This document shows positions 1 through 49,376 of a stretch of DNA of 49,376 nt, piece after piece (the stretch's first letter is position 1; every line of letters begins with the position of its first letter). This DNA is from Marinilabiliales bacterium (GTDB lineage: Bacteria > Bacteroidota > Bacteroidia > Bacteroidales > F082). Below the pieces are notes generated by a model that saw only the letters and a program-made list of their open reading frames with translations, made no database searches and was not told the DNA's origin. The position numbers were made by a program, and so were the translations under genes. The stretch covers positions 1-49,376 of the forward strand of contig PKTA01000094.1 in NCBI GenBank assembly GCA_002869365.1, in the 5' to 3' direction.

Positions 1-1158
1 CACGTAAATATTGGAACCATTGGACACGTTGACCATGGAAAAACAACGTTGACTGCTGCCATTACACTTTCATTGCAAGATCAAGGTTTGGCATCATTCT
101 CATCATTCGATTCCATCGACAACGCACCAGAAGAAAAAGAAAGAGGTATTACTATTAACACTGCACACGTTGAGTATGCAACCAAAAACCGTCACTATGC
201 TCACGTTGACTGTCCAGGTCACGCTGACTACGTAAAAAACATGGTTACTGGAGCTGCCCAAATGGACGGCGCTATTCTAGTTGTTGCTGCAACTGATGGA
301 CCGATGCCACAAACTCGTGAGCACATCCTTCTTGCACGTCAGGTAGGTGTTCCTAGTATTGTTGTTTTTATGAATAAAGTTGACATGGTTGACGACGAAG
401 AGTTGCTTGAACTTGTTGATATGGAAATTCGCGACTTACTAAGTTTCTATGAATTTGACGGTGATAATACACCTATTATTCAAGGATCTGCTCTTGGTGG
501 ACTTAACGGAGAAGCTAAGTGGGTAGAGAAAATCATGGAGTTAATGGATGCATGTGATTCATGGATTCCTGAACCAGAGCGTGATCAAGACAAACCATTC
601 TTGATGCCTGTTGAGGACGTTTTCTCAATTACAGGACGTGGTACAGTTGCTACAGGAAGAATTGAAACTGGTATTATCAATAGTGGTGATGCAGTTGATA
701 TAATTGGTATGGGTGCTGAAAAACTTAAATCAGTTGTTACAGGAGTTGAAATGTTCCGTAAGATTCTTGACAGAGGTCAAGCGGGTGATAACGCTGGTTT
801 ATTATTACGTGGTATCGACAAGAAAGAGATTACTCGTGGTATGGTAATCGCCAAACCAGGTAGTGTAACTCCTCACGCACACTTCAACGCTGAGGTATAT
901 ATCCTTAAGAAAGAAGAAGGTGGTCGTCACACTCCATTCCACAATAAATACCGTCCTCAGTTTTACTTTAGAACAACTGACGTAACAGGTGAGATTATGC
1001 TTCCTGACGGAGTTGAGATGGTAATGCCAGGTGATAACCTTACTATCGAAGTTAAGTTAATTGCTGACATCGCTATGAGTAAAGGACTTCGCTTTGCAAT
1101 CCGTGAAGGTGGACGTACTGTAGGAGCCGGTCAGGTTACCGAAATCCTTAATGACTAA
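1..1158 (+). CDS. tuf: Elongation factor Tu (5' end missing)
   Basis: EF-Tu, the GTPase that delivers aminoacyl-tRNA to the ribosome. The reading frame is open from base 1, and the first residues visible are [15 protein letters not shown], so about a dozen N-terminal residues lie outside the window. An ATG at position 49 is internal and is not the start. GTP-binding motifs are intact: GHVDHGKT (G1), RGITI (switch I), DCPGH (G3) and NKVD (G4). Domains 2 and 3 follow with the usual [11 protein letters not shown] and [13 protein letters not shown] segments, ending ...TEILND. It is followed by a hairpin and tRNA-Trp, the common tuf-trnW-secE order. No unusual residues were noticed. Confidence 0.98.
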
Positions 1159-1182
1159 AATATAGTTATTATAATATAAGAG

Positions 1183-1224
1183 TTGTTAAAGGCGTTCCCT
1201 TTTATAAGGAATGCCTTTAACAAC
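1183..1224 (+). terminator. Hairpin between tuf and tRNA-Trp
   Basis: A near-perfect inverted repeat: gttgttaaaggc at the 5' side and gcctttaacaac at the 3' side, with the arms continuing inward to a 4-base loop (ttat). The stem is about 19 bp with one mismatch and one bulge. No T-run follows, and the tRNA begins 9 bases later. It may therefore be a processing or mRNA 3'-end stabilising structure rather than a full intrinsic terminator. Confidence 0.6.
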
Positions 1225-1232
1225 TTAAACAA

Positions 1233-1305
1233 ACGGGTGTAGCTCAATTGGTAGAGTAGCGGTCTCCAAAACCGTTGGTTGTGGGTTCGACTCCTACCAC
1301 CCGTG
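1233..1305 (+). tRNA. trnW: tRNA-Trp (anticodon CCA)
   Basis: A complete cloverleaf can be drawn by hand. The acceptor stem is acgggtg/cacccgt, the D arm gctc...gagt, the anticodon arm gcggt-ctccaaa-accgt with anticodon CCA, and the T arm gtggg-ttcgact-cctac. The discriminator base is G. The 3' CCA is not encoded (next bases are caa), so it must be added after transcription. It lies between tuf and secE, its usual place in this operon. Confidence 0.97.
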
Positions 1306-1320
1306 CAAAATAAAATAGTA

Positions 1321-1521
1321 ATGGCAAAATTCAGTATTACACATTATTTTAAAGAAAGTTATCAGGAATGGACTCAAAAAGTCTCCTGGCCAACTTGGAG
1401 TGAGCTGCAGAATAGTGCAATCGTTGTATCCGTTGCTTCCCTAATAATCGCTTTTGTCGTTTATTTGATGGATATCTCATTCTCAACTGTATTAGACAGG
1501 TTTTATAGCATGTTTATGTAG
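1321..1521 (+). CDS. secE: Preprotein translocase subunit SecE
   Basis: The small essential subunit of the SecYEG channel. The 66-residue product starts MAKFSITHYFKESYQEW. It has the conserved amphipathic segment KVSWPTWSEL just before a single transmembrane helix (about residues 25-46), which is the minimal one-helix SecE seen in most bacteria. The frame stays open upstream into the tRNA, but ATG 1321 is the real start because an upstream start would lie inside tRNA-Trp. It is followed 66 bases later by nusG, the standard partner order. Confidence 0.95.
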   Translation: MAKFSITHYFKESYQEWTQKVSWPTWSELQNSAIVVSVASLIIAFVVYLMDISFSTVLDRFYSMFM

Positions 1522-1587
1522 TTGCGCAACTATTCTGAATTTTTATATAAATATTAATCGGTTTTTTAAACTAATTCAACCATCTGC

Positions 1588-2136
1588 ATGATGAGCGAAC
1601 AATCAGGGAAAAAGTGGTACGTTGTACGGGCGATAAGTGGTAAAGAGAAAAAAGTTAAAGAATATTTAGAAAGCGAAATTAAACGCCTCGAAATAGAAGA
1701 CTTTATCTCTCAAATACTTATTCCTACGGAAAAGGTGTATCAAATCCGAAAGGGAAAGAAAATTTCCAAAGAAAGAAACTATTTCCCGGGTTACGTTTTA
1801 ATAGAAGCAGAGTTGAGTGGTGAAATACCGCATATCATCAGAAATATACCTAATGTTTTAGGTTTTCTGGGTACCAAAGGGGTTGCTGATCCGATCAGAC
1901 CTTCCGAAGTAAAAAGGATACTAGGTAAAGTTGATGAACTTTCTGAATTAGGAGAGGAAATGAACGTACCTTATATCGTTGGAGAGTCAGTTAAAGTAAT
2001 TGATGGCCCTTTTAACAGTTTCAGTGGAATTATCGAAGAGATTAATGAAGAGAAAAAGAAACTGAAAGTAATGGTAAAGATATTCGGCAGAAAAACACCT
2101 CTCGAACTTGGTTTTATGCAAGTTGAAAAAGAATAA
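1588..2136 (+). CDS. nusG: Transcription termination/antitermination protein NusG
   Basis: A 182-residue NusG. The N-terminal NGN domain ([20 protein letters not shown]... [11 protein letters not shown]) binds the RNA polymerase clamp. The C-terminal KOW domain ([19 protein letters not shown]) contacts Rho or ribosomal protein S10. There are two candidate ATGs in tandem (1588 and 1591); the first is given, and the choice changes only one residue. It sits in the secE-nusG-rplKAJL-rpoBC order. No extra domain is inserted between NGN and KOW, as expected for the typical short form. Confidence 0.96.
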
Positions 2137-2173
2137 AAAATCAAAACCGTAGAATTTTAAACACAAGTTTAAA

Positions 2174-2620
2174 ATGGCAAAAGAAGTTAGTGGATTAATC
2201 AAATTACAGATTAAAGGAGGAGCCGCAAATCCTTCCCCACCAGTAGGACCAGCATTAGGTGCTAAAGGTGTAAATATCATGGAGTTCTGTAAACAATTTA
2301 ATGCTCGTACCCAGGATCAAGCCGGTAAGGTTATTCCTGTGATCATTAGTGTTTATAAGGATAAATCTTTTGATTTTATAATTAAAACACCGCCTGTTGC
2401 TGTGCAGATTATGGAGTCGGCTAAATTAAAAAAAGGCTCTCCAGAACCTAACAGACAAAAGGTTGCAACCATTACCTGGGATCAGGTAAAAACTATTGCA
2501 GAAGACAAAATGAAAGATTTAAATGCTTTCACCGTCTCTTCAGCAATGAAAATGGTAGCAGGTACTGCTAGAAGTATGGGCGTTAGGGTTAAAGGTAAAT
2601 TCCCCGTTGAAGAAAATTAG
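2174..2620 (+). CDS. rplK: 50S ribosomal protein L11
   Basis: L11 forms the base of the ribosomal stalk at the GTPase-associated centre. The 148-residue protein has the typical N-terminal motif [20 protein letters not shown], whose proline-rich loop is where thiopeptide antibiotics act, followed by [12 protein letters not shown]. The C-terminal RNA-binding domain contains [20 protein letters not shown] and [11 protein letters not shown]. Length and motifs are normal. It starts 37 bases after nusG and is followed closely by rplA, so the two are probably co-transcribed. Confidence 0.97.
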
Positions 2621-2650
2621 TAAACAAATCTGTTAAATTAGGAGAAGAAT

Positions 2651-3346
2651 ATGGCAAAAATGACTAAAAAGCACAAAGAGGCTTTGTCCAAATTCGAAAA
2701 AGATAAAGAGTACTCCTTAGAAGAAGCAGTTGAAATTGTAAAGAATATTTCTTATGCAAAATTCGACGCTTCAGTTGATTTGAATGTAAGATTGGGCGTT
2801 GACCCCAGAAAAGCTAATCAAATGGTTAGAGGTTCTGTTACCTTACCTCACGGTACAGGTAAAGAAAAAAGGGTTCTCGTTCTTTGTACACCAGATAAAG
2901 AAGAGGAGGCTAAAGCCGCAGGTGCAGACTTCGTTGGTCTTGATGAATACGTTCAAAAGATTAAAGATGGCTGGACTGATGTAGATGTAGTAATTACCAT
3001 GCCAAGTGTTATGCCTAAAGTAGGTGCCCTTGGTAGAATTTTAGGACCACGCGGATTAATGCCGAATCCTAAAACCGGTACTGTTACTATGGAAATAGGA
3101 AGTGCCGTTGAGGCTGCCAAAGCAGGTAAAATCGACTTTAAAGTTGATAAGTATGGAATCGTACATTCTGCTATTGGCAAACTTAACTTCAGCAAAGACA
3201 AGATTCTTGATAATGCAAATGAATTACTTCAAACAATTATCAAACTTAAACCTGCTGCATCAAAAGGTACTTATGTGCTTAGCACAACAATTTCCAGTAC
3301 AATGAGTCCTGGTGTAAAAGTAAACATCAAATCTGTTAACGCATAA
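2651..3346 (+). CDS. rplA: 50S ribosomal protein L1
   Basis: L1 forms the mobile stalk at the ribosomal E site and in many bacteria represses its own operon by binding mRNA. The 231-residue protein carries the signature stretch [18 protein letters not shown] and the lead-in [21 protein letters not shown] purine-rich ribosome-binding-like sequence (ttaggagaagaat) precedes the ATG, which is more than most genes here have. It is followed 11 bases later by rplJ, leaving no room for a separate rplJ leader. Confidence 0.97.
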
Positions 3347-3357
3347 CAGTAAATAAC

Positions 3358-3879
3358 ATGAGAAAAGAAGATAAACAACAACTTATCGATTCAATTGCTC
3401 AGTTACTAACTGACAACAACAATTTCTATCTTACAGATATCTCGAGTTTAAATGCAGAAGATACTAGTAATCTTAGAAGATTATGTTTCAAGAACGGCAT
3501 TCATATGCGCGTTGTTAAAAACACTCTTCTTCGTAAAGCGATGGAAAAAGTTGACAGAGGATATGATGAGCTTTATGACACACTTAAAGGAAATACATCA
3601 ATTATGTTTGCAGAAGCAGGTAATGCTCCGGCAAAAATGATTAAGGATTTCAGAAAAAAGAAAGATCGTCCCATTTTAAAGAGTGCCTTCATTGAGGAAA
3701 CTGTTTATATTGGTGATGAAAATCTTGACTTCCTTGTTTCCATTAAGTCGAAAAATGAACTAATTGCTGATCTTATTGCATTATTGCAGTCACCTGCGAA
3801 AAATGTTGTTTCAGCACTACAATCCGGAGGAAATACTCTTACCGGAGTTCTTAAAACCTTATCAGAAAGAGGTGAATAA
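3358..3879 (+). CDS. rplJ: 50S ribosomal protein L10
   Basis: L10 anchors the L7/L12 dimers to 23S rRNA. The 173-residue product starts MRKEDKQQLIDSIAQLL and has the conserved core GIHMRVVKNTLLRKAM, NTSIMFAEAGNAPAK and the C-terminal L7/L12-binding helix (SPAKNVVSALQSGGNTLTGVL). It starts 11 bases after the rplA stop. The autoregulatory leader found before rplJ in other bacteria is absent, so any feedback on L10/L12 would have to act elsewhere. Confidence 0.96.
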   Translation: MRKEDKQQLIDSIAQLLTDNNNFYLTDISSLNAEDTSNLRRLCFKNGIHMRVVKNTLLRKAMEKVDRGYDELYDTLKGNTSIMFAEAGNAPAKMIKDFRKKKDRPILKSAFIEETVYIGDENLDFLVSIKSKNELIADLIALLQSPAKNVVSALQSGGNTLTGVLKTLSERGE

Positions 3880-3926
3880 CAAATTTAGATATAGAAAATT
3901 TTTAAATCATTAAATAATTTAATAAA

Positions 3927-4301
3927 ATGGCAGATTTAAAAGCATTTGCGGAACAATTAGTAAACTTAACTGTTAAAGAAGTTAATGAACTTGCTGATAT
4001 CCTAAAAGAAGAATACGGAATTGAACCAGCAGCAGCAGCTGTTGCAGTAGCAGGTCCTGCTGCTGGAGGTGAAGCTGAAGTTGAAGAACAATCATCTTTC
4101 GATGTAATTCTTAAAGCTGCAGGCTCCTCAAAATTAGCAGTAGTAAAACTTGTAAAAGAGTTAACAAGTCTTGGACTTAAAGAGGCTAAAGAATTAGTTG
4201 ATTCTGCACCAAAAGCAATCAGAGAAGGTGTATCAAAAGACGAAGCCGACGCATTAGTTTCTCAACTTGAAGAAGCTGGAGCCGAAGTAGAAGTTAAATA
4301 A
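3927..4301 (+). CDS. rplL: 50S ribosomal protein L7/L12
   Basis: The flexible stalk protein that recruits translation GTPases. The 124-residue protein has an N-terminal dimerisation domain ([27 protein letters not shown]). An Ala-rich hinge follows ([15 protein letters not shown]). The C-terminal domain contains [33 protein letters not shown] and ends [10 protein letters not shown]. All are normal for the family. It is followed by a strong hairpin before rpoB. Confidence 0.97.
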
Positions 4302-4326
4302 TAAGTGACCTTTAGGGTCCTTTCAG

Positions 4327-4367
4327 GCAACAACCTCTATCCCTATTTAGGGTTAGAGGTTTGTGCC
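4327..4367 (+). terminator. Hairpin in the rplL-rpoB gap (probable attenuator or processing site)
   Basis: An inverted repeat with arms aacctcta+ccct and aggg+tagaggtt, extended outward by ggca/tgcc after a small internal loop. There is only a weak T-rich tail (tatttgctcttat). It lies 25 bases after the rplL stop and 75 bases before rpoB. In other bacteria this gap holds an attenuator or an RNase site that lowers rpoBC expression relative to the ribosomal proteins. That role is inferred here from position and structure. Confidence 0.6.
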
Positions 4368-4441
4368 TATTTGCTCTTATACATAATTCTTTCTTTAACT
4401 GGTAGTAGTACCAGCTTTGTTTAACTAAAAAAATAGAAGCC

Positions 4442-7400
4442 TTGGCTGACATAAAAACCGAAAGAATCAATTTCGCATCGACGAAAAACAGATTGCCTTA
4501 TCCAGACTTTTTGGATATACAACTGAAATCATTTCAGGATTTCTTCCAGTTGGAAACTAATCCCGAAAATAGAAAAAATGAAGGCCTATTTAGGGTTTTC
4601 GCGGAAAATTTCCCAATTACCGATGCAAGAAATAATTTTGTTCTCGAATTTTTGGATTATTTTGTTGATCCACCACGATATTCAATGGAGGAAACACTCC
4701 TGCGTGGATTAACTTATAGCGTTCCGTTAAAAGCAAAACTGAAGTTATATTGTACCGACCCCGAACATGAAGATTTTGAAACTATTGTTCAGGATGTTTA
4801 TTTAGGTATGATTCCCTATATGACTCCTAAAGGTACATTTATTGTAAATGGTGCTGAAAGAGTTATAGTTTCTCAGTTGCATAGGTCTCCCGGAGTTTTC
4901 TTCGGGCAACATCGACATGCCAATGGAACTCAGTTATACTCCGCTCGTATTATCCCTTTCAAAGGATCATGGATGGAGTTTTCTACCGATATAAACAACG
5001 TTATGTATGCTTATATTGATAGAAAAAAGAAAATGCCCGTAACTACTCTGCTAAGAGCAATCGGCTACGAATCTGATAGAGATATTCTTGAAATATTCAA
5101 TCTAGCTGAAGAAGTTAAAGTTAGTAAAGCAGGCTTGAAAAGAGTTTTAGGACGTAAACTTGCCGCTCGTGTGGTAAGATCATGGTTCGAAGATTTCGTT
5201 GATGAGGATACTGGTGAGGTTGTTACTATTGAACGTAACGATGTAATTATTGAGCGCGAGACCATCCTCGAAAAAGATCATATCGATCAAATAATTGATG
5301 CCGGTGTTAAAACTGTATTGCTTCATAAAGAAGACTCAGATGCAGCCGATTACACAATTATTTTCAATACTTTGCAAAAAGATACAACCAACTCTGAAAA
5401 AGAAGCGGTTGAATTTATATATTATCAGTTAAGGAACGCTTTACCTCCTGATGAGGAAACAGCACGTGGAATTTTTGATAAATTATTCTTCTCCGATAAA
5501 CGTTACGATTTAGGTGAAGTTGGTAGATACAGAATTAATAAAAAGTTAAACCTGAATACCTCATCTGATACTAAGGTTCTTACTAAGGAAGATATAATCC
5601 TGATTATTAAGTACCTTATTAAACTGATAAACAACAAAACAGTAGTCGATGATATCGACCACCTAAGTAACCGTAGAGTTCGTACAGTTGGAGAGCAATT
5701 ATATTCTCAATTTGGTGTTGGTTTGGCACGTATGGCCAGAACAATACGTGAGCGAATGAATGTTCGTGACAATGAGGTATTTACTCCTACCGACCTGATA
5801 AATGCAAAAACACTTTCATCGGTAATTAATTCCTTTTTCGGAACTAATGCACTGTCTCAGTTTATGGACCAAACAAATCCATTGTCGGAAATTACTCACA
5901 AAAGGAGAATTTCAGCTTTGGGACCTGGTGGTTTATCGAGAGAAAGAGCAGGCTTTGAGGTTCGTGACGTTCACTATACTCACTACGGTCGTTTATGTAC
6001 TATTGAAACACCTGAGGGACCAAACATTGGTCTTATCTCTTCACTTTGTGTTTATGCCCAGATTAATAAACTTGGATTTATCGAAACTCCTTACCGCCAG
6101 GTTGATGACGGTAAAATTAATTTCGATATCGATCCAATATATTTGAGTGCTGAAGAAGAAGAGGATAAAATTATCGCTCAGGCTAATACTATTGTTGATG
6201 ATAAAGGGAATTTTGTAAATGAAAAGGTAAAAGTTAGATATCTGGCTGATTACCCTATCACTCCGCGTGAAGAAGTTCACATGATCGACATTGCTCCAAA
6301 CCAAATTGCATCAATAGCAGCATCGCTTATTCCTTTCCTTGAACATGATGACGCCAACCGTGCACTAATGGGATCAAACATGATGCGCCAGGCAGTTCCG
6401 TTATTAAATGCAGAACCACCTATCGTTGGTACAGGAATTGAAAAATATGTTGCAAAAGACTCCAGAGTATTAATAGAGGCCGAAGGTACTGGTGTTATCG
6501 AATATGTTGATGCTGACAGGATTAGCGTTAGGTATGAAAGAGGTGAACTTGAGAAATTAGTTAGTTTCGATGATGATTTGAAAACATACAAACTAACTAA
6601 GTTCAAACGTACTAACCAAAATACATCTATTAACTTGAGGCCTATTGTTAAAAAAGGGGATAAAGTTGTAAAAGGCGATATTCTTTGTGAAGGTTATGGT
6701 ACTAAAGATGGTGATCTTGCTCTTGGAAGAAACCTAATGGTAGCATTTATGCCATGGAAAGGATATAACTTTGAGGATGCAATTGTAATTTCTGAAAAAA
6801 TTGTAAAAGAAGATATATTTACTTCAGTTCATATTGAGGAATTTTCACTTGATGTTAGAGATACCAAACGCGGTGTTGAAGAACTAACAAATGATATTCC
6901 AAATGTTAGTTCAGAAGCGACTAAAGATCTTGATGAAAACGGACTTATAAGAATCGGTGCCGAAGTATCTGAAGGTGATATAATGATAGGAAAAATTACA
7001 CCAAAAGGTGAAAGTGATCCTACTCCCGAAGAAAAACTTCTACGAGCAATTTTTGGTGATAAAGCTGGTGATGTTAAAAACGCATCGCTAAAAGCACCAC
7101 CATCAATGAAAGGCGTTGTTATTGAAAAGAGTTTGTTCTCAAGAGCAATAAAAGATAAAAAGAACAAATCGAAAGAAAAAGAAATTATTGATGCTCTTGA
7201 AAAAGAATATTCAACTTATTTCACTGATCTTAAGAGTAAACTTATTGATAAATTATTTGCCATAGTCAGTAATCGTACTTCTCAGGGAGTTAGTAATACT
7301 TATGGTGATGTTGTTGTTCCACAAAGAACCAAATTTACTCAAAAGATACTTCAAAGTATTGATTATACACTAGTTAGTACTGATAAATGGACTACCGATA

Positions 7401-8248
7401 AAGGTAAAAACCAACTTATAAAGGACCTTATAAATAATTACAATATTAAATATAAGGAATTAACAGGTATACTTAACCGTAAGAGTTTTGTAGCCACTGT
7501 TGGTGATGAACTTCCAAAAGGAATTGTTCAAATGGCTAAAGTTTATGTTGCTAAAAAACGTAAACTAAAAGTAGGGGATAAAATGGCAGGACGCCACGGT
7601 AATAAAGGTATTGTTGCCCGAATTGTTCGTGAAGAAGATATGCCTTTCCTTGAAGACGGTACTCCGGTTGACATTGTACTTAATCCACTTGGTGTTCCTT
7701 CAAGGATGAACCTTGGACAGATTTACGAAACAGTTCTAGGTTGGGCAGGTAAAAAATTAGGATTGCGTTTTGCTACTCCAATTTTTGATGGTGCTCACGT
7801 AGACGAGATTAATGGATATATGGATCAAGCAGGTTTACCTGAAAATGGTAGTACTTACCTTTATGATGGTGGAACCGGTGAGCGTTTCGATCAGCCAGCA
7901 ACTGTAGGCTATATTTATATGCTTAAGTTGCACCATATGGTTGATGATAAAATGCATGCCAGATCTATTGGACCATACTCATTAATTACTCAACAGCCAC
8001 TTGGCGGTAAAGCACAGTTTGGAGGTCAGCGTTTTGGTGAAATGGAGGTGTGGGCTCTCGAAGCATTCGGTGCCTCAAACATTCTTCAGGAAATTCTTAC
8101 TGTAAAGTCTGACGATGTTACAGGTAGAGCAAAAGCCTACGAAACTATCGTAAAAGGTGAATCTATGCCTACTCCAAATATACCTGAATCATTCAACGTA
8201 CTTGTACACGAATTAAGAGGTCTTGGTTTGGAATTGAGCTTTGACTAA
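4442..8248 (+). CDS. rpoB: DNA-directed RNA polymerase subunit beta
   Basis: RNA polymerase beta, 1268 residues. The start is TTG (4442), giving (M)[15 protein letters not shown]. No ATG lies in frame before the conserved NFASTKN block, and the next in-frame Met is far inside the protein. The rifampicin pocket is wild type ([18 protein letters not shown], with the D, H and S positions of the main resistance cluster intact). One oddity is [10 protein letters not shown], where the family usually has [10 protein letters not shown]. The later [12 protein letters not shown] block and the C-terminal [21 protein letters not shown] segment are intact. The gap to rpoC is 35 bases. Confidence 0.97.
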
Positions 8249-8283
8249 TTTTTCCTATTAATTGATTAAAATAAAATTGATAT

Positions 8284-11200
8284 ATGGCTTTCAGAAAAGA
8301 CATCAAAATACCAAGTAACTTCAATAAAATAACTATTAGTTTGGCTTCGCCTGAGTCGATACTTGAAAAGTCGTTTGGAGAAGTACTTAAACCTGAAACT
8401 ATTAACTACCGTACTTACAAACCTGAAAGAGATGGTTTGTTTTGCGAAAGAATATTCGGTCCTGTAAAGGATTACGAATGTCATTGTTGTAAATACAAGA
8501 GAATCAGATATAAAGGTATTGTTTGTGACAGATGTGGAGTTGAAGTAACTGAGAAAAAAGTTCGACGTGAACGTATGGGACACATTCAACTTGTGGTACC
8601 TGTTGTTCATATTTGGTTCTTTAGATCATTGCCTAATAAAATTGGTGCAATGCTCGGGCTTCAAACCAAAAAACTTGAAACAATAATATATTACGAACGC
8701 TATGCAGTAATTAATCCTGGTATAAAAGCCAAAGATGGAATTAATTATTTGGATTTGATTACAGAAGAAGAATACCTAGATATACTCGAAACTCTTCCTC
8801 CTGAAAATCAATACCTTGATGATAGCGACCCTGATAAGTTTATTGCAAAAATGGGTGCCGAGGCTGTGCATGACTTACTTGCTCAACTCGACCTTGATAA
8901 ACTATCATACGATTTGAGGCATAAAGCAAATACAGAAACTTCGCAGCAAAGAAAAGCTGAAGCACTAAAACGTCTTCAGGTTTTTGAAGCTTTCCGCGAT
9001 GCGAGAAAAAGAGCCGAAAACAAACCGGAATGGATGATTGTAAAAGTTGTCCCTGTTATTCCGCCAGAATTAAGACCTCTTGTTCCACTTGATGGTGGAA
9101 GATTTGCTACTTCCGACCTTAACGACTTATATCGTAGGGTAATTATTAGAAACAACCGTCTTAAACGACTAATTGAAATAAAGGCTCCTGACGTAATCAT
9201 GCGTAATGAAAAGCGTATGCTTCAGGAAGCAGTCGATTCATTGCTTGATAACTCAAGAAAATCGAGTGCAGTTAAAACTGAATCTAATCGTCCTCTTAAA
9301 TCTTTAAGCGATAGTTTAAAAGGTAAACAAGGACGTTTTCGTCAGAATCTTCTTGGTAAAAGGGTTGACTACTCAGGCCGTTCGGTAATTGTTGTAGGAC
9401 CTACTCTTAAGCTTAACGAATGTGGTATTCCTAAAGGAATGGCTGCTGAATTGTTTAAGCCATTTATTATCAGGAAACTTCTTGAAAGAGGTATTGTAAA
9501 AACTGTTAAGTCAGCTAAGAAAATCGTTGAAAAGAAGGAAGCCGTAGTTTGGGATATTCTTGAAAGTATCTTGAAAGGTCATCCGGTTTTATTAAACCGT
9601 GCTCCTACCCTTCACCGTTTAGGTATTCAGGCTTTTCAGCCTAAATTAGTCGAAGGTAAAGCAATTCAGCTTCATCCATTAGTATGTACGGCATTCAACG
9701 CCGACTTTGATGGTGACCAAATGGCGGTTCACCTTCCATTAGGGCATGCTGCTGTACTTGAAGCACAAATTCTAATGCTTGCTTCACATAATATTTTAAA
9801 TCCCGCTAATGGTGCACCTATTACCGTTCCTTCTCAGGACATGGTATTAGGACTTTATTATATTACCAAAGCACGTAAAAGTACTGAGGAACATATTGTA
9901 AAAGGTGAGGGAATGAAATTCTACTCTCCTGAAGAAGTTATCATTGCCTATAATGAGAAAAGGGCTGATCTTCATGCTATTGTCAATGTTATGATTGATA
10001 CTTTTGAAGATAATAAACCTGTTAAAAAAATGATTGAAACTACTGTTGGTAGGGTTATTTTCAATCAAATAGTTCCAAAAGAATATGGTTATATCAACCA
10101 GTTACTAACTAAGAAATCACTTCGTGATATTATTGGTTTTATTCTGAAGAAGACCGGTACAGCCATAACTACTGAATTCCTTGATAATATTAAGGATCTT
10201 GGATTCCATATGGCATATAAAGGTGGTCTTTCATTTAACCTTGGTAACGTACTTATCCCTGAGGTAAAAGAAGTTCTGGTTAAAAAGGCCAACGAAGAGG
10301 TTGATGAAGTTGTAAACAACTATAATATGGGTTTTATTACCAATAATGAGAGATATAATCAGATTATTGATATATGGACACATACAAACAGCCACCTTAC
10401 AAACACCTTAATGAAAGAGTTATCGCAAAATGATCAGGGATTTAACCCTGTTTATATGATGCTTGATTCAGGTGCTCGTGGTTCTAAAGAACAGATTCGC
10501 CAGTTATCCGGTATGAGGGGTCTTATGGCTAAACCTCAGAAATCCGGAGCCACAGGAGGTGAAATTATTGAGAATCCTATTCTTTCGAACTTTAAAGAAG
10601 GTCTTACAGTTCTTGAGTATTTTATTTCAACACACGGTGCCCGTAAGGGTCTTGCCGATACTGCACTTAAAACTGCAGATGCCGGTTATTTAACACGACG
10701 TTTGGTAGATGTTGCACAAGATGTTGTAATTAACATTGAAGACTGTGGCACTCTAAGAGGTTTAACAATTTCAGCACTTAAGAAAAATGAGGAAATTGTA
10801 GAATCACTTTACGACAGAATATTAGGTCGTGTTGCACTTCATGATATCTACAACCCATTAACAAATGAGTTAATATTAACTGCAGGTGAAGAAATCGATG
10901 AAGATATTGCAAAAACTATCGAAGAAGCACCTATAGAACATGTAGAAATCAGATCAGTACTTACTTGTGAATCGAAACGAGGAGTATGTGCAAAGTGTTA
11001 CGGACGTAACCTGGCATCTGGAAGAATGGTTCAAAAAGGAGAGGCTGTTGGTGTTATAGCTGCTCAGTCGATTGGTGAGCCAGGTACTCAGTTAACACTT
11101 AGAACATTCCACCAGGGAGGTACCGCATCTAATATTGCTGCAACTTCAAAAATTGAAGCAAAATTTGATGGTTTACTTGATATTGAAGAACTTAGGACAG

Positions 11201-12588
11201 TAAATTACAAGAATAAGGATGGACAGAAATACGAAATTGTTGTAGGTCGTTCAGCCGAGATGAAGATTATTGATGAGAAAACAGGAGTTGTTCTTGCTTC
11301 CTCAAACATTCCTTATTCTTCAAACTTGTATATTCCTAACGGATCGAAAGTTAAGAAAGGCGATACTATTGCTGACTGGGATCCATATAATGCAGTAATA
11401 CTATCAGAAGTAAAAGGTAGTGTTTCATTTGAAAATATTCTAGAAGGTCAAACTTATAGAGTAGAATCGGATGAGCAAACCGGATATTTTGAAAAAGTTA
11501 TTATAGAATCCCGTCAGAAAGCTAAGAATCCGAATATCAAAATTCTTGATACCGATGGTTCCGTAATTCGCCAGTATGACCTGCCTGTTGGAGCACACAT
11601 TCTTATTGAAGAGGGCACTAATATTCAGGCTGGTAGCATACTTGTGAAAATACCTAGAGCATTTGGTAAAGCAGGTGATATTACAGGAGGTCTTCCACGT
11701 GTAACAGAGTTATTCGAGGCAAGGAATCCTTCAGAACCGGCAGTTGTATCAGAAATTGATGGTGTTGTAAGTTTTGGTAAAAAACTTAAGAGAGGTAACA
11801 GAGAGGTTATTATTACATCGAAAACCGGTGAGGAGAAAAAATACCTCATCCCTACTTCCAAGCAGATACTTGCACAAGAAAACGACTTTGTAAAAGCTGG
11901 AACAAGTTTATCCGACGGAGTTATGACTCCTGCTGATATTCTTGCTATTAAAGGGCCTATGAAGGTTCAGGAGTACATTGTAAATGAAATTCAGGAAGTT
12001 TACCGTTTACAGGGTGTGAAAATTAATGATAAGCACTTTGAAACCATCGTTCGTCAAATGATGCGTAAAGTTCAGGTTGAAGATCCGGGTGATACTCGTT
12101 TCTTGGAAGGTGAAACTGTAAACAAAATTGAATTTATGGAAGTTAATGATGCTATTTTTGGAATGAAAGTAGTGTTGGAAATTGGTGATTCTGAACTATT
12201 CCGTCAGGGACAAATTATTAGCGCAAGAAAATTAAGAGATGAAAATTCAACTCTTAAGCGTCGTGATAAAGTTCTTGTGGAAGCCAGAGATGCTCAACCG
12301 GCTACTGCCCGCCAGGTACTTCAGGGTATTACAAAAGCATCACTACAAACCGAGAGTTTCATTTCTGCAGCTTCCTTCCAGGAAACTACAAAAGTACTTA
12401 CTCTTGCTTCTATTGCTGCTAAATCAGATTCATTGTTAGGTCTTAAGGAAAACGTTATTGTTGGCCATAAGATTCCTGCAGGAACCGGTTTAAGGGAGTA
12501 TGATGACATAATTGTTGGCTCAAAAGAAGATTATGAGCAAATTATGGATACCTCATCAACCAGCGAAATTATTGATTTAGAAGATTAA
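8284..12588 (+). CDS. rpoC: DNA-directed RNA polymerase subunit beta'
   Basis: RNA polymerase beta', 1434 residues. The N-terminal zinc-binding site is CHCCKYK...CDRCGVEV. The catalytic Mg-binding motif [12 protein letters not shown] is intact. The second zinc site is [14 protein letters not shown], and the trigger-loop region contains [21 protein letters not shown]. Length and order are standard for Bacteroidota. It is the last gene before a strong intrinsic terminator, so rpoBC ends the operon's main transcript. Confidence 0.98.
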
Positions 12589-12600
12589 TTTCAAAATATA

Positions 12601-12647
12601 AAAGGCTGTCGAAATGGTGGTAACACTTATTTTGGCAGCCTTTTTTT
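12601..12647 (+). terminator. Intrinsic terminator after rpoC
   Basis: A 15-bp stem (5' arm aaaggctgtcgaaat, 3' arm attttggcagccttt) has two G-T pairs and a 13-base loop. It runs directly into a T-run that ends at 12647. It begins 13 bases after the rpoC stop. The DUF3467 start codon follows 13 bases after the T-run, so that gene depends on read-through or on a promoter not seen here. Confidence 0.9.
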
Positions 12648-12659
12648 AAACTTATTATA

Positions 12660-12977
12660 ATGGAAGATAAAAACAAAAATAAAAACAAACTAAACATTGA
12701 ACTTAGTGAGGAAGTTGCTGAAGGAACCTATTCAAACCTTGCAATAATTTCGCACTCGCAGTCTGAATTCATTGTTGACTTTGTTAAGTTAATGCCGGGA
12801 GCCCCTAAAGCAAAAGTAAAATCCAGAATTATTCTAACTCCGGAACACGCAAAACGACTTTATAAAGCTCTGCACGATAATATCAGGAAGTTTGAAGCTA
12901 TTAATGGTCCAATTAAAGAGCCTAAAGATGGGGGTTTACCACCATTTACTATGGGAGGACCAACTGCCCAGGCATAG
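12660..12977 (+). CDS. DUF3467 domain protein
   Basis: A 105-residue cytoplasmic protein of the DUF3467 family, whose function is unknown. Recognisable family features are GTYSNLAIISHSQSEFIVDFVKLMPG and a C-terminal helix ILTPEHAKRLYKALHDNI. The N-terminus is lysine/asparagine-rich and low complexity (MEDKNKNKNKLN). It has no signal peptide or membrane segment. Placement directly after rpoC is, from memory, frequent in Bacteroidota. It lies beyond the rpoC terminator and ends six bases from the convergent hydrolase gene. Confidence 0.85.
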   Translation: MEDKNKNKNKLNIELSEEVAEGTYSNLAIISHSQSEFIVDFVKLMPGAPKAKVKSRIILTPEHAKRLYKALHDNIRKFEAINGPIKEPKDGGLPPFTMGGPTAQA

Positions 12978-12983
12978 GAAATT

Positions 12984-13925
12984 TTATTTTTCTATTTTAT
13001 CTTTAATAAAATTACTCATTACTTCATAAACCTTGTTTCTCACATTTCTGTCTGAAAGAACAAGGTCGTGTATACCATCGTCGATTTCTTTTTCAGTTAC
13101 ATCATCGCCTAAAACTTTTGCATATTTTGCAATATGTTTTACGTTTAATACAGCATCTGCCCGAAGCATATCTTCATTAAATTCTCCTGGAATAACACTC
13201 TTGTCAGAGTACATAACGAGTATAGGACATTTAATATTGAGTCCTTTCTGCAATTCCTTTTGTGCAGTATGAATAGCATTTATCCACCCTAAATTTAAGC
13301 CAAAGCCCTCAATAGGTTTCCAGTTAAGATTAAAATCCCATTCACCATAAAAGTCCTTGTGTAAACTTTCAGCATACCCCTTTTTTAGTCCTTCCGGGGA
13401 GTTAATATTAGGAAATATACTGCCAATAGCGGAAATAAGAGGAATTAACGCCATCAATGCCGGTGGATTATTAAACTCAAAAAATGGACTATTGAGTATT
13501 AAGCCCTTTATTACAATCTTATTATTACTATGATGAGTGTAAAGTGATGTTAGCAAACCTCCTGTGGAATGACCATATAGAACTACTTCAGTATTTTTCT
13601 CAATATCAATTATCTCCTTAAATGCTAAATCAAAATCTTCGAAATACTCAGTATATTTTTTAAAATTATTTGGTTTTTGATGTGGAAGTATCGACCTTCC
13701 ATATTTTCTTAGATCAAGAGCATAAAAGTTATACCCCAAACTATTAGCCCAATCCGCAAATTTATCGTGAAAGAAATAATCAACAAAACCATGAACATAA
13801 AGGAGAGCTTTGCTTGTGTTTCCGCTTGCTTTACGCGACACCAATGTGGCTTCTACCCTACCCTCATAATCATCAGGGCTATTCAGTTTGGTAATAGAAA
13901 AATTATGAGTTTTATCGAATTCCAT
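12984..13925 (-). CDS. Alpha/beta hydrolase (monoacylglycerol-lipase-like)
   Basis: A serine hydrolase of the Hydrolase_4 / lysophospholipase type, about 313 residues. The nucleophile elbow is GHSTGG in VVLYGHSTGGLLTSLY. An acid residue is likely in MYSDKSVIPGE, and the catalytic His is probably in DDGIHDLVLSDR near the C-terminus. No signal peptide is visible, so it is probably cytoplasmic. The frame could begin 33 bases further upstream, but that ATG lies immediately upstream of (13956-13958, adjoining) the probable -7 box at 13948-13955, so the start MEFDKTHNF at 13925 is preferred. Substrate unknown; a lipid or ester is likely from the family. Confidence 0.85.
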   Translation of the reverse strand: MEFDKTHNFSITKLNSPDDYEGRVEATLVSRKASGNTSKALLYVHGFVDYFFHDKFADWANSLGYNFYALDLRKYGRSILPHQKPNNFKKYTEYFEDFDLAFKEIIDIEKNTEVVLYGHSTGGLLTSLYTHHSNNKIVIKGLILNSPFFEFNNPPALMALIPLISAIGSIFPNINSPEGLKKGYAESLHKDFYGEWDFNLNWKPIEGFGLNLGWINAIHTAQKELQKGLNIKCPILVMYSDKSVIPGEFNEDMLRADAVLNVKHIAKYAKVLGDDVTEKEIDDGIHDLVLSDRNVRNKVYEVMSNFIKDKIEK

Positions 13926-13947
13926 GATTGTAAAAATTTGATTTACA

Positions 13948-13955
13948 CAAATGTA
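13948..13955 (-). promoter_or_regulatory. Candidate -7 box for the alpha/beta hydrolase
   Basis: The minus strand reads TACATTTG, matching the Bacteroidota -7 consensus TAnnTTTG, 22 bases upstream of the chosen start codon. It supports the shorter start. No clear -33 TTG at ideal spacing was found, because the upstream side is the neighbouring gene's terminator. Confidence 0.5.
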
Positions 13956-13961
13956 CATAAA

Positions 13962-13998
13962 AAAAGCTCTGTTTGTAATACTTACAAACAGAGCTTTT
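13962..13998 (-). terminator. Intrinsic terminator of the tricorn-like gene (symmetrical)
   Basis: A perfect 17-bp inverted repeat (aaaagctctgtttgtaa / ttacaaacagagctttt) has a 3-base loop. It has a T-run on the minus strand and a shorter one on the plus strand. It lies 30 bases after the tricorn-like stop codon and just upstream of the hydrolase promoter, so it separates the two minus-strand genes. Confidence 0.88.
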
Positions 13999-14027
13999 TA
14001 TCGATATTATTATTTATATGAAAAATA

Positions 14028-17000
14028 TTATTTTGTTTTATCAGGATATGGAGGAATTTCCGGAGCAGGTTTAAAGTCCTTTAACTGCTCTAAAATAACC
14101 TCAATTGCCTTGTTTAATTGCTGATCTTCACCGGCATATTCTTTAGCAGGATCGTTATCTACAACTATATCAGGTTCAACACCATGACCTTCAATAACCC
14201 AATTACCATTTTCATCGAAAGGAGCAAACTCAGGACGACGCATGTCACCACCATCTATAAATGGCATAGAGCCTCTAATGCCAACAACACCACCCCATGA
14301 ACGTTTACCTATTAATGTACCAATATTCATTTTTTTAAACTGGTATGGGAACAAATCTCCATCTGATGCTGAATAGTTATCGAGCAGCAATACTTTTGGT
14401 CCAAGTATCATTTGTGCAGGTTTTGTGTTTACTCCATTATTTCTTGACATACCATAGAGTGCTAACTCTCGGTTTAATCTCTCAATAATCATAGGAGAAA
14501 CATTTCCTCCACCATTACCTCTATCATCAATAATTAAGGCCTTCTTATTTAACTGAGGATAGAAATGCTTTACGAATTCATTTAATCCGCCTGGTCCCAT
14601 ATCAGGAATATGAATATACCCAACCTGACCATCAGTAGCCTCATTTACCTTTCTGGTATTTTCCATTACCCAGTTATAATAGTAAAGTCCTGATTCATCA
14701 GCAATTGGAACAATGATATTCTTCTTAGCACCCGACATATCTGCCTTTTTGTTCGTAGTAATTTCAATTTTTTTACCTGCCTTTCCAACAAGCATCATAT
14801 AAATGTCATCAACATTTTTGGTTGATTTACCATTTATTTCAAGTATATAATCACCTTCGTTTATATCAACACCAATCTGTGTTAGTGGTGAGCGGCTTCC
14901 ATCAGTCCAGTTTTCTCCTTTTAAAATTTCATCAATTTTAAAATATCCACTGTCATCCTTACTCAATTTTGCACCAAGCAAACCGGTTTTTATACGTTCA
15001 GGTTTAGCTTTATCACCTCCATTAACATATGCATGACCAACAGATAATTCAGCTATCATTTCTCCTATAACATAGTTTAAGTCATTTCTGTTATTCACAT
15101 AAGGAACTAATACCGAATACTTCTTATTAATAGCTTTCCAATCTAAACCATGCATATTAGGAGCATAGAAGAAATCTCGCATTTGACGCCAGGATTCGTT
15201 ATATATTTGCGCCCACTCCTCTTTTAAGTTAACCATAACTTTCATTTCCGAAAGGTCTATAAATTCATCCGGTTTAACTTTTGAATTAGGCAAATTAATT
15301 ACAGCATATTTACCTTGTAATCCAATAAGCATCTTTTTATGATCTGCTGCAATAACAAAACTGCTAATATTCCCAAGTTCAGTTGATTTTTGATTTTTTA
15401 AATCATATAGCATAAACTTGGCTCCCTTAATTTTACTACTCGAATAGTTATAATATATTTTGCCTTCTATAGGGCTGAGGTTCCAGTAACTACCTGCCTT
15501 TCCGGGAAGTGCAATAACTCTATCCTGAATACCATCGAAATCGATATTCACAGCAAACTCTTCCTTTTCCTCAGCATCTTTACCATTTTTCTTAGATTTT
15601 TCAGATTTAGTTTTGTTATCTTCACTTGAAACGTTTACTTCATCATTAGTAGGCTCAAATGGAGAAGGAGTATATTTTTGTAATGTTACGAAGTAAATCT
15701 TACTCATATCACGATATGCATGATTCCATTCTGTCCAACTATAAATTGGAGAAAAATCTCTTGAGGATGTGAAGAACAAATATTTACCATCAGGACTAAA
15801 AACAGATCCATTAGCATCGTACCAATTATCTGATATTTGGTGAGTATCTCCGCTTTTTGTATCATAAACCATAACTTTACTTACAGCAGATTGTTCTGGT
15901 TTAGTGTATGTTACCCAACGATTATCCGGCGACCAGTTATAACTTCGTATTTCCCAGGAATCGGCTTCGGCAATAACTTTTACTTTTTTCGAATCGATAT
16001 CAACGATATTTAATCTGCCCATTTTATCTCCCCATAGAAGTTTTTTGCTATCGGGTGACCAAATAGGATTATATTTATAAGTATCAGAATTGGAAGTTAT
16101 CTTTATAGCCTCTTCCTTACCATTCTGATTCTGAATATAAATCTCATCTTCACCTGTTCTATCACTAATAAAAGAAATATATTTCCCATTTGGTGACCAT
16201 TCTACATTTCTGTCGTGAACACCGGAACTCTCAGTTAAATTTCGGGTAATTCCAGATTCAGCAGGAACAGTATAAACATCACCCCTTGCTCCAAAAACAA
16301 CCCTTTTTCCATCAGGCGAAACAGCCCATGAATTGATAAACTTAGAAGCATCTTTTATTTCATTTCTGGCAGTGAGCATATCATTTTCAATGTTTACAAC
16401 TACTTTTGATATTTCACCTTTAGAAATATTGTATTTATATATATATCCGCCATTTTCATATACGATAAAATCCTTTCCAAGGGAAGGGAATTTAATATCA
16501 TATTCAGTGTAATTTGTAATCTTTTCGGTTTTCATTGATGTCAGGTCGTAGGCGAACATATTCATTGTTCTGTCGCGATCACTAAGGAAGAATATTTTAT
16601 TTCCATGCCACATGGGGAAAATATCCTGATTAATGTTATTGGTTATTTGAGTTGTTTTCTTTGTTTCGAAATCATAAATCCATATATCATCTGCCATTCC
16701 TCCTTTATAGTATTTCCAGGTACGGAATTCTCTGAACACGCGGTTCATGGCCATCTTTTTCCCATCAGGAGAAAATGAGCACCAACTACCAGTTGGAAGA
16801 GGTAACTCTTCTGACAAGCCTCCGTTTTTATTCACACTGAAAAGTTGTCCTTTAAATGAATTAAATGTTTGTTTTCGTGAGCGATAAATAATATCATCTC
16901 CTTTCCAGGTCATTACAATATTATTTGGGCCCATACGGTCGGAAATATCATCTCTTCCCAAAGTTGCAGTATAGGTTATTCTCTCAGGAACACCACCTGT

Positions 17001-17282
17001 TGAGGGTATAGTAAATACTTCTGTATTTCCATCGTATTGCCCTGTAAATGCAATAGTTTTTCCATCAGGAGAGAATCTTGCAAACATTTCATATCCGTTT
17101 GCATCGCTTGTTAATTTTCGGGCGGTTCCACCTTCTGAAGAAACTGTATAAAGGTCGCCGGCATAGGTAAATATTACCTGATCGCCATAAATCGCAGGAA
17201 ATCTTAAAAGTCTTACATCATTTTCAGCCATTAATCCGGAAAATAAAATAAGAGAAATAAGACTTAGTAAAATCTTTTTCAT
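14028..17282 (-). CDS. Tricorn-type protease (S41 family, secreted)
   Basis: A 1084-residue protein resembling tricorn protease, which trims peptides. A signal peptide (MKKILLSLISLILFSGLMAE) predicts export. The N-terminal half is WD40-like beta-propeller repeats (many SPDGK and SPNGK blades). A PDZ segment follows (GDYILEINGKST), then the S41 catalytic region. The likely nucleophile is Ser973 in NYSASDGDLF and a supporting Glu1036 is in GVEPDIV. The catalytic His is in ELSVGHAYV; the residue before it is Gly, where archaeal tricorn has Ser. A lysine/glutamate-rich insert (NKTKSEKSKKNGKDAEEKEE) splits the propeller region. It probably degrades peptides in the periplasm or outside the cell. 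Confidence 0.9.
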   Translation of the reverse strand: MKKILLSLISLILFSGLMAENDVRLLRFPAIYGDQVIFTYAGDLYTVSSEGGTARKLTSDANGYEMFARFSPDGKTIAFTGQYDGNTEVFTIPSTGGVPERITYTATLGRDDISDRMGPNNIVMTWKGDDIIYRSRKQTFNSFKGQLFSVNKNGGLSEELPLPTGSWCSFSPDGKKMAMNRVFREFRTWKYYKGGMADDIWIYDFETKKTTQITNNINQDIFPMWHGNKIFFLSDRDRTMNMFAYDLTSMKTEKITNYTEYDIKFPSLGKDFIVYENGGYIYKYNISKGEISKVVVNIENDMLTARNEIKDASKFINSWAVSPDGKRVVFGARGDVYTVPAESGITRNLTESSGVHDRNVEWSPNGKYISFISDRTGEDEIYIQNQNGKEEAIKITSNSDTYKYNPIWSPDSKKLLWGDKMGRLNIVDIDSKKVKVIAEADSWEIRSYNWSPDNRWVTYTKPEQSAVSKVMVYDTKSGDTHQISDNWYDANGSVFSPDGKYLFFTSSRDFSPIYSWTEWNHAYRDMSKIYFVTLQKYTPSPFEPTNDEVNVSSEDNKTKSEKSKKNGKDAEEKEEFAVNIDFDGIQDRVIALPGKAGSYWNLSPIEGKIYYNYSSSKIKGAKFMLYDLKNQKSTELGNISSFVIAADHKKMLIGLQGKYAVINLPNSKVKPDEFIDLSEMKVMVNLKEEWAQIYNESWRQMRDFFYAPNMHGLDWKAINKKYSVLVPYVNNRNDLNYVIGEMIAELSVGHAYVNGGDKAKPERIKTGLLGAKLSKDDSGYFKIDEILKGENWTDGSRSPLTQIGVDINEGDYILEINGKSTKNVDDIYMMLVGKAGKKIEITTNKKADMSGAKKNIIVPIADESGLYYYNWVMENTRKVNEATDGQVGYIHIPDMGPGGLNEFVKHFYPQLNKKALIIDDRGNGGGNVSPMIIERLNRELALYGMSRNNGVNTKPAQMILGPKVLLLDNYSASDGDLFPYQFKKMNIGTLIGKRSWGGVVGIRGSMPFIDGGDMRRPEFAPFDENGNWVIEGHGVEPDIVVDNDPAKEYAGEDQQLNKAIEVILEQLKDFKPAPEIPPYPDKTK

Positions 17283-17393
17283 TCGTATTCTTTTTGATTA
17301 TTATTAATTTAAACTTTCTTAATACTATTTTTATGCCGTAAACCTCTATAAACTGATTATTAACTCCTTAACTTATCATTCTATAACGGACGC

Positions 17394-17401
17394 CAAAATT
17401 A
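17394..17401 (-). promoter_or_regulatory. Candidate -7 box for the tricorn-like gene
   Basis: The minus strand reads TAATTTTG (fits TAnnTTTG), 111 bases upstream of the tricorn-like ATG, in the 163-base gap between this gene and the AddA-like gene. The gap otherwise shows only a short palindrome. Confidence 0.4.
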
Positions 17402-17424
17402 TGTTCGATAACAAACATATGATT

Positions 17425-17438
17425 GTACGATTTCGTAC
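17425..17438. other. Short perfect palindrome
   Basis: gtacga-tt-tcgtac: a 6-bp inverted repeat with a 2-base centre, 8 bases beyond the stop of the AddA-like gene and just upstream of the tricorn-like promoter candidate. No T-run follows on either strand, so it is not a good terminator. It could be an operator or chance. Confidence 0.3.
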
Positions 17439-17445
17439 GCTAGTT

Positions 17446-20400
17446 TTAATCCTTGAAGTTTAAGTGTTCAACCTCAATATTTTCAGATATATAAACCAGA
17501 AAACAATTAATTTTTTCATACCCAATATTCTTCATAACAGCATAGTATTCATTTATTTGGGTATGATATTTCTGACTTATTTTGCCGGTTTTGTAGTCTA
17601 TAATTGCCAATTCATCATCTAAAATAGCCAGCCTGTCGGGTCTCAAAATATTTCCAACCCCATCGTAAACTTCCGATTCGTTTTTAACCACCGCCGATTT
17701 TGAAAAGTATTTCGATAATTTTTGATGTTCAACAATTTCTATTATTAAAGTTCGAAGTTTATCTTTTTCAGGATGCGTAATAAAACCAAAATTCACATAC
17801 TTTTCAAGCACATTTTCAACATCATCAAAAGTTTCTATCTCAGATAATATTCTATGAATAAGGTTGCCATAAGCTTCGGGACTTTTCGATTCTATATTAT
17901 TCCATGATATCTGTTCTGATCTTGCTATTTTAACTATCCTATTTAAGTCGACAGAAGGGTAAACATCAAGATTTATATAATTAACATATTCATCATCTTT
18001 TGATTGCGCAGGTTCAGCTTTTAGTAATCCGTCTTCAAATAAGTTATCATTTTTAGAATTTTTTGAAATAAAATCCATAATAATTTTGCCATATTGATTA
18101 CGTTTTTCTGTTGACGTAACAACAAATAATGCATGCGAGGCACGAGTGAAACTTACATAAACAAGGTTTATAAAATCCAGATTTTCCTTTTCCTTCTCTT
18201 TATCATATTCATCTTCAAAACCAACTTCTGCAGTTTGTTTTGTTAGCGGAATCAATGTTTTTGAGAGTTTCGGGATATGCATTTTTGATACGTCGGCCCA
18301 AATTGTATTCGAATTATTTGAAACTGAATCATTTAAGTCGGCTATAACCACTTTAAAGGCCAAACCCTTTGATTTATGGGCGGTCATTAATTTAAAGGCA
18401 TCAGGCTTTTCAGGAGTACTTACAAAAATTTTTGTTTTTTTCTCATTCCAGTATTCCAAAAATTCAATTATCGTGTATTTTGTTGAGTTTTGTGATTTAA
18501 AAACAAAGTCGAGAAAAAATTGTAAAAATATATCTGCTTCTTTGTCAAAATTTAATAAGCGTATGGCAAACTCACATACTTCATAAAGTGAATAGGATAG
18601 CAGATTACTAACATCAACCTTACCGTCAAACATTTGAAATACAAACAAATATGTTTCGCCTGAATGGTTTGAAATCTCTTCCAGAAGTTCTTCAGTATTA
18701 CTAAGCCCTTTTAATTCTGCATATTTTATTATAAAATCGGCAAGAAATATTTTTTCATCAGGCTTGGTAATCATTTGCAGCAATGAAACTATCATCGACA
18801 CTTTTGGCGAGTTATTTACCAAAAGCGATTCGGAGGAGACAACCTTATAATTTTTCGATATCAGATAATTAGCTAGTTCAGAAATTGATTTCTTTCGTCT
18901 TCCCAGCACACAAATATCACCTGCCTGAAATCCTGCTTCTATAGCTTCACTGATAAACGACTCAATTTTAAGATGCTTTTCCGGCTGAAATTCATCTTTA
19001 TTATTTGCTTCAACAGTTTCAAGTTTCACATAAGAATTGTGCTGACGAATTGGTTTTTGCTCCAGATTAGTATAATGTTTTTTTATAGCCTCATTCTCCC
19101 CTTCAATTAAGTCGGAAAAAAACAAATTATTAAATTCAACTATAGTTTTACCTGATCTGTAATTATAATCAAGTACTTCTTCCCGGTATTGGCTATTTAG
19201 TAGAGCTTCTCTGCTTTGACCTAATAAGGAGTCATCCTGAGGATATAGTTTTGGCAAATTTGAAAACAGTTCCACTTCACCATTTCTGAACCTATAAATT
19301 GCTTGTTTTGCATCCCCTACCAACATACTGAAATTGTTGTTTGATAGTGATTCTTCGACAAGTGGCAACAAATTATTCCATTGCAAAACTGAGGTATCCT
19401 GGAATTCATCGATAAGGAAATTTTTGTATTTGAACCCCAGGCGTTCATAAATAAAAGGTATTGGTTGTCCTGCAATACTATCGCTTATTTTTTTGTTGAA
19501 TTCTGAAATATGCACTTTGGAGCTACGATCAACAAACTCATCGAAAAGACTCTGAATTACAGTAATCAAAGCAACTGAATATATCTTAGTGTTAATAATA
19601 TTTAGTAAGATGTAAACGCGCACATCTTCTACCATTTTATCAAATATATCGGTGAGACTCTGTTTAATTTCATCTATTGCAGAAACAATTTCTGAATTTG
19701 CGTTTTTTGATACCCATTTATCGTTTTCTACTGTATCGAGATTACGTTTACCAGGTAATATTGCTTTGGCGGAAGAAATATCCTGAAGTTTAACAAAGTA
19801 GCCATATATACCTTTTTCCTTATAACTTATGTCATTGGCGCTAAGCGAAACCGACGAAAACAAATTAATGGCTTCTTTAGCATATTTCTGAATATCATTT
19901 TTAAGGTGCTTTTGTCTTTTATTGAGAATTTTTATTATTTCTATAAAATCATTTATGGTTAGGCCATTTAAAAATTTCTTTTGAGCAAATACATCTTCAC
20001 TTAAGTTATAATTCACAAATGACGACAATATTGTACTGATATTGTGCGACTTTTCATCTTCAATTTGCTTAAACACAAAACTCAGTAATATGTCTGTGAG
20101 TTGCTTATCATGTCCTATTTTTCTATAAAGGTCGTCTAATATTTCAGGTATTAAATCATCCTTATCAAGTATAATTTCAAAATTTGATGGCAGATTCAAT
20201 TCATTGGTAAACGTTCTTATAATCTTGTGCACAAAAGAATCAATAGTAGAAACAGAAAACTCATCATAATTATGAGTAATTAAGTTAAGGAGGTATTTAC
20301 CTCTCTTTTGAAATTCATCATCACTAGTTTTAAGATGCTCTTTTAGCAAGGTAGTAAGAAAACTATTTTCAGCATTAGAAATAAGCACAAGAGTATCAAT

Positions 20401-20559
20401 AATGCGTGATTTCATTTCATTTGCTGCCTTATTTGTAAATGTAATGGCAAGTGTTCTTTTAAAATCGTTAGGATTTTTCAGGCACAACTTTAAATACTCC
20501 AAAACAAGAGTTGCTGTTTTGCCCGAACCCGCAGAAGATTTGTAAACTACAAATGCCAT
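17446..20559 (-). CDS. AddA/UvrD-type helicase with C-terminal RecB-like nuclease
   Basis: A 1037-residue superfamily 1A DNA helicase, likely the helicase-nuclease subunit of an AddAB-type recombination complex. Motif I is SSAGSGKT (residues 8-15) and TFTNKAANEMKSRI follows. Motif II is DEFQDTS, motif III GDAKQAIYRFRNGE, motif V TAHKSKGLAF and motif VI LVYVSFTRASHALF. The C-terminus has PD-(D/E)XK nuclease features: YGNLIHRIL, RPDRLAI and IIDYKTGK. The ATG overlaps the upstream tamB-like stop codon by one base (TAATG), so the two are co-transcribed. No AddB-like partner gene is next to it. Role inferred: double-strand break repair. Confidence 0.85.
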   Translation of the reverse strand: MAFVVYKSSAGSGKTATLVLEYLKLCLKNPNDFKRTLAITFTNKAANEMKSRIIDTLVLISNAENSFLTTLLKEHLKTSDDEFQKRGKYLLNLITHNYDEFSVSTIDSFVHKIIRTFTNELNLPSNFEIILDKDDLIPEILDDLYRKIGHDKQLTDILLSFVFKQIEDEKSHNISTILSSFVNYNLSEDVFAQKKFLNGLTINDFIEIIKILNKRQKHLKNDIQKYAKEAINLFSSVSLSANDISYKEKGIYGYFVKLQDISSAKAILPGKRNLDTVENDKWVSKNANSEIVSAIDEIKQSLTDIFDKMVEDVRVYILLNIINTKIYSVALITVIQSLFDEFVDRSSKVHISEFNKKISDSIAGQPIPFIYERLGFKYKNFLIDEFQDTSVLQWNNLLPLVEESLSNNNFSMLVGDAKQAIYRFRNGEVELFSNLPKLYPQDDSLLGQSREALLNSQYREEVLDYNYRSGKTIVEFNNLFFSDLIEGENEAIKKHYTNLEQKPIRQHNSYVKLETVEANNKDEFQPEKHLKIESFISEAIEAGFQAGDICVLGRRKKSISELANYLISKNYKVVSSESLLVNNSPKVSMIVSLLQMITKPDEKIFLADFIIKYAELKGLSNTEELLEEISNHSGETYLFVFQMFDGKVDVSNLLSYSLYEVCEFAIRLLNFDKEADIFLQFFLDFVFKSQNSTKYTIIEFLEYWNEKKTKIFVSTPEKPDAFKLMTAHKSKGLAFKVVIADLNDSVSNNSNTIWADVSKMHIPKLSKTLIPLTKQTAEVGFEDEYDKEKEKENLDFINLVYVSFTRASHALFVVTSTEKRNQYGKIIMDFISKNSKNDNLFEDGLLKAEPAQSKDDEYVNYINLDVYPSVDLNRIVKIARSEQISWNNIESKSPEAYGNLIHRILSEIETFDDVENVLEKYVNFGFITHPEKDKLRTLIIEIVEHQKLSKYFSKSAVVKNESEVYDGVGNILRPDRLAILDDELAIIDYKTGKISQKYHTQINEYYAVMKNIGYEKINCFLVYISENIEVEHLNFKD

Positions 20560-23500
20560 TATTCGTTTTTATTTTTATTTTTAGTAGACTTTTTTCTACT
20601 CTTGAACAATTGCTTTAATGTGGTAAATTCCTTTTTAAATGCAACGCCAACTCCCTGAGTATAAGGCGATACTTTATCGTAATTATTATAATAATACCAT
20701 GAGTTAACATTAGAATGGTTATAAGCTTTCAGTATCCATCGGCCATCTTCAGTCAATTTATAGGCAACATCAACATCTCCTACAATATTACTGGCACTCT
20801 GCCCTGAGTTATCGTAGCTAACACCAAAGTTTCCATCTATAAGAAGTCTGTCATCAAATAATTGTGTGGAGAGTGCCACTTCGAATTCCCGATTAGAAAT
20901 ATTATCTCCGGGTTTATAATTCACGCCGATATCAAAATCATCGGATATTCGGGAGAGCATACTACTCAATTGATTAGTAAGAATAGTATAACCTGAAGTT
21001 GAAAGATTGTAATTTGAAGCATTGCTGTAACTAAAAGAACCTAAAACCAGGAGTGAAATCATTTGTTGATTCATCATTGCAGTATTGGTAGTATCTAATT
21101 GAGAAAACACCTGACGTTGCAAATCAGGATCCAAATCTGGAATCTTTATTTCGAATGAAATTGTAGGATCCAGCAGTTGATTCGTAAGTTTTATATAACA
21201 CTCAACATTAACTTTATTTTTAAAGTTTGTTGAAGAATCTATACTAATACCCAGGCTATTTAAATTTGCTTTTACCCTGTATAAACCTTTCAGATCTATA
21301 TTGGCAGTATACGGATCTCCTGTCCATGATATTCTACCACCCTTTACAATTTCAAATCTTTTATTTACCAAATTTTCAATTGTAAATTTGAATCTTCCCC
21401 TATCAACAATATATTCTCCATAAAGGTTGAAATCACCATCAGAATTAAAATTCATATCTAATTTCCCGCTGCCTTGCGATTCTATATCTCCCATATTAGA
21501 AGGCATACTAATAAATATTCGGGCAGTAGGGGTGATATTCATTCCAAGATCTATATTGAATTTTAATTCCTTCTCTTTTTCATAGTTCAGTTTATCTTCC
21601 TCCTGCTTAAGCTGAAGACTATCCTTTTCATTTTTTACAAATATTATATAGTCTTTATCATAAACTTCAGTTGAATAATCCAATGGCAGATAAACTCTTG
21701 TGCCACTTAAGGTAGTTGTTTCTATTTGCAGTTTTATATCGTTTGGTTTACCTGTTACCGACATATTCCCCTTAAGTATTCCACTTCCATAATACAAATC
21801 GTTCATGCTTCTGGTAGTATTAAAGAACAGAAGTTTATCGGTTATAATATTAACATGCAGTTCAGAATCCCTAAAATAGTCATGTTTCATAAAACCACTA
21901 ATTTTCGCCTGGTTTCCAATTGTATCGAAAATAATGAGTTTATCAAACTGAATCATATCCTTATCGAACACTATTAAATTTGAGAATAAATATCTTGTAT
22001 TCAGATACTTAATTATCAAACTCGTATTGTTAATCTTGGCATAGCCTGTTAATTCTGGCTTTTCAAAGTTTCCTTTAAGTTTTAGTTTTCCGGTACTAAG
22101 GCCTTTTAAATCAGTGATATATGATTCCAGGAATGGTTCAACTGCTGGAAGTTTAAAATCTTTATAATCAATAGAGATATCAAAAACACTATCTCTTTTA
22201 AATGGATAATAATATCCGCCAGCCAAAAGCATTTGGCTGGGTATCTCTTGTTCATCATTTATGATTTGGGCTTTCAGATAAATAGATTCATTATGATTGT
22301 CCCAGGTGTTTAAAATATGTGCTCTCCCCAAATATTGTTGGTTAAGGACCAAATTTTCAAAATTAAGGTTCGACACAAATGTTGGCTTGGTGCCGATGGT
22401 ACCTATGTTTAAATAACCGTCTACCATACCATCGAGGTTAACTCCATATGAGCGTGTTAAAATATCGAAAAATGAGATGTCCCACTTACGGAAATTAACT
22501 ACCAGAGTATCAGATGGCTCTCCCAGCAATTCACCATTAATTTCAAGTTTAGATCCTCCTGCATAGATATTCAAATTCTCAATTTTTACACCTCCTGGGA
22601 CAATTCCAATACTGTTAGTTGTGTCTATCGTCCATGCAATATTATTGATAACTACATCTGTTTTATTTATTTCAAGAATATCGAAAATAGAATCCCGAAG
22701 CATCCTACCTGAAATTAAACCTCTATTAACACGCTTTTTATTAGGGTTTTCCCATGTTAACCGATAGTCTAAATGGTTATTGCTAAAACTGCTTTTAAAT
22801 TCAACACTGTCAATTCCCAGAACTGTTTTATCAAATTCTGAACTATCTTTCATAATTAGGGCATCAATATTATATTTAAAATTTAATATTTCATTACCAC
22901 TTGTCAGGTTGATATGATTTTCCAATAAATCCATTCCGAATAAATTAGCTTTTTCGGATACTACATCCAAGTAAATATCTTCATCCTCAAAATCCAAACT
23001 AGCCTTTAAAGAAGTGTTTTTGTCAAGTGACAATCCTTTAAATAAATGCTTGTTGAGCATTTTTGTATTCTTCAATTTAAGAGATAAATCTGCATAATTA
23101 TTTTCGGGATCGTGTGTACTGGGAGGTAATAACTCATAATAACTATTCAGCAATGCCAAAGTTGAATTTGTAAGTGTTGTAATATTATAATCACCTTGTA
23201 GATCCATTTCAACAATGTCGGAACTGAGTTTTAATAAATTATTATTACCACTGTGTTCTTTAGTAATTATTATTGAATCGTATTCATAATTATCTTTTCC
23301 AAAACTCAACCTTATATCATGCATGGCAATATCAGTGTTTGTCTCATCCAAATCAAAGCTCTTTATATCCATGTTTAACTTTGTTGATAGTATTAAAGGA
23401 CTAGTCCAAAAACCTAATTGATAGATATTAATTTTTTTAATATTAGTACTTAAAATCAGCCTTGGAACTTCATCAAAATGATATGTTAAATTACCTTCTG

Positions 23501-25025
23501 TAACTAAGTTCTTATCTGTTATACGGAAATTTGAAGTTAATTTTTCATTTTCAAAATTACCAACCAACTTCATCCTATTCAAATGGTTACCAATAACATT
23601 AATACTATCAACCAATAAGTCATAATCTAGTTTTAACTTATCGGGGTAAATACCTTTTAGATATAGTTGACTTTTGAAAGTGGTTTTACCAAGAATATTA
23701 GTTTGGTCGATAATTTGTCCAACGTTTAAGTTATTCACATCCAAAGTGGATACAATGAAAATACTATCATTAAGTTTTTCTTTAAAGTTGATATTAGTAG
23801 CAATGGTAGCATCTTTCAATGACAAATTAATATTGCTTTCAAAATCAGTATAATAACCTTCAAAGTTACCACTCAGATTAATTTTTTCATTACATGGGAT
23901 GTTTAAGGGAAGATTTAGATGTTTTTCATCTATTGGTAAAATAAAAGATTCGATATCGCATAAAGTTGTTGAAAAATCCTGAATCCCCATTTGGATATAT
24001 GAAGTATAAAAATCAGGTAATCCTTTAATATAAAAATCTCCATTTAAAGTAGTACTATTTCCATATTCAACAACCAGATTATCGCCATTCAGTTCTCTTA
24101 CTGTTCCAATAGCATTTCCGCTAACTTTAACCTTATCAGGCATATCGAACAATACTTCCGAATAGTAGCCAAGATCCGATATCAATAATTCAGAATTTCT
24201 AACATTAGCCTTCATGATTACTGAATCAAGGAAATCGTTCATATCGGCATAGGAAGAGTAAATAAATTCCAAGTCAAAATCAAGATTTGAGTCATCGGTA
24301 CTTACTTTTGAATCCAGTACTTCCATTGCTGTTGAACTGATGGAATATCTTGCAGAAATATTATTCACTTTAAAACCACTTTTCTCCTGAGCCTGGAGCA
24401 TTTTAATATCTATCATCAGCGAATCGTTGATTAGGTCAAAGTCTTCCAGTAATGCATTAATACCTGAGAAGTCCATATCACCATAATCCATTCCCTTTCC
24501 ATTATTATATTCCTGATTTTCATCATAAAGCCTAAAACGACTTTGCTTCAAGGTAATATTATCAATTTTCAATTCAAAGGATGAGGGGTTCCCGCTTTTC
24601 TCACCCTGCAGATCTTTAATGATTGTTAAAAACCCAAAATCATCATCACCCTTATATCTTGTCAGCGCAAAATATGCACCATCCAATTCAACTTCGGCAA
24701 AGTTTATACTAGTTATCCACGGATATTTAGGAAGTGCATTTAATTTATCAACGGCAATTATAGTGCTATCCCTTTGATCCTTTAATTCAAGCCCGCTAAT
24801 ATATATTCCATCATAAAAACTAAAATTTACGGCTTCAATACTTACCGTTCTGTCGATTTTATTTGACAACCAATCAGTTGCAAGTCTGGCACTTAGCGTT
24901 TGTACTAGTGGGCTACGAAATAGTATAGTTATTGCGATTGGTAATGAAATTATTACCATTAGAAAATAAAATAAAATGTTTACAAGCCTTTTTTTAATAA
25001 TTTTGGCGGTTGAATTTTCTTTCAA
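20559..25025 (-). CDS. TamB-like translocation/assembly module protein (DUF490)
   Basis: A 1488-residue AsmA/TamB-type protein, a long beta-taco structure thought to bridge inner and outer membranes for outer-membrane assembly or lipid transport. A single N-terminal membrane anchor (about residues 14-34) is followed by beta-rich repeats. The C-terminal DUF490 region includes GRFKFTIENLVNKRFEI, GGRISWTGDPYTANIDL and VNVECYIKLTNQLLDPTISFEI. The tail is lysine-rich (KSRKKSTKNKNKNE). The start appears to be TTG (25023-25025): an in-frame stop lies upstream, no ATG falls between, and the next Met is inside the membrane helix. No TamA/BamA-type gene is adjacent. Confidence 0.85.
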   Translation of the reverse strand: MKENSTAKIIKKRLVNILFYFLMVIISLPIAITILFRSPLVQTLSARLATDWLSNKIDRTVSIEAVNFSFYDGIYISGLELKDQRDSTIIAVDKLNALPKYPWITSINFAEVELDGAYFALTRYKGDDDFGFLTIIKDLQGEKSGNPSSFELKIDNITLKQSRFRLYDENQEYNNGKGMDYGDMDFSGINALLEDFDLINDSLMIDIKMLQAQEKSGFKVNNISARYSISSTAMEVLDSKVSTDDSNLDFDLEFIYSSYADMNDFLDSVIMKANVRNSELLISDLGYYSEVLFDMPDKVKVSGNAIGTVRELNGDNLVVEYGNSTTLNGDFYIKGLPDFYTSYIQMGIQDFSTTLCDIESFILPIDEKHLNLPLNIPCNEKINLSGNFEGYYTDFESNINLSLKDATIATNINFKEKLNDSIFIVSTLDVNNLNVGQIIDQTNILGKTTFKSQLYLKGIYPDKLKLDYDLLVDSINVIGNHLNRMKLVGNFENEKLTSNFRITDKNLVTEGNLTYHFDEVPRLILSTNIKKINIYQLGFWTSPLILSTKLNMDIKSFDLDETNTDIAMHDIRLSFGKDNYEYDSIIITKEHSGNNNLLKLSSDIVEMDLQGDYNITTLTNSTLALLNSYYELLPPSTHDPENNYADLSLKLKNTKMLNKHLFKGLSLDKNTSLKASLDFEDEDIYLDVVSEKANLFGMDLLENHINLTSGNEILNFKYNIDALIMKDSSEFDKTVLGIDSVEFKSSFSNNHLDYRLTWENPNKKRVNRGLISGRMLRDSIFDILEINKTDVVINNIAWTIDTTNSIGIVPGGVKIENLNIYAGGSKLEINGELLGEPSDTLVVNFRKWDISFFDILTRSYGVNLDGMVDGYLNIGTIGTKPTFVSNLNFENLVLNQQYLGRAHILNTWDNHNESIYLKAQIINDEQEIPSQMLLAGGYYYPFKRDSVFDISIDYKDFKLPAVEPFLESYITDLKGLSTGKLKLKGNFEKPELTGYAKINNTSLIIKYLNTRYLFSNLIVFDKDMIQFDKLIIFDTIGNQAKISGFMKHDYFRDSELHVNIITDKLLFFNTTRSMNDLYYGSGILKGNMSVTGKPNDIKLQIETTTLSGTRVYLPLDYSTEVYDKDYIIFVKNEKDSLQLKQEEDKLNYEKEKELKFNIDLGMNITPTARIFISMPSNMGDIESQGSGKLDMNFNSDGDFNLYGEYIVDRGRFKFTIENLVNKRFEIVKGGRISWTGDPYTANIDLKGLYRVKANLNSLGISIDSSTNFKNKVNVECYIKLTNQLLDPTISFEIKIPDLDPDLQRQVFSQLDTTNTAMMNQQMISLLVLGSFSYSNASNYNLSTSGYTILTNQLSSMLSRISDDFDIGVNYKPGDNISNREFEVALSTQLFDDRLLIDGNFGVSYDNSGQSASNIVGDVDVAYKLTEDGRWILKAYNHSNVNSWYYYNNYDKVSPYTQGVGVAFKKEFTTLKQLFKSRKKSTKNKNKNE
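24998..25005 (+). promoter_or_regulatory. Candidate -7 box for tsaD, inside tamB-like coding sequence
   Basis: TAATTTTG fits TAnnTTTG and lies 21 bases upstream of the tsaD ATG, a plausible distance for a short leader. It lies within the first codons of the oppositely oriented tamB-like gene, because the two genes have no intergenic space. A clear -33 TTG was not found. Confidence 0.45.
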
Positions 25026-26042
25026 ATGAATAAATATATACTTGGCATAGAATCATCTTGTGACGACACGTCTGCTGCTGTTTTAAATAACACACAATTA
25101 TTATCTAATGTAATTGCGAATCAGGACGTTCACAAAACATACGGTGGTGTAGTTCCTGAACTCGCTTCAAGGGCTCATCAACAAAATATTATACCCGTTG
25201 TTGAATACGCACTTAATAAGGCAAAGATAAAGAAAAATCAGTTGAGTGCTATTGCATTTACAAGGGGTCCGGGATTACTTGGATCATTGCTTGTAGGCAC
25301 TTCTTTTGCCAAATCTTTTGCCCTTGGATTGGACATTCCATTGGTGGAAGTTGATCATCTAAAAGCACATATACTCTCACACTTTATCGATGATGAAGAT
25401 ACCGTTGATCATCCAAATTTTCCTTTCCTGTGTTTAACTGTTTCGGGTGGTCATACTCAGATTGTAAGAGTTGAAGGTCCGTCTAAAATGGAAATTATAG
25501 GCAAAACAATTGATGATGCTGCGGGTGAGGCTTTCGATAAAGCTGCAAAGATTATGGGCTTACCATATCCGGGCGGACCAGAAATTGATAAACTGGCGAA
25601 AGTTGGCGATCCTCATGCTTTTGAATTTCCGGCATCCAGTATGCAGGGGTTAAATTATAGTTTCAGTGGACTGAAAACATCATTTTTATACTTCCTGAGA
25701 GATAACTTAAAGAAAGACGATAATTTTATCGAAAAAAATAAAGCCGATTTGGCTGCTTCAATACAGTATACAATTATAAAAATGCTTTTGAATAAGGTAA
25801 AAAGAGCTATAAACGAAACAAATATTAAAGAAATTGCTATTGCAGGAGGAGTATCTGCCAATTCAGGTCTACGATCCGCAATTACCGAAGAAGCAATTAA
25901 AAACGGCTGGAAAACTTTTATTCCAAAAATCCAATACAGCACTGATAATGCTGCTATGATAGCAATTGCAGGATATTTCAAATTTTTAGAAGGTGATTTC
26001 TCATCACAGGATGTAACGCCTTATGCGAGGAGTAGGTTTTAA
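25026..26042 (+). CDS. tsaD: tRNA N6-threonylcarbamoyladenosine transferase TsaD
   Basis: TsaD transfers threonylcarbamoyl to A37 of ANN-reading tRNAs, working with TsaB and TsaE. The 338-residue protein has the family signature: ILGIESSCDDTSAAV at the N-terminus, GGVVPELASRAHQQNI, TRGPGLLGSLLVG, the metal-binding VDHLKAHILSH, FLCLTVSGGHTQIV, DDAAGEAFDKAAKIMGLPYPGGP and GGVSANSGLR. Length is typical. The start codon directly abuts the divergent tamB-like TTG, so its promoter must lie inside that gene. A heptamer repeat starts two bases after the stop. Confidence 0.97.
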   Translation: MNKYILGIESSCDDTSAAVLNNTQLLSNVIANQDVHKTYGGVVPELASRAHQQNIIPVVEYALNKAKIKKNQLSAIAFTRGPGLLGSLLVGTSFAKSFALGLDIPLVEVDHLKAHILSHFIDDEDTVDHPNFPFLCLTVSGGHTQIVRVEGPSKMEIIGKTIDDAAGEAFDKAAKIMGLPYPGGPEIDKLAKVGDPHAFEFPASSMQGLNYSFSGLKTSFLYFLRDNLKKDDNFIEKNKADLAASIQYTIIKMLLNKVKRAINETNIKEIAIAGGVSANSGLRSAITEEAIKNGWKTFIPKIQYSTDNAAMIAIAGYFKFLEGDFSSQDVTPYARSRF

Positions 26043-26044
26043 AA

Positions 26045-26108
26045 GGCTAAAGGCTAAAGGCTAAAGGGGAAAGGCTAAAGGGGGAAAGGCTAAAGGCTAA
26101 AGTGGAAA
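26045..26108. repeat. Short GGCTAAA heptamer tandem repeat
   Basis: Six exact copies of ggctaaa (starting at 26045, 26052, 26059, 26073, 26088 and 26095) are mixed with variant units (ggggaaa, an 8-base gggggaaa, gtggaaa) on a 7-base period. It fills the 3' side of the gap between the convergent tsaD and MbnH-like genes. There are no unique spacers, so this is not CRISPR. The period invites length variation by slippage. Confidence 0.9.
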
Positions 26109-26184
26109 AAAGTGGAACCTCAATGAACGGGATTAAGGTCACTCTACATTAATCACTTTTCATTTTTAACTTTTCATTCTTCAC

Positions 26185-27342
26185 TCAACTCCCCGGCATT
26201 CTGTCTGGTTTAGAAAATTTCGGGTTTGTTATGAAATCTTCATCAGTTAATGATTTTAAGAAGTTAATGAGATCCTTCTTTTCCTGAGCCGTTAACTGCA
26301 CACCATTTGTATTGGCATGGTGCATAAGCGGGTTTACCAAAGGTGTCATTAAAACACTGTGAGAATACATTTCAATAACTTCATCAAGAGTTTTGAAGCG
26401 TCCATCATGCATATACGGAGCCTGATAAATAATATTCCTCAAACTACTTGCTTTGTAAGCCCCTTTGTCCATTGGATCCCCACTGATAAACAGCCTGTCG
26501 AATTCGTCGGTATAAGTTGATTCCTTCCCGTTATTATAAAAAAGGTGAGTAGTAAATAAAGGGTTACCACCTCCTCCATGGCAATGGAAACAGTCGGCTC
26601 CCTCTTCAGTTGTAAACAACACATATCCATTCATTTCCGATTGATCAAGTTGTTCTTCTCCTCTTAAGTATTTATCGAATTTAGAGTTGGCAGACACTAA
26701 AGTTCGTACAAATTGTGCTATTGCCCGTTCTACATTTTTAAAAGTAATTTTGCTACTCCCAAATGCTTTTTCAAATAATACGGGATAACCATCAATAGAT
26801 TGCAACACTTCAACAACAGTGGCTGTATCAGTTCCTATTTCATTTTGAGCAATAAAGGATATCCTCACAATATCTTCAATATTATTTAAATTATTATTTA
26901 CATTATTCTTAAAAACATTACCATTCCAGCCATAAGCTGAGTTATTCCAAACCAGATTCATCAATGGCAATGTAACATGATGTGTTTCTTCTCCATTAAA
27001 ACCTCTTGGATGACCATTTTTAAAATTTGGATTATCTAAACCTGCTTCAAAAGCATTTTTCTGCTTATGACACGACGAGCAACTTATCTGATCTTCAACA
27101 TTTTTTCTTCCCGAAAGTCGTCCATCGTAAAATAAATATCTGCCCAATTCAACTCCTTCAATGGTGAGGGGATTATCGTCAGGAATATTTAGTTTTGTGG
27201 GAAACCCATAAGGAATTTCAAAATCGTATGCAGTTGTATTAGAAATAACAGGATTTTCAATGGTTTGCTTCTGACAGGAAACCAATCCTAAAAGTAGTAA
27301 ACCTATAAAGAATACAGGAATTTTGTAAGAATTTAGTTTCAT
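26185..27342 (-). CDS. MbnH/MauG-like diheme cytochrome c peroxidase-family lipoprotein
   Basis: A 385-residue protein of the bacterial diheme cytochrome c peroxidase/MauG family. The signal peptide ends in a lipobox (GLVSC, Cys23), so it is a lipoprotein. Two heme c sites are present: CSSCH (88-92) and CFHCH (251-255). In the C-terminal PYMHDGRFKTL block, the position that carries the distal Met ligand in classical peroxidases (recalled from Pseudomonas CcpA) is Tyr326 here (EVIEMYSHS). A Tyr ligand is a MauG/MbnH hallmark. It lies 4 bases after an MbnP-family gene, which fits MbnH, the enzyme that oxidises a Trp of MbnP. Plain peroxidase activity is the alternative. Confidence 0.85.
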   Translation of the reverse strand: MKLNSYKIPVFFIGLLLLGLVSCQKQTIENPVISNTTAYDFEIPYGFPTKLNIPDDNPLTIEGVELGRYLFYDGRLSGRKNVEDQISCSSCHKQKNAFEAGLDNPNFKNGHPRGFNGEETHHVTLPLMNLVWNNSAYGWNGNVFKNNVNNNLNNIEDIVRISFIAQNEIGTDTATVVEVLQSIDGYPVLFEKAFGSSKITFKNVERAIAQFVRTLVSANSKFDKYLRGEEQLDQSEMNGYVLFTTEEGADCFHCHGGGGNPLFTTHLFYNNGKESTYTDEFDRLFISGDPMDKGAYKASSLRNIIYQAPYMHDGRFKTLDEVIEMYSHSVLMTPLVNPLMHHANTNGVQLTAQEKKDLINFLKSLTDEDFITNPKFSKPDRMPGS

Positions 27343-27346
27343 AATA

Positions 27347-28141
27347 TTAATTTAAATCTTTGTATTTTACTGACTTAATCAAGAAAATATCGTGCCCGTT
27401 TTCGCAGGCTAAAGATATGGCTTTTTGATTTTGCATAATCTTTCCACCATATTTATTAAAATCCCAAATATTAGGACTTCTAAACCAGTTTTCCACCTGC
27501 ATAACTATATCAACTTGAGCAATTTCTGAAGGTTTAATTTCAACAGAACTATTTTCTAAACTCACTTCAAAATAATTTTGCACAAATCCAACAACATTCC
27601 TGTCTTCATCATAATTCTGCCCAATACCCAGATGAAAGTTAAAAACTTTTGGTTGGTTTAACGAATCCAGCCATTTACCATTTAACTTCATATAATGGTA
27701 GCCTCCACCCAGAAATTCGGGCCAAAACATAAATGACTCAGGTGGATTGACAAAAAGTCGTGATTTATTTTTTTTCTCATTTATGCCAAAAGTAAAACTC
27801 ATTTTATCGTAAACTCCTGGTTTAACACTATCGACTGGAAAATACACAAATGTTTCAGGAATATCAGTATCAATATAATGAATATCATTGTATTTATCCA
27901 ATATTATGGTATCCCCTTTTTTTCCATAAAGTTTAATATCGGAGATAAAATATTGAATCTCACTAATCATAAATTTATTTCCGGCCTCATTTATATAATT
28001 AAAAGTGTCAGCTTTAATGCTATGACTAATATTCAATTGTAACTTTCCAAAACCATTTTCATTATTTCGACTTGAGAAATCACAAGAATTAATAATTACT
28101 ATCATCAATACACACAAAAAAACAAATGTTACTTTTTTCAT
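27347..28141 (-). CDS. MbnP-family lipoprotein (predicted copper-binding partner)
   Basis: A 264-residue lipoprotein (lipobox IINSC, Cys20) resembling MbnP: LQLNISH near the start, FMISEIQYFISDIKLY, YDKMSFTFGIN and the family block FMFWPEFLGGGYHYMKLNG. Trp residues lie at 140, 157, 219 and 226. In studied MbnP, a Trp is converted to kynurenine by MbnH and the product binds copper. It is upstream of, and nearly contiguous with, the MbnH-like gene (4-base gap), so the two form one transcription unit. Copper binding here is inference; no methanobactin genes are visible nearby, which is usual for this family outside methanotrophs. Confidence 0.8.
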   Translation of the reverse strand: MKKVTFVFLCVLMIVIINSCDFSSRNNENGFGKLQLNISHSIKADTFNYINEAGNKFMISEIQYFISDIKLYGKKGDTIILDKYNDIHYIDTDIPETFVYFPVDSVKPGVYDKMSFTFGINEKKNKSRLFVNPPESFMFWPEFLGGGYHYMKLNGKWLDSLNQPKVFNFHLGIGQNYDEDRNVVGFVQNYFEVSLENSSVEIKPSEIAQVDIVMQVENWFRSPNIWDFNKYGGKIMQNQKAISLACENGHDIFLIKSVKYKDLN

Positions 28142-28193
28142 CTACTTATTTTAATAATAACGATATCATACGGTTATTTGCACTTATCGAATA

Positions 28194-28201
28194 CAAAATT
28201 A
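28194..28201 (-). promoter_or_regulatory. Candidate -7 box for the MbnP/MbnH-like pair
   Basis: The minus strand reads TAATTTTG (TAnnTTTG), 52 bases before the MbnP-like ATG in the 257-base divergent gap. No convincing -33 element was seen. Confidence 0.4.
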
Positions 28202-28370
28202 ATACTATTATGATTTATTTCATAGTAATTTTATACTTATCTATATGCTTATGACCTATAAAAGTTTAAATCGTTAATTAAATTAAGTTTTTAAAACTAT
28301 CATATTCGACATTCACCGACAGAACTCCAAAACTCACCTATTTTGTATTTACCAGCCTCAATTTTGAGCA

Positions 28371-28378
28371 TACATTTG
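28371..28378 (+). promoter_or_regulatory. Candidate promoter for the 32-residue-repeat protein
   Basis: TACATTTG (TAnnTTTG) lies 20 bases before the ATG at 28399. TTTG at 28342-28345 could be the -33 element, though the 25-base spacer is a little long. Confidence 0.45.
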
Positions 28379-28398
28379 CTTAAAAAAAAAATAATACG

Positions 28399-28857
28399 AT
28401 GAAAACTACTATTAAAATTTCTACAATTATCAGCACCCTACTACTAAGCATTAACATCTTAGCTTTCAACACAATACTGGAATCAGAGTCATATATAAAT
28501 GATATCCCTTATAATACAAATGATATAGCATTTGAAACAGTTTATAATAATGCTATAACCAAAAATTTCAATCTTGAAGAAGAAGAGTATATCGATGATA
28601 TTCCTTTTAATACTGCTCAGGTTGCAGAGGAAAAAATGAGTGAAATTGCAAATGAAAAAGAATTTACACTTGAAGAGGAAGCAAGTGTTAATGATATACC
28701 ATTTAATACTCATAAAATTGCAACTTCTGCACTCATTTCACAAGCATTATCTGAATACTTTGAATTGCCGGAAGAGCAGTATGTAAACGACATTCCTTTT
28801 GATACATATGCAATAACATCTGCAATAAAAAGCAAAAATGATCTTACAAATAAATAA
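28399..28857 (+). CDS. Secreted protein of four 32-residue 'NDIPFNT' repeats, function unknown
   Basis: A 152-residue product with a signal peptide (about residues 1-22). The rest is four repeats with the core Y-[IV]-[ND]-D-I-P-[FY]-[ND]-T, cores starting at Asp35, Asp67, Asp99 and Asp131. The spacing is exactly 32 residues each time. Each core is preceded by an acidic run (LEEEE, LEEEA, LPEEQ) and followed by xx[IV]A and a predicted helix. The sequence contains no Gly, Cys, Trp or Arg, and is acidic. I do not recognise a characterised family, though similar DIPF[ND]T repeats seem familiar from other Bacteroidota hypothetical proteins. It stands alone between divergent mbnP-like and co-oriented pta, and has its own promoter candidate. 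Confidence 0.85.
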   Translation: MKTTIKISTIISTLLLSINILAFNTILESESYINDIPYNTNDIAFETVYNNAITKNFNLEEEEYIDDIPFNTAQVAEEKMSEIANEKEFTLEEEASVNDIPFNTHKIATSALISQALSEYFELPEEQYVNDIPFDTYAITSAIKSKNDLTNK

Positions 28858-28945
28858 TCGAAAACGTTTTAATTTGGAATAATTATTAATTATTATTAAA
28901 GCAATAAATTTAATATTAATTAATTCTTCAAATCCCAATAATAAC

Positions 28946-28953
28946 TATCTTTG
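28946..28953 (+). promoter_or_regulatory. Candidate -7 box for pta
   Basis: TATCTTTG fits TAnnTTTG exactly and is the same octamer seen before the thioredoxin, NlpC and glycyl radical genes. It lies 76 bases before the pta ATG, leaving a leader that contains two hairpins. Confidence 0.55.
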
Positions 28954-28986
28954 CATCACCTTCAACTAAGGTTGAGTTAACATAAT

Positions 28987-29020
28987 AAGCATCTGATATA
29001 CAGGTGCTTTTTAATTTTTA
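28987..29020 (+). terminator. Terminator-like hairpin in the pta leader
   Basis: An 8-bp stem (aagcatct / aggtgctt, one G-T pair) with a 7-base loop (gatatac), followed by a T-rich tail (tttaattttta), ends 10 bases before the pta ATG. A smaller hairpin (tcaac-taag-gttga, 28962-28975) precedes it. Because the candidate promoter at 28946 lies upstream, this would be inside the pta leader and could act as an attenuator. Alternatively it terminates the repeat-protein transcript and the pta promoter is elsewhere. Confidence 0.5.
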
Positions 29021-29029
29021 AAAATAATA

Positions 29030-31120
29030 ATGTCAAGAAATTTATACATAGCGGCTGCGGAAAAGGAAGCCGGAAAATCAATGGTAGTCTTAGGGGTGAT
29101 GGAATTTCTTTCCAGACACATAAAACATGTTGGTTTTTTCCGTCCCATTGTTGGTTCAGGTACCAAGGTTGATAATCATATCGACTTGATACAAAAGCGA
29201 TATAATCTCAATTGTAATTATGAAGAAATGTATGGTATTACTGTTTCAGAAATGATTGAGTTTATCAATGACAATAATGTAGATGCTATTCATCAGAAGG
29301 TAATTCAGAAATATAAAATTCTTGAAAAGAAATGCGATTTTGTACTTGTTGAAGGAAGCGATTTCAGAGATCATCTCAGCGCCTATGAATTCAATTTCAA
29401 CCTACAGGTTGCCAACAATTTAGGCTGTCCGATAATTGGCGTACTAAGTGGCAGAAACAAAAGCACAAGTGAAGTTGCCTATTCTCTGCAGATTATGCAG
29501 AATGTAATGGATAACGAAAAATGTACTCGTGTTGGAATGGTTGTTAACAGAGCAAATATTAACGATCTCACTGAGATTAAGAAGATACTTAATGACCATA
29601 AAGGTGAAGATGAAATCGATTTTGTAATTCCCGAAGTAAATTCGCTTCAGAATATTACCATGAGGCAGATAAAATTTGCCCTGAATGCAAAACATCTTTA
29701 TGGAAGTCCTGAAAGTCTTGACTTTGATGTTACTGATTTTAAGGTTGGAGCCATGAATCTGGAACATTTCCTTGAGCACACAAAGCAAGGTACAATGGTA
29801 ATTACCCCTGCCGACAGAATTGATATTATTATGGGAATCGGGATGACTATTTTAGCAGGTGACTTTCCTAAAATTGCAGGTATACTTCTAACAGGTACTT
29901 ATAAACCAAACAAAATTGTTAGCAGACTTCTTGATAGTTTAAAAAAACTCCCCCTTGCAGTTTTATCCACAGAAACAGGTACCTATGAAGCCGCTAAAAA
30001 TGTAAGCAATATCACGCCACTTTTGAAACCTGAAAATCAAAGGAGGATAGCCACTGCCCTCGGACATTTTGAGGCCAATGTGAACCTAACAGAACTTGGT
30101 AATAAAATATCTATTTCAAAAACCAGTATCCGCACACCATTGATGTTCGAATACGAATTATTTGAACGAGCTAAAGCAAACAAAAAACATATTGTTCTGC
30201 CTGAAGGTACTGACGATAGAATTCTAAAAGCTGCTGATATTCTTAACAGAAGAAATGTAGTAGAATTAACACTTTTAGGTGATGAACAGGAAATAATTAA
30301 AAAAGCATCTGCTCTTAGAATAAAATTAGAGGGAATAAACATTATCGATCCTTATGATAATGACCTGATAAACGAATATGCTGCAGAATATTATCGACTA
30401 AGAAGTCACAAAGGGGTTACAAAGGAAGGTGCTAAAGATTTGATGCATGATGTTAGTTACCTAGGAACTATGATGGTTCATAAAGGTCATGCCGACGGAA
30501 TGGTTTCAGGAGCCGTTCATACTACTTTGCACACCATACGTCCTGCTTTTGAGTTTATAAAAACCAAACCAGGAGTTTCAATAGTTTCAAGTTCATTTTT
30601 TATGTGTTTGGAAGACAAGGTTTTGGTATATGGCGACTGTGCTGTTAACCCAAATCCCAATGCAGAAGAACTTGCCGATATTGCAATAAGTTCAGCTGAT
30701 ACTGCAATTATGTTTGGCATTGAACCACGTATTGCTATGTTATCTTACTCAACTGGAAGTTCAGGAAAAGGTACTGATGTCGATAAGGTAAGAGCGGCGG
30801 CTGAAATTGTAAAAAAACGTCGTCCTGATTTGAAAACTGAGGGACCGATTCAATATGATGCTGCAATAGATGCTTCTGTTGCTAAAACAAAACTCCCCGA
30901 CAGTGAAGTTGCCGGAAAAGCAACAATTTTTATTTTCCCCGATTTAAATACAGGAAATAATACCTATAAAGCGGTACAACGTTCAGCAAATGCAATAGCA
31001 ATAGGTCCGGTTTTACAAGGTCTTAACAAGCCTGTAAACGACTTAAGTCGCGGCTGCCTTGTTGCAGATATAGTAAATACAGTTGTAATTACTGCCATTC
31101 AAGCTCAACAGGAAGACTAG
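29030..31120 (+). CDS. pta: Phosphate acetyltransferase (long form)
   Basis: Pta interconverts acetyl-CoA and acetyl phosphate, the step before acetate kinase in ATP-yielding acetate production. The 696-residue long form has an N-terminal BioD/DRTGG-type regulatory half (LYIAAAEKEAGKSMVVLGVM P-loop-like segment, then VMVINRAN-like VGMVVNRAN). The C-terminal catalytic PTA_PTB domain starts near RTPLMFEYELFERAK and contains HIVLPEGTDDRILKAAD, MVSGAVHTT, MLSYSTGSSGKGTDVDKV and IFPDLNTGNNTYKAVQR. Acetate kinase is not adjacent, although ackA often is. The start ATG follows a terminator-like hairpin by 10 bases. Confidence 0.95.
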   Translation: MSRNLYIAAAEKEAGKSMVVLGVMEFLSRHIKHVGFFRPIVGSGTKVDNHIDLIQKRYNLNCNYEEMYGITVSEMIEFINDNNVDAIHQKVIQKYKILEKKCDFVLVEGSDFRDHLSAYEFNFNLQVANNLGCPIIGVLSGRNKSTSEVAYSLQIMQNVMDNEKCTRVGMVVNRANINDLTEIKKILNDHKGEDEIDFVIPEVNSLQNITMRQIKFALNAKHLYGSPESLDFDVTDFKVGAMNLEHFLEHTKQGTMVITPADRIDIIMGIGMTILAGDFPKIAGILLTGTYKPNKIVSRLLDSLKKLPLAVLSTETGTYEAAKNVSNITPLLKPENQRRIATALGHFEANVNLTELGNKISISKTSIRTPLMFEYELFERAKANKKHIVLPEGTDDRILKAADILNRRNVVELTLLGDEQEIIKKASALRIKLEGINIIDPYDNDLINEYAAEYYRLRSHKGVTKEGAKDLMHDVSYLGTMMVHKGHADGMVSGAVHTTLHTIRPAFEFIKTKPGVSIVSSSFFMCLEDKVLVYGDCAVNPNPNAEELADIAISSADTAIMFGIEPRIAMLSYSTGSSGKGTDVDKVRAAAEIVKKRRPDLKTEGPIQYDAAIDASVAKTKLPDSEVAGKATIFIFPDLNTGNNTYKAVQRSANAIAIGPVLQGLNKPVNDLSRGCLVADIVNTVVITAIQAQQED

Positions 31121-31271
31121 TTTATTTTCCTTTTTTCTTTTGCAGATAAATTTTCCTGTATCACACTTATATTTTGATATTTTTACAAACTCTTTGATTG
31201 TAAACACATGGGAACCATTTTTTTCCATTGTAAAATCAAAAGAATTACCATTACCATAAATATTTATAAGT

Positions 31272-33008
31272 ATGAAAAAGAGTATTTTACCAATAATTTT
31301 ATTAGCATTTTTTATTAGCCTTACCTCCTATGGTCAAACTCTCAAAGAAAAACTAACCGAATTACAAAACAGTTATGAGTTTTCCTTTAAGGAGATGAAA
31401 ACCAATAATGATTATAGTGAAAAATACCTTGTGAATTTTAAGCAAAAACTTGATTATCAGGGCAAATCAAATGACACTTTTACACAAAGAGTATTTATTT
31501 CACATAGAGATTTCAATAGCCCGGTAGTTTTCATTACAGAGGGTTATGATGCAAATAGAGCGGAAAAACCCGATTTTGAAAGTGAAATAACAAAATACCT
31601 CAAAACCAATCAGGTTTGTATTGAACATCGTTATTTCAGCAAATCACAACCTGATAGTTTAGTTTATGATTATCTTACTGTGGAAAATGCTGCAAACGAC
31701 CACCATAGAGTTGCGATGTTTATAAAGGACATATATAATGGTAAAATAATTTCAACCGGTATAAGTAAAGGAGGACAAACAACAAACTTTTTCAAATATT
31801 TCTTTCCCAACGATGCTGACATTTGTGTTCCCTATGTTGCTCCTTTGAATTTTTCCACCGAAGAAAGGAGAGTTTATTCTTTTCTTGAGAATGTGGGTAC
31901 TGCTGAATGCAGAGCCAAAATATTGACTTATCAGCAAAAAATGCTTGAAAACAAAGACAGATATCTGGGTGAATTCAAAAAAATGGCAGAAGATAAGAAA
32001 CTGCATTATACCATGGGCATTGAAAAAGCATACGAACTATTGGTTTTTGAATATTCGTTTGCATTTTGGCAATGGGGAATGTACAGTTGCGATGACATAC
32101 CAAGCGATATCGACAATGCAGATAATATGCTGCAGCACCTTGATAAAGTAGCCGGTTTCGATTGGATTTCTGAAACAGGAATAAAAAAAATGCAACCATT
32201 TTTCTATCAGGCAATGAGAGAAATTGGCATGTATGGCTATGACATAAAAAACTTTAAAGGATTGACTTCCTATACACATAATCCTACATTCGACTTTACT
32301 TTCCCCAAAGGAATAGAGGTAAAATATGAACCTGAATTAATGCAAAGAGTAGATTTTTTTATAAGACATAAAGCCGAAAACATGATTTTTATTTATGGAG
32401 AAACAGATCCGTGGTCGGCACCGGCAGTGGAACTGGCATATCACACAAATTCCATTAAAATTGTAAAGAAAGGCGGAAGTCATAGAACAAGAATTAGTAA
32501 CTTGCCTGCACATCAGAGGAATCAAATACTCGACAGTTTAAAATCGTGGTTAGCACAACCAAAAAAAATGACTGAAATGGACAATGAAAATTATAAAAAA
32601 GTCACCGGGGTTGGAGGTATATTCTTCAAAAGTGAAAACCCTGCTAAATTGAGAGAATGGTATAAAACAAATCTTGGCCTGGTTACTAATGATTATGGTT
32701 CACTTTTCGAGTTCAGATCAAGTGATAAGCCCGATTCTAAAGCCTATCTTCAATGGAGCCCATTTACAGAAAAAACAAAATATTTCGAGCCTTCGCAAAA
32801 GCAATTCATGATTAATTACAGAGTTGAAAACATCGAAAAACTAGTTGAAGATCTCAAAAAGAACGGTGTTACAGTATTAGATGAGATTGAAAGTTACGAA
32901 TATGGCAAATTTGTACATATACTTGATTCAGAAAATAATAAAATTGAATTATGGGAACCTGTAGACAGTGTATTTACTGAGCTTTACGATGGGCAAACAA
33001 CAAAATAA
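31272..33008 (+). CDS. Secreted S37/S28-type serine peptidase fused to a VOC (glyoxalase-like) domain
   Basis: A 578-residue protein with a signal peptide (MKKSILPIILLAFFISLTSYG). Residues about 25-430 look like an S37 prolyl tripeptidyl aminopeptidase-type domain: VVFITEGYDANRAEKPDF, IEHRYFSKSQP, nucleophile Ser165 in STGISKGGQT, Asp379 in GETDPWS and His404 in GGSHRTR. Residues about 443-570 form a complete VOC domain: VGGIFFKSENPAKLREWYKT, LGLVTNDYGSLFEFR, MINYRVENIEKLVEDLK and FVHILDSENNKIELWEP. The frame is continuous. Met433 or Met436 could start a separate VOC protein, but no gap or stop separates the halves. In other genomes I recall this VOC type as stand-alone. The fusion would export the VOC domain. 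Confidence 0.85.
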   Translation: MKKSILPIILLAFFISLTSYGQTLKEKLTELQNSYEFSFKEMKTNNDYSEKYLVNFKQKLDYQGKSNDTFTQRVFISHRDFNSPVVFITEGYDANRAEKPDFESEITKYLKTNQVCIEHRYFSKSQPDSLVYDYLTVENAANDHHRVAMFIKDIYNGKIISTGISKGGQTTNFFKYFFPNDADICVPYVAPLNFSTEERRVYSFLENVGTAECRAKILTYQQKMLENKDRYLGEFKKMAEDKKLHYTMGIEKAYELLVFEYSFAFWQWGMYSCDDIPSDIDNADNMLQHLDKVAGFDWISETGIKKMQPFFYQAMREIGMYGYDIKNFKGLTSYTHNPTFDFTFPKGIEVKYEPELMQRVDFFIRHKAENMIFIYGETDPWSAPAVELAYHTNSIKIVKKGGSHRTRISNLPAHQRNQILDSLKSWLAQPKKMTEMDNENYKKVTGVGGIFFKSENPAKLREWYKTNLGLVTNDYGSLFEFRSSDKPDSKAYLQWSPFTEKTKYFEPSQKQFMINYRVENIEKLVEDLKKNGVTVLDEIESYEYGKFVHILDSENNKIELWEPVDSVFTELYDGQTTK

Positions 33009-33081
33009 TATGAATAATGACTATCAAATACAGGCTGGTACTCATCTGTTAATCAGTTTGCTTAAATAATATTCATTAAAA

Positions 33082-33114
33082 TTTGACTACTAATTTATCT
33101 TTGCATTATCTTTG
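33082..33114 (+). promoter_or_regulatory. Candidate promoter of the glycyl radical enzyme operon (two -7 boxes)
   Basis: TTTG (33082-33085) is followed after 21 bases by TATCTTTG (33107-33114), a good -33/-7 arrangement for Bacteroidota. A second identical TATCTTTG sits at 33096-33103, only 11 bases earlier. Transcription would begin just before the structured leader at 33118. The ATG is 149 bases downstream of the -7 box, an unusually long leader for this window. Confidence 0.6.
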
Positions 33115-33117
33115 CAA

Positions 33118-33197
33118 AAAACATCAGGTGAAAACTGAAAAAAACATATCGTTTTCAATTAAACATTATCGTAAACTTTACGAGTGTTTGATGTTTT
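33118..33197 (+). ncRNA. Candidate three-way-junction leader RNA upstream of the glycyl radical enzyme
   Basis: Three stems can be drawn by hand. P1 pairs 33118-33126 (aaaacatca) with 33189-33197 (tgatgtttt), 9 bp. P2 pairs 33129-33135 (tgaaaac) with 33151-33157 (gttttca), 7 bp with a 15-base A-rich loop. P3 spans 33162-33188: 6 bp outside and 5 bp inside (cgtaa/ttacg), with a 2-base bulge. The junction strands are short (gg, atta, none). It starts right after the candidate promoter. It matches no riboswitch class I recognise. AT-rich sequence folds easily, so covariation evidence is needed. Confidence 0.4.
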
Positions 33198-33263
33198 ATA
33201 TTTAATCATTTCTTCTTAAAAATACCTAAACCCTGTTATTTTCAATTTTCTAAATGGATTATA

Positions 33264-35705
33264 ATGAATATCAAAGAAGAAATAGAACCTCAACGAAGAG
33301 CAAAGTCAGCATCAAACTTCAAAATTGAAGTGAATAAAAACGGAATCAACAGTCGGATTAAAAAATTGCGACAGGAAAGTGTTGATGCTGAAGCAAGCAT
33401 TTCGATAGAGCGAGCACAAATAGTAACTGATTTTTATAAAAACAATTTTGGCAAATATCCTGTACCTATTATGCGGGCTCTTAATTTTAAGGAGTTATGC
33501 CAAAAAAAGACGATTTATATTGGTGATGGAGAATTAATTGTTGGTGAAAGAGGCCCTAAACCAAAGGCTGTTCCAACTTTTCCGGAATTAACCTGCCACA
33601 GCGTTGACGACTTAAACACATTAAATACCAGAGAATTACAAAACTATCATGTATCTCCGGAAGACATTATTACCTATGAAAGAGATATAATTCCATATTG
33701 GACGGGTAGAACTCAAAGAGAGCGGATTTTCAAACATGTTCCTAAGGAATGGGAAGCTGCATATGAAGCAGGAGTATTTACCGAATTCATGGAGCAAAGG
33801 GCTCCAGGGCACACTGCTTTGGATGGTAAAATTTACCAAAAAGGGATGCTACAATTAAAGCAGGAAATTAAAGAAGAAATTAGCAGATTGGATTTTCTGA
33901 ATGATGCCGAAGCCACCGACAAACTTGAGGAATTGCAGGCAATGGAAATTTCCTGTGATGCAGTAATCATTTTTGCTAACCGACATGCTGATTTGGCAGA
34001 AGAAATGGCTAAAAATGAAGAAAACTCAATTAGGAAATCTGAGTTATTAAAAATTGCTGAAGTCTGTCGTAATGTGCCTGCAAACAAGCCATCAAATTTC
34101 CATGAAGCAATACAAATGTATTGGTTTGTACACCTTGGAACCATAACAGAACTCAATGGATGGGATGCCATGAATCCCGGGCATTTCGACCAACATCTTT
34201 TCCCTTTTTACGAAAGAGATATTAAAAAAGGTATACTCAACAGAGATCAGGCAAAAGAATTGCTAAGTTGTTTCTGGATAAAAGTAAACAACCATCCCGC
34301 TCCTCCAAAAGTAGGCGTAACCGCCAGAGAAAGTGGTACTTATAATGATTTCACCAATATTAATATAGGTGGCGTTGATAAATTTGGAAATGATGCTGTG
34401 AATGAAATTTCGTATATGATTTTAGAAATCATAGAGGAATTACATATTCTTCAACCAGGAAGTTCGGTTCATTTTAGCAAAGAAACTCCCAGTGAATTTG
34501 TTAATGCCTCTTCAAGAGTTATCAGACAAGGTCATGGTTACCCTTCAATTTTCAATACAGATATTTACATAAAAGAATTATTGCGTCAGGGAAAATCAAT
34601 TGACGATGCCCGAGAGGGTGGTTGTAGTGGTTGTATAGAGGTGGGTGCATTTGGTAAGGAGGCCTTCGTATTAACAGGTTATCTTAACGTTCCAAAAATT
34701 TTAGAACTTACACTCAACAATGGTGTTGACCCTCTTACAAATAAACGTGCAGGAATAAAAAGTGGTGACCCACTAAATTTTACAACATTTGAAGATTTGT
34801 ATTCTGCATTTCAAAAGCAACTGAATTATATTGTTAATCAGAAAATTACGGTTAGCAATTATATAGATAGAATGTTTGCCAAATACAGCCCTGCTCCATT
34901 CCTGTCGGTTGTTATCGACGATTGTATAAGCAAGGGAAAGGATTACTATAACGCAGGCCCAAGATATAATACTAATTATATTCAGTGTACAGGACTAGGC
35001 ACTGTAACCGACAGTCTTTCTGCGATAAAAAAACATGTTTTCGAGGACGGCACTTTAAGTATTAAGCGATTATTAGATGCCGTTTCCAAAAATTTTAAGG
35101 AGGAAGAAATACTACGTCAGACCATAATTAACCGAACTCCATTTTTTGGTAATGATGATGATTATGCAGATTCTATTGCTCAAAAGGTATATCTGGATTT
35201 GTTTAAAGCCATAGATGGAAAGCCTAATACAAAGGGAGGTGTGTTTCATTTGAATATGCTTTCAACAACCTGCCATATTTATTTTGGAAAAGTATTGGGA
35301 GCAACACCTAACGGCAGACTCGCTTATAAATCGATATCCGATGGAACATCTCCATCTCACGGATGTGATACTAATGGACCATCAGCAGTAATGAGGTCTT
35401 TAAGTAAAATTGATCATACACTTTCAGGAGGAACACTTCTAAACCAAAGATTTTTGCCAAGCCTTTTAAAAAGAGAAAAAGACATTCAAAAACTTGGACA
35501 ATTGGTACGCACATATTTCAAAATGGGCGGACATCATATTCAATTTAATATTGTGGATACGGCAACTTTGTATGCTGCTCAAAAAAATCCGGAGGATTAT
35601 AAAGACCTGCTGGTGAGAATGGCAGGTTATAGCGACTATTTTAACGATATGAATGAAGATCTGCAACAGGAAGTAATAGAGCGCACCGAAAACGAATCCT
35701 TTTAA
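33264..35705 (+). CDS. Glycyl radical enzyme, trans-4-hydroxy-L-proline dehydratase (HypD)-like
   Basis: An 813-residue PFL-like glycyl radical enzyme. The thiyl-radical Cys457 and base Glu459 are in GGCSGCIEVGAFGKEAF, and the radical Gly788 is in RMAGYSDYF near the C-terminus. Stretches such as EFMEQRAPGHT, AIQMYWFVHLG, TGYLNVPKILELTLNNG, YGNDDDYAD-like FGNDDDYAD and TTCHIYFGKVLGATPNGR resemble HypD as I remember it. HypD removes water from 4-hydroxyproline to give pyrroline-5-carboxylate. HypD as I recall it has CVETGCFGKEA after the Cys, while this has CIEVGAFGKEA, so the substrate could differ. There is an N-terminal extension of about 25 residues. The activase gene follows 3 bases later; no proC-like gene is seen here. 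The cofactor radical is oxygen-sensitive, implying anaerobic use. Confidence 0.85.
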   Translation: MNIKEEIEPQRRAKSASNFKIEVNKNGINSRIKKLRQESVDAEASISIERAQIVTDFYKNNFGKYPVPIMRALNFKELCQKKTIYIGDGELIVGERGPKPKAVPTFPELTCHSVDDLNTLNTRELQNYHVSPEDIITYERDIIPYWTGRTQRERIFKHVPKEWEAAYEAGVFTEFMEQRAPGHTALDGKIYQKGMLQLKQEIKEEISRLDFLNDAEATDKLEELQAMEISCDAVIIFANRHADLAEEMAKNEENSIRKSELLKIAEVCRNVPANKPSNFHEAIQMYWFVHLGTITELNGWDAMNPGHFDQHLFPFYERDIKKGILNRDQAKELLSCFWIKVNNHPAPPKVGVTARESGTYNDFTNINIGGVDKFGNDAVNEISYMILEIIEELHILQPGSSVHFSKETPSEFVNASSRVIRQGHGYPSIFNTDIYIKELLRQGKSIDDAREGGCSGCIEVGAFGKEAFVLTGYLNVPKILELTLNNGVDPLTNKRAGIKSGDPLNFTTFEDLYSAFQKQLNYIVNQKITVSNYIDRMFAKYSPAPFLSVVIDDCISKGKDYYNAGPRYNTNYIQCTGLGTVTDSLSAIKKHVFEDGTLSIKRLLDAVSKNFKEEEILRQTIINRTPFFGNDDDYADSIAQKVYLDLFKAIDGKPNTKGGVFHLNMLSTTCHIYFGKVLGATPNGRLAYKSISDGTSPSHGCDTNGPSAVMRSLSKIDHTLSGGTLLNQRFLPSLLKREKDIQKLGQLVRTYFKMGGHHIQFNIVDTATLYAAQKNPEDYKDLLVRMAGYSDYFNDMNEDLQQEVIERTENESF

Positions 35706-35708
35706 AAT

Positions 35709-36620
35709 ATGTCGGCCACATCATATATATTTGATATAAAATCTTATGCCATAAATGACGGCCCGGGAATACGGCTGACAATTTTTTTTAAAGGCTGTCC
35801 TTTGGCTTGTATCTGGTGCCATAATCCTGAAAGTATTTCCCCCAAGGTTCAAAAACTATATTCTGAAAAAAAATGTATTGGAGCTCAAAAATGCATTGAA
35901 GTATGCCCCAATGATGCCATGGTTTTGACTAATAAGGGTATAGTTACCGATAATGAAAAATGTAATCTTTGCGGTTTATGCGCAGAGGCATGTCCTACAA
36001 AAGCATTCGAAATATCCGGAAAACAATATACAATTGATCAACTTCTCAATCGAATTGAAAAAGAGAGAGATTTTTTCGAATCCTCAGGAGGAGGCGTAAC
36101 CTTATCCGGTGGCGAACCAATGATGCATGCAGAAACCGCCTTACCTTTGCTGAAAGAACTGGGATTGAGAGGAATTCATCGTACTGTAGATACTTGCGCA
36201 TATGTAAGTTCTCAAACCATGAGAAGTTTTATGAATCATACCGATTTGTTTCTTTTCGATTTGAAGGTTGTAGATGAAAAAAAACATCTGAAATATACCG
36301 GCAAATCAAATGGTATAATACTTGAAAATTTAAACCTTCTAAGCAAAAATAATAAGGATTTTATTTTAAGAATTCCTTTTATCAAAGGAATAAATACTTC
36401 AGAAGAAGATATTATCCAATTTGCTGAGTTAATAAGTTCATTACCAAATAAGCCATTGGAAATAAACATCTTACCTTATCACGATATTGCAAAAATGAAA
36501 TATATAAAAATGGGCAGCAACTACAATGGCAATGGGTTGAATCCGCCTGGTGATTTGGAAATAAAAAACTTAGAAGAAATTTTTAAGCGATATAAACTTG
36601 AAATTAGTATAGGAGGTTAG
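35709..36620 (+). CDS. Glycyl radical enzyme activase (radical SAM)
   Basis: A 303-residue activating enzyme that uses S-adenosylmethionine to install the glycyl radical on its partner. The radical SAM motif is GCPLACIWCHNPE (Cys30, Cys34, Cys37), and the SAM-binding GGE motif is VTLSGGEPMM. An inserted ferredoxin-like domain (about residues 50-100) has one full 4Fe-4S site (Cys85, 88, 91, 95). The first site has only Cys56, Cys62 and Cys66, with Ala59 at the usual second Cys. The gene starts 3 bases after the enzyme gene, and its last 4 bases overlap the stop of the convergent hutI. Confidence 0.93.
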   Translation: MSATSYIFDIKSYAINDGPGIRLTIFFKGCPLACIWCHNPESISPKVQKLYSEKKCIGAQKCIEVCPNDAMVLTNKGIVTDNEKCNLCGLCAEACPTKAFEISGKQYTIDQLLNRIEKERDFFESSGGGVTLSGGEPMMHAETALPLLKELGLRGIHRTVDTCAYVSSQTMRSFMNHTDLFLFDLKVVDEKKHLKYTGKSNGIILENLNLLSKNNKDFILRIPFIKGINTSEEDIIQFAELISSLPNKPLEINILPYHDIAKMKYIKMGSNYNGNGLNPPGDLEIKNLEEIFKRYKLEISIGG

Positions 36621-37882
36621 TATTTAGGATTATAAACTTCTCCGTTAATTATCATAGTATCGACTTTGTTGCTTCCATAATAATATGGAATATATTCATA
36701 AGTTGGAATTTCCTTAGTAATTATCAGGTTTGCGATTTTTCCCTTTGAAACTGTTCCTAACTTATCGCTAATACCCATGGCGTATGCGGTATTCAGAGTA
36801 GTTGCATTTATTGCCTCCTCAGGCAGTAGTTTGTAAAGGATGCTTGCCATAGAAAGTATTAACTGCATATTTCCTGAGGGAGAAGAGCCTGGATTAAAAT
36901 CACTTGCCATAGCCAGAGGCAGGCCGGAATCTATCATTTCTCTTGCAGGTGCATATTTCATTCCAAGGAAAAAAGCAGCACCAGGCAGCACTGTAGGTAT
37001 AGTCTCAGAATTTAGAAGTACTTCTATTTCATTCTCACCAACAAATTCCAAATGGTCAACAGAAAGTGCATTATATTTAACCCCAACCTGCACACCACCT
37101 GAATAATCAAGTTCGTTGGCATGTATTTTTGCCCGCAAACCATAAGAAGCACCTGCTTCCAGAATTCGTGCTGTATCTTCCACAGTAAAAAATCCAGTAT
37201 CGCAGAACACATCAATAAAGTCGGCTAATTTCTCTTCTGCTACTATTGGGATCATCTCATTTACAACCAAATCAACGTATTCACTTTGTCTTCCTCTATA
37301 TTCCAGCGGAATAGAATGCGCCCCCAAAAAACTCGATTTTATGGTAAGTGGAGATTCCTCTTTTAGTCTCTTTATTACCCTAAGCATTTTTAATTCACTT
37401 TCGAGAGTAAGCCCGTAGCCGCTTTTTATTTCAACAGCACCCGTACCATAAGAAGCAATCTCATCTAATCTTTTTAGTGAGGCCGTAAATAATTCTTGCT
37501 CAGATATTTCTTGTGTTTTTCTTGCAGTATTTAAAATTCCTCCTCCCCTAGCAGCAATTTCTTCATACGACAATCCTTTAATTTTGTCAATATATTCTAT
37601 TTCTCTGCTGGCAGGGTAAACCAAATGTGTATGGGAATCCACAAAAGCAGGCATTACCATTTTATTGGAAGCATCTATAATTTCAACATCTGAGAAACTA
37701 TCAACAATTTCTTTCTCATTAAAGTCCGACATCTTACCAAAGCCTTCAATAAGTTCATTATTTACAAAAACCCAGGCATCTTTTATAGTATTCATAGTCT
37801 TCATCTCATCGCCCTTTGCAATCAATTGCTTATGGTAATCAACCTGTAATAATTCCTTAATATTTTTGATGATAATGGCCAT
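36617..37882 (-). CDS. hutI: Imidazolonepropionase
   Basis: HutI hydrolyses imidazolone-5-propionate to N-formimino-glutamate, the third step of histidine degradation. The 421-residue amidohydrolase has the metal-binding DSHTHLV, the family blocks YEEIAARGGGILNTARKT and EIKSGYGLTLESELKMLRV, FLGAHSIPLEYRG, KIHANELDYSGGVQ, SVDHLEF, and ASDFNPGSSPSGNMQLI. No other hut gene is in the window. It is convergent with, and overlaps by 4 bases, the glycyl radical activase, so no terminator separates the two transcripts. Confidence 0.96.
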   Translation of the reverse strand: MAIIIKNIKELLQVDYHKQLIAKGDEMKTMNTIKDAWVFVNNELIEGFGKMSDFNEKEIVDSFSDVEIIDASNKMVMPAFVDSHTHLVYPASREIEYIDKIKGLSYEEIAARGGGILNTARKTQEISEQELFTASLKRLDEIASYGTGAVEIKSGYGLTLESELKMLRVIKRLKEESPLTIKSSFLGAHSIPLEYRGRQSEYVDLVVNEMIPIVAEEKLADFIDVFCDTGFFTVEDTARILEAGASYGLRAKIHANELDYSGGVQVGVKYNALSVDHLEFVGENEIEVLLNSETIPTVLPGAAFFLGMKYAPAREMIDSGLPLAMASDFNPGSSPSGNMQLILSMASILYKLLPEEAINATTLNTAYAMGISDKLGTVSKGKIANLIITKEIPTYEYIPYYYGSNKVDTMIINGEVYNPKY

Positions 37883-37923
37883 AACTCAACTTATTAAATA
37901 TGTGTTTATAAGGCAAAATAAGT

Positions 37924-37931
37924 CAAAATTA
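37924..37931 (-). promoter_or_regulatory. Candidate -7 box for hutI
   Basis: The minus strand reads TAATTTTG (TAnnTTTG), 41 bases before the hutI ATG, in the 249-base gap shared with the divergent C10 protease gene. Confidence 0.4.
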
Positions 37932-38091
37932 TTTTAAGATTACTTACTTACAGAAAAAAACAAGAAATATAATCAAAGAGAAACTAATTACGATAACATA
38001 AATGCAACTATTCATAATACTTATATGTCTTCCCCTTCATTAAATAAATTACAAATAAGGTTGATTGGCAGTATAGTTATGTATAAACAAC

Positions 38092-38099
38092 TATATTTG
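38092..38099 (+). promoter_or_regulatory. Candidate -7 box for the C10 protease
   Basis: TATATTTG fits TAnnTTTG and lies 32 bases before the ATG. A possible -33 TTG is at 38065-38067. A 6-bp inverted repeat (atagtt...aactat) spans the area between and could be an operator or chance. Confidence 0.5.
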
Positions 38100-38131
38100 C
38101 GAACTTCAATAAACACACTAATTATTTCAAT

Positions 38132-40219
38132 ATGAAACCAAGATTTTTTATCAGTTTAATTTTAGTTGTATTTTTTACTACGACAATCTTTGCTAAAGAT
38201 ATTCCTCTTAGCAAGGCCAAAACAGTGGCCACAAATTTTTATTTCGAAAAGGCATTTACATTCGGACAGAAAATTAACTATTCCGACATTAACATAAATG
38301 AAGCGTATAACGTTGATAATGCTTATTATGTTTTTAATTTTGATGAGGGATGGGTTATTGTATCAGCAGAAGATGCTACAAAACCTGTTTTAGGTTATAA
38401 TGTAAATGGAACATATCCAACAAAAGAGCAGATAAATTACAATTTTGATAGTTGGATGCAGCATTTTGTTGATCAGTATAATTACATTAAAGAAAACAAT
38501 ATAACAGCTACTAAAGATATTTCTTCAGAATGGAATAAATATATGACTTCAGAACCTGAGAAATTATTATCGGGCGACAGAGATGTAACAACGCCTTTAT
38601 TAACAGCAATGTGGAATCAGGATGCTCCTTATAATTTACTTTGCCCCGAAGATGAAGCAGGACCGGGAGGACATGTTTATGTAGGTTGTGTTGCCACTGC
38701 CATGGTGCAAATAATGCATTACTGGAGATATCCAAACAACGGTTCCGGATCGGATTCATATTATCAGTATCCTTATGGAACAATTTCAGCCAATTATGAT
38801 ACTACATATAATTGGAATGGAATGCAGGACGATATCAGTAATGAAAATCCTTGGGACATTGCACTTATTGGATTTCATGCAGCTGTATCTGTGGAAATGA
38901 ATTTTAGTGCTGACGGATCAGGTTCTTATAGTTGGGATGTGCCTTCAGCCCTGGAAAATCATTTTAACTATTCAACATCTGCGGCCTATATTGAGAAGAG
39001 TAATTATTCTGCTTCCGTTTGGGAAAACTATATGCAGCAGGACCTTGACGCAGGAAAGCCATTATATTACTCAGGATATAGTAGTAGTGGAGGTCATGCA
39101 TTTGTTTGCGATGCTTATGAAGGGATGAACTACTATCACTTTAATTTTGGATGGAGTGGCTCAGGAAATGGATTTTTTACTTTATATGATGTAGGAGGAT
39201 ATAATAGTGGCCAGGGAATGGTAAGAAGTATTGTTCCAGGAGATAATAACTACCCATATATTGCAGATGGTAATTATACATTGCCTTTTAAATCAGGTTC
39301 ATTTACAGATGGTAGCGGTCCTGTTGAAGATTATCCTTCAGGGGTTCAGGCATCATGGCTAATAGCACCACAAACTGAAATCGACTCAATTGAATCAATA
39401 CACTTATCATTTGTTGAATTCAATACAAATTCAAATGATATTTTAAGAATATACGGTGGAAATAGTACCGATGGAGAACTACTGGGTGAATATTCAGGAT
39501 CAACTATACCAAGCCAGATTAATTATGATGGTAATGAAATGTTTATCACATTTAATTCAACAGGATCAGCTTCCGGCTTTAAAGCCGAATATACATCTTC
39601 CTCCCCGGCATGGTGCAGCAATTCAAACAATTTCTCAGAACCAACAGGTACATTTAACGATGGTAGCGGTGATTTCTATTATAATAATAACTCCACTTGT
39701 GTGTTCGTAATCCAAAATCCTGAAGCAGTTACTATTACCCTTGAGTTTACAGAATTCAACACAGAACTTGACAAAGATAAAGTTACTGTTTATAATTCGA
39801 GTAATCAGGTTGTTGCAACCCTGTCAGGAGATGAAATTCCAGAACCTATAGTTTTAGAAGGCAGTACTATGTTTATCACCTGGAATACTAATAGTTCAGT
39901 TAGAGGTGAAGGCTGGACTGCAGAATATTATATGAATGGAGTTGGCGTAGAGGAAAATAATGATAATAACATTAAACTCTCTATATATCCTAATCCTTCA
40001 GATGGAATTTTCAATGTTAATTTTGAAAAACAATCCACCCAAAATATAGATTTAGTAGTTACTGATATTAGTGGCAGGCTAATAAACAAAACACAAATAA
40101 AAAGCGCATCCGGCATCTATAATTCTAAAATTGATTTGAGTACTCAGCCAAAGGGAATTTATATTCTAAATATAAAAGGTGATGATACCATTGTAAACAG
40201 AAGACTTATTGTAAGATAA
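38132..40219 (+). CDS. Secreted C10 (streptopain-like) cysteine protease with T9SS sorting domain
   Basis: A 695-residue exported protease. After a signal peptide (about 1-21) comes a Spi/pro-peptide-like region (AYYVFNFDEGWVIVSAEDATKPVLGY). The C10 catalytic domain follows with Cys186 in YVGCVATAMVQIMHYW, His322 in GGHAFVCDAYEG and the conserved Trp341 in HFNFGWSGSGNGFF. Two CUB-like domains follow (about 375-475 and 485-600; FTDGSGPVEDYPSG and FNDGSGDFYYNNNS mark their starts). The last 80 residues are a type A T9SS sorting domain (LSIYPNPSDGIFNVNF... GIYILNIKG...RRLIV). It is therefore predicted to be secreted or surface-anchored. It stands as a single-gene unit with its own terminator. 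Confidence 0.94.
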   Translation: MKPRFFISLILVVFFTTTIFAKDIPLSKAKTVATNFYFEKAFTFGQKINYSDININEAYNVDNAYYVFNFDEGWVIVSAEDATKPVLGYNVNGTYPTKEQINYNFDSWMQHFVDQYNYIKENNITATKDISSEWNKYMTSEPEKLLSGDRDVTTPLLTAMWNQDAPYNLLCPEDEAGPGGHVYVGCVATAMVQIMHYWRYPNNGSGSDSYYQYPYGTISANYDTTYNWNGMQDDISNENPWDIALIGFHAAVSVEMNFSADGSGSYSWDVPSALENHFNYSTSAAYIEKSNYSASVWENYMQQDLDAGKPLYYSGYSSSGGHAFVCDAYEGMNYYHFNFGWSGSGNGFFTLYDVGGYNSGQGMVRSIVPGDNNYPYIADGNYTLPFKSGSFTDGSGPVEDYPSGVQASWLIAPQTEIDSIESIHLSFVEFNTNSNDILRIYGGNSTDGELLGEYSGSTIPSQINYDGNEMFITFNSTGSASGFKAEYTSSSPAWCSNSNNFSEPTGTFNDGSGDFYYNNNSTCVFVIQNPEAVTITLEFTEFNTELDKDKVTVYNSSNQVVATLSGDEIPEPIVLEGSTMFITWNTNSSVRGEGWTAEYYMNGVGVEENNDNNIKLSIYPNPSDGIFNVNFEKQSTQNIDLVVTDISGRLINKTQIKSASGIYNSKIDLSTQPKGIYILNIKGDDTIVNRRLIVR

Positions 40220-40241
40220 TAAATTAAAACATAATATTAAG

Positions 40242-40270
40242 AAGCGCTTTCCCCGGAGAGCGCTTTTTTT
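40242..40270 (+). terminator. Intrinsic terminator of the C10 protease gene
   Basis: A stem aagcgct/agcgctt (7 bp) with a 10-base loop is followed by seven T's. It lies 22 bases after the stop codon. Its T-run overlaps the stop codon of the convergent zinc-ribbon gene. Confidence 0.88.
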
Positions 40271-40718
40271 ATTCTGTGTTACTTATTTTGGTATTTATTT
40301 GAGAAATAAGTCTGGCAATAAATTTATTATCATTTGTATTTTCACGACAATCCATAATTTTTTTCTTAAAAGAATAACAAGTCATATGCCTCAACTGAAG
40401 ATATTCACTTATTTTATATGACGATATGACAGGAGCCTGACATGCTAATAAAAGTATTTCAAATGCCTTTTTAAGTGAAAATTTACAGCGGTGAAAAATT
40501 GTATTAGCTGTGGCCGATTCTTCCTTTTTACATTTTGTACATCTCCTGGAAAAAGCACTCTTTCCGCTACAATAATTGGTATTTCCGCATTTGGAGCAGA
40601 TAAATCCATCAGACCACTTGAGCTCAGCAAGCACTTCCAAACAATCATCATCATTTAAAAAAACCTTATGAAATTTTTCTAAATGATTATTTAAGTTTTC
40701 TATATTTATAGTTGTCAT
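40269..40718 (-). CDS. Stand-alone transposase-type zinc-ribbon protein (IS1595-like, no DDE domain)
   Basis: A 149-residue protein resembling the N-terminus of IS1595/ISXO2-type transposases: a zinc ribbon (Cys41, Cys44, Cys60, Cys63 in CSKCG...CTKCK) is followed by TANTIFHRCKFSLKKAFEILLL and a helix-turn-helix-like region. The catalytic DDE domain that would make it a transposase is absent. The gene ends in a normal stop, and no terminal inverted repeats or target duplications were seen around it. A promoter candidate precedes it, so it looks like an intact gene rather than a decayed element. It may be a domesticated DNA-binding protein, or a remnant. Confidence 0.75.
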   Translation of the reverse strand: MTTINIENLNNHLEKFHKVFLNDDDCLEVLAELKWSDGFICSKCGNTNYCSGKSAFSRRCTKCKKEESATANTIFHRCKFSLKKAFEILLLACQAPVISSYKISEYLQLRHMTCYSFKKKIMDCRENTNDNKFIARLISQINTKISNTE

Positions 40719-40751
40719 AAAAATAAATTATGTCAATGGAATAATTTTTGA

Positions 40752-40759
40752 CAAAGATA
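40752..40759 (-). promoter_or_regulatory. Candidate -7 box for the zinc-ribbon gene
   Basis: The minus strand reads TATCTTTG, 33 bases before the ATG at 40718. It is back to back with the thioredoxin promoter 37 bases away. Confidence 0.5.
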
Positions 40760-40795
40760 ATCAAAGTGATATTAATGCGATATAAAATTAAATTA

Positions 40796-40803
40796 TATCT
40801 TTG
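40796..40803 (+). promoter_or_regulatory. Candidate -7 box for the tandem thioredoxin genes
   Basis: TATCTTTG (TAnnTTTG) lies 37 bases before the ATG at 40841, in the divergent gap with the zinc-ribbon gene. Confidence 0.55.
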
Positions 40804-40840
40804 CAAAATTATTTAATAACAAATATATAACAAATTGTTT

Positions 40841-41350
40841 ATGAACAAATTAGTTGTTTTTTTAGGATTTATTATTCCGATTACGATTCTTAGTTGTTCA
40901 ACTAGTGTTGGAAATCAGGAACATGAAGTAACACAAGATGGCAAAAACATGAGCATTTCAAAAGATAAAGAAGATGCCAATGTTACGAAACCGGAGTATT
41001 TAACACTGGAATCATTCAAAGAAAAAGTATGGAATTTTGAAGAAAATCCGGAAGAATGGGTTTACAAAGGAGAAACTCCTTGTGTAATAGACTTTTATGC
41101 AGATTGGTGCAAACCTTGTAAGATGGTTGCTCCTATAATGGATGAAATGGCTCAGAAATATGATGGAAAAGTTAAGATTTACAAAATTGATACCGATAAA
41201 GAAAGAGAACTTGCAACCATATTCAGAATCAGATCAATTCCTTCGGTACTATTTGTACCCAGCGAGGGAAAGCCAAGTATGAAAACAGGTGCTTTACCTA
41301 AGGAATCTTACATACAAATAATAGATAACGAACTTTTAAAAAATAAATAG
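40841..41350 (+). CDS. Thioredoxin-fold lipoprotein
   Basis: A 169-residue exported thioredoxin. The N-terminus is a lipoprotein signal (MNKLVVFLGFIIPITILSC, lipid Cys19). A charged linker follows, then a thioredoxin domain with the active site DFYADWCKPCK (Cys90, Cys93) and the cis-Pro motif RSIPSVLFV. The frame is open six bases further upstream from a TTG, but ATG 40841 begins the clean signal peptide and is preferred. It is 5 bases upstream of a closely related cytosolic thioredoxin, so the pair looks like a tandem duplication in which one copy acquired an export signal. Likely role: thiol reduction or disulfide handling on the periplasmic side. Confidence 0.9.
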   Translation: MNKLVVFLGFIIPITILSCSTSVGNQEHEVTQDGKNMSISKDKEDANVTKPEYLTLESFKEKVWNFEENPEEWVYKGETPCVIDFYADWCKPCKMVAPIMDEMAQKYDGKVKIYKIDTDKERELATIFRIRSIPSVLFVPSEGKPSMKTGALPKESYIQIIDNELLKNK

Positions 41351-41355
41351 TAAAC

Positions 41356-41721
41356 ATGGAACATTTAACAAAAGAGACTTTTCTTGAGAAAGTATTTAAC
41401 TACGAAAAAAATAAAGATTGGTCATTTGAAGGCAAATTACCTTGTATAATTGATTTTTATGCCGACTGGTGTCAACCTTGTAAAATTGTATCTCCAATTC
41501 TGGAGGAACTATCAAAAGAATACGAAGGAAAAATTAACATCTATAAAGTAAATACCGAAGACGAAACTGAATTATCAGCAGCTTTCGGTATCAGAAGTAT
41601 TCCTTCATTACTTTTCTGTCCTGCCGATGGGCAACCACAAATGGCTCAGGGTGCATTACCAAAAGAAACATTAATTCAGGCAATTAATGATGTACTGTTA
41701 AAAGGCGCTGAAGCCAAGTAA
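41356..41721 (+). CDS. Cytosolic thioredoxin
   Basis: A 121-residue thioredoxin with active site DFYADWCQPCK (Cys39, Cys42) and cis-Pro motif RSIPSLLFC. WCQPC replaces the common WCGPC. It has an N-terminal segment (LTKETFLEKVFNYEKNKDW) shared with the upstream lipoprotein paralogue (LTLESFKEKVWNFEENPEEW), which is longer than in E. coli-type thioredoxins. No signal peptide. It is co-transcribed with the lipoprotein copy and ends at a strong terminator. Confidence 0.93.
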   Translation: MEHLTKETFLEKVFNYEKNKDWSFEGKLPCIIDFYADWCQPCKIVSPILEELSKEYEGKINIYKVNTEDETELSAAFGIRSIPSLLFCPADGQPQMAQGALPKETLIQAINDVLLKGAEAK

Positions 41722-41740
41722 AAACTAAATAAAATAAATA

Positions 41741-41780
41741 AAGCCATCTTCCCTGAGGTAAGGTGGCTTTTTTTATTTTT
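41741..41780 (+). terminator. Intrinsic terminator after the thioredoxin pair
   Basis: A 10-bp stem aagccatctt/aaggtggctt (one G-T pair) with a 9-base loop is followed by a long T-rich tail. It lies 19 bases after the stop. The tail also contains TATTTTTG (41774-41781), which fits TAnnTTTG and lies 5 bases before the WbqC ATG. Confidence 0.9.
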
Positions 41781-41786
41781 GTAAAT

Positions 41787-42407
41787 ATGGAAACGACTTA
41801 TTTATCAACTGCATATTTCCCTCCCATTGAGTATTTCTACCATATTTTAAAATCGGGAAAAATTGTAATTGATAATTGGGAAACTTATAAAAAACAAACA
41901 TATAGAAACAGGTGCACCATATATTCTGAAAAAGGACTAATGCCTCTAACTATTCCTGTTACAAAACCTCAAGGCAATGGCACTAAAACAAATAAAATAC
42001 TAATAGCCGATATAGATAAATGGAAGGATAACCATTGGAAAACCATAGAAACTGCCTATATGAACTCTCCTTTTTTTGAGTATTATAATCAAGAAATTTA
42101 TGAGGAGTTTATTAAACAAAATAAAGAATTAACAGTTTTTAATCATTCTCTTTTGAAAGCAATTTTGAAATTGCTGGAAATTGACAAACAAATTAATTTT
42201 TCCGAAACATTCATTATACCTGATACCTTTCCAAATGATTATCGGTTTATCATTTCTCCGAAAGAATCAAATAATTTAATTTTTGATGAATATATACAGG
42301 TATTTGCTGACAGACATGGATTTATTGAAAATATGAGTATCCTCGACTTGATTTTCAACCTGGGACCAGAGGCAAAATATTATTTAGAAAACCTAAGAAA
42401 GAAATAA
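41787..42407 (+). CDS. WbqC-family protein
   Basis: A 206-residue WbqC-like protein. Family features seen are STAYFPPIEYF at the N-terminus, YRNRCTIYSEKGLMPLTIPV, DNHWKTIETAYMNSPFFEYY and a C-terminal SILDLIFNLGPEA. The family is found in O-antigen/sugar clusters in some bacteria, possibly as glycosyl- or aminotransfer-type enzymes, but the reaction is not settled. The frame could be read from 41763, but that lies in the preceding terminator's T-run, so ATG 41787 (METTYLST) is chosen. The stop is 3 bases from the convergent pgpH-like stop. Confidence 0.85.
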   Translation: METTYLSTAYFPPIEYFYHILKSGKIVIDNWETYKKQTYRNRCTIYSEKGLMPLTIPVTKPQGNGTKTNKILIADIDKWKDNHWKTIETAYMNSPFFEYYNQEIYEEFIKQNKELTVFNHSLLKAILKLLEIDKQINFSETFIIPDTFPNDYRFIISPKESNNLIFDEYIQVFADRHGFIENMSILDLIFNLGPEAKYYLENLRKK

Positions 42408-42410
42408 TTA

Positions 42411-44477
42411 TTAATCAGGATATGCAATCCTGACATGATTAATGCTCAGCAACTTCTTTTTCAGCACCTTACGGGCAACACTTATATCTTTCATTGTAAT
42501 ATTAGCATTGTGAAACTGATTGTTTGCAAGGTGATCGTCAATAATATTGTCCACCAAATCATTAATATTTTGTTCGGTAGGCTGTTTCAAACTTTTGGAT
42601 GCTGCTTCAACAGAATCGGCCATCATAACCACTGCCGTTTCTTTGGAAAATGGAGCGGGTCCGTGATAAGTAAATTCCGATTTATCAATTTCAACTCCGG
42701 GATTTAACTTTTTCTCCAGGCGGTAAAAATACTCCACTCTTCTGGTACCATGATGTGTTCTTATGAAATCGATGATTTGTTCAGGCAAACCTGCCTTACG
42801 AGCCATTTCTATACCTTCTAAAACATGACCAATAATTATACGTGCACTTTCTTCATAAGGAATATCATCGTGAGGGTTACCACCAGCACCTTGATTTTCA
42901 ATAAAATAAAGAGGATTGTTCATTTTACCGATATCGTGATACATAGCCCCTGTTCTTGCCAGCAAGGCATCTCCACCAATTTCGTGTAATACATCGGATG
43001 CCAGATTGGCAACCTGTAAACTATGCTGAAAAGTGCCCGGGGCTTTCTGAGAAAGCTCCATCATAAGTGGATTGTTGGTATTCGACAACTCCAATAAACT
43101 CAGGTGGGTAATTATGCCAAAAATCTTTTCATATAAGAAAATAATAGGGAACGACAACAACAGTAAAATAGAACTACCCGCAATATACTCCATAAAAGTA
43201 AAGGAGAAATTATCAAGGCTCCCTTCCTGTACAAACAGCATACTCGAATATACAAGCATATAAGTTATAAAAACATATATTGAGGCTCTGAAAATATCGG
43301 CTCTCTTATCAAGTTTCTTAACCGCAAAAATTGCTATGAACCCTGCAGTAAACTGAGTATAGAAAAATTCAAAACTGTTGGGAGCAAAAAAGCCAAGTAT
43401 CAAAATGGTTATTACATGTATAATAATTGCAAATCTGCTACTGAGAAATGCTGTAACAATTATTGGCAATATGGCATAGGGAATTATATAGGCGAGATGC
43501 GGATAATTAAAGAAGATAAAATCGGAAATAGTAATAAGAAGCACCTGACTTACCAGCACCAGCACAATATTTTTCAGTGATTCGTATTTTTCCCTAAGAT
43601 AAATTCTAAAATAGAAAAACTCTATCAAAAACATTAATACTATCAGTATTGAAAGACCTCCAACTATAAATATCTTCGAATCAGCAGATCCAATTTCTCT
43701 TTCATATTCCCGCTTTAAGGAACTTAATATTCTATATTTCTCAACAGTTACAAGCTCTCCTGTACTAATTATCAATTCACCCTTTTGCACTAAACCATGA
43801 GTAGGCAGTATTTTACTCATTAGTTCATTTAAATCGTTAGTACTTACTTCCTCATCATAAAAAACATTTTGCACCAGCGATTGGCTAAGCAAATTTTTGA
43901 AAAGGGTACTATCTTCATTTTCAAGTTTATCAACCTCTTTAAATAAATATTCGTGGGCCGATCGTATATCATAAAAACTTTCCAGTCGTCGTTCTTCAAC
44001 CTCATTGCCTTTAATCAATCTGATGATACTTCCTTTATCCTTTCCATCGAGGACACTATTATGTTGGATTATCCCCGTATTTTCTACGTCAGTATACAGA
44101 TCAGTTAAAATACGTTTAAACTTCTTTCGTTTATTATTCTTTTTATCCTCATAATTTAGTACCCAGGCTTCATCAAAATCATTACTTAATCTTGTCTCAC
44201 CATCCGCAATCAACTTACTTTCAAATTTAAAATAGGGCCTAAAATTATCGATGATCTGTTGTTTTTCCTCTTCTAACTGTTTAGTAGTTTTATAAATTGA
44301 AAAATCAAATGGTGCAATTAAATCACTATGATTCCAGGGTTTACCAACACTAAATTCATACTTAAAAATATTTGCTTTCGGGCTTACCCAAATAACCGCA
44401 ATTATGGTTAGCAGGAATAAAAATATTTTAAATATACTGTAATAGTTGTCTTGTATTTTCGAAAAAACCCTATTCAT
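42411..44477 (-). CDS. PgpH-type 7TM-HD phosphodiesterase (c-di-AMP family)
   Basis: A 688-residue membrane protein. One N-terminal helix is followed by an extracytoplasmic 7TMR-HDED domain. A block of about seven transmembrane helices follows in the middle (about residues 270-460). The cytoplasmic HD domain has HSLQVANLASDV, the metal-binding MYHDIGKM, HVLEGIEMARKAGLP and IRTHHGT. Known PgpH proteins hydrolyse c-di-AMP to pApA. The same architecture is common in Bacteroidota. It is a single gene convergent with WbqC. Substrate assignment is from the family; no c-di-AMP synthase is in the window. Confidence 0.9.
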   Translation of the reverse strand: MNRVFSKIQDNYYSIFKIFLFLLTIIAVIWVSPKANIFKYEFSVGKPWNHSDLIAPFDFSIYKTTKQLEEEKQQIIDNFRPYFKFESKLIADGETRLSNDFDEAWVLNYEDKKNNKRKKFKRILTDLYTDVENTGIIQHNSVLDGKDKGSIIRLIKGNEVEERRLESFYDIRSAHEYLFKEVDKLENEDSTLFKNLLSQSLVQNVFYDEEVSTNDLNELMSKILPTHGLVQKGELIISTGELVTVEKYRILSSLKREYEREIGSADSKIFIVGGLSILIVLMFLIEFFYFRIYLREKYESLKNIVLVLVSQVLLITISDFIFFNYPHLAYIIPYAILPIIVTAFLSSRFAIIIHVITILILGFFAPNSFEFFYTQFTAGFIAIFAVKKLDKRADIFRASIYVFITYMLVYSSMLFVQEGSLDNFSFTFMEYIAGSSILLLLSFPIIFLYEKIFGIITHLSLLELSNTNNPLMMELSQKAPGTFQHSLQVANLASDVLHEIGGDALLARTGAMYHDIGKMNNPLYFIENQGAGGNPHDDIPYEESARIIIGHVLEGIEMARKAGLPEQIIDFIRTHHGTRRVEYFYRLEKKLNPGVEIDKSEFTYHGPAPFSKETAVVMMADSVEAASKSLKQPTEQNINDLVDNIIDDHLANNQFHNANITMKDISVARKVLKKKLLSINHVRIAYPD

Positions 44478-44573
44478 TTCTTATTGTTAAATTTCAAAGT
44501 TAAATTTTTTCTTTTCTCTATGTTAAATATTTTAAAAAATAAACCCAGCGTTTCTATACTTATGGTTTATCGC

Positions 44574-44581
44574 TATCTTTG
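44574..44581 (+). promoter_or_regulatory. Candidate -7 box for the NlpC/P60 gene
   Basis: TATCTTTG (TAnnTTTG) lies 91 bases before the ATG at 44673. It overlaps a short inverted repeat (tatcttt...aaagata), which could be an operator. Confidence 0.5.
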
Positions 44582-44672
44582 TTTTGAAAGATAATAATTT
44601 GCAAAAATACGCTTTTACTCATAAAGTATTGTAAAAGAATCATAAAAGCTACAAATAACTAATTATAAATAC

Positions 44673-45443
44673 ATGAAACACGGAATTTGTTTACAGTCGA
44701 TAGTTGCTATAAGAGAGAAACCTTCAGAAAAAAGCGAGATGACTAATCAAATGCTTTTTGGAGATTTGTTTTTTGTTAATGAAATATTAGGCGAATGGTA
44801 CCTCATAAATACTGTTGATGATAGTTATTTTGGTTGGGTTAATTCACTTCAACTCCATTTGTTTAGTGAAGAAGAATTTAGAAAATACACTGCTGATGAC
44901 AGAGTTTACTCTCTAACTGACAGCGCTTTAAGTACATCTTTCGACAAAACAATAAGTTTTAGATTTACACTTGGCAGCCGACTACCGTTTTATGAAAATG
45001 AGAGTTTTAAAATTGGCGACAAATTATATAATTACAAAGGCAAATTTATCGAAAAGAAATCGGATATCAAATTAATTGATATTTCAAAAAAGTACCTTGG
45101 AAGCCCTTATTTATGGGGAGGCAGAAGTATATTTGGAATTGATTGCAGTGGCCTTGTACAGATGAGTTTTAAACTAAAAGGTAAATTTCTACCCCGTGAT
45201 GCCTCAATGCAAGTTAAACTTGGTAAAACAATAAATTTTATTGAAGAAGCACAGGAAGAAGATCTTGCTTTTTTTGAAAATGAAGAAGGAAAAATAACTC
45301 ATGTGGGAATTTTATTGGATAATAAGAGAGTTATTCATGCATCAGGTGAAGTTAAAATAGATGACATTGACCACAATGGAATATTCAACAAAAGTCAGAA
45401 TAAGTACACTCACAAACTCAGAATAATCAAACGAATCGAATAA
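44673..45443 (+). CDS. NlpC/P60 (C40) cell-wall peptidase with SH3-like domain
   Basis: A 256-residue protein similar to gamma-D-glutamyl-L-diamino acid endopeptidases (YkfC/dipeptidyl-peptidase VI type). The N-terminal half is SH3b-like (AIREKPSEKSEMTNQMLFGD... WYLINTVDDSYFGWV). The C-terminal NlpC/P60 domain has catalytic Cys158 in GIDCSGLVQ and His210 in KITHVGI; His222 follows in RVIHASG. YLGSPYLWGG precedes the Cys as usual. It lacks a signal peptide, so it probably recycles cell-wall peptides in the cytoplasm rather than cutting the wall outside. Confidence 0.92.
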   Translation: MKHGICLQSIVAIREKPSEKSEMTNQMLFGDLFFVNEILGEWYLINTVDDSYFGWVNSLQLHLFSEEEFRKYTADDRVYSLTDSALSTSFDKTISFRFTLGSRLPFYENESFKIGDKLYNYKGKFIEKKSDIKLIDISKKYLGSPYLWGGRSIFGIDCSGLVQMSFKLKGKFLPRDASMQVKLGKTINFIEEAQEEDLAFFENEEGKITHVGILLDNKRVIHASGEVKIDDIDHNGIFNKSQNKYTHKLRIIKRIE

Positions 45444-45620
45444 TTAAAACAATATGTCAGTATAAAATTGACAAAATTTTAATATTTATAAAATTTAAAT
45501 AATTACTTCTTTTATAGTTAGTTGTTAAGACCTTCACCATATAAATATATCGCTTTAATATCACCTTTTGGCATAATTTATGATAGAGTAATGTCATAAA
45601 TATTTAAAAAATTTAAAAGG

Positions 45621-45962
45621 ATGATTTTACCTACAAATTTAAAACACATCGCCGATGCTAAAGAGCACGCATCAGTAATAAGCGAAAACGAAAATGTAAT
45701 GGTTTGCTGTGGCCGTATGGGTCCAATGTGTATTCCTGTTTACGGAGTAATGGAAGAACTACAAAATGAGTACAAACATGTAGAATTCCGCGATATGGCT
45801 TTTGATAGTCCTGAGGCAGCTGTAATCAGAAATTTACCTGAGGCAAGATCCTTTATGGGATTACCATTTGTAATCTATTATAAAAATGGAAAAGTTGTTG
45901 AAGCAAAAAGCAGTATTCAGTCGAAAGAACAAGTAGTAGAAGTTCTCGACAGAGTATTTTAA
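45621..45962 (+). CDS. Atypical thioredoxin-fold protein (CCGRMGPMC site)
   Basis: A 113-residue protein with a thioredoxin-like order: an N-terminal helix, a strand ending in the Cys region (VMVCCGRMGPMC, Cys29, Cys30, Cys37), IPVYGVMEELQNEYKHVEFRDM, and a cis-Pro-like loop (FMGLPFVIYYKNGKVV). The active site is not CxxC: if Cys30 and Cys37 pair, six residues separate them. No signal peptide. It lies 52 bases upstream of a thioredoxin-reductase-like gene, which suggests a dedicated pair. It could be a specialised redox carrier. I recall similar proteins but no characterised name. Confidence 0.8.
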   Translation: MILPTNLKHIADAKEHASVISENENVMVCCGRMGPMCIPVYGVMEELQNEYKHVEFRDMAFDSPEAAVIRNLPEARSFMGLPFVIYYKNGKVVEAKSSIQSKEQVVEVLDRVF

Positions 45963-45974
45963 ACCAAAACCATA

Positions 45975-46001
45975 AGAGGAGGTGTAAACCATACCTCCTC
46001 T
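45975..46001 (+). other. Perfect 9-bp inverted repeat between the atypical Trx and its reductase
   Basis: agaggaggt - 9-base loop - acctcctct. The 5' arm contains a perfect anti-16S-like AGGAGG, but that lies about 34 bases before the reductase ATG. The 3' arm ends 13 bases before it. No T-run follows. It may set the ratio of the two proteins by partial termination, RNA stability or translation. That function is inferred only from its position. Confidence 0.6.
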
Positions 46002-46014
46002 AAACTTTACATTT

Positions 46015-46941
46015 ATGTCAGAAAATTATTTTGATTCAATAATAATTGGTGGTGGAGCTGCAGGCTTAACAGCCGGAATATATTTGGCAAGAGGAAAAGC
46101 CACTGTACTAATACTAGATACAGGCACCATTGGAGGCCAAATGATACTTACCCATCAAATTGCCAATTATCCGGGAGTTGAGGAAATATCAGGCTATCAA
46201 CTCTCCTCTACGATGAGAAAACAGGCTGCATCTTTTGGATGTGAAATAAAATCCAATGTTAAAATCCAGAATCTGCTATTTAAGGATGATTTAAAGGAAG
46301 TTACACTAAATAATGGCTCTAAATTCACTGCGAAAACAATTATTATTGCTACGGGTGGAAGATCCAGAATGCTGAAGGTTCCCGGCGAAACAAAATTCAA
46401 AGGAAGAGGTATTTCGTATTGTGCTACCTGCGATGGAGACTTTTTCCAGGATAAAGAAATTATTGTTGTAGGAGGTGGCAATTCTGCAATGGAGGAAGCA
46501 GTTTCTCTTACAAAGTACGCCAGTAAAGTAACAATTTTACATGAATTTGATCATTTCCAGGCATTTGAACATGCTGTTGAAGAAGCCAAAGCAAATCCTA
46601 AAATCGATTTTATCATGGAATCGCATATAACGGAATTTATTGGTGATGAAAAACTAGAAGCAGTAAAGTATGAGAATTTAAAAACTCACGAAATAAAAAC
46701 TAAAAATATTGATGGTGTATTTATTTTCATAGGCTATGAGCCGAATACAGAAATGCTTGCGGATACAGGAATAGAAATGACAAAATGGAATGAAGTTGTT
46801 ACCAACGAAATGATGGAAACAAATATAAAAGGTGTATATGCAGCCGGTGACTTACGTCAGAAAAGGGTGCGGCAGGTTACCACTGCCGTTGCAGACGGTA
46901 CAATTGCAGCAGTGGATGCACTGAATATAATACACAAATAA
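46015..46941 (+). CDS. Thioredoxin reductase-like flavoprotein lacking the NADPH-phosphate motif
   Basis: A 308-residue low-molecular-weight thioredoxin reductase-like protein. The FAD motif is IIIGGGAAGLTAGIYLARG, the redox site is CATC (Cys136, Cys139) in SYCATCDGDFF, and the C-terminal FAD contact is GVYAAGDLRQKRVRQVTTAVADG. The second dinucleotide motif GGGNSAMEEA is kept. But the residues that grip the NADPH 2'-phosphate in E. coli TrxB (HRRxxxR) read HEFDHFQ here (176-182), so both Arg of HRR and the later Arg are lost. NADH, or another donor such as ferredoxin, is therefore more likely than NADPH. Its substrate is probably the upstream atypical thioredoxin. Confidence 0.9.
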   Translation: MSENYFDSIIIGGGAAGLTAGIYLARGKATVLILDTGTIGGQMILTHQIANYPGVEEISGYQLSSTMRKQAASFGCEIKSNVKIQNLLFKDDLKEVTLNNGSKFTAKTIIIATGGRSRMLKVPGETKFKGRGISYCATCDGDFFQDKEIIVVGGGNSAMEEAVSLTKYASKVTILHEFDHFQAFEHAVEEAKANPKIDFIMESHITEFIGDEKLEAVKYENLKTHEIKTKNIDGVFIFIGYEPNTEMLADTGIEMTKWNEVVTNEMMETNIKGVYAAGDLRQKRVRQVTTAVADGTIAAVDALNIIHK

Positions 46942-46971
46942 AATCTCAATCGGTATAAAAAATGATTTTTT

Positions 46972-46999
46972 AGGGCGGAGTTTTACTTCGCCTTTTTTT
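46972..46999 (+). terminator. Intrinsic terminator after the Trx/TrxR pair
   Basis: An 8-bp stem (agggcgga / ttcgcctt, two G-T pairs) with a 7-base loop is followed by a T-run. It lies 31 bases after the reductase stop. It is the first element in the 402-base gap before the TonB receptor; the rest of that gap is the FMN riboswitch and its downstream platform. Confidence 0.8.
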
Positions 47000-47099
47000 A
47001 TGCTTTATTTGTACTAACTATAAATTAGCCTGCTACACAAAAAAACTCACTTTTCATTATCGATTTATCCAACAAAAAGATTCATTTTTGCCGCTTGAA

Positions 47100-47222
47100 T
47101 TTCTTCGGGGCAGGGTGTAATTCCCTACCGGCGGTGATAGTCCGCGACTCCTGACGATAAATGTCAGGATTGATTCTGTGAAACTCAGAAGCCGACAGTT
47201 AAAGTCTGGATGGTAGAAGAAA
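47100..47222 (+). promoter_or_regulatory. FMN riboswitch (RFN element)
   Basis: The conserved RFN blocks are present in order: ttcggggcagggt, ttccctaccggcggtgatag, tccgcga, a variable hairpin (cctgac...gtcagg, 47150-47168), tgattctgtgaaactca, gccgacagtt, agtctggatgg and the closing gaagaa. P1 pairs ttcttc (47101-47106) with gaagaa (47216-47221). It senses FMN, and usually turns downstream flavin synthesis or transport genes off when FMN is plentiful. About 120 bases separate it from the TonB receptor start. Gene synthesis enzymes (rib) are not next to it, so a transport role is indicated. Confidence 0.96.
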
Positions 47223-47343
47223 TAAATATATTGTGATGATTTCCATTTGGTGATATGTCTTGCTTTAGCGCTGGCAGGGTATATTTTCATCGTGGTATTT
47301 TTATTAAGCCCCGTGATTTGTTTAATTTAAATATCGATAAACG

Positions 47344-49376
47344 ATGAAAATAAAAATTAAATTACTGATCGGATTAATAATCATAACAACAAGTAGTTAT
47401 GCACAGTTTGCCATTAAGGGTAAACTAATCGACACCCAAACAAAACTTCCCGTTCAAAATGTTAATATCAACATCGACGGACAATCGGAAGGTAGTACTT
47501 CAGCAAAAGATGGTACATTTATATTTACAACTCAGGAGAGTAATGTTTTTATAAATTTCTCTGCCATTGGATATAAAAAGAAGCAAATTCACCTACAAAG
47601 CATTAAAAGAGATATTTCGCTAGGAGAAATTTTATTGGAGGCTCAGCCCTACTCCCTGGATGAAATAACCATTAATGCCGGATTGCGAAATGACGAGGAG
47701 TTGCCAATTACCATTTCAACTGTTAACGCCAGGGTTATCGAAAACAACCTCAGCAACAGACCTTTACCTCTTATTACTCAAACCATTCCCGGCGTGTTTA
47801 GCGTAAGAGATGGTGGCGGAAGCGGAGATGCAAAACTTAGTATCCGCGGTTTCCAGCAGGAAAGTGTTAGTTTACTTCTTAACGGTATTCCCATTAATGG
47901 GGAAGAAAATGGTTTAGTATACTGGAGTAACTGGCTGGGGTTAAGTAATTCCGCTGCCGAAATACAAATTCAAAAAGGTCCGGGACTTGCCAATGCATCA
48001 GTTAATTCAATAGGAGGAAGTATTAATATTATTACTCAGAATGCTGAAAAAGAAAAAAGCGGCTCCATTGGATTAACTTTAAGTGATTATGGCAATATCA
48101 ACACAACAGTAAGCCTCAACAGCGGTTTATTAAACAATGGATGGAACACTTCATTGATGCTTGGTTTTGGGAGAGGTCCCGGTTATGTTGATGCCACTTA
48201 TGTAAAATCGTGGTCGTATTTTTTTACCGCCTCTAAACAGTTTAACAATAAGCATAAAATCAGCATTACTTTAATAGGAGCACCTCAAATTCATGGTCAA
48301 AGAACCATAAAACTTTCTCAGGAAGAAGTAGATAAAAATGGCATAAAATTCAATAAAGACTGGGGCGGATTAAATGGAAGAATGAAAAATGCTTCTGAGA
48401 ATTTTTATCACAAACCGTTTTTAAACATCAACCACGAATATAAGATCGACAATAAAAACATCCTCTCAACTTCAGCATATATTGCTTTAGGAACAGGTGG
48501 CGGCCGATGGTCGGAAAGTTTTAACTATGCACCATCAATATTCTCATACAGAAATAGTTCCGGACAACTGGATTGGGATGCAGTTTATGATAATAATGCA
48601 AATCATGGAGGAAGTTATACTCTTGAAAATGGAGAAACTGTAAGTGGGTATTCATTGAATGCTCAAACAAGTTATTTGGCTAGTCACGTCCAAACAGGCT
48701 TGATAGTTAATTTCGAGCATCAGATAAATTCATCACTTAAATTCCAGTCGGGAATACATTACAGATATTTTAATTCCTTTTTAAGGGAAGAAATTAATGA
48801 TTTGATGGGTGGTAATTTCTTTATTGAAGATTACTCATGGTCGCTGGCAGGAGTTGCAGGAAGAAACCAAATAAAAACTGTTGGCGATATTATAAGAGTT
48901 GACAATAATTCCATAATAAATTTCGCTAATGCCTATGCACAACTACTTCTCGACAACAAAAAGTTCAATGCTCATGTTTCGGTAAATGCCAATAATAACT
49001 GGTATAAGCGAGTCGATAGATTTAATTATATAGATAACACTGAAAGTGAAGGGGTTTCCATACCAGGTGTTAATCTCCGTACAGGAATTTTATATAAGTT
49101 AAATAAAAGTAATTCGCTATTTGTTAATGGAGCTTATATATCAAGGGCACCTTATTTTAAGTTTGTATTTGGAAACTATACTAATGTAGTCGTAAAAGAT
49201 CTTGAGAACGAAAAGGTTAAAACTCTGGAAGCAGGATATGAACTAAAGTGGCGTTTGGTAAATGCCAAACTAAGCGCATATTATATCAGCCGCCAGAATG
49301 TTTCTTTGCTTTCCAACGAATATGTTCAGTTAGAAGATAACTCGCAAACCAGAGCAATGATTAACGGTCTTGATGC
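47344..49376 (+). CDS. TonB-dependent outer-membrane receptor, predicted flavin transporter (3' end missing)
   Basis: The frame is open from ATG 47344 to the window end, about 677 residues seen. A signal peptide is followed by QFAIKGKLIDTQTKLPVQNVN (CarboxypepD_reg-like domain, about residues 24-105). The plug domain follows (LPLITQTIPGVFSVRDGGGS, IRGFQQESVSLLLNGIPING, then IQIQKGPGLANASVNSIGGS INIIT), then the start of a 22-strand barrel. It follows the FMN riboswitch, so outer-membrane uptake of riboflavin or FMN is the natural inference. The barrel's end and its neighbours are beyond the window, and no inner-membrane partner can be checked. Confidence 0.93.
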   Translation, partial: MKIKIKLLIGLIIITTSSYAQFAIKGKLIDTQTKLPVQNVNINIDGQSEGSTSAKDGTFIFTTQESNVFINFSAIGYKKKQIHLQSIKRDISLGEILLEAQPYSLDEITINAGLRNDEELPITISTVNARVIENNLSNRPLPLITQTIPGVFSVRDGGGSGDAKLSIRGFQQESVSLLLNGIPINGEENGLVYWSNWLGLSNSAAEIQIQKGPGLANASVNSIGGSINIITQNAEKEKSGSIGLTLSDYGNINTTVSLNSGLLNNGWNTSLMLGFGRGPGYVDATYVKSWSYFFTASKQFNNKHKISITLIGAPQIHGQRTIKLSQEEVDKNGIKFNKDWGGLNGRMKNASENFYHKPFLNINHEYKIDNKNILSTSAYIALGTGGGRWSESFNYAPSIFSYRNSSGQLDWDAVYDNNANHGGSYTLENGETVSGYSLNAQTSYLASHVQTGLIVNFEHQINSSLKFQSGIHYRYFNSFLREEINDLMGGNFFIEDYSWSLAGVAGRNQIKTVGDIIRVDNNSIINFANAYAQLLLDNKKFNAHVSVNANNNWYKRVDRFNYIDNTESEGVSIPGVNLRTGILYKLNKSNSLFVNGAYISRAPYFKFVFGNYTNVVVKDLENEKVKTLEAGYELKWRLVNAKLSAYYISRQNVSLLSNEYVQLEDNSQTRAMINGLD

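Follow-up and report, generated by a model that had tools for sequence, protein, structure and literature searches.

The transport systems RibU, RibM/PnuX, RibN, ImpX, RfnT, RibZ, RibXY and RfuABCD all act at the inner membrane, unlike TBDR-A, the receptor described here. The main survey of riboflavin transporters makes no mention of the outer membrane (PMC4418817), and a 2024 review of TonB-dependent transport names no flavin receptor (PMC11658791). For other vitamins, receptors controlled by TPP and B12 riboswitches have been published (PMC5613172, PMC5317091), among them OMthi (BT2390) of Bacteroides thetaiotaomicron, a TonB-dependent receptor for thiamine under the control of a TPP riboswitch (PMC5613172). 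In the open-access literature searched, neither an FMN-riboswitch receptor nor an outer-membrane flavin importer was found, and an earlier mention elsewhere is possible. Enzymatic trimming of flavin coenzymes has also been described: in maize, nucleotide pyrophosphatases (NPPs) split FAD into FMN and AMP (PMC5572937), and on the surface of schistosomes an NPP cuts FAD to FMN, from which alkaline phosphatase then yields riboflavin (PMC11202380).

The window, i.e. the whole stretch of DNA analysed, is the entire contig C131 (49376 bases) of a genome assembly of 3.6 Mb in 223 contigs; the features of its receptor leader are collected in Table 1. A cmscan search with all Rfam families finds the FMN riboswitch RF00050 (E 4.3e-27, cut-off 66.2 bits) over the full model, positions 1-138 of 138, and this is the single FMN riboswitch of the assembly. 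The next open reading frame on the strand is that of TBDR-A, which starts 118 nt after the 3' end of the riboswitch. The initial annotation had described a complete RFN element in the leader of a TonB receptor with no riboflavin gene between them, and both parts of this description hold, the latter across 47225-47344. On the other side, a predicted intrinsic terminator parts the trx-trxB genes from the riboswitch unit. Further upstream, the window encodes a secreted C10 (streptopain-like) peptidase with an inhibitor propeptide, CUB domains and a Por secretion tail (38132-40219), a 149-residue ORF on the minus strand (40269-40718) that has only an IS1595 transposase zinc ribbon and looks like a transposase remnant, and a tandem pair of thioredoxin-like ORFs (40835-41721) that resemble one another on inspection and the first of which begins like a lipoprotein.

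Table 1. Features of the riboswitch-receptor region at the end of the window
Feature	Position	Strand	Basis
Intrinsic terminator after trxB	46972..46994	+	Terminator scan: 10 pairs, then T7
-7 promoter element CATTTTTG	47083..47090	+	7 of 8 to TAnnTTTG, 14 nt before aptamer
FMN riboswitch aptamer (RFN element), complete	47097..47225	+	RF00050, 118.3 bits; conserved with 16 relatives
CGGGGC, 5' part of aptamer; proposed 5' half of antiterminator/antisequestor	47106..47111	+	Covariation
Hairpin 5' arm TTTTCATCGT	47284..47293	+	Minimum-energy fold
GCCCCG, complementary to 47106-47111	47308..47313	+	Invariant in 4 congeners; 3' arm and T-run gone
Hairpin 3' arm ACGATGAAAA, containing the TBDR-A ATG	47341..47350	+	Minimum-energy fold
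TBDR-A, TonB-dependent receptor, first 677 residues	47344..49376	+	ORF from ATG 47344, open to 49374; Pfam

Since the window is a whole contig and the ORF runs off its end, TBDR-A is cut short by the assembly. The part present matches the Pfam families Plug (1.3e-11) and CarbopepD_reg_2 (4.7e-11), and a full-length orthologue matches Plug and TonB_dep_Rec_b-barrel. The receptor had been labelled SusC-like, and this label is not retained: membership of the SusC/RagA group is defined by a score over the cut-off of TIGR04056, usually with a SusD partner, and this model gives no match to TBDR-A (for TBDR-B, the second receptor of the locus, just 66.9 bits vs the cut-off of 368), while no SusD-type protein is present among the annotated neighbours. 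The AlphaFold2 model of TBDR-A (pLDDT 83.9, pTM 0.79) is that of a TonB-dependent transporter and matches BtuB, FecA and FhuA over residues 103-857, with a beta barrel of the 22-strand type. In Foldseek the PQQ importer PqqU ranks first; in VIA-align BtuB, FoxA, FhuA, FecA and PqqU are tied within 2 Z units, so the fold confirms the family and not the substrate, and the reading of a substrate from the Foldseek rank was dropped. In the tree, TBDR-A forms one clade separate from TBDR-B (support 100/100). One relative (G026, L054) has a single in-frame TAA inside TBDR-A, which marks either a pseudogene or an assembly error.

The remainder of the locus was found by searching the window's own genome for the partner enzymes of its relatives. 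Contig C172 (L071, 7040 bases), read as its reverse complement, carries the end of TBDR-A, TBDR-B (900 residues), an NPP lipoprotein, a PhoD-like phosphatase and, on the opposite strand to these four, aroC. The final ~155 residues of TBDR-A were placed there by homology (tblastn). As the window stops at residue 677 and C172 resumes at 703 in the numbering of the relatives, ~25 codons are missing between the contigs, whose putative join rests on this homology and on the identical order in G002. The NPP gene on C172 appears to start at GTG.

The pairing of riboswitch and receptor is conserved. An FMN riboswitch is present in 38 of 61 related genomes, one per genome, and in 30 of the 61 it is directly followed by TBDR-A; in G012 the two lie at the ends of two contigs. 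After TBDR-A there is usually a second receptor (TBDR-B, or an Oar-like one with Pfam OMP_b-brl_4), then NPP and often PhoD. When the TBDR-A alignment was used to search GTDB genomes, 80 loci were kept, all of them in Bacteroidota or Chlorobiota-labelled metagenome assemblies, the closest named 'Marinilabiliales bacterium'; all named relatives in this work are metagenome assemblies. According to a covariance model built in this analysis, the riboswitch stands immediately upstream of TBDR-A in 75/80 loci, and four of the other five start at or near a contig start. A vitamin riboswitch directly upstream and kept across relatives, characteristic of receptors of the BtuB and OMthi kind, is thus also found for TBDR-A. 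Among 294 class-level genomes searched with strict filters, no FMN riboswitch was detected elsewhere in Bacteroidia. In some loci other genes follow TBDR-A: NiFe-hydrogenase genes in L139, L145, L147 and L150, read as a separate unit, and a 471-residue protein in L120 (11574-12989) and similar loci (L124, L130, L142), which has zero Pfam or NCBIfam matches and occurs in loci without TBDR-B and NPP.

TBDR-A and the genes of riboflavin synthesis exclude each other. The gene ribH is found in 0/30 genomes with the riboswitch-TBDR-A pair vs 22/31 of the others (Fisher 1.2e-9, a value that overstates independence, the genomes being related). The same 30 genomes all lack ribE and all contain the RibF kinase family. 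With ribH and ribE absent but the kinase present, riboflavin, or FMN, must be supplied from outside. When orthologues are called at ≥38% identity (the best homologues in ribH-bearing genomes are ≤37% identical), TBDR-A occurs in 31/61 genomes, the 30 and G012, and ribH in none of these 31. The same combination of riboswitch-TBDR-A and missing ribH is seen in two further families of the order (G041 and G056). For the window's own genome the absence of rib genes rests on the relatives, because this genome is only 88.8% complete.

In five genomes (G017, G019, G044, G049 and G051) the riboswitch is instead followed by ribD-ribE-ribBA-ribH, of which ribE and ribH were confirmed by Pfam and ribD and ribBA identified by reading the sequence. 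The gene order in G019 is trx-trxB-riboswitch-ribD-ribE-ribBA-ribH-TBDR-B-NPP-PhoD, and in the window genome trx-trxB-riboswitch-TBDR-A-TBDR-B-NPP-PhoD, with identities of 63% for TBDR-B, 57% for NPP and 63% for PhoD. Judged by gene order and identity, this is one shared locus, in which either the synthesis genes or TBDR-A fill the position behind the riboswitch. Riboflavin producers are the rule in the order, which suggests that the receptor state may be the later one. TBDR-B, present in the producer G019 where TBDR-A is not, was dropped as a defining part of the system. In G011 (L040) what follows the riboswitch is a 103-aa piece of ribD and a ribH match interrupted by five internal stops; this rib operon looks decayed, with assembly errors as an alternative, since the pnuC-family gene of that genome is broken too.

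TAnnTTTG is the -7 consensus of Bacteroidota promoters. In 55/74 loci, vs 2.5% of shuffles, an exact copy precedes the aptamer at -8 to -32, and mostly at -11 to -15; the window copy has one mismatch. Between aptamer and receptor, 48/76 leaders contain an intrinsic terminator, vs 0.55 expected. In most relatives its 5' arm is GCCC[C/T]G, and this element covaries with C[A/G]GGGC in the aptamer: 48/57 combinations are Watson-Crick (27 A-T and 21 G-C, with 6 A-C and 3 G-T), giving a Fisher value of 1.7e-7 with phylogeny not corrected. A terminator together with the covarying element is the arrangement expected of an antiterminator whose formation would be prevented by FMN binding. The expression platform is therefore coupled to the aptamer in the family, and the window keeps the pairing element, not the terminator, the 3' arm and T-run of which are lost in the window genome (G000) and three congeners. 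The window leader folds 3 SD better than shuffles, and in its minimum-energy fold the TTTTCATCGT/ACGATGAAAA hairpin would mask the TBDR-A start codon. This observation is suggestive only: across four congeners the hairpin shows one compensatory pair and one mismatch (in G004), and for this reason a translational switch in the window's genus is put forward as a suggestion. Overall, the FMN riboswitches of this family probably have an off-switch design, which in the window's genus, with the terminator gone, probably acts on translation.

The enzymes encoded after the receptors belong to families with flavin-trimming members. In a relative, NPP matches PF01663 (E 7e-93), and its closest solved structures are snake-venom and mammalian ectonucleotide pyrophosphatases; the window genome's copy is 57% identical to it. 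The lipobox Cys is invariant in 20 copies, and so, in the alignment to ENPP-type structures, are the KTFPNHY Thr and the Asp and His positions that serve as ligands. We take these invariant Asp, Thr and His positions to be the zinc site and active site. The PhoD-like phosphatase matches PF09423 (104.2 vs 27 bits cut-off) and only partially the Bacillus PhoD structure 2yeq. The two genes are direct neighbours, and the gap between them ranges from -31 to 56 nt. An intrinsic terminator lies between TBDR-B and NPP in 26/33 loci and in the window genome (a strong one, about 3430-3470 of the reverse complement of C172), and almost none is found between the two receptors. The riboswitch therefore most likely governs TBDR-A, perhaps also TBDR-B, and the enzymes are neighbours under their own control; the idea of a single operon under one riboswitch is weakened accordingly.

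The initial annotation proposed to look after the window for an inner-membrane flavin transporter; the genes following TBDR-A on C172 and in the loci of the relatives gave none. The only PnuC-family gene (PF04973) of the window genome adjoins a NadR-like kinase gene and probably serves vitamin B3, for which reason it was set aside as the flavin carrier; riboflavin producers, too, commonly have members of this family. An MFS protein encoded downstream of TBDR-A in eight loci (L120, L124, L128, L130, L131, L137, L140 and L142) was set aside as well; it is of a general DHA2/EmrB-like type, frequently has unrelated SDR and rhodanese genes behind it, does not occur in the window genome and does occur in riboflavin producers. 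In G030 and G039, nearly complete genomes without ribH, ribE, riboswitch and TBDR-A, a second PnuC-family protein (G030:C13:55549-56088 and G039:C45:62308-62880; 249 and 256 aa) is a possible RibM/PnuX-type riboflavin carrier.

The earlier proposal of an outer-membrane flavin receptor, which drew on a single pair of riboswitch and gene, gains from these results, namely from the 75/80 pairing, the mutual exclusion with riboflavin synthesis genes, the replacement of the rib operon and the linked families of FAD/FMN hydrolases. We infer with good support that TBDR-A very probably imports a flavin across the outer membrane. The window would then contain the start of a flavin-salvage locus in a Bacteroidales bacterium unable to make riboflavin. 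At low cytoplasmic FMN, the leader would keep the receptor expressed, and TBDR-A, sitting in the outer membrane and powered by TonB, would bring riboflavin, FMN or FAD into the periplasm. Still outside the inner membrane, NPP and PhoD would most likely trim FAD to FMN and FMN to riboflavin; a carrier in that membrane and the RibF kinase in the cytoplasm would then restore FMN and FAD. At high FMN, binding of the ligand to the aptamer would free GCCC[C/T]G from the 5' part of the aptamer and allow an off-structure to form. In most relatives this would be an intrinsic terminator, in the window's genus probably the start-codon hairpin.

Several alternatives bear on parts of this model. The receptor may carry something other than a flavin, such as iron, heme or a siderophore, with FMN as a mere signal of flavin status. 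Most characterised fold relatives are indeed siderophore, heme or cobalamin receptors, and some bacteria have links between the metabolism of iron and that of riboflavin (PMC6041382), but an iron receptor is not expected to track the loss of riboflavin synthesis, and TBDR-A is confined to genomes without ribH and takes the place of the rib operon behind the riboswitch, which makes this reading very improbable. Regulation itself could be decaying in the window's genus, with a surviving aptamer and a receptor no longer controlled, as the lost terminator arm and T-run and the hairpin mismatch in G004 would allow; against this stand the intact aptamer (118 bits), the kept complementarity of GCCCCG, the long invariant leader blocks in four congeners and the folding of the whole leader above shuffles, and we regard such decay as unlikely.

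The closest competitor concerns the form of the flavin. TBDR-A could take up free riboflavin only, next door to an independent NPP-PhoD unit that scavenges nucleotides or phosphate. Both enzyme families accept a wide range of nucleotides (see PMC5572937), most loci have a terminator between TBDR-B and NPP, and NPP is missing downstream of TBDR-A in 23/55 loci with room for it, so NPP is not essential to the receptor system. On the other hand, NPP follows the receptors in 32 of these 55 loci, and PhoD in 16 of the 32, across deep TBDR-A divergence, and flavin salvage needs exactly an FAD pyrophosphatase and an FMN phosphatase, a pair of the kind used by schistosomes (PMC11202380). Uptake of free riboflavin only is accordingly a real but less favoured possibility, and stepwise trimming of FAD to FMN and riboflavin by NPP and PhoD outside the inner membrane is plausible, with the balance tipping slightly towards it. 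Riboflavin (376 Da) could also cross porins, in which case cells would need a dedicated receptor only when riboflavin is scarce or for the uptake of FAD. Taken further, the lineage may have lost riboflavin synthesis and put a receptor in its place, behind the same FMN riboswitch and accompanied by an FAD-to-riboflavin trimming pair, the result being a system that lives on flavin coenzymes released by other microbes, with TBDR-A as a previously undescribed receptor class; we give this wider picture an even chance.

Among the vitamins, B12 has established receptors in the outer membrane and B1 a reported one, and if the flavin assignment is true, vitamin B2 joins the TonB substrates. The TBDR-A gene would then mark environmental Bacteroidales that depend on riboflavin, and an exchange of flavins between these bacteria and producers would be predicted. 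The locus would also present an RNA switch that keeps its logic while its target shifts from making the vitamin to importing it.

In comparison with known systems, one of the nearest arrangements is that of OMthi, also a Bacteroidota TonB-dependent receptor preceded by a vitamin-cofactor riboswitch, whose class likewise controls the operon that makes the vitamin; here, the ligand is FMN and not TPP, TBDR-A replaces synthesis instead of coexisting with it, and the locus has no PnuT-type carrier. BtuB, the B12 receptor under a cobalamin riboswitch, is likewise a riboswitch-controlled TonB-dependent vitamin receptor and the closest fold (VIA-align Z 35.6), but it shares only ~14% identity, has no N-terminal carboxypeptidase-regulatory-like domain and differs in riboswitch and presumed substrate. 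PqqU (YncD), the TonB-dependent PQQ importer (PMC12124388) and first Foldseek match, resembles TBDR-A in serving non-makers of a small redox cofactor; its identity is 14%, it carries PQQ and not a flavin, and it is tied with other receptors in VIA-align, so that its Foldseek rank is no proof of a like substrate. With RibU, RibM/PnuX, RibN, ImpX, RfnT, RibZ, RibXY and RfuABCD, TBDR-A shares the route of discovery, several of these having been found by an FMN riboswitch before a transport gene (PMC4418817, PMC6593275). Finally, cleavage of FAD to FMN beyond the inner membrane or the cell is also carried out by Shewanella UshA (PMC4468914), Treponema Ftp (PMC4767422) and the schistosome pair SmNPP5 and SmAP (PMC11202380), in none of these cases in combination with an FMN riboswitch or a receptor of the TonB-dependent type; SmNPP5 belongs to the same enzyme family as the NPP of this locus, whereas the partner here is a PhoD-type phosphatase in place of the classical alkaline phosphatase of the SmAP system.
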